In this document: positions 1-24,394 of the stretch, one piece after another
How the letters are laid out: the number at the start of each line of letters is the position of its first letter
Numbering within the stretch: position 1 is the stretch's first letter
From: a virus
IMG/VR virus record: IMGVR_UViG_3300028430_000124
Span: 1 to 24,394 of that record
Reading direction: 5' to 3' (one strand)
Length of the DNA stretch: 24,394 nucleotides
Made by a program: the position numbers and the translations under genes
Notes under the pieces: generated by a model
What the model was told of the DNA's origin: nothing
Seen by the model: only the letters and a program-made list of their open reading frames with translations
Database searches by the model: none

Positions 1-1107
1 AAGTGTAAAATACTTTGTACACGTGAGTATCAATCGAGCATCAAAGATTCAACATATGCGGTTTTTAAAGCTCTTATTGACATGCATAATTTATATGATT
101 ATTTTACGGTTAAGCATGATAGTATAGTTGGTGCAAATGGTAGTGAGTTTATATTTAAAGGATTGGCGAGAGATATTTACTCTATCAAGTCTATGTATGA
201 TCTAGATTATTGTTTTGTTGAAGAAGCTGAGAACATAGATAAGAATACGTGGAATGTTTTAATACCCACAATGCGCGAAGATGGTAGCGAGATTTTAATT
301 GCGTTTAACCCAAAAGATAAGCAATCAGAAACGTATCAAAGGTTTGTTGACAATACGCCAAAAAATAGTATTAAGATTAAAATTAATTATAACGATATTA
401 CTAATTTTTTATCACAAACCATTTTAGATGAGATTGAAGAGTTACGTGTAAATAATTACGCGCTTTATGAACATATATACTTGGGCGAGCCACTAGACAT
501 GACAGAAGATGTTATTTTTAAAGGTTGTTTTAAGGTAGAAAATGTTAATATAGAGTATAATCGCGGTAAATGGATTAAAGATAAAGAGTTTTTAACTGTA
601 GAATATGGTATGGATTTTGGTTTTAGTGTCGATCCCGCGGCAATGGTTGAATGTTTTATGCTTGATAAAAATACAATTTATATAGCGAGAGAAATCTACG
701 AGCACAAATTATTACCTTCGGATTATAAAAAAAAGATCGAAAAACATATATCAGAATATAAAACATGGCATTGTGATAATTCACGTCCTGACACAATCGC
801 TGAACTTAATAAATTAGGTGTTAAGTGTATATCAGCTGACAAAGGTAAGGGAAGCGTTGAATCAGGTATACAATGGCTACAAAGCAAACAAATAATAATC
901 AACCCAAGTTGCACTAATACTATCTACGAATTTTATAATTATAGATATAAGACAGATAAAAAAACTGGTAATATAACTACCGATATTATAGACAAAGATA
1001 ACCACGCAATTGATGCAATTCGTTATGCGTTTTTTAAACAAATTAATGCAACTAAACGCAAAACATTGCGTATAAACCCTAACGCTTTTACTCAATTAGG
1101 AATGTAA
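1..1107 (+). CDS. Phage terminase large subunit, 5' end cut by window edge
   Basis: ATPase-nuclease that drives DNA into the prohead. The frame is open from base 1, so the first ATG at 82 is internal and the true start lies upstream. The N-terminal Walker A region is missing from the window. Visible parts are the coupling segment near bases 4-75 (CTREYQSSIKDS, typical of PBSX/Terminase_3 type enzymes), a Walker B strand with catalytic Glu (CFVEEAEN, bases 211-234), and a C-terminal RNase H-like nuclease. The nuclease shows three acidic motifs: GMDFGFSVDP (about 610-639), HCDNSRPD (about 769-792) and DNHAIDAIRYAF (about 1000-1035). The stop overlaps the portal start by one base (TAATG), which implies translational coupling. 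The small subunit would lie to the left of the window. The family assignment is firm; subfamily Terminase_3 is likely. Confidence 0.93.
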   Translation, partial: KCKILCTREYQSSIKDSTYAVFKALIDMHNLYDYFTVKHDSIVGANGSEFIFKGLARDIYSIKSMYDLDYCFVEEAENIDKNTWNVLIPTMREDGSEILIAFNPKDKQSETYQRFVDNTPKNSIKIKINYNDITNFLSQTILDEIEELRVNNYALYEHIYLGEPLDMTEDVIFKGCFKVENVNIEYNRGKWIKDKEFLTVEYGMDFGFSVDPAAMVECFMLDKNTIYIAREIYEHKLLPSDYKKKIEKHISEYKTWHCDNSRPDTIAELNKLGVKCISADKGKGSVESGIQWLQSKQIIINPSCTNTIYEFYNYRYKTDKKTGNITTDIIDKDNHAIDAIRYAFFKQINATKRKTLRINPNAFTQLGM

Positions 1108-2648
1108 TGACAACTAAAACTAAACTGCACGTTAAACTTAAAAAAGAAAAAACTGGTATTTTATCACCTTTTGCCACAAAAATTATTAATGAATTCCAAA
1201 ATAAACAAAACCCACCTAATAAATTTAATAATTTTAAAATGCCAGAACAATTCGGCAAGACGCCAACCCTCACTACAGATAGTGGAGCAGTATTTGATAA
1301 TAATAGTTTGCCTATTAATTCATGTGGGCAAATTAATCAATCAGAGTTAAAATCATTAGTTAATAGCTATTTTATGGGTTACCCTGCATATTCTATTTTG
1401 TCACAAAATGGAATTTTACAAAATATAATACAATCTTATGCTCAACAATGCGTGAGAAAATGGGTTGACATAAAAAGCCGTAACAATTCTAAAGATGATA
1501 AACACGACAAAATAAACGCTATTCATAAAAGAATGGAAGAGTTAAAAGTAAAAGAGAATTACCGATTAGCCACCGAGATGATGGTAATGTTCGGGGGTTG
1601 TAAAATGTATCATAAAATCAAAGGCGATGATTTAGAAGATGAATATTTAACACCACTATATATAAAACAAAAAGTAAAAAAAGGGGATTTATTATATATA
1701 AAAGTTGTTGAGCCATTGTATGCAACTCCTTTAAACTTCAATACCACCAACCCACTTTCTGAAAATTTTTACGAACCGCAAGAATGGAATGTTTTAACTA
1801 CAACATTGCATACAAGCCGTTTATGTCATTTTTCATATAATTATGTTCCAACTTTGTTAAAACCAGTGTATTGGTTTAATGGCATGCCATTGATACAACT
1901 TGTATTGTCTTATTTGATTGGCTTTGAAAGCGTTAGAAAAGATATTATAAACGTTGTTAGTAGATATAACATCAATGTATTTAGCACGTCACTAGATGCG
2001 TTATTGAATTATGATGGCAATTCTACATTTCAAGATGGTGAGGATTGCTACTCAAGACTTAAATTAGCCCAAGCTATTATGTCTAACTTTTCAATATTTG
2101 CTATGGATAATAACCCAGAAGCTCCAGAAACTTGGCAACAATTTAATATGACAATTGCAGGATTAAGTGAAATATTATCACAAAACGCTGAGTTAGTTTG
2201 TGCTGTTTGTAGAATGCCATCTATTATTCTTTATGGCACAAGTCCCAAAGGATTTAATTCAACTGGAGATGTAGAATTAAGAACGTTCTATGATCTAATA
2301 TCTTCAATTCAAGAAGCTAATTTATTGCCTAGTTTACAAATAACATTTAATCTTATTCAAATGGATTTATTCGGCGAAATTGATGACGACTTGTTTATTG
2401 AATTTAATCCATTGTGGACTATGTCAGAACTCGACCAAAGTCAAATTAATCTTAATACTATGAATACCGATGTTGGCTACGCAACTGCTGGAATTATCGC
2501 AACACAAGAAATCAGACAAAAATTAGCAGCCAATCCCAAATCTGGCTATGATAATTTAATGAGTGATATTCAATTTGATAGTTTAATGGATGAAATGAAT
2601 GAAGAAGAAACAAGAGAAAGTCAAAACGATAGCAATACATCAGACTAA
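1107..2648 (+). CDS. Portal protein, DUF1073 / HI1409 type
   Basis: This protein forms the dodecameric ring at the head vertex through which DNA enters and leaves. The 513-residue length and motifs fit the DUF1073 (TIGR01555, HI1409) portal family. It has an early helical segment with QQCVRKWVDIK (about residues 112-122), a core with FGGCKMYHKIKGDD (about 152-165), and the family hallmark LYGTSPKGFNSTGDVELR followed by FYD and an IQE helix (about residues 375-405). The position between terminase and an F-like head protein agrees. The start overlaps the terminase stop by one base. The C-terminus is acidic and its last 50 bases are shared with the next gene in another frame. Databases sometimes label this family 'anti-CBASS Acb1-like'; there is no C-terminal extension here that would hold such an enzyme. 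Confidence 0.9.
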   Translation: MTTKTKLHVKLKKEKTGILSPFATKIINEFQNKQNPPNKFNNFKMPEQFGKTPTLTTDSGAVFDNNSLPINSCGQINQSELKSLVNSYFMGYPAYSILSQNGILQNIIQSYAQQCVRKWVDIKSRNNSKDDKHDKINAIHKRMEELKVKENYRLATEMMVMFGGCKMYHKIKGDDLEDEYLTPLYIKQKVKKGDLLYIKVVEPLYATPLNFNTTNPLSENFYEPQEWNVLTTTLHTSRLCHFSYNYVPTLLKPVYWFNGMPLIQLVLSYLIGFESVRKDIINVVSRYNINVFSTSLDALLNYDGNSTFQDGEDCYSRLKLAQAIMSNFSIFAMDNNPEAPETWQQFNMTIAGLSEILSQNAELVCAVCRMPSIILYGTSPKGFNSTGDVELRTFYDLISSIQEANLLPSLQITFNLIQMDLFGEIDDDLFIEFNPLWTMSELDQSQINLNTMNTDVGYATAGIIATQEIRQKLAANPKSGYDNLMSDIQFDSLMDEMNEEETRESQNDSNTSD

Positions 2649-3390
2649 TGAATCTGATGTTATTACATATGAAGCTGAATTATCTCTATTAACTAAAGAA
2701 ATGATAAAAGAATATTACAAAGCTATTTTATTATACTATAGGCAATACCGCACCTATATTGTTAATGATATTAACGTCGTTGGTGGATTAGAAGATATTA
2801 TTAATAGAATAGGTAAAAAGTGGCATGATATATTTATTAAAAAATCTGATAGATTGGCTCAAAACGTAGTTTATACTGCTAAAGATTTTAGCAATAGACA
2901 ATTTAAACGAATAAAAGAAAATAATCCATTTTTATTATCAGATACAAAAGATTTTCAACAAACTACAAAAATAGTAGAAGCTTCAATTATAGAAAATATA
3001 AGATTGATAAAATCTATACCTGAAGAATACCACAATAAAATACTTGGCTCGGTTATGCGTTCTGTTGGAAGTGGTGGTAATTTAAAAGAATTATCTGAAG
3101 ATTTGTCAAAGATAAGCAATCAAACTAAAAAACGTATTAATCTTATTGCAAGAGACCAAATGGCTAAAGCAACTGCATTAATTAACCAACAAAATGCAGT
3201 TGACGCAGGATTTACTACAGCAGTATGGAAGAAATCAATCGCAGGTAAAACTCATAGACTTTCACATGCTCAAGCAGATGGCAAAGAGTTTGATATTACT
3301 AAGGGTTGTTTGATTGATGATGAATATATTTTGCCTCGTGAAAAAATTAACTGCAAGTGTTCTTATAAATTAATTGTAAAAATAACTTGA
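2599..3390 (+). CDS. Minor head protein, Mu gpF / SPP1 gp7-like
   Basis: Head morphogenesis protein that in relatives (Mu gpF, SPP1 gp7) joins the prohead near the portal and may affect DNA ejection. Of its 263 residues, the N-terminal two thirds is helical and lysine-rich without clear motifs. The C-terminal third is the recognisable Phage_Mu_F domain: LIARDQMAKATALINQQNA, then AGFTTAVWKKSIAGKTHR, a histidine-rich turn and the closing INCKCSYKL motif. The chosen ATG at 2599 overlaps the portal by 50 bases. The next in-frame ATG at 2701 would remove 34 residues, and no strong ribosome site separates the two choices, so the exact start is uncertain. The last bases of the gene form part of the following promoter. 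Confidence 0.82.
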   Translation: MKKKQEKVKTIAIHQTNESDVITYEAELSLLTKEMIKEYYKAILLYYRQYRTYIVNDINVVGGLEDIINRIGKKWHDIFIKKSDRLAQNVVYTAKDFSNRQFKRIKENNPFLLSDTKDFQQTTKIVEASIIENIRLIKSIPEEYHNKILGSVMRSVGSGGNLKELSEDLSKISNQTKKRINLIARDQMAKATALINQQNAVDAGFTTAVWKKSIAGKTHRLSHAQADGKEFDITKGCLIDDEYILPREKINCKCSYKLIVKIT

Positions 3391-3416
3391 CAAGTTAATA
3401 ATTTATATGGTATCAT
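3387..3416 (+). promoter_or_regulatory. Sigma70-type promoter inside the structural operon
   Basis: A perfect -35 box TTGACA (3387-3392) is followed after 18 bases by the -10 box TATCAT (3411-3416). The bases TGG just before it add an extended -10 element. Transcription should begin near 3422-3424, giving a leader of about 110 bases before the protease-scaffold ATG. The -35 box overlaps the stop codon of the upstream minor head gene. This is the best promoter I see on the plus strand between terminase and fibre, so capsid genes may be transcribed independently of packaging genes. No transcript data are available. Confidence 0.6.
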
Positions 3417-3420
3417 TGCT

Positions 3421-3436
3421 CAATTATTAATAATTG
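3421..3436. promoter_or_regulatory. Perfect 16-bp palindrome at the expected transcription start
   Basis: CAATTATTAATAATTG reads identically on both strands. It begins 5 bases after the -10 box of the promoter at 3387-3416 and therefore covers the expected +1 site, a typical place for a repressor operator. In AT-rich DNA such a palindrome can arise by chance, and no second copy was noticed, so operator function is an inference from position. Confidence 0.35.
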
Positions 3437-3531
3437 TATATTCCAAGACGTTGTGATAACGGCTGGGAGTAGGCTTATTATCTTTAAATAGTCTACTCTA
3501 AAATCTTTAAAAAGAAAAATAAAAGTAGGTT
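3437..3531 (+). promoter_or_regulatory. Structured 5' leader of the protease-scaffold gene, possible translational switch
   Basis: This is a 141-base gap in an otherwise gapless operon and contains no plausible gene. Hairpin 1 pairs TCCAAG (3442-3447) with CTGGGA (3463-3468) with one mismatch, and CGTT with AACG, leaving loop GTGAT. Hairpin 2 pairs GAGTAGGCT (3467-3475) with AGTCTACTC (3490-3498), which is 9 bp with one G-U. The same right arm (3490-3497) can instead pair with AGTAGGTT at 3524-3531, 8 bp with two G-U, directly against the ATG at 3532. Hairpins 1 and 2 also share bases 3467-3468. The leader can therefore fold in mutually exclusive ways that expose or cover the start region. 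There is no U-run, so hairpin 2 is not a normal terminator. It matches no riboswitch class that I recognise. Confidence 0.4.
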
Positions 3532-4767
3532 ATGTCTAATTCTTCAATCAATAAAACAAACAATTTAGCAAGTGTAGTGGCTGATAGCAATCGCACGGAG
3601 CAACCATTTAATTATTTAACTGTAGAAAATTGTGTTTTAACTGGGGCTGATGTAGCTAAATATTTTGGGTTTGAAGTTCCTAATTTTAAAAATTTGGGAT
3701 TAGACCCCACTAAAATATATTCAGTTTATCGACCACAACAAGAAATCAGAAACTCCAACTTTAATTTAAAACCGTTATTATCACGACATATTGATTTTTC
3801 GGCTGATGACTATAAGCATAAATTTATAGTGGGAACTGTCGGCGATACTCGTATGCAAGGTGAAGAACTCCGAGCCACAATTGAATTTTGGTCACAAGAA
3901 GCAATTGACATGCTTAACAAAGGTGTAAAAAAATTATCATGTGGTTATACTTACACAGCGGTGGTTGAATCTGGTATTTATAATGGTCAATCTTATGACA
4001 TTATAATGACTGATATTGAGGCAAATCATGTAGCAATGGTTGACAATCCTCGTTACAAACCTGCAATAGTTGCAGATGAACAATTTTCTATTAACAAACT
4101 TTTAAAAAGGGTTAAGCAAATGAGTTTTTTAAGTAAACTTAAAAGATTAGTAATGGATGAAGATACTATGTCTTTTGATGAAGGTATTGAAGCTACTAAA
4201 AGTATAATGGCTAATGATAGCTTAAGCGAAGAAGAAAAAGAAGAAGCATTATCAGAGCTTAAAGAAAAAGGCAAAAAGTCTGAAGCTAAAGACGAAGAGC
4301 TAAAAGCTAAAATGCAAAAAGCTACTGAAGTTGCTGGTGACGAAGATGAACCAGAAGAAAAAGGCAAAAAGTCTGAAGCTAAAGATTCAGAGAAAAAAGT
4401 TGCAATGGATGCAGATTTTATAAATAAAATAGAAGCTGTAATTGAAAAACGTGTACAAGAAGCATTAAACAAACATAGCTCTAAACGCAGTGTGTTTGAT
4501 TCAGCTTTGGAAGAATACACCAGAACCTGCGGTCAAGCTAATAAAATGGTTTTTGATAGTGCGGATGAAGTTTACAATGCTATATTAAAAAATAACAAAG
4601 TAAATTTTGATGGCAAAACTTTAGCACAAAAACAAGCTATGGTTGAAATGATTCCTAATGTAAAAAAACAATCTTATCAAAAAATAGTGCATGATGGATA
4701 TTCAAATTCGACAAAACCAAAAATTCCAACTGATTTAGCTAATTTTTTAAAATCGAAAGGTGTATAA
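3532..4767 (+). CDS. DUF2213 prohead protease-scaffold fusion protein
   Basis: A 411-residue capsid maturation protein. Residues about 25-185 form the DUF2213 protease-like domain, related to HK97-type prohead serine proteases. Candidate catalytic residues are His86 in LLSRHIDF and Ser136 in KKLSCGYTY, followed by the typical NHVAMVDNPRYKPAIV strand (about 165-180). Residues about 197-320 are highly charged and predicted coiled or disordered (scaffold-like), with a duplicated EKGKKSEAKD segment. The C-terminus (about 325-411) is a compact domain that may contact capsid protein. The ribosome site is weak (AGTAGG only two bases from ATG) and lies in a leader that can pair with it. Placement directly before the cement and major capsid genes is usual for this role. 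Catalysis is inferred from family resemblance. Confidence 0.82.
   Translation: MSNSSINKTNNLASVVADSNRTEQPFNYLTVENCVLTGADVAKYFGFEVPNFKNLGLDPTKIYSVYRPQQEIRNSNFNLKPLLSRHIDFSADDYKHKFIVGTVGDTRMQGEELRATIEFWSQEAIDMLNKGVKKLSCGYTYTAVVESGIYNGQSYDIIMTDIEANHVAMVDNPRYKPAIVADEQFSINKLLKRVKQMSFLSKLKRLVMDEDTMSFDEGIEATKSIMANDSLSEEEKEEALSELKEKGKKSEAKDEELKAKMQKATEVAGDEDEPEEKGKKSEAKDSEKKVAMDADFINKIEAVIEKRVQEALNKHSSKRSVFDSALEEYTRTCGQANKMVFDSADEVYNAILKNNKVNFDGKTLAQKQAMVEMIPNVKKQSYQKIVHDGYSNSTKPKIPTDLANFLKSKGV
4120..4767 (+). CDS. Nested in-frame scaffold protein (internal start)
   Basis: An in-frame ATG at 4120 (Met197 of the larger protein) begins MSFLSKLKRLV, exactly where the protease domain ends and the charged scaffold region begins. 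A ribosome-binding sequence AAAAAGGG (4104-4111) stands 8 bases upstream. The product would be a 215-residue scaffold lacking the protease. Lambda C/Nu3 and related phages make a separate scaffold from an in-frame internal start in the same way. The need for far more scaffold than protease makes this sensible. It is inferred from the ribosome site and domain boundary; only protein data could confirm it. Confidence 0.5.
   Translation: MSFLSKLKRLVMDEDTMSFDEGIEATKSIMANDSLSEEEKEEALSELKEKGKKSEAKDEELKAKMQKATEVAGDEDEPEEKGKKSEAKDSEKKVAMDADFINKIEAVIEKRVQEALNKHSSKRSVFDSALEEYTRTCGQANKMVFDSADEVYNAILKNNKVNFDGKTLAQKQAMVEMIPNVKKQSYQKIVHDGYSNSTKPKIPTDLANFLKSKGV
4262..4385 (+). repeat. Direct repeat of 31 bp in scaffold coding region
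   Basis: Bases 4262-4292 are repeated exactly at 4355-4385, a spacing of 93 bases or 31 codons, so the reading frame is kept. The repeat encodes EKGKKSEAKD twice. It lies in the charged linker of the protease-scaffold protein and probably arose by a tandem duplication whose middle has since diverged. Confidence 0.9.
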
Positions 4768-4770
4768 ATT

Positions 4771-5316
4771 ATGACTTTATTTGCAGATAGTCAACAAAAA
4801 GCCTCTAATCCTTCAGCATTTCAAGCTGGTGTTCCAACTCAGAATTTATTAGATGGCTACACTTCGGCAGCTCAAGCAGCGACTGACTTATTAGTTGCTT
4901 CAGGTTGTTATTATGGTGATGTCAACGGGGTTGATACTACAGTTCAACAAACAACTGCTAGTGTTGGTGCTAATTTATTTGCTGGAGTGGTATTACGTAC
5001 TAACTCTAACGCAATGCCATTTAGCCAATCGTTACAAGGTTTTTCGGCAAAAATACCAGCTGGGTTTTCTAATGCGGAGTTTTTAACTCGTGGAAGTGTT
5101 CCTGTGTATATAGCGTTAGCCAATGAAGCAGGAGATGTTCCATTATTGGGTTCAGCAATTTATTGTATGCTTGATGGCACATTTCAAACTCAAACAGTTG
5201 CAGGAGTAGCACCAGTTGGTGGTACATTAACTAATTTTAGAGTTAGACAAGTTCCAACAGGTTGGACAGCAGGCGCTATTGTTGTAATTACTAACACACA
5301 GAATGTAGGAGCTTAA
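4771..5316 (+). CDS. Capsid cement / decoration protein (Gp24-like)
   Basis: A 181-residue, glycine- and threonine-rich, beta-strand protein. It resembles the structural cement proteins coded between scaffold and major capsid genes in DUF2184-type phages. Such proteins bind the outer surface at capsid contacts and stiffen the head. The recognisable pattern is an internal FAGVVLRTNSNAM strand (about residues 70-83), then an IPAGF turn and LTRGSVPVYIA (about 105-115), typical of this fold. The last third ends in short strands. The start follows the scaffold stop by three bases. The assignment rests on length, composition and location more than on catalytic motifs, so confidence is moderate. Confidence 0.62.
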   Translation: MTLFADSQQKASNPSAFQAGVPTQNLLDGYTSAAQAATDLLVASGCYYGDVNGVDTTVQQTTASVGANLFAGVVLRTNSNAMPFSQSLQGFSAKIPAGFSNAEFLTRGSVPVYIALANEAGDVPLLGSAIYCMLDGTFQTQTVAGVAPVGGTLTNFRVRQVPTGWTAGAIVVITNTQNVGA

Positions 5317-5317
5317 T

Positions 5318-6397
5318 ATGTCAATTGAGAAAATGGATACTCACGAAATCGTTAATATGTATCAAGAAAAATTTGGAATTCATTTTAATAACATGAATCC
5401 AATCGTTACAGATAGCGATTATGAATTTAAAAATAAAGCGTTAACCATGGATGCGGACACGTTTGCATACAATCCAGCATCTTCAGGTGTTCCAGCTTGG
5501 TATACATTAGTAAACTTAAATAAAGTTGTTGCGCAGTTATTAATTAAACGTGCTTATATGCAAATTGGAGACCCGTTACAACAAGGTAACTTTGAAACTA
5601 ATAATATGCAATATGCCACATCAGCATTAAGCGGGCAGGTTGAATCATATGGTGACTTTGTTGCAACTACTATATCTGATAATAATTATACTTATCCTAC
5701 TCGTGAAGTATATCGCGGACAAACCGTGATACAGTACGGAGAGTTAGAAGTTGCGACTTTAAGTGCTGCCAAAATTGATGCAATTAGTCAAAAACAATAC
5801 TCCGCTTCAATGGCAATCGCAATTGCTCAGAATAAAATGTTTTTCTTTGGTAATTTAAATTCAGCAGGTGCGTTTATTACTCATAATTTTGGATTATTGA
5901 ATAACCCACAAGCTAATAGTGCAACTCCTGCTACTAATGGCACAGGAAGTAGTCCGCTATGGAGTGATAAGGCACAACGTGGAGCATCTCAAGACATAGC
6001 TAACGATGTTATTGTAACAGCTTTTAATGTTATGCAAGATCAAATGGGTGGTAACATAGATTTAACTGATAAATTTAAACTATGCGTATCAACTACAGCT
6101 TCCGCTTATCTTAACGCAACAAATTCTTTTGGTTTAAATGCAACTGAAATTATTAAACAAACTATGCCAAATGTTGAATTTGTATTTGCACCAGAGTACG
6201 CTATTATTGGTTCATTCCAATTGATTGCAATTGACGCTATGCAAGAAAATATGGTAAAAGATTTGTTTACATATAAAATTCGCAGCCATACTCTAATCCC
6301 TTCTGAGAGCGGCGCTAGACAAAAGTGGTCGTTTGGAAGTGCAGGTTGTGGAATTTTAAACAATGCACCAGTTGTAACTATTTCAGGAATTGAATAA
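5318..6397 (+). CDS. Major capsid protein, DUF2184 family
   Basis: The 359-residue main shell protein, expected to have the HK97 fold. The N-terminal 45 residues (MSIEKMDTHEIVNMYQEKFG and onward) may be the delta-like region removed or rearranged at maturation. The centre has a strand-turn region with YRGQTVIQYGELEVATLSAA and the long helix AKIDAISQKQYSASMAIAIAQ, followed by KMFFFGN. This arrangement is typical of DUF2184 capsid proteins. The C-terminus has the capsid-like strand FTYKIRSHTLIPSESGARQKW and ends with a GCGILNNAPVVTISGI strand. A good ribosome site (GTAGGAG) lies before the ATG. Its place after protease-scaffold and cement genes supports the call. Confidence 0.85.
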   Translation: MSIEKMDTHEIVNMYQEKFGIHFNNMNPIVTDSDYEFKNKALTMDADTFAYNPASSGVPAWYTLVNLNKVVAQLLIKRAYMQIGDPLQQGNFETNNMQYATSALSGQVESYGDFVATTISDNNYTYPTREVYRGQTVIQYGELEVATLSAAKIDAISQKQYSASMAIAIAQNKMFFFGNLNSAGAFITHNFGLLNNPQANSATPATNGTGSSPLWSDKAQRGASQDIANDVIVTAFNVMQDQMGGNIDLTDKFKLCVSTTASAYLNATNSFGLNATEIIKQTMPNVEFVFAPEYAIIGSFQLIAIDAMQENMVKDLFTYKIRSHTLIPSESGARQKWSFGSAGCGILNNAPVVTISGIE

Positions 6398-6398
6398 T

Positions 6399-6782
6399 AT
6401 GGCGTTAGTAAAAGTTTTTAGTAAATGCGTTATTGGTCAATTATTTTCTATTATTGAAAATGGTAAAGAAATAAAAGTTGACATTAAAGGTATGAATGCT
6501 CACCAAATCGGCGGGCATCTTGAGCCGCGCATGACAGAAGTTGATGAGCTTATTTTTAACAAAATTAAAGACAAATATAAATCCCATTTAAAATTATTTG
6601 GTGGTGTTGATGCTAATGGGTTAAACCATGAAGCATTAATTTTTGTTGCTAAAAATCAATCAGAAGCTAAAAAAATAGCAGATGATAGCCAACCCGTAGT
6701 TAAACGTGACTCCGATATTATGGTAACAAAAACCAAAGATATTAAAAAATATAATGCATCATCCAATGAAATGGCTGTGTAA
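6399..6782 (+). CDS. Unknown head-region protein
   Basis: A 127-residue protein I do not recognise. The ATG at 6399 with AGGA 10 bases upstream is preferred over an in-frame TTG at 6390, which has no spacing to a ribosome site. The first half is mixed alpha/beta (VFSKCVIGQLFSIIENGKEI, then NAHQIGGHLEPRMTEVDELIF). The last third is polar and lysine-rich and probably flexible. There is no membrane segment and no cysteine pair. It sits between the major capsid gene and the first connector gene, where relatives code small head-completion or capsid-associated proteins. It could also be a minor decoration protein. Confidence 0.65.
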   Translation: MALVKVFSKCVIGQLFSIIENGKEIKVDIKGMNAHQIGGHLEPRMTEVDELIFNKIKDKYKSHLKLFGGVDANGLNHEALIFVAKNQSEAKKIADDSQPVVKRDSDIMVTKTKDIKKYNASSNEMAV

Positions 6783-7196
6783 GTGATTCCAACGTTTGAT
6801 TCTGTTGCTTTTTTAGCATTATTTCCACAGTATGCTGCGATTCCAACTGCAACTTTAAATATGTTTTGGGTTGATGCTGATACTTATGCGACTCCAATTA
6901 TTAATACATTGGTATCAAATAAGCAACTAACATATTATTTTTATGCTGAAGCTCATTTCTGTGAAATGTGGAACCGTGGAGCTGGTAGCGTAGGAATTGT
7001 TGATAATTCTTCTCAAGGAACAGTATCAATCGGCACGGTAGTAGATAAGTCAAATTCTTTGCTATTTTGGAATCAAACTCAATGGGGTCAACGCATTGCA
7101 AAATTAATGAAAATGCGTGGTGGTTTTAGAATCATACCTCAACAAGCTGACAATTGTAACGTTTGGGGTATTGGTTATGATACTTTGCCAAGTTAA
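6783..7196 (+). CDS. DUF4054 head-tail connector (adaptor) protein
   Basis: A 137-residue neck protein of the DUF4054 type, an all-helical adaptor thought to sit below the portal. Family features seen are the opening FDSVAFLALFPQYA (aromatic-FP helix start), helices with YYFYAEAHFCEMW in the AAHL-like position (about residues 47-60), the glycine turn VGIVDNSSQGTVSIGTV (about 70-86), and the ending W-TQWGQRIAKLMKMRGG, which matches the family's T-x-YG-x-x-Y-x-x-L pattern. Translation begins at a GTG that abuts the previous stop (TAAGTG). No better ATG exists nearby, so the upstream ribosomes probably reinitiate here. Confidence 0.75.
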   Translation: MIPTFDSVAFLALFPQYAAIPTATLNMFWVDADTYATPIINTLVSNKQLTYYFYAEAHFCEMWNRGAGSVGIVDNSSQGTVSIGTVVDKSNSLLFWNQTQWGQRIAKLMKMRGGFRIIPQQADNCNVWGIGYDTLPS

Positions 7197-7199
7197 ACT

Positions 7200-7649
7200 A
7201 TGCCACAAATTATAAAAGGTGGGGATAAACTCCGACAATTTTTAGCCAAAGTTGCAAAACAAAAAGCTAGGGTTGATGTAGGATTTTTCCCTGAGGCTAA
7301 GTACCCAGATAACACACAAGTTGCAGAAGTTGCTATTAAAAACGAATATGGTGAATTGGGTATACCGCCTAGACCATTTATGCAACCTACATTTAATGAA
7401 CAAAAAACAAAATGGTTAAATATACTTGCTAAAACTGTGAAATCTCAACAACAAGAAATTGATGTAAAAAAAGCATTAACAATTGTAGGGGTGGTTGCAC
7501 AAGATGATGTAAAAGATAAAATTGATTGGTGGGCAAAAGAAGGTACACCAAGAAACGCACCAATGACAATTGAAAAAAAAGGTTTTGATAGCCCTTTGAT
7601 TGAAACAGGTCAAATGCGAGACGCTGTACACTTTAAGGTAACATCATGA
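7200..7649 (+). CDS. Tail completion / neck protein, HK97 gp10 or Mu gpG-like
   Basis: 149 residues with the layout of phage tail-completion proteins that join tail to head. It has an N-terminal helix (KLRQFLAKVAKQKARV) and then VDVGFFPEAKYPDNTQVAEVAIKNEYG, the 'vG...Y..G..vA.vA..nEyG' motif common to this group. Next come IPPRPFMQPTF at about residues 55-65 and an ending of PLIETGQMRDAVHFKV, the 'iDTG.lrdsi.f.V' closing strand. The charged middle is helical. The stop overlaps the next ATG by four bases (ATGA). The structural class is recognised with good confidence; the exact position in the neck is inferred. Confidence 0.7.
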   Translation: MPQIIKGGDKLRQFLAKVAKQKARVDVGFFPEAKYPDNTQVAEVAIKNEYGELGIPPRPFMQPTFNEQKTKWLNILAKTVKSQQQEIDVKKALTIVGVVAQDDVKDKIDWWAKEGTPRNAPMTIEKKGFDSPLIETGQMRDAVHFKVTS

Positions 7650-8026
7650 ACGTAAATTATCTAGCTAGTAGTTGTTTAAATGCAACGTACAGAACAATTC
7701 CTGTTCAGTATTATAAATTTACTGGACAAACTAATACCTTGGGTATTATTAGTGCTACATATGCTGCTCCAATAACTTTAAACGCAAATATACAGTTAGT
7801 TGATAAGCAAAAATTAATTCATGCTAATTATTATAATGCCACCACAATCTATAAAGCATTTTGGATTAATCTTGACACAATAAATGGATTAAACAGAAAT
7901 ATAAGTACTGGCGGTGATTATTTTATTTATAATGGATTAAAATATAAAGTTGTGGGTGTAGAAAATGAGTTCGATACTGATTGGGTTTTAGTGATATGTG
8001 CGCAAGGAGTTGTTAGCGATGACTAA
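7646..8026 (+). CDS. Probable head-closure / neck protein
   Basis: 126 residues, mainly beta strand. The later half reads as a small barrel: TTIYKAFWINLDTINGLNRN, GGDYFIYNGLKYKVVGVENEF and DTDWVLVICAQGV. A 'G.~Y~~~G.~Y.V~~v~~~f..~gWv~v' pattern is common in small head-closure and collar proteins coded between the gp10-like and tail-terminator genes. I recognise the context and pattern but not a precise family. It overlaps both neighbours by a few bases, which suggests coupled translation. Confidence 0.6.
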   Translation: MNVNYLASSCLNATYRTIPVQYYKFTGQTNTLGIISATYAAPITLNANIQLVDKQKLIHANYYNATTIYKAFWINLDTINGLNRNISTGGDYFIYNGLKYKVVGVENEFDTDWVLVICAQGVVSDD

Positions 8027-8516
8027 TAATGAAATAGTTATCACTATGTTAAATAATTATTTATTTAATTATTATGATGCTGACAATATAATTTTAGGTT
8101 ATCAGAACAATTATACTCCGCCAATAAATAATGATTTTGTGATTGCAACTAATTTATCAATTAAACAAGCATACAGCCCTAATAGATATTATAATCCCAC
8201 AACGCACGAGAAAGTACTATACGGATATAATGACACTGAATATCAAGTGGATTTATATGGCAAAAACTCACCTATTGCTGTTGATGCGTTATATACTATT
8301 TTAAAATCTGTAGTAGCTAGTAATTATTTAATGCAATACGATGCTGGCATTGGGTTAGTTCATAATCCCAAGAACCTTACAGGTGTGAATAGTCGACAAA
8401 ACTATATGCATAAATATACAATTTTATTTAGTTTATTATCAAATACAAAAATAACCATAGCCTCAACTGGTTTAGCGTTAGCCGATGTGGCAATTAATTT
8501 TAAGGAGTACACATAA
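8019..8516 (+). CDS. Tail terminator / neck protein (LIC_12616-like)
   Basis: 165 residues. The start is set at ATG 8019 because AAGGAG (8004-8009) lies 9 bases before it; the GTG at 7998 has no such site. The sequence contains DTEYQVDLYGKNSPIAVDALYTILKS (about residues 68-93), the 'q~dlYg~~a...a~~l...l' core of tail-terminator proteins. A later RQNYMHKYTILFSLLS strand (about 125-140) matches the 'N.r~qy~~r~~~~l' segment of LIC_12616-type neck proteins. Such proteins cap the tube and sheath at the head end. It lies directly before the sheath gene, as in relatives, and ends in TAATG overlap with it. Confidence 0.65.
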   Translation: MTNNEIVITMLNNYLFNYYDADNIILGYQNNYTPPINNDFVIATNLSIKQAYSPNRYYNPTTHEKVLYGYNDTEYQVDLYGKNSPIAVDALYTILKSVVASNYLMQYDAGIGLVHNPKNLTGVNSRQNYMHKYTILFSLLSNTKITIASTGLALADVAINFKEYT

Positions 8517-10081
8517 TGACTTCAACAATCCCAGTTAGTAATTATATCCCAGTTACTAGTAATATAAATAATGCACTAAGTGGCAAAAAAGTATTTGCTG
8601 GTATATCTTTAACTTCAAGCCCTACAATTCCTACTACAGATCCGATACAAAAATTTACCACATTAGCAAAAGTAGGCGAATATTTTGGCAATTCTTCAAC
8701 TGAATATACAGTTGCAAGTAAGTATTTTGCTTCTAAAACTGGTGTAAATTTAATACCGCCATATATTTATTTTGGTAAATGGATTATATCCGCAATTGCC
8801 CCTTATTTGCATTCAGGCATAAATAAAAATACATCAACATTGCTAGTAACTTTACAAGCAATTACAGCGGGTGACTTAACTGTTAGCGTAGATGGTACAA
8901 CTTACCCTACTACTGCAATTGATTTATCGGGCGCAACTAGTTTATCAAACGTTGCAACATTGCTAACAACAGCTATTATTACAGCTAATACAGCATTAGA
9001 CGCAACAGGTAAAAATTTTACTATTACGTATGATGGGGTAAATAATAAATTTATAGCTAGTATTCCAGCAACTGGTAGCAACTCTACAATGAATTATTTT
9101 ACTTCTACAAATTTAGTTACGGGATTAGCTACTGTGTTGCAATTTACATTAGAAACTAATGCAGTTTTATCTCAAGGCTCAGATGCATTAAGCACAACAA
9201 CTAATTTAAATAATTTATCTGCTAATTTTACTGACCAATTTACTTTGTTTTTTAATGACACAATGGGCGGTTTGTTAACTGATGTAATTAATTTAGAAGT
9301 TGCACAATGGGTAAATGATGCGGGTGATGCTTATAATTTTAATTGCTGGAGTAATGAGATAGCTTTGCAATCGGCAACAGATGTAACAAGTATTTGGTAC
9401 TTGATTACTCAAGCACAATTAAATAACACTTCCATATTTGATGAAGTATTATATAATACAGCTGATAGAGCGGCCGCCTCAGCAGGTGTATTTGCATCTA
9501 TTGACTTAACTCAGCCTAATTCAGCAATCACATTAGCGTTTAAATCACAAGCAGGATTGTTACCATCTGTTACTAGTAAAAATATAGCAGATATTCTTGA
9601 TGCTAAAAAAATCAATTATTATGGTGCAGTTGGATTAAGCGGTACTACTACTGTTGTTAATTTCTTTTATGGCGGCTACACAAGTGGCAAATGGTCTTAT
9701 ATTGATAATTTAGTCGGTCAAATTTGGATAGCTATACAATCACAAACTAATTTGATGCGTGAATTTTTAGCTTTAGGCGAAATAGCTAACGACCCAGACG
9801 GGCAAACATTAATTAGAACAGGGTTAACACAAGCTTGTGAATCAGCAATTATAAGCAATGTTATAGCTAAAGGTCTTACTTACGATAGTATAACCGCTGC
9901 CGAAATTAAAACAACGTATGGTGCAAATGTTCAAGAATTGACTAACAATGGTTATATAATTTTAAATACATTAGCTACTCAAGATGTGAGACAAACAAGA
10001 CAAAGTTCAGTTTGGTCTATACTATATGCTAAAGGCAGTGCGATTCAATATGTGCCGATTAACACAACAACGTTCTATTAA
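8516..10081 (+). CDS. Contractile tail sheath protein, DUF3383 family
   Basis: The 521-residue sheath subunit whose presence makes this a contractile-tailed phage. The N-terminus (MTSTIPVSNYIPVTSNINNA, then VFAGISLTSSPTIPTTDPIQKFTTLAKVGEYFG) is the arm and first domain typical of DUF3383 sheaths, including the 'F.s...v...fG..S.Ey..A..YF' motif near residues 40-70. Residues about 110-230 are threonine- and serine-rich strands that form the outward domain, the most variable part. The C-terminal domain (about 280-521) carries INYYGAVGLSGTTTVVNFFYGG and the final strand GSAIQYVPINTTTFY. The sheath contracts to push the tube through the cell envelope. The start overlaps the previous stop by one base. 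Confidence 0.88.
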   Translation: MTSTIPVSNYIPVTSNINNALSGKKVFAGISLTSSPTIPTTDPIQKFTTLAKVGEYFGNSSTEYTVASKYFASKTGVNLIPPYIYFGKWIISAIAPYLHSGINKNTSTLLVTLQAITAGDLTVSVDGTTYPTTAIDLSGATSLSNVATLLTTAIITANTALDATGKNFTITYDGVNNKFIASIPATGSNSTMNYFTSTNLVTGLATVLQFTLETNAVLSQGSDALSTTTNLNNLSANFTDQFTLFFNDTMGGLLTDVINLEVAQWVNDAGDAYNFNCWSNEIALQSATDVTSIWYLITQAQLNNTSIFDEVLYNTADRAAASAGVFASIDLTQPNSAITLAFKSQAGLLPSVTSKNIADILDAKKINYYGAVGLSGTTTVVNFFYGGYTSGKWSYIDNLVGQIWIAIQSQTNLMREFLALGEIANDPDGQTLIRTGLTQACESAIISNVIAKGLTYDSITAAEIKTTYGANVQELTNNGYIILNTLATQDVRQTRQSSVWSILYAKGSAIQYVPINTTTFY

Positions 10082-10098
10082 TTTTAGGAGCTTAAAAA

Positions 10099-10560
10099 AT
10101 GACGCTTTTAGCAACAAGTAAAAATGCAGTAATTCAATTTACATCAGCAATTACTGGAACATTGACGCTGGGTGGGTTCTCTAATGAAAATATATTAGCT
10201 ATACCTGATGTTGAAATTGTAAAAACAACAATGGGTAACGATGGAGCCCTTAATCGTTCAGTGGTAGCAAAACATATTCAGGGTTCTTTTTCGTTTTTCC
10301 CAGATTCACCCTCATTGTTAAAAATTTATACAATTCAACAAGCGGTATATTTAAGCGGATTGCCAATCAATGGAGTGCTAACTGTTTTATTCCCTACTTC
10401 CGCAAAAGTATTTACATATGTTGATTTTAGTATTGAGAGTGCGCCCAAAGGTGTAGAAGCATCTGAAGAACAAAAACCAATCACTATAAAGTGGTCTTCG
10501 CTACTACCTAATTATGCGGGATTAGGTGCGATCGTTAATGAAATAATTCAATTAATTTAA
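10099..10560 (+). CDS. Tail tube protein (DUF3277-like)
   Basis: 153 residues, mostly beta, coded right after the sheath, where the inner tube protein is expected. A central patch reads VVAKHIQGSFSFFPDSPSLLKIY (about residues 51-73), like the 'G~~~~~l~p~Sp~n~~l' stretch of DUF3277-type tubes. It is followed by short strands and EEQKPITIKWSSLLPNYAGLG near the end. A strong ribosome site TTAGGAG stands ahead of ATG 10099. The product would polymerise into hexameric rings inside the sheath. Family naming is by position and pattern. Confidence 0.68.
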   Translation: MTLLATSKNAVIQFTSAITGTLTLGGFSNENILAIPDVEIVKTTMGNDGALNRSVVAKHIQGSFSFFPDSPSLLKIYTIQQAVYLSGLPINGVLTVLFPTSAKVFTYVDFSIESAPKGVEASEEQKPITIKWSSLLPNYAGLGAIVNEIIQLI

Positions 10561-10574
10561 GGCAGTATAAAAAT

Positions 10575-11021
10575 ATGCAAAAAGAATTTAAATTCAGTAT
10601 TCAAGACAATGAAAAAACGCTAAATTTTATTGCAATTAGATTAGCACCCTTTGAACAATTTAACTTAATTCTTAGAATTATTGGTATAGTGTCAAAAGGT
10701 AGTTTAACTAATAATGCACAAGTAGAGCAAGTATTACATAACGTATTTCAAACCGGTAAAGAAGTTGAAAATGTAAAATCTAAAGCAGATGTTAATACTT
10801 TTGCTTTAATACTTGACGCAATAAAAGGAGCTATCGCGGCGCTAAGTGATAATGATAGGGATTGGCTATTGACAGAATTACTTAAAAATGTTAAAATTGA
10901 CAAAGGTCAAAGTTATATTATTACAGCTACTATTGACGAACTTAATAATGAACTATCAGGATTTAAACCTATCCTTAAATTATTAACCGAATTAGTAAAG
11001 ATAAATTTAGGTTTTTTGTAA
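10575..11021 (+). CDS. Tail assembly chaperone, short (unshifted) product
   Basis: A 148-residue soluble, helix-rich protein between the tube and tape measure genes, the standard place for the lambda gpG-type chaperone that coats the tape measure during tail assembly. It starts with a small strand region (MQKEFKFSIQDNEKTLNFIA) and continues as helices. It ends GFL just after a slippery T_TTT_TTG stretch (11012-11018), which allows a longer product. The sequence itself matches no family that I can name, so the role comes from position plus the frameshift signature. Chaperones of this type are absent from the mature virion. Confidence 0.78.
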   Translation: MQKEFKFSIQDNEKTLNFIAIRLAPFEQFNLILRIIGIVSKGSLTNNAQVEQVLHNVFQTGKEVENVKSKADVNTFALILDAIKGAIAALSDNDRDWLLTELLKNVKIDKGQSYIITATIDELNNELSGFKPILKLLTELVKINLGFL

Positions 11022-11263
11022 CTCGTGAAAAAATAGACATACCATATTTTTATGTTGATTCTTCATACTGTATCGGACATAAAAACTTATTGCCTATTTT
11101 TTCTACAATCATTACACATAAACTAGCAACTTTGTATGAATTGCGAAATATGTATTATTATGAAGAAGCATTGGATTTGTTTGAAAATATTCTTATTAAT
11201 AATTATAATGAATATTCACATAATGAAATTCAAAGATTAAAAGATGAAGCAGGTGTTAATTGA
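10575..11263 (+). CDS. Tail assembly chaperone, long product by -1 ribosomal frameshift
   Basis: A gpGT-like fusion. Ribosomes that slip back one base at 11012-11018 leave the first frame after residue 148 and continue in the -1 frame for 81 more codons to TGA at 11261-11263, giving about 229 residues. The added part starts VTREKIDIPYFYVDSSYC, has no ATG near its start that could serve as an independent gene, and fills the 240-base gap before the tape measure. The -1 frame is open only from 10979 onward, so the slip must occur within a 40-base window that contains the heptamer near its end. Lambda and many other tailed phages use the same device to bring the tape measure to the tube. The T-like tail includes aromatic and acidic helices (MYYYEEALDLFENIL). 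Confidence 0.85.
11012..11018 (+). other. Slippery heptamer T_TTT_TTG for -1 frameshift
   Basis: In the chaperone frame the codons read GGT TTT TTG TAA. The heptamer T TTT TTG fits the X XXY YYZ rule, lies one codon before the stop, and leads into an open -1 frame. No strong hairpin or pseudoknot is evident just after it, so stimulation may come from the neighbouring stop codon or from a structure I could not fold by eye. Confidence 0.8.
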
Positions 11264-13128
11264 ATTTAGATAGTTTTTTAATATCAATTTTATTTGATGA
11301 AGCAAACGCAAAAAATTCAGCAGATAAAATTAATGGAATTGTACAAAATTTAACACAAAGTATTGTTAAAGCTTTTACAACCATTGCTTCTATTGATTTT
11401 TTAAAAAATGCAGTTGAAAGCAGTATGGAACTTTCAACTAAATTAGATAATTTATCATATGTTACAAATATCAGCAAAGATAATCTAAACGCATGGGGCG
11501 AAGCAGTTAAACGTAATGGCGGTACTGCTGAACAATTTTATACTTCAATATCTAATTTATCTTCTAAAATACGAGAATTACAAACTAACTTTGGTGCTCC
11601 TGGACAATTAGCCTTTGCAAGATTAGGTATTAATTTAAAAGATTCTACAGGTCATATAAAAAACGCTGTCCAAGTTTTAGGTGAGTTGGGTGATAAATTT
11701 AAAAATTTACCTAAAACATGGCAATTAAAATTAGGTGAACAATTAGGATTAGACCCTGCAACTATTAGACTATTAGCAAGTGGTAATAAAGAAGCGGTGG
11801 ACTTAGTACAGCACATGAAAGAATTAGGAGACATTAAAGATAGCAATATCGAATCAACTCTAAAATTTCGTAATGCAATGTATGATTTGCAATTAGTTTG
11901 GCAATCTACTACTAATACAATATCAACTATGCTTTTGCCTGTACTAAAAGTATTTACGCATTATTTAGAAAAATCTTTGCTATTCCTTAAAAATAATCCC
12001 TATTTAATCCAATCAGGATTGATTGCAATAGCAACAGTGGTAACAACTATACTAGCGCCTGCATTTTTGCGTCTAATGCTGTCTATGGCTCCTTTATTAG
12101 GTATTGGTGCTGTTATAGCTGGTATAGCATTGGTTATACAAGATTTAATTGTCTGGTTACACGGGGGTACATCAGCGTTTGGAGAATATTATCAAAAAAT
12201 AGCAGATGTAACCGCTGGCATGCGTAAGTTTATATCTGAACATAAAGAAGGGTTAACCACACTGGCAAAAGTATTAGGTGGTTTAGTAATAGCATTTCAA
12301 GCCGTTAGAATGGCTATGTTAGCGGTAACTATGACACCAATCGGTTTAGCTATTACTTTAATTTCAACGGCATTAGTTGGATTAATTACCCACTGGGACG
12401 ATGTAACCAAAGCGATGGATAGATTCGCAAACAAAGCAAGTAATGTTTATGGTAAAGTAAAAGACACATTTAGCGGTGGCGTTGACAGTGCTAAAAGTGG
12501 AATAGCTAAAACTTATGATGCTACAAAAAGTGCTATAGCTGGTACTATATCTGGTATTGCCGATGCGTTAGGGTTTGATAAAGAGAAAGCGTTAACCATA
12601 GCTAATATTGAAAGTAACCTTAATCCAAACGCAAAAGCAAAAGGAAGTACAGCAAGTGGATTATTTCAACTTACTAACTCAACTGCCAAAGAAAGTGGCG
12701 TAGCAGATTTTTTAAATAAAAATGACCCCACAGTAAATGCAAAAGCTGGTATTTTAAATTTAAAACGTACTAATGATGCATTAACAAAATTCTTAGGCAG
12801 AAAGCCAACAGGTGCTGAATTATATCTGGGTGAAATGTTGGGGGTATCTGGAAGTGAAAAAGTATTGTCTGCAAGTAAAAATACTCCACTTTCTTCATTA
12901 TTAAGTGCTAGTGCTATAAAAGCCAACCCATCATTTAAAAATCAAACCGCTGGCTCTTTAATTAGTAATGCAAATAAAACTTATCAAAGCAAATCTGTAT
13001 CAATGGGCGATGTAAACATTCATGCTCATAATACAAATGCTAGTGATATTAGCCATCATGTTAAAGGACATATGCAAAAAGCCCTCAATTCATTAGTTAC
13101 TAATACAGATAACGGGGTGATACAATGA
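11260..13128 (+). CDS. Tape measure protein with lytic transglycosylase domain
   Basis: 622 residues that set tail length and travel down the tube at infection. The start is a TTG at 11260 that overlaps the stop of the frameshifted chaperone; AGGTG lies just ahead, and the next ATG would remove the typical N-terminal segment (NLDSFLISILFDEANAKNSADKIN). Residues about 15-235 are helical coil. Residues about 249-303 and 351-378 are hydrophobic and may insert into the inner membrane. Residues about 435-575 form a soluble lytic transglycosylase (SLT) domain with catalytic Glu451 in ALTIANIESNLNP, then GSTASGLFQLTNSTAKESG and the GAELYLGEMLG helix. It should cut peptidoglycan locally during DNA entry. 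The end (DVNIHAHNTNASDISHHVKGHMQKAL) is the usual tape-measure tail. By the common length rule the tail would be at most about 90 nm. Confidence 0.9.
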   Translation: MNLDSFLISILFDEANAKNSADKINGIVQNLTQSIVKAFTTIASIDFLKNAVESSMELSTKLDNLSYVTNISKDNLNAWGEAVKRNGGTAEQFYTSISNLSSKIRELQTNFGAPGQLAFARLGINLKDSTGHIKNAVQVLGELGDKFKNLPKTWQLKLGEQLGLDPATIRLLASGNKEAVDLVQHMKELGDIKDSNIESTLKFRNAMYDLQLVWQSTTNTISTMLLPVLKVFTHYLEKSLLFLKNNPYLIQSGLIAIATVVTTILAPAFLRLMLSMAPLLGIGAVIAGIALVIQDLIVWLHGGTSAFGEYYQKIADVTAGMRKFISEHKEGLTTLAKVLGGLVIAFQAVRMAMLAVTMTPIGLAITLISTALVGLITHWDDVTKAMDRFANKASNVYGKVKDTFSGGVDSAKSGIAKTYDATKSAIAGTISGIADALGFDKEKALTIANIESNLNPNAKAKGSTASGLFQLTNSTAKESGVADFLNKNDPTVNAKAGILNLKRTNDALTKFLGRKPTGAELYLGEMLGVSGSEKVLSASKNTPLSSLLSASAIKANPSFKNQTAGSLISNANKTYQSKSVSMGDVNIHAHNTNASDISHHVKGHMQKALNSLVTNTDNGVIQ

Positions 13129-13679
13129 TTTATGACGCATTAACTGGTGAATTACTAATAGAATTTGACACGTACATTGAAAATACGTATAATAACCAAA
13201 ATGGGATAGCGTTTGAGCCATTAGAAAATGGAAGTTTTAGCAGCGACAGCAAACAAAATACTCCAGAAATAGTAAATATCACAGGTATAAAATCTATAAA
13301 TAACACGCAAAGTAGCACAATAACCGTAGGACAAGTTAGAAGTAAATTAATAGAGTTAAACAAATCTGATAGGTTGGTGTTTATTATTTTGCAACCTATG
13401 GCAGAAAACTCACAAACTCGCGACTCGCAATGGTATCAATATGGGGTAATTCATAAGAATTTTTCGTTATTTAATTTAACGTGGGATAATACACCCGAAC
13501 AATTAGAATTACGCGCAGTTATGACATTTCAAGAAATTAGATTAACAAATACTGAATATACTCAACAACAAAACGTTGCTAATCCACAAGATACGCCACA
13601 GGCAAATGCTGGACAAGTACAACCAACCAAAGATGAAAGTATATTATCTAAATTTAAAAACGGAAAGATTGGTTTATAA
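13125..13679 (+). CDS. Baseplate / tube-end adaptor protein (Dit-like)
   Basis: A 184-residue protein that starts inside the tape measure stop codon (ATGA). The N-terminal half is strand-rich (IYDALTGELLIEFDTYIENT, then FEPLENGSFSSDSKQNTPEIVNITGI, about residues 33-57). This resembles the start of the distal tail / tube-adaptor proteins coded after the tape measure in DUF3383-type phages. Residues about 80-145 form a second strand-rich region with WYQYGVIHKNFSLFNLTWDNTPEQLELRAVMTFQEI. The C-terminal 40 residues are Gln- and Pro-rich and flexible. I recognise the setting but not an exact family. A tail-tip or LysM-type connector role (P2 gpX-like) is an alternative. Confidence 0.58.
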   Translation: MIYDALTGELLIEFDTYIENTYNNQNGIAFEPLENGSFSSDSKQNTPEIVNITGIKSINNTQSSTITVGQVRSKLIELNKSDRLVFIILQPMAENSQTRDSQWYQYGVIHKNFSLFNLTWDNTPEQLELRAVMTFQEIRLTNTEYTQQQNVANPQDTPQANAGQVQPTKDESILSKFKNGKIGL

Positions 13680-14002
13680 TGGCACAAATAATACCAACTC
13701 AAGCTATACCCAACCAATCGTTAAACGTTGTAGTTAATCAACAAAATTGTACCATTAATTTATGGACTAAGGGCGCAAATAATTATGTTTATATGGATTT
13801 ATTTTTAAATAATAACCCAATTATTTTAGGTAGAAAATTGACATTAACAGGGGTATTGCCTTATCCTTATTTACAATCTGTGTTTAATGGTAATTTTGCA
13901 ATGTTAAATACTGATGGCAATATTGATATTAACCCAGATTATAAATTGTTTGGAATTACTCAACAATTGATATATTATACACAAGATGAAATAAATGGCT
14001 AA
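13679..14002 (+). CDS. Baseplate plug-like protein
   Basis: 107 residues with the layout of the phage baseplate plug family. It opens with an IPTQAIPNQSLNVVVNQQNCTINLWTKGANNYVYMDLFLNNNPI strand series. Next come IILGRKLTLTGVLPYPYLQSVFNGNFAMLNTDG, a 'g..l~.~~~L~~.Y~~~~~G.l~v.~~~g' pattern, and NPDYKLFGITQQLIYYTQDE, the 'dP....lG...~L~Y' ending. In relatives this small protein lies at the centre of the baseplate next to the hub. It overlaps the previous stop by one base and the hub start by eight, so translation is probably coupled. Confidence 0.68.
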   Translation: MAQIIPTQAIPNQSLNVVVNQQNCTINLWTKGANNYVYMDLFLNNNPIILGRKLTLTGVLPYPYLQSVFNGNFAMLNTDGNIDINPDYKLFGITQQLIYYTQDEING

Positions 14003-14888
14003 TATAACAAACCCAAGCCAATTATTTACTAGAGAGTTACAATGTAAATTAATTCTACAATCTGGCACATTTAATCAAGGGAATAATGTTAAAATAGTAA
14101 ATAATTTAACTATAAACGCAACAGTGCATAAAACATTAAATAATAACTTTACACAAGAAGCTAGTATTATTATTTATGGAATGAATAAAAGCGATATAGC
14201 AGCATTGTCAACACTAGGTTATGCACCATTAATTTATGAAGCAAATAAGATAGAATTATACGCACAATACGCAGGATCAACTCCTTCTTTATGTTTTAGT
14301 GGTTATATAATTAAAGCGTGGGCTGAATTTGCCGACCCAAACCGCCCGATGTATTTTGAATGCCAAGCTACTTACCAGCAAGCAATTGATAACGTAACTC
14401 CGTATAATGCTAGTGGTTCAGAAAATATAGCAGATGTGTTTAAAAAATATGCATCTAATTTAGGTTATTCATTTATAAATAATGGAGTAACAGGACAAGT
14501 AAACAATTTAATATTAACAGGTAGCTCTATATCACAAATTCAACAATTAGCAAAACAAACTAATACAATGTGTGTTATTGACAATAACAGTTTAAAAATA
14601 GCACCGAACGGCAAATCATTAAATAATGAAATATTAAATATAAATTCAGCAAGCGGATTGATCTCATACCCTACCATTGATGCCTGGGGAGTTAAATTTA
14701 GAATTAGATATAACCCTGTATTGCAACTAGGGCAATATATTAAATTAACAACTACTGTGCCAATCCCTAAATCAACAGGACAATGGTATGTGTATGACAT
14801 GAATAGTAGTTTAAATAATAGACACGAAAATTGGTACACAGATATAAGAACTAGTTATAATAATTTAATTAATGATGAGGTTCAATAA
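13995..14888 (+). CDS. Baseplate hub protein (gp27 / gpD / E217 gp41-like)
   Basis: 297 residues. Domain 1 (about residues 10-115) has TINATVHKTLNNNFTQEASIIIYGMNKSDIAAL, the 'f.v.k......n.a.i.IyNl...~~~~l' pattern common to hub proteins, and ANKIELYAQY...LCFSGYIIKAW. Domain 2 (about 140-210) has ENIADVFKKYASNLGYSFINNG and SSISQIQQLAKQTNTMCVIDNNSLKIAP, as in P2 gpD and Mu gp44-type hubs. The last part (about 215-297) returns to a barrel strand set (ISYPTIDAWGVKFRIRYNPVLQLGQYIKLTT). It forms the trimeric base on which the spike sits. Both its borders overlap neighbouring genes. Confidence 0.8.
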   Translation: MANITNPSQLFTRELQCKLILQSGTFNQGNNVKIVNNLTINATVHKTLNNNFTQEASIIIYGMNKSDIAALSTLGYAPLIYEANKIELYAQYAGSTPSLCFSGYIIKAWAEFADPNRPMYFECQATYQQAIDNVTPYNASGSENIADVFKKYASNLGYSFINNGVTGQVNNLILTGSSISQIQQLAKQTNTMCVIDNNSLKIAPNGKSLNNEILNINSASGLISYPTIDAWGVKFRIRYNPVLQLGQYIKLTTTVPIPKSTGQWYVYDMNSSLNNRHENWYTDIRTSYNNLINDEVQ

Positions 14889-15649
14889 TGGTTCAAACAT
14901 TTAACGCCTCAAGAAACTTGACTGATGATGCATCTTTGACTGATGCATTAGAATTTTATAAAACAAAATTATTGCAGAATATTAATACAATAATTCTTGG
15001 TGAAGTAATAGAAGTAAATAACAATACAAAACAATTAACTGTGCAATCTTTAATAAACGGCGTTGATAGTAAAAACAATCCAATTATGCCCCCCGTAATT
15101 CGTGACGTTCCGTTTGGCGCTATGAGAGGCGGTAATGCAGGGTTAATAACACATTATAAAATTGGCGATAATGTAATTATAGGGTTTTGTCAACGACAAA
15201 TAGATACAACAAAAAGAACTGGCAAAAGAAGTACACCTGCATTAGTAAGATTTCATAATTTAGCTGATGCAATAGTTTTAGCCCACTGGTCTAATAATGA
15301 CCCAGAAATATTTATAAGTATACTAGAAGACGGTATAACGATTGAAGCTAAAGATACTCCAATAACAATAAATACAACTGGTAATTTAACTGCTAGTTGC
15401 AATACAGCTAATATAACGTGCACTGGTGATATAATAGCTAATGCTGTAAATGCAAATATTACAGCAACAGGGCAAACAACTATAGAATCACCAACAATTA
15501 ATTTGAATGGCAATGTTATTATTAGTGGGGCCTTAACAAGTGCGACTGCTACAATTGGCGGAATTGATTTTGCAACACATCAACATGGCGCAGGTACTTA
15601 TAGTAATTCTGCTGGAACGGTAACAGGTAATTCTGGAGGTGCGCAATGA
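14888..15649 (+). CDS. Membrane-puncturing spike, gp138 / gpV-like
   Basis: A 253-residue central spike. Residues about 35-120 are the OB-fold N-terminal domain of Gp138-type spikes: LGEVIEVNNNTKQLTVQSLI, IRDVPFGAMRGGNAGLITHYK, GDNVIIGFCQRQID and then a TGKR turn. Residues about 155-225 are a run of short strands (ITINTTGNLTASCNTANITC and following) that should form the trimeric beta-helix needle. The tip carries THQHGAG, where His231 and His233 form an HxH motif like the iron-binding apex of phage P2 gpV and phi92 gp138. The spike pierces the outer membrane at contraction. The last bases (ATGA) overlap the next start. Confidence 0.85.
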   Translation: MVQTFNASRNLTDDASLTDALEFYKTKLLQNINTIILGEVIEVNNNTKQLTVQSLINGVDSKNNPIMPPVIRDVPFGAMRGGNAGLITHYKIGDNVIIGFCQRQIDTTKRTGKRSTPALVRFHNLADAIVLAHWSNNDPEIFISILEDGITIEAKDTPITINTTGNLTASCNTANITCTGDIIANAVNANITATGQTTIESPTINLNGNVIISGALTSATATIGGIDFATHQHGAGTYSNSAGTVTGNSGGAQ

Positions 15650-16014
15650 TTAGCCAACCTACTTTTGCATTAGATGCAACAGGTGATTCTTATTTAGATT
15701 CTTCGGGTAATATTACAATAATAACAGGGGTTGAATCTGTATCACAAACGGTATCAAATGCGTTACAATTATGGCTAGGTGAATATCAATTTAATACAAC
15801 GACAGGCGTTCCGTGGTATAATATTCTAGGCGAAAGGTTTAACCGATTGCTTGTTAATACTTATGTAGAACAAGAAGTATTAGCTTTACCCTACGTAGCT
15901 AGCATAGTGTCTATAGATTATATTTTTAATGATAAAGAACGCAGTGTAATAATTAATTTAGTATTTTTAACTACAGATAGTAAAAATTCCCAGGAGGTGA
16001 AAGTTGTTATCTAA
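15646..16014 (+). CDS. Baseplate wedge protein, gpW / T4 gp25-like
   Basis: 122 residues of the gp25-like type that link sheath to the baseplate wedge. Its features are a central VESVSQTVSNALQLWLGEYQFNTTTGVPWYNILGE stretch (the 'v...i...L.t..GEw..d...Gip....l..' motif, about residues 29-63) and helix YVEQEVLALPYVASI. It closes with paired strands VSIDYIFNDKERSVIINLVFLTTDS. Many of these domains resemble lysozyme-like gp25 folds but lack enzyme activity. It overlaps the spike gene by four bases, and its final bases include the ribosome site of the next gene. Confidence 0.8.
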   Translation: MISQPTFALDATGDSYLDSSGNITIITGVESVSQTVSNALQLWLGEYQFNTTTGVPWYNILGERFNRLLVNTYVEQEVLALPYVASIVSIDYIFNDKERSVIINLVFLTTDSKNSQEVKVVI

Positions 16015-17161
16015 CCAAGGTTTTCAAATAACACCCTCTGCAACAGCAATTGCAGAAGCACAAGCTATTTTAATTGGTGCGTATGGTATTAATGTAAATT
16101 TAGAACCTTCTAGCCCAAACGGGCAATTAGTTCAAAATATTGCAATTGCGATTACACAAAGAGAAAGCGACCAAGCTGAAACTATTAGCTCATTAGATCC
16201 AAATATTGCTGCAGGTTTGCAACTTGATGCAATATGTGCTAATTTAGATATTGAAAGAATAAAAGCAATAAACTCCACAGCGACATGTATATTTACTGGA
16301 TTAACTGGAGTAACAATAACTGCTGGAAGTCAAGTTGCCAATTCTAACAGTGATATATTTTTAGTTGATAGTAACTTAACAATTGGATTAAGTGGTAGCG
16401 TTACAGGAACGGTTACTGCACAAACAGCAGGGATTATAACAGTAACCGCAAATACAATAACTACAATTATAACGGCGATAAATGGCTGGGACACTGTCAA
16501 CAATCCCACAACTGGCAATGTAGGGACTACAGAGCAATCTGATGCACAATTAAGAAATACTAGAATATCACAATTAGCGTTTGCAAGTTCTGGCTCAATT
16601 CCTTCATTAGTAGCGGGAGCTTCGGCTCTTAATCCGATCAGCTCTTACGTTGCGTCTAATAATACTAATGCGCAAATTGTAGAAGACGGGTTAACAATTA
16701 ATCCCCATTCTGTAATGGTTATATTAGATGGCGGGGGTTCTGATTTGCAAATTGCTACAATGATATTTAATCGATTAAGTGGTGGCGGAGGAATGAGTGG
16801 GAATAAATCTTTTACTATACCAGTACCTAATTCTCCTGGAACATTTACAGCAACCTGGCAAATCGCTGTACAAAAAGCTTTGGGGTTAAATATTACGTTA
16901 AGATTAGGTGCGGTTTATCCACCAAATTTAACTACAGTAATTGCAAATATAATAAATACTAATTTTGATTTTAACAGAATTGGCAGGTATATTGATTCTA
17001 CTGAGTTTACTTTTTTACTTATGAATAATGGTATAATCCCAATCGTAAGTTTAACATTTAATGTAGGAACGTTATTGAATTTAATAGATTATACCATGCC
17101 AATTAGTGACAGTGTGGGCGGAAGTATTTTAGATACCGATGTGGCAATAAATTATGCTTAA
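16004..17161 (+). CDS. Baseplate J-like protein (wedge, gp6-like)
   Basis: 385 residues. Translation starts at TTG 16004, supported by an exceptionally strong ribosome site AGGAGGTGA (15992-16000) and by the typical opening after it (GFQITPSATAIAEAQAILIGAYG). The early part reads 'SPNGQLVQNIAIAITQRESDQAETISSLDPNIAAGLQLDAIC', the hallmark of Baseplate_J proteins (about residues 35-76). A strand domain follows (TGVTITAGSQVANSN) and then TTEQSDAQLRNTRISQLAFASSGS (about 175-198), another family motif. The C-terminal half has NPHSVMVILDGGGSDLQIATMIFNRLSGGGGMSG. It forms the baseplate wedge ring that triggers contraction. It overlaps the neighbours on both sides. Confidence 0.86.
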   Translation: MLSNQGFQITPSATAIAEAQAILIGAYGINVNLEPSSPNGQLVQNIAIAITQRESDQAETISSLDPNIAAGLQLDAICANLDIERIKAINSTATCIFTGLTGVTITAGSQVANSNSDIFLVDSNLTIGLSGSVTGTVTAQTAGIITVTANTITTIITAINGWDTVNNPTTGNVGTTEQSDAQLRNTRISQLAFASSGSIPSLVAGASALNPISSYVASNNTNAQIVEDGLTINPHSVMVILDGGGSDLQIATMIFNRLSGGGGMSGNKSFTIPVPNSPGTFTATWQIAVQKALGLNITLRLGAVYPPNLTTVIANIINTNFDFNRIGRYIDSTEFTFLLMNNGIIPIVSLTFNVGTLLNLIDYTMPISDSVGGSILDTDVAINYA

Positions 17162-17738
17162 TTACCCTATATATTTACAATATCAAAATACAGCACTTAA
17201 GTTTGTTAATTTTGTACAAGCAACAGCAAATGCAATGCTGTTTAAAGATGTAGATTTTACAAACGATTATTTGGATATTAAAACGGCATCAACTGCAGGA
17301 TTAGATAATTGGGGTATAATTTTAAACCAACCAAGGGTAATTTTTTCTGGGTTAGCATATCCAAAAGTATTTGGGTTTGCAAATGGAGTTAAGCCAACTG
17401 ATACTGAAGGTTATCCTCAAAATTTTGGGCATGGTAATTTTTTTAACAAAAGCTATCAGCCTACAATTTCATTAAATGATACGCAATATAGAGCGTTATT
17501 ACTTTTAATATACAGAAAATACACTACAAATAATTCATTAGCTGATTTAAATAACATTATCCAAGAATATGCAACATTCCAAGGTTCGGTTGGAATACCG
17601 TATGTTACTACTACTAATCAAATGGAAATAACTTATACTTTCCCTTATGCTTTAGAGCCTTACGAGATTAATTTATTTAAAAATACGGACTGTCTTGCTG
17701 TACCAGCTTGTGTACGTAAAAATATTATACTTTTATAA
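17154..17738 (+). CDS. Baseplate protein, DUF2612 family
   Basis: 194 residues. The order of segments fits DUF2612. An N-terminal helix pair (LKFVNFVQATANAMLFKDVD) comes first, then TNDYLDIKTASTAGLDNWGIILNQPR, the 'fdl~ta~g..Ld~~G~i~g..R' motif, at about residues 37-62. The helix NDTQYRALLLLIYRKYTTNNSLADLNNII follows at about 107-135, and a short strand domain closes the protein. P2 gpI-type proteins with this layout join the J-like wedge to the tail fibres, and the fibre gene follows here. It overlaps the J-like gene by eight bases. Confidence 0.8.
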   Translation: MLNYPIYLQYQNTALKFVNFVQATANAMLFKDVDFTNDYLDIKTASTAGLDNWGIILNQPRVIFSGLAYPKVFGFANGVKPTDTEGYPQNFGHGNFFNKSYQPTISLNDTQYRALLLLIYRKYTTNNSLADLNNIIQEYATFQGSVGIPYVTTTNQMEITYTFPYALEPYEINLFKNTDCLAVPACVRKNIILL

Positions 17739-17748
17739 AGGGTAAATA

Positions 17749-18798
17749 ATGTCATTAACGGCACCAAATCCGATTATTAAACCGTTTTGCAATACAGGTA
17801 CACAAGTTGCTCCACCTGTTGGGGCGGATAGTCTTGTTGCGAATCAAGAAACAGGATTCCCCGACTCTCAAGCTACCCCATTGCCAATTGGTACAGAGGT
17901 TCAACAAAATGAAATGAACGGCGTATTAAGATTATACACCTCCTTGTTGTTATGGTTAAATTCAGGAGGTCAATTTACATTTAATCAAGCGTTTTCTGAT
18001 GCAAATAATGGGTATGCACTTGATAATATTTTATGGTGTGCCAGCAATAGCACATTTCAGCGGTCATTAGTTGCAAATAATACAGCTAATTTTGTTACTA
18101 CACCTAGTTATATTAATGATGGAATTAATTGGATAGACGTCAATAATGCATCATTCCCAGACATTCAGGATAACCCAACAACGGGTAACGTAACTATTGG
18201 TGGCAGAGTTCCCAATTCTGTAAATAATATTAAAACTTTAAGTAATGATGGCAAATTATCAGGAATGGTTACAGGTTTTGAAAGCAGTGTTTTATATGTT
18301 ACTGAGCCAGATGGTGAAACTATTAATACAGCTGTTGTAAATCAATATGGATATAGACCATTTCACAACGGTACAGCAACAGAAATATTAGACCCAGCAA
18401 ATACATTTGCTTATGTATCAGAATTGCCAGTTGTTTCGGCAGCACCAAAATATAGAACATTTGTTGGTATTGATGCCACATATTTACAAATTCACGCTGT
18501 TTATGACCCCATACAAATGGTTTGGTTATGCAGTTGTTCTGGAGAAAGTTATATACCCGCAGATGGAAAAACCCTAGCTTTAAATATTGATTTATCGTCA
18601 GTTGTACCAGGAACAACACAGAACAGTGGAACTGCTAGTCTTGCAGGTCAATTATTTCCTATAAATTATGCTACTACTTTTGGTTGCGTAATGAAAATTA
18701 ATTCTATATTAAGTGTATTTCTTCAATTAGCCAACTCATTTGTAGGAGCCGTGCCAGTACATTTTTCTCTTGTGTTTACTGCTACTGAAATTATATAA
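17749..18798 (+). CDS. Tail fibre-like protein, baseplate-attached
   Basis: 349 residues. The first 70 residues (LTAPNPIIKPFCNTGTQVAP, then ETGFPDSQATPLPIGTEVQQNEMNG) are the conserved N-terminal fibre segment found after DUF2612 genes, which attaches to the baseplate. A short strand region (about 70-130) is followed by a central region with INDGINWIDVNNASFPDIQ. Residues about 225-349 could be a receptor-facing domain built of strands, with many aromatic and Thr residues. No collagen repeats, metal motif or enzyme domain is visible. A good ribosome site AAAGGG stands before the ATG. It may be the short fibre, or an adaptor for the large fibre at 19438. Confidence 0.62.
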   Translation: MSLTAPNPIIKPFCNTGTQVAPPVGADSLVANQETGFPDSQATPLPIGTEVQQNEMNGVLRLYTSLLLWLNSGGQFTFNQAFSDANNGYALDNILWCASNSTFQRSLVANNTANFVTTPSYINDGINWIDVNNASFPDIQDNPTTGNVTIGGRVPNSVNNIKTLSNDGKLSGMVTGFESSVLYVTEPDGETINTAVVNQYGYRPFHNGTATEILDPANTFAYVSELPVVSAAPKYRTFVGIDATYLQIHAVYDPIQMVWLCSCSGESYIPADGKTLALNIDLSSVVPGTTQNSGTASLAGQLFPINYATTFGCVMKINSILSVFLQLANSFVGAVPVHFSLVFTATEII

Positions 18799-18809
18799 GA
18801 AAGTTATTT

Positions 18810-19046
18810 ATGAATAAAGAAATAAAATATGGTGTTGGTTATTATATAATATTTAAAAATTTAATATTTAATGGTTTATTAACAGCAGATAAAAATGTAC
18901 CTGAAAAATCACAAAATGGAATTTTTTTATATTTACAAATTACACAAGACGAGCACAACATGTACTTACAAGCACTAAAAGATAAAAAAGAAATATATGT
19001 CGATGATGATGGTAAAATCCAAACACGATATAAACTAAAGGAGTAA
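18810..19046 (+). CDS. Small unknown protein between fibre genes
   Basis: 78 residues, charged, with no membrane segment long enough to be sure of. It starts MNKEIKYGVGYYIIFKNLIF and ends with a D-rich turn and lysines (EIYVDDDGKIQTRYKLKE). The 'I...ddG.i' ending is similar to small proteins coded near fibres, which sometimes help fibre folding, but I cannot assign a family. The ribosome site is weak (AAGAAAG). Its place inside the fibre cluster and the lack of any gap make it a real gene. Confidence 0.6.
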   Translation: MNKEIKYGVGYYIIFKNLIFNGLLTADKNVPEKSQNGIFLYLQITQDEHNMYLQALKDKKEIYVDDDGKIQTRYKLKE

Positions 19047-19049
19047 GCA

Positions 19050-19436
19050 ATGAGAGCAATGTATTTTTTAATTGATAAAACGGGTGCATTTATTAACCCT
19101 ACTAGTATTAGCACTCTTAATCCTGCTAGCATGATTAATAACCCTGCTGAAGCACAAATAACTTTGACTTATTATGACGCAATACAAACATTATCAAATG
19201 GTCAAATTGTGCCAATTACGCCAGTAATTAGTGGAATGTCGGGAACAATAACTGTACAAGTTCGACCTAACCCTGATTCAGCTTGGGCGGATATACAGGA
19301 CAGTGCAGGTGTATTAAATTTAGTAACTGGTGATAATATAGTGTATACGGGCGGAGTTATCTCGCAAATTAAAGTAACCCCAGCTGAAGTTACTGGTTGT
19401 AATTACATAAGTATACAATTAGATAGGGGGAACTAA
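19050..19436 (+). CDS. Small unknown virion or fibre-associated protein
   Basis: 128 residues, strongly beta in character (TYYDAIQTLSNGQIVPITPV, SGTITVQVRPNPDSAWADIQ, VTGCNYISIQLDRGN). It reads as a small sandwich domain with a 'V.v.p~~~..W' strand, a type often found in phage surface or fibre-linked proteins. There is no signal peptide or enzyme motif. A clear ribosome site AAAGGAG precedes ATG 19050. A second in-frame ATG four codons later is possible. It stands directly before the large fibre gene, so it may be an accessory tail protein. Function unknown. Confidence 0.6.
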   Translation: MRAMYFLIDKTGAFINPTSISTLNPASMINNPAEAQITLTYYDAIQTLSNGQIVPITPVISGMSGTITVQVRPNPDSAWADIQDSAGVLNLVTGDNIVYTGGVISQIKVTPAEVTGCNYISIQLDRGN

Positions 19437-19437
19437 A

Positions 19438-22400
19438 ATGGCTACTGCTTACCCAAAAATATTACCATATCCTAATTTATTAAATAGTAACGGTGGTGGG
19501 GATGGAGCTACATCAATTGAAGTAACATCTACTGATAATACAGTTACTCAAAATGGCGCATCGTCATTTAATCCAACAACAAAAGCTTTAACAGTTGATT
19601 TATCAGCTGACAAAATACCTTCTTATGACGAATATGCAGATTTGCCAGACCCTACTACTGTTGAATTACGTAGTTATGCCGCAGTAAACCAAACTACTCA
19701 AACAGGTGGACAACTACAAACGGCGGGAATATATAATATTTTAACTGTTGGTGGGGTTGAAGGTCAGTATTGGAGTTTTTTAGGCGAGTATCCCGACAAT
19801 ATAACAATTAAATACGGTAACGAAGTTTTATACGTAAACACAGGGACATCAGCTAACCAAATATTGCAACTAGATGGCAATGCTAAAATTCCAGCAGTTG
19901 ATGCAAGCCAAACTACAGTTGGCACAGTTGTACCAACAAATGCTATTGTAAGTGACAATGATTCTATAAATACAAGCGTAAACAAATTACAAGGACAAAT
20001 TGACAACGCTTTAAAACCTCTATCCCCTGCAGTTAATAATAATATTGTTACTACAACCAACTCAGGAACATTAAAGGATTCGGGTTTTAATATTAATAAT
20101 TCTCTTCCTTATTCTAATCCGTTACCTACTGAAATTGCAGACGCTTTAAGCACTTATAATCTTATAATTAGTGTGGCAAACGGCACAAACGGGTTACCTC
20201 CCGTGTCACTTTACTTTGATACTAATCAAACATTATCAGGATTGCCAACTCAAGGAGATTATACTTGTGTAGATAACGATAGAGTAATTTTAACAAATCA
20301 AACCAATCCCGCAGAAAATTTAATTTATAACGTGCATTCTGGTGAATGGACTATTGCACCTGATAGTGCAAAGGTTAATAAGTTGCTCGGTGCGTGGACA
20401 GAAATTGTAAAAGGTACTTTTTCAAATAGTTGGACTTATTTAGTTAGCATTAGTCCTGCTTCAGGTGATGTTGTGCCAACTTCAGTAACTTGGAGTATTC
20501 CTATACCTTCTGGGTTATATCAAGCTGGAGCTGGTTTATCTTTAACAGGAAGTGTGTTTAGTGTTGCAGATAACGGGGTTACTAATACTAAATTAAACAC
20601 AATGCCAACAAATACTATTAAAGCAAACATCACTGGTAGCACAGCAAACCCTCAAGATATCACAATTGCACAATTAAATACATCGTTAAGTGTAAATACT
20701 AATACGCAATACGTTACACCGCTTGGTAGCGATACAAACAATGGATATACTCCGAGCACTGGCGTAGCAACTTTGGGACAAGCATTAACTAATTTAGGAA
20801 ATGTAGCTGGTATTATTTTTATTTCTCCTAAAGTAGGGGGGTATAGCGGTGACTATACCATTACTTCTCAAAATATTAATATCGTATCATTAAGCCCTAA
20901 TCAAGCAGTTGATTTTAATGGAACTTTAACTTTTGCTCACACCGCAAGTAATGTGCAATTAAACAATATATCATGTGAAATATTAAACCATACGGGAGCT
21001 GGTGCGGTATACATGTTTGGCGGAAGTGTGACTACTTCATTAACTTCTTCAGGAAATGGTTATTTGTACACTTCGGGAGTTGATTTACAAGCAACTGCAA
21101 CCACCGTAAGTATTACAGGAGCTAAAAGTGTTGTATTTACAAATGCTACAGTACTGGGTCAGCTTACAATTAATAACCCAAGTGCCATTGTTAGTTTATT
21201 AAATTGTTTAAATTCAAAAGCAATTACTTTAACAAGCGGAGTTTTGGGCATTAATAATAGTACAATATATAGCGCATCAGCAGGGGCTAATGCTATTAGT
21301 GTATCACCTGAAGCATTCTTTTTTGCGACAAATAGTACATTTTTAGTAACAAATACAACCACGCCTGCTTTAATTAATGTAGATGCGGGAAGTGTTTACA
21401 GTATTAGCAATTGCGCATATTCAGATAGCAGTGTTATAGCTGGCACAATGTTAACTAGAACGGGTAAATTTGATGCTATAGCATTAACTACCGCTTTACC
21501 TTTTGCAAGTGGAGGAACTGGTGCAAAAACTCGTCAAGCAGCATTAAATGCTTTAGCTAGTACAGTAACTACTGGACAATATTTACGTGGTAATGGTACA
21601 AACATATCAATGTCTGCAATTCAAGCAAGCGATGTGCCAACATTAAACCAAAATACAACTGGGACTGCTTCAAGTGTAACTGGTACTAATGTTGTAACAA
21701 ATGCTAATTTATCAACAATGCCAACAAATACACTTAAAGGTAATAATACTGGTAGTACAGCAACTCCAATTGATTTAACATCAACGCAAGTAACAGCTGT
21801 TTTAAATAACTTTGTAGGGGATACTGGCTCAGGAGGGACTAAAGGACTTACACCTGCACCTGGAGCTGGTGATGGGGAAGCTGGGAAGTTCCTTAAGGCA
21901 GATGGGACATGGGCTATCCCCAACGGCTCTGGAACTTCTGCTACATATTTTAGAAGTTATAACATAGGTGCAACTAACGGAACTGCAATACAAACCATTA
22001 CAACTACAGGCACAGCAAATTGGCTAACTGTTACTGCAGCTGCACAACGTTTAATTTTAAATGGTAATACATTGCAAAATGGGGGTTTTACAAATTCTGC
22101 TGTTGATGTAACAATTCCAACATCTGGAATATATACAATTACTTATACTGTGACTACCACGGTAATTGGTCTTACCAATCGTGAAATATGGGTGCAGTTA
22201 GTAAAAACAACTGGAGGAACACCATTAGCAATTTTAGCTTCTGCCGAACTTAATGGGGGAAGTAATAATAATGGTGAGATAACTATTACATACACAGGTG
22301 CTTTTACTGTTGGAGATATTATTGATTTAAGAATGGAAACTATTGCTGGAACGCCGAATGTTGGTATAAATTCGTATAGTCTTTTAATTAATGCTTTAGC

Positions 22401-22920
22401 AGTCCCCAGTGCAATAACTGAAACATTTACAGTTGGCGATACTAAGACAGGACTTCAATCAGCTGACCACAGTAATTGGTTATTGTGGACAAATGGGCGT
22501 ACTTTATCAAGAGCAACATATGCAACGCTTTGGAATTTTGTAAATACTAATTCATTAGTTGCAACTGGATTGTTTGGTGCTGGCGATGGAGCTACAACTT
22601 TTACATTAGGTAATATTAACGGGAGAGCTATTGGTATCACAGGTTCTGGAACTGGATTAACAGCAAGAACCCTAGGGGCTTCAGTTGGTACAGAAACCCA
22701 AACATTAACAACTGCAAATCTTCCATCGCATAACCATAATATTATTGGAGATTCAGGCAGTGGCATAGGTTCAGGTAGTACATCCGATAGAGTTTTACTT
22801 AATACAGATGGAGATGTAAGAAATGTTTTTGTAAAAACCACTGAATTAACAGGGTCAGGTACTGCACATAATAATATGCAGCCTACTGTATTTCTTAACT
22901 TCTTTGTGTTTAGTGGGTAA
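19438..22920 (+). CDS. Large tail fibre / spike with beta-helix, jelly-roll and collar domains
   Basis: An 1160-residue host-recognition protein built of several modules. An N-terminal attachment part (about 1-120) contains PTTKALTVDLSADKIPSYDEYADLP. Repeats at about residues 388-415 and 760-787 carry TMPTNT and NxTGSTAxP motifs. A likely right-handed beta-helix (about 425-670) starts VTPLGSDTNNGYTPSTGVATLGQAL, as in tailspike and pectate-lyase-like folds. A C1q/TNF-like jelly-roll (about 836-990) follows, and a tail collar domain (about 1000-1160) has LLWTNGRTLSRATYATLWNFV, SHNHNI and the ending HNNMQPTVFLNFFVF. It probably forms a trimer. The helix may bind or cut a surface sugar, but no catalytic residues can be assigned. 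The ribosome site TAGGGGG lies before the ATG. Confidence 0.8.
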   Translation: MATAYPKILPYPNLLNSNGGGDGATSIEVTSTDNTVTQNGASSFNPTTKALTVDLSADKIPSYDEYADLPDPTTVELRSYAAVNQTTQTGGQLQTAGIYNILTVGGVEGQYWSFLGEYPDNITIKYGNEVLYVNTGTSANQILQLDGNAKIPAVDASQTTVGTVVPTNAIVSDNDSINTSVNKLQGQIDNALKPLSPAVNNNIVTTTNSGTLKDSGFNINNSLPYSNPLPTEIADALSTYNLIISVANGTNGLPPVSLYFDTNQTLSGLPTQGDYTCVDNDRVILTNQTNPAENLIYNVHSGEWTIAPDSAKVNKLLGAWTEIVKGTFSNSWTYLVSISPASGDVVPTSVTWSIPIPSGLYQAGAGLSLTGSVFSVADNGVTNTKLNTMPTNTIKANITGSTANPQDITIAQLNTSLSVNTNTQYVTPLGSDTNNGYTPSTGVATLGQALTNLGNVAGIIFISPKVGGYSGDYTITSQNINIVSLSPNQAVDFNGTLTFAHTASNVQLNNISCEILNHTGAGAVYMFGGSVTTSLTSSGNGYLYTSGVDLQATATTVSITGAKSVVFTNATVLGQLTINNPSAIVSLLNCLNSKAITLTSGVLGINNSTIYSASAGANAISVSPEAFFFATNSTFLVTNTTTPALINVDAGSVYSISNCAYSDSSVIAGTMLTRTGKFDAIALTTALPFASGGTGAKTRQAALNALASTVTTGQYLRGNGTNISMSAIQASDVPTLNQNTTGTASSVTGTNVVTNANLSTMPTNTLKGNNTGSTATPIDLTSTQVTAVLNNFVGDTGSGGTKGLTPAPGAGDGEAGKFLKADGTWAIPNGSGTSATYFRSYNIGATNGTAIQTITTTGTANWLTVTAAAQRLILNGNTLQNGGFTNSAVDVTIPTSGIYTITYTVTTTVIGLTNREIWVQLVKTTGGTPLAILASAELNGGSNNNGEITITYTGAFTVGDIIDLRMETIAGTPNVGINSYSLLINALAVPSAITETFTVGDTKTGLQSADHSNWLLWTNGRTLSRATYATLWNFVNTNSLVATGLFGAGDGATTFTLGNINGRAIGITGSGTGLTARTLGASVGTETQTLTTANLPSHNHNIIGDSGSGIGSGSTSDRVLLNTDGDVRNVFVKTTELTGSGTAHNNMQPTVFLNFFVFSG
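20599..21780 (+). repeat. Diverged repeat within the large fibre gene
   Basis: Bases from 20599 and from 21715 both begin ACAATGCCAACAAATAC and continue with similar codons, encoding TMPTNT(I/L)K followed by NxTGSTAxP. The two copies are 372 codons apart and flank the beta-helix region, so they may act as shaft linkers on either side of it. Similar fibre repeats can recombine to swap domains. Confidence 0.7.
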
Positions 22921-22932
22921 TTTGTAATATTA

Positions 22933-22965
22933 ACTGTCGATTAATTAGTCGGCAGTTTAGATTTA
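22933..22965 (+). terminator. Possible intrinsic terminator after the large fibre gene
   Basis: ACTGTCGATT (22933-22942) pairs with AGTCGGCAGT (22947-22956), 10 bp with two G-U pairs and an AATT loop. The following bases TTTAGATTT contain Ts but not an unbroken run, so termination may be partial. It begins 12 bases after the fibre stop and ends before the ribosome site of the next gene, which would allow some read-through to the lysis genes. Confidence 0.4.
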
Positions 22966-22975
22966 GGAGGTTTCT

Positions 22976-23152
22976 ATGGATTTTAGTAATATATTAGATA
23001 AATTACATTTTACTACAATTAACATAATTGCCCTTTTTACTGGTATAATAACGATACCAGTGTCTATATTTATTTTATTAACTCGTAGCATATTTTATAA
23101 ATATAAAGATAAACAATTTTCTATTAATTTAAAGGATAACCAAAATGTATAA
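22976..23152 (+). CDS. Small single-span membrane protein, 58 residues
   Basis: A short gene with a strong ribosome site AGGAGG (22965-22970) five bases before its ATG. The 58 residues have a polar N-terminus (MDFSNILDKLHF), one hydrophobic span at about residues 15-36 (INIIALFTGIITIPVSIFIL) and a basic C-terminal tail (FYKYKDKQFSINLKDNQNV). It overlaps the next gene by eight bases. Small membrane proteins next to a lysozyme are often holins, antiholins or pinholins, but with a single span and no known motif I leave the role open. Confidence 0.68.
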   Translation: MDFSNILDKLHFTTINIIALFTGIITIPVSIFILLTRSIFYKYKDKQFSINLKDNQNV

Positions 23153-23555
23153 ATATTTAAAAATTAGCACATTAGCTTTATTGTTTTGGTACGTGGGGTT
23201 AAGAGGGATTTTACTTGCAATGTCAAACGAATCTAGCATAGATTGGATGAAAAATCCGATTGGCACAAGCATAGCTTTATGTTCGCTAGTATATTTGGGC
23301 TTTGCTTATGCGTTTTTGCCAACTAAAAAACCCACGTATTTTATTTTAGCTACCATGGGATTATTTTTAGCTAATTTATATTGTTTAGAAGAAATGACTA
23401 AATTATTTATTCATGATTTTACATTAATTAATTTTGCTTATTTTTTATTAGATTGCTATATATTGTCTTATTACTCTGTAATGTGGCGTTATTGTTGCAT
23501 GACTAGCGATAATAAAATACTTTGTCCGTTCGCTAATGTGCGGATTGTTGAATAA
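23145..23555 (+). CDS. Four-span membrane protein of unknown function
   Basis: 136 residues with four likely membrane segments at about 7-26, 39-58, 64-82 and 92-112. It has a short loop with TKKP between spans two and three and a Cys-containing end (WRYCCMTSDNK). The start at 23145 has AAAGGA 8 bases upstream and overlaps the small membrane gene before it. It matches no holin class that I know. Because it lies between the fibre and lysozyme genes, it could be part of the lysis system or a superinfection-exclusion or lysogeny-related membrane protein. Confidence 0.62.
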   Translation: MYKYLKISTLALLFWYVGLRGILLAMSNESSIDWMKNPIGTSIALCSLVYLGFAYAFLPTKKPTYFILATMGLFLANLYCLEEMTKLFIHDFTLINFAYFLLDCYILSYYSVMWRYCCMTSDNKILCPFANVRIVE

Positions 23556-23796
23556 TATGTTAAATCATATTAAAAATCATTCTCATTTATACATTAGTTT
23601 GGCAATTGGGTTTATTGCAGTTGCTGTATTTAATAAACCCATTTATGAGTTTATTAATTGGTTACTGCTAGACGCAATGAAAGAACTAGTAACCAATTTA
23701 ATTCATAATGAAGTTTTTGTTAGTGGATTGGCTGTTAGTTTATCTCCGCTAATAACTAAAATATTAGTAAAATTCTCCAGATGGATAAAAAAATAA
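23536..23796 (+). CDS. Candidate holin, 86 residues
   Basis: A hydrophobic span (LYISLAIGFIAVAVF, about residues 19-33) is followed by an amphipathic helix (EFINWLLLDAMKELVTNLI) and a second mostly hydrophobic stretch (VFVSGLAVSLSPLITKILVKF, about 61-81), ending in basic residues WIKK. This two-span pattern with a charged tail fits a class II-like holin. It is the last gene before the convergent lysozyme, which itself has no signal peptide and so needs a holin. The start could be ATG 23536, overlapping the upstream gene, or ATG 23557, which follows the upstream stop directly; no strong ribosome site decides between them. Confidence 0.55.
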   Translation: MCGLLNNMLNHIKNHSHLYISLAIGFIAVAVFNKPIYEFINWLLLDAMKELVTNLIHNEVFVSGLAVSLSPLITKILVKFSRWIKK

Positions 23797-23817
23797 TCTG
23801 ATTAATATTATTAACTA

Positions 23818-23826
23818 TGCTATAAT
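23818..23826 (+). promoter_or_regulatory. Extended -10 promoter in convergent intergenic gap
   Basis: TGC followed by a perfect TATAAT (23821-23826) is an extended -10 promoter. The -35 position about 17 bases upstream reads CTGATT and is poor, which extended -10 promoters can tolerate. Initiation would fall near 23832-23834. No coding gene follows on this strand, so any transcript would be a small RNA or antisense to the lysozyme. Confidence 0.4.
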
Positions 23827-23832
23827 AATGCC

Positions 23833-23910
23833 CGTCACGTAGACTACCAAGTGCTTAGTTGCATGGTTTATCCCAACTAAGCACGACCATATCGTGTTAT
23901 CAACGACATA
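23833..23910 (+). ncRNA. Candidate structured small RNA
   Basis: The 131-base gap between the holin-like gene and the lysozyme (23797-23927) contains no ORF. It holds a perfect 11-bp hairpin, GTGCTTAGTTG (23851-23861) with CAACTAAGCAC (23874-23884) and a 12-base loop. A second possible hairpin pairs CACGA (23882-23886) with TCGTG (23892-23896) and shares three bases with the first. Outer bases CACG (23836-23839) and CGTG (23893-23896) could close the structure instead. There is no T-run after the hairpin, so it is a poor intrinsic terminator for either gene. The promoter at 23818-23826 points into it. It matches no RNA family that I recognise. Its 3' end is unknown. A DNA-level role is also possible. 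Confidence 0.35.
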
Positions 23911-23927
23911 GTTATATTTAATCAAAT

Positions 23928-24383
23928 TTAAACCATTTTATTAAACATTTCACACTCTGCTTTTCTGCGAGAATCTAACAACCCTTTATTTCTAATTGAT
24001 TTCATGCCAATTATAATGTTTGAAATATCACCACTAATAATAGCTTTTTTAGTATTTACATACTTATCAAATCTACTGCCTACACCAGTATTATATAAAA
24101 ATGAATATAACGCTATAAGTTGATTAGAGTTTGGTTGCCATTTTAAATTATTTTGCATCCATTTTTGTAAATGTTTTAAATAATTATTTGCATACTGAAT
24201 AGCTTCTAATTTAGTTATGCAAGGGGTATTCATTGTCACTCTTTCACCATTGGGTAAGCATGTTGTCCCTATCCCAATTGTTGGAACCCCCACACTATCA
24301 AGGTATGGTGCTGACCTAAAACCCTCTTTTGCGCATAAAAAATTAAAACCGTCTTGAGTTATGAATGGTATTTCAATCTTCAT
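23928..24383 (-). CDS. Endolysin, GH24 lysozyme (T4-type)
   Basis: A 151-residue muramidase that cuts the glycan chain of peptidoglycan at lysis. The catalytic triad Glu20, Asp29 and Thr35 occurs in KEGFRSAPYLDSVGVPTIGIG, with the same 9- and 6-residue spacing as T4 lysozyme Glu11/Asp20/Thr26. Later helices contain QLIALYSFLYNTGVG (about residues 88-102), the conserved 'q~aL~SF~fN~G~g' motif, and LLDSRRKAECEMF near the C-terminus, like the 'gL..RR..E..l' end of the family. There is no signal peptide or hydrophobic N-terminal anchor, so export should depend on a holin. It is the only minus-strand gene in the window. The bases ahead of its ATG (GGAATTAACAA) run to the window edge, so its promoter is out of view. 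Confidence 0.93.
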   Translation of the reverse strand: MKIEIPFITQDGFNFLCAKEGFRSAPYLDSVGVPTIGIGTTCLPNGERVTMNTPCITKLEAIQYANNYLKHLQKWMQNNLKWQPNSNQLIALYSFLYNTGVGSRFDKYVNTKKAIISGDISNIIIGMKSIRNKGLLDSRRKAECEMFNKMV

Positions 24384-24394
24384 TTGTTAATTCC

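Follow-up and report, generated by a model that had tools for sequence, protein, structure and literature searches.

The window analysed here, i.e., the whole stretch of 24,394 bases of the IMG/VR virus record IMGVR_UViG_3300028430_000124 (33% G+C), comes from a small, contractile-tailed freshwater phage and carries its head-tail operon, with genes for the terminase large subunit, the portal, a gene-F homologue, a DUF2213 head maturation protease, a small head protein and the capsid, and, in the tail part, the tail sheath, the tape measure and more tail genes. The cultured relatives are distant: Acinetobacter and Pseudomonas phages have portals with about 30% identity to that of the window. 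All features described below lie on the plus strand. The Mu gpF-like head morphogenesis gene (gene F) occupies positions 2599–3390 (Pfam Phage_Mu_F, E = 7e-11; PHROG 324, E = 2e-51), and the gene at 3532–4767 is the head maturation protease/scaffold gene (Pfam DUF2213, E = 2e-29; PHROG 2229, E = 1e-64), in line with the original prediction, which had called it a protease-scaffold gene.

Gene F stops at 3390 and the protease gene begins with its ATG at 3532, which leaves 141 non-coding bases (3391–3531) in between. A gap of this size with a promoter had been described as unusual in a nearly gapless operon; the gap is real and contains a promoter-like site. Nowhere else in the head-tail block is there a genuine non-coding gap, since the stretches 11022–11259 and 22921–23144 hold ORFs. 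The former, the other large gap within the operon, is covered by a frameshift-type ORF (10979–11263), which overlaps the 3' end of the 10575–11021 gene at GGTTTTTTGTAA, just before the tape measure gene, and looks like the programmed frameshift product of a tail assembly chaperone pair. The gap 22915–23145, upstream of probable lysis genes, holds an unlisted small ORF from 22976 with a good ribosome site (AGGAGG).

The promoter-like site at 3387–3416 is of the sigma-70 type, TTGACA-18-TATCAT with a TG ahead of the −10 box; it matches the consensus at 11 of 12 positions and is kept in the related sequences L003 and L006. Within the first 12 kb no promoter-like site is better and one equals it; by a position-weighted score it is the second in the window. 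Its −35 box is overlapped by the gene F stop codon. The adjoining start-site block (3415–3435) is identical in L006 at 21 of 21 bases and contains a perfect 14-bp palindrome, AATTATTAATAATT (3422–3435). Judging by the distance from the −10 box, transcription would be expected to start near 3422–3423.

Downstream of this block, four arms can pair in different combinations. Arm 1 (UAUUCC, 3439–3444) pairs with 3466–3471 within arm 2 (GGAGUAGGCU, 3466–3475), which can alternatively pair with arm 3 (AUAGUCUACUCU, 3488–3499); arm 3, in turn, can pair with arm 4 (AGUAGGUUAU, 3524–3533), which includes the weak ribosome site and the AU of the start codon. Between arms 1 and 2 lies the core AAGACGTTGTGATAACGGCT (3445–3464), a candidate recognition element identical in L006 at all 20 bases, with a small hairpin CGUU:AACG (3449–3452:3458–3461) inside it. 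The helices 1:2, 2:3 and 3:4 comprise 6, 10 and 10 bp, respectively. Since arm 2 is common to helices 1:2 and 2:3 and arm 3 to helices 2:3 and 3:4, the fold 1:2+3:4 and the fold 2:3 are mutually exclusive; according to the calculations, the first covers the protease start and the second leaves it exposed.

These pairings had been proposed from the sequence with slightly different boundaries. The right arm AGTCTACT (3490–3497), the left arm GAGTAGGCT (3467–3475) and AGTAGGTT (3524–3531) do pair as first described. The upstream hairpin, given as 9 bp with one G-U pair, exists but is longer, 10 bp (3466–3475:3490–3499) with two G-U pairs, and the start-covering helix, given as 8 bp abutting the ATG, has 10 bp (AUAGUCUACU, 3488–3497, with AGUAGGUUAU) and takes in the first two bases of the start codon. 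The other hairpin, placed at 3442–3468, does compete with the left arm, but it shares six bases with it rather than two and extends over 3439–3471; we redraw it as UAUUCC (3439–3444) paired with GGAGUA (3466–3471), enclosing AG:CU and CGUU:AACG.

The stability of the folds was compared with that of shuffled sequences. Hairpin 2:3 alone stands out clearly (z = −4.5 in the window and −4.1 in L006), and the whole 139-nt leader is only mildly more stable than its shuffles (z = −1.9). A start-covering helix of 10 bp arises alone in 2.7% of shuffles, and one whose 5' arm is common to an upstream hairpin in 0.7% of dinucleotide shuffles; the 26 other starts of the window that were compared all lack this layout. 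When arm 2 is blocked, helix 3:4 is predicted in the window, L003 and L006 with a probability of 0.74–1.0 per pair. For a window transcript ending just past the AUG, the predicted minimum fold is 1:2+3:4, and in the calculated ensemble of the same transcript at 37 °C the start is covered in about 24% of molecules versus about 75% with 2:3. With 20 nt of coding sequence added, the calculated share of the start-covered helix at 37 °C is about 2% in the window and 45% in L006. At this temperature and for almost all transcript lengths, hairpin 2:3 is predicted to dominate in the window and in L003; the start-exposing fold is ahead by roughly 1–3 kcal/mol in the window, and the two folds of L006 are nearly equal in energy. 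The balance between the folds, as modelled, differs between relatives, i.e., it is not conserved.

The leader is known from the window and L001 and L002, which are identical in it, from L003, and from L006, so that three distinct leaders can be compared, two of them nearly identical. L003 has a protease 97% identical to that of the window. L006 ends early within its protease gene and appears to be continued by L004, a sequence of the same sample with about 80% identity. Scans of viral and genome collections and blastn of phages and plasmids gave no further leaders, and the core region had no blastn match in E. coli genomes. Matches to the hairpin pattern (L007–L012, L014–L023) and to the core pattern (L026, L079–L081, L086–L094) were rejected, as they lie in unrelated contexts. 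It should be noted that about 40–50 residues near the N-terminus of the L006 protease (5845–6003, compared with 3532–3570 of the window) are absent in the window and L003, and that this extra stretch lies directly behind the conserved leader.

Between the window and L006, fourfold-degenerate sites of the portal, gene F and protease genes are only 37–42% identical, while the leader blocks are kept, which indicates that the constraint on the leader exceeds that on adjacent silent sites. Arm 3 is fully identical (also in L003) and arms 2 and 4 nearly so; the spacers between the arms vary in length and sequence, and the arms themselves hardly vary. Pair counts were taken from alignment A4, because the MAFFT alignment A7 placed arm 4 of L006 wrongly. 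Helix 3:4 keeps all 10 pairs in the window, L003 and L006, the single L006 change (U-G to U-A) preserving the pair; arm 4 also serves as the ribosome site, which gives its conservation another possible cause. Hairpin 2:3 has 10 of 10 pairs in the window and L003 and 9 of 10 in L006, where a U.U mismatch occurs. Stem 1:2 has 6 of 6 pairs in the window and L003 and 5 of 6 in L006, with four consistent one-sided changes overall. In arm 1 of L006 four positions are changed, three of them with pairing preserved (U-G to C-G once and C-G to U-G twice), and the outermost pair is lost. We estimate from base composition that this agreement in L006 would arise by chance in roughly 2–6% of cases. The sole difference between the window and L003 over the 141 bases of the leader, A3468G, pairs with U3442 or U3497, depending on the fold.

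When the partner columns were slid against each other, pairing fell from 98% to 35–52%, a control that favours a structure drawn from the same sequences. Double-sided covariation was found at no pair among the three distinct leaders aligned, and since all changes are one-sided, the covariation evidence is suggestive rather than proof. The original prediction had proposed to test aligned leaders for compensatory changes; consistent one-sided changes are there, but a compensatory double change is not. As to the predicted competition of the helices, conservation above that of the surrounding genes and the pairing-preserving changes speak for the helices; with no double-sided covariation, three distinct leaders and a predicted fold balance that differs between them, a role as a regulatory switch is plausible rather than proven.

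We compared the leader with known RNA elements. Rfam 15 gave no match in the window at the gathering threshold, and the sub-threshold matches were weak and unrelated. Tandem hairpins are predicted in the present leader; the HK022 put-type antiterminator RNA has a pair of stem-loops shortly after a promoter, through which RNA polymerase is modified. In a translational riboswitch, the core sits in a stem whose 3' strand also belongs to an expression platform, by which the ribosome site is either masked or freed. Here an aptamer-like core lies 5' of the start codon (3445–3464, identical at 20 of 20 bases in one independent comparison), and the calculated folds include exclusive helices of the expression-platform type, one of them over the ribosome site; the likeness is known from computed folds alone, and the downstream gene, unlike those of riboswitches, is a virion assembly gene.

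Known phage systems share parts of this layout. The mRNA of lambda cIII has alternative structures whose balance is reported to be temperature-dependent (Altuvia et al. 1989, as described in PMC4166951). It resembles the present case in that the 5' leader of a phage gene can adopt either of two exclusive folds and one of these lies partly over the ribosome site (PMC4166951); two exclusive folds that affect ribosome access are also what is calculated here. It differs in that cIII acts in the choice between lysis and lysogeny (PMC4166951), whereas here the gene is that of a head protease, and in that the present leader has an extra arm round an invariant core; the likeness drawn here is one of layout. 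The operators of T4 genes 32 and 43 serve autogenous repression, with a repressor site that extends over the ribosome site (PMC3014915). They, too, are structured leader elements tens of bases 5' of the start (PMC3014915), but in the present case a competing RNA helix, not a protein, would cover the ribosome site. In T4 genes e, soc, 49 and I-TevI, the Shine-Dalgarno sequence and/or the AUG is buried in an RNA helix (PMC3014915), and the protease start could be buried in the same way through arm 4.

Several identities were considered and rejected. In gene e the burying fold belongs to a long early read-through RNA (PMC3014915); the corresponding RNA of the window (3250–3600) is predicted to keep hairpin 2:3 in both the minimum and the centroid fold, with the start open. 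For an RNA thermometer, the predicted response is inconsistent: between 15 and 37 °C, warming lowers the share of the start-covered fold in the window +3 transcript, leaves it flat in the window +20 transcript and raises it in L006. An intrinsic terminator or attenuator is contradicted in the window by the tail UAAAAUCUUU, which has no U tract, and the hairpin is not among the terminator-like sites of the window; a weak U tract, UAAUUUUU, follows the hairpin only in L006. A GTG mini-ORF at 3453–3491 (12 codons, covering the core and arm 2 and ending in arm 3) has no evident ribosome site and was rejected as a leader peptide. Coding constraint fails to account for the core, because L006 has another peptide of another length, while no codon position of the core has changed. 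With Rfam unmatched and the thermometer and gene e comparisons negative, the leader is placed in no named family; by analogy it is most like the lambda cIII leader and riboswitch expression platforms, and it is a candidate new element, of a general type already known.

The promoter-like site, the four arms, the conservation of the arms and the mutual exclusivity of the folds are supported by sequence and computation. Our leading interpretation, to which we give a little less than an even chance, is that the gap holds an internal promoter and a structured 5' UTR with a two-way fold able to shut down translation of the protease. The promoter would feed the protease, small head protein and capsid genes. 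In the open state, arms 2 and 3 would be paired and the ribosome site of the protease accessible; this would be the default, since hairpin 2:3 is the first to be transcribed and no less stable than its competitor. In the closed state, arm 1 would capture arm 2, the stem would close round the invariant 20-nt core, and arm 3, thus freed, would pair with the ribosome site and the AUG, blocking translation. A putative factor bound to the core could stabilise stem 1:2 and so close the switch, the simplest candidate being a phage head protein or other late protein acting as an autogenous repressor. The transcription start, the direction of control and the binder are inferred. We can suggest only tentatively that this is an undescribed phage RNA element whose core detects a factor of the phage or its host, so that the protease and capsid cassette has its translation switched and the assembly of the shell is timed or balanced.

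Two other explanations, a constitutive protective leader and a DNA operator, are serious rivals. In the first, which we consider somewhat unlikely, hairpin 2:3 and the core hairpin would simply shield the mRNA or hold the ribosome site accessible, helix 3:4 being incidental. The dominance of hairpin 2:3 in the window and L003 at 37 °C, its early formation and its excess over shuffles fit this, and leader structures of phages do act in mRNA stability and translation (PMC3014915). It leaves unaccounted for, however, the 10 pairs between arms 4 and 3 that survive a substitution and the drift of arm 1, which mostly preserves pairing with arm 2, and hairpin 2:3 has no need of an invariant 20-nt core.

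The conserved blocks could instead be mainly DNA sites, namely a promoter and an operator (AATTATTAATAATT at about +1 to +14, with the dyad CGTTnnnnnAACG) for the transcriptional timing of the capsid, which we think improbable. In its favour are a perfect, conserved palindrome at the predicted start, a dyad inside the core and the promoter-like sites at the corresponding place in other phages. On the other hand, arms 3 and 4 are a long way 3' of the promoter, the core has no second copy in the window, and palindrome-like sites elsewhere occur at near-chance frequency; the loop of hairpin 2:3 is shorter by 7 nt in L006, so an RNA hairpin fits better than a protein site of fixed spacing.

Much less probable is a small non-coding RNA of about 80–100 nt ending at hairpin 2:3, with only a secondary effect on the protease: small genes, promoters and terminators do occur after gene F in other phages, and in L006 UAAUUUUU directly follows the hairpin, but in the window UAAAAUCUUUAAAA comes next, the hairpin is not called as a terminator, and the conservation of arm 4 is left unexplained. 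Chance complementarity in an AT-rich gap, the least credible explanation, could draw on the whole-leader z and the frequency of the lone 10-bp helix in shuffles, but the conservation far exceeds that of the near-saturated synonymous sites and the changes preserve pairing; for the leader as a functional element a chance origin is largely refuted, whereas for helix 3:4 alone it may still hold.

The proportions in which a phage makes protease, scaffold and capsid, and the timing, have to be right. On the modelled folds, the leader could plausibly serve as an on/off switch for making virus shells. If this holds, an RNA switch ahead of the capsid cassette would offer a testable handle on assembly control in a small contractile-tailed phage, and control by refolding of the leader, known for a small number of phage genes, would extend to a virion-assembly gene.

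The junction between gene F and the protease gene was also compared in other phages. Relatives that keep the gene without the pairing would count against the original prediction, and one such case in part was found: L029 (portal 48% identical) has the protease gene overlapping gene F, and the leader is absent. The folded leader seems, from these comparisons, to be a local addition seen in this clade alone. Promoter-like sites at the junction rank first to third of the locus in L034, L037, L075, L077 and Pseudomonas phage Orisa03; no such top-ranked site was found there in L035, L056 and Acjo_20. As such sites recur after gene F, separate transcription of the capsid cassette seems to be recurrent in the group and may be common in it. 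Clusters of small genes stand at the junction in Acjo_20 (L082), Acinetobacter phage IME-AB2 (L083) and Orisa03; those ahead of the protease in Acjo_20 and IME-AB2 are of unknown function, and by them the place looks like a hot spot for insertion. Terminator-like hairpins occur at the junction in loci of the L035 type, L075 and Orisa03. In L035, L036, L037, L045 and L054, a short ORF resembling a membrane peptide overlaps the gene F stop codon; together with a hairpin that looks like a terminator (GGTCGC..GGCGGCC TTTTTT), it lies between gene F and the protease gene. In L085 (Orisa03, 5173–5292) and L075 (231–449), gene F is followed by a terminator-like hairpin and, directly after it, by a near-consensus promoter, both ahead of the next gene.
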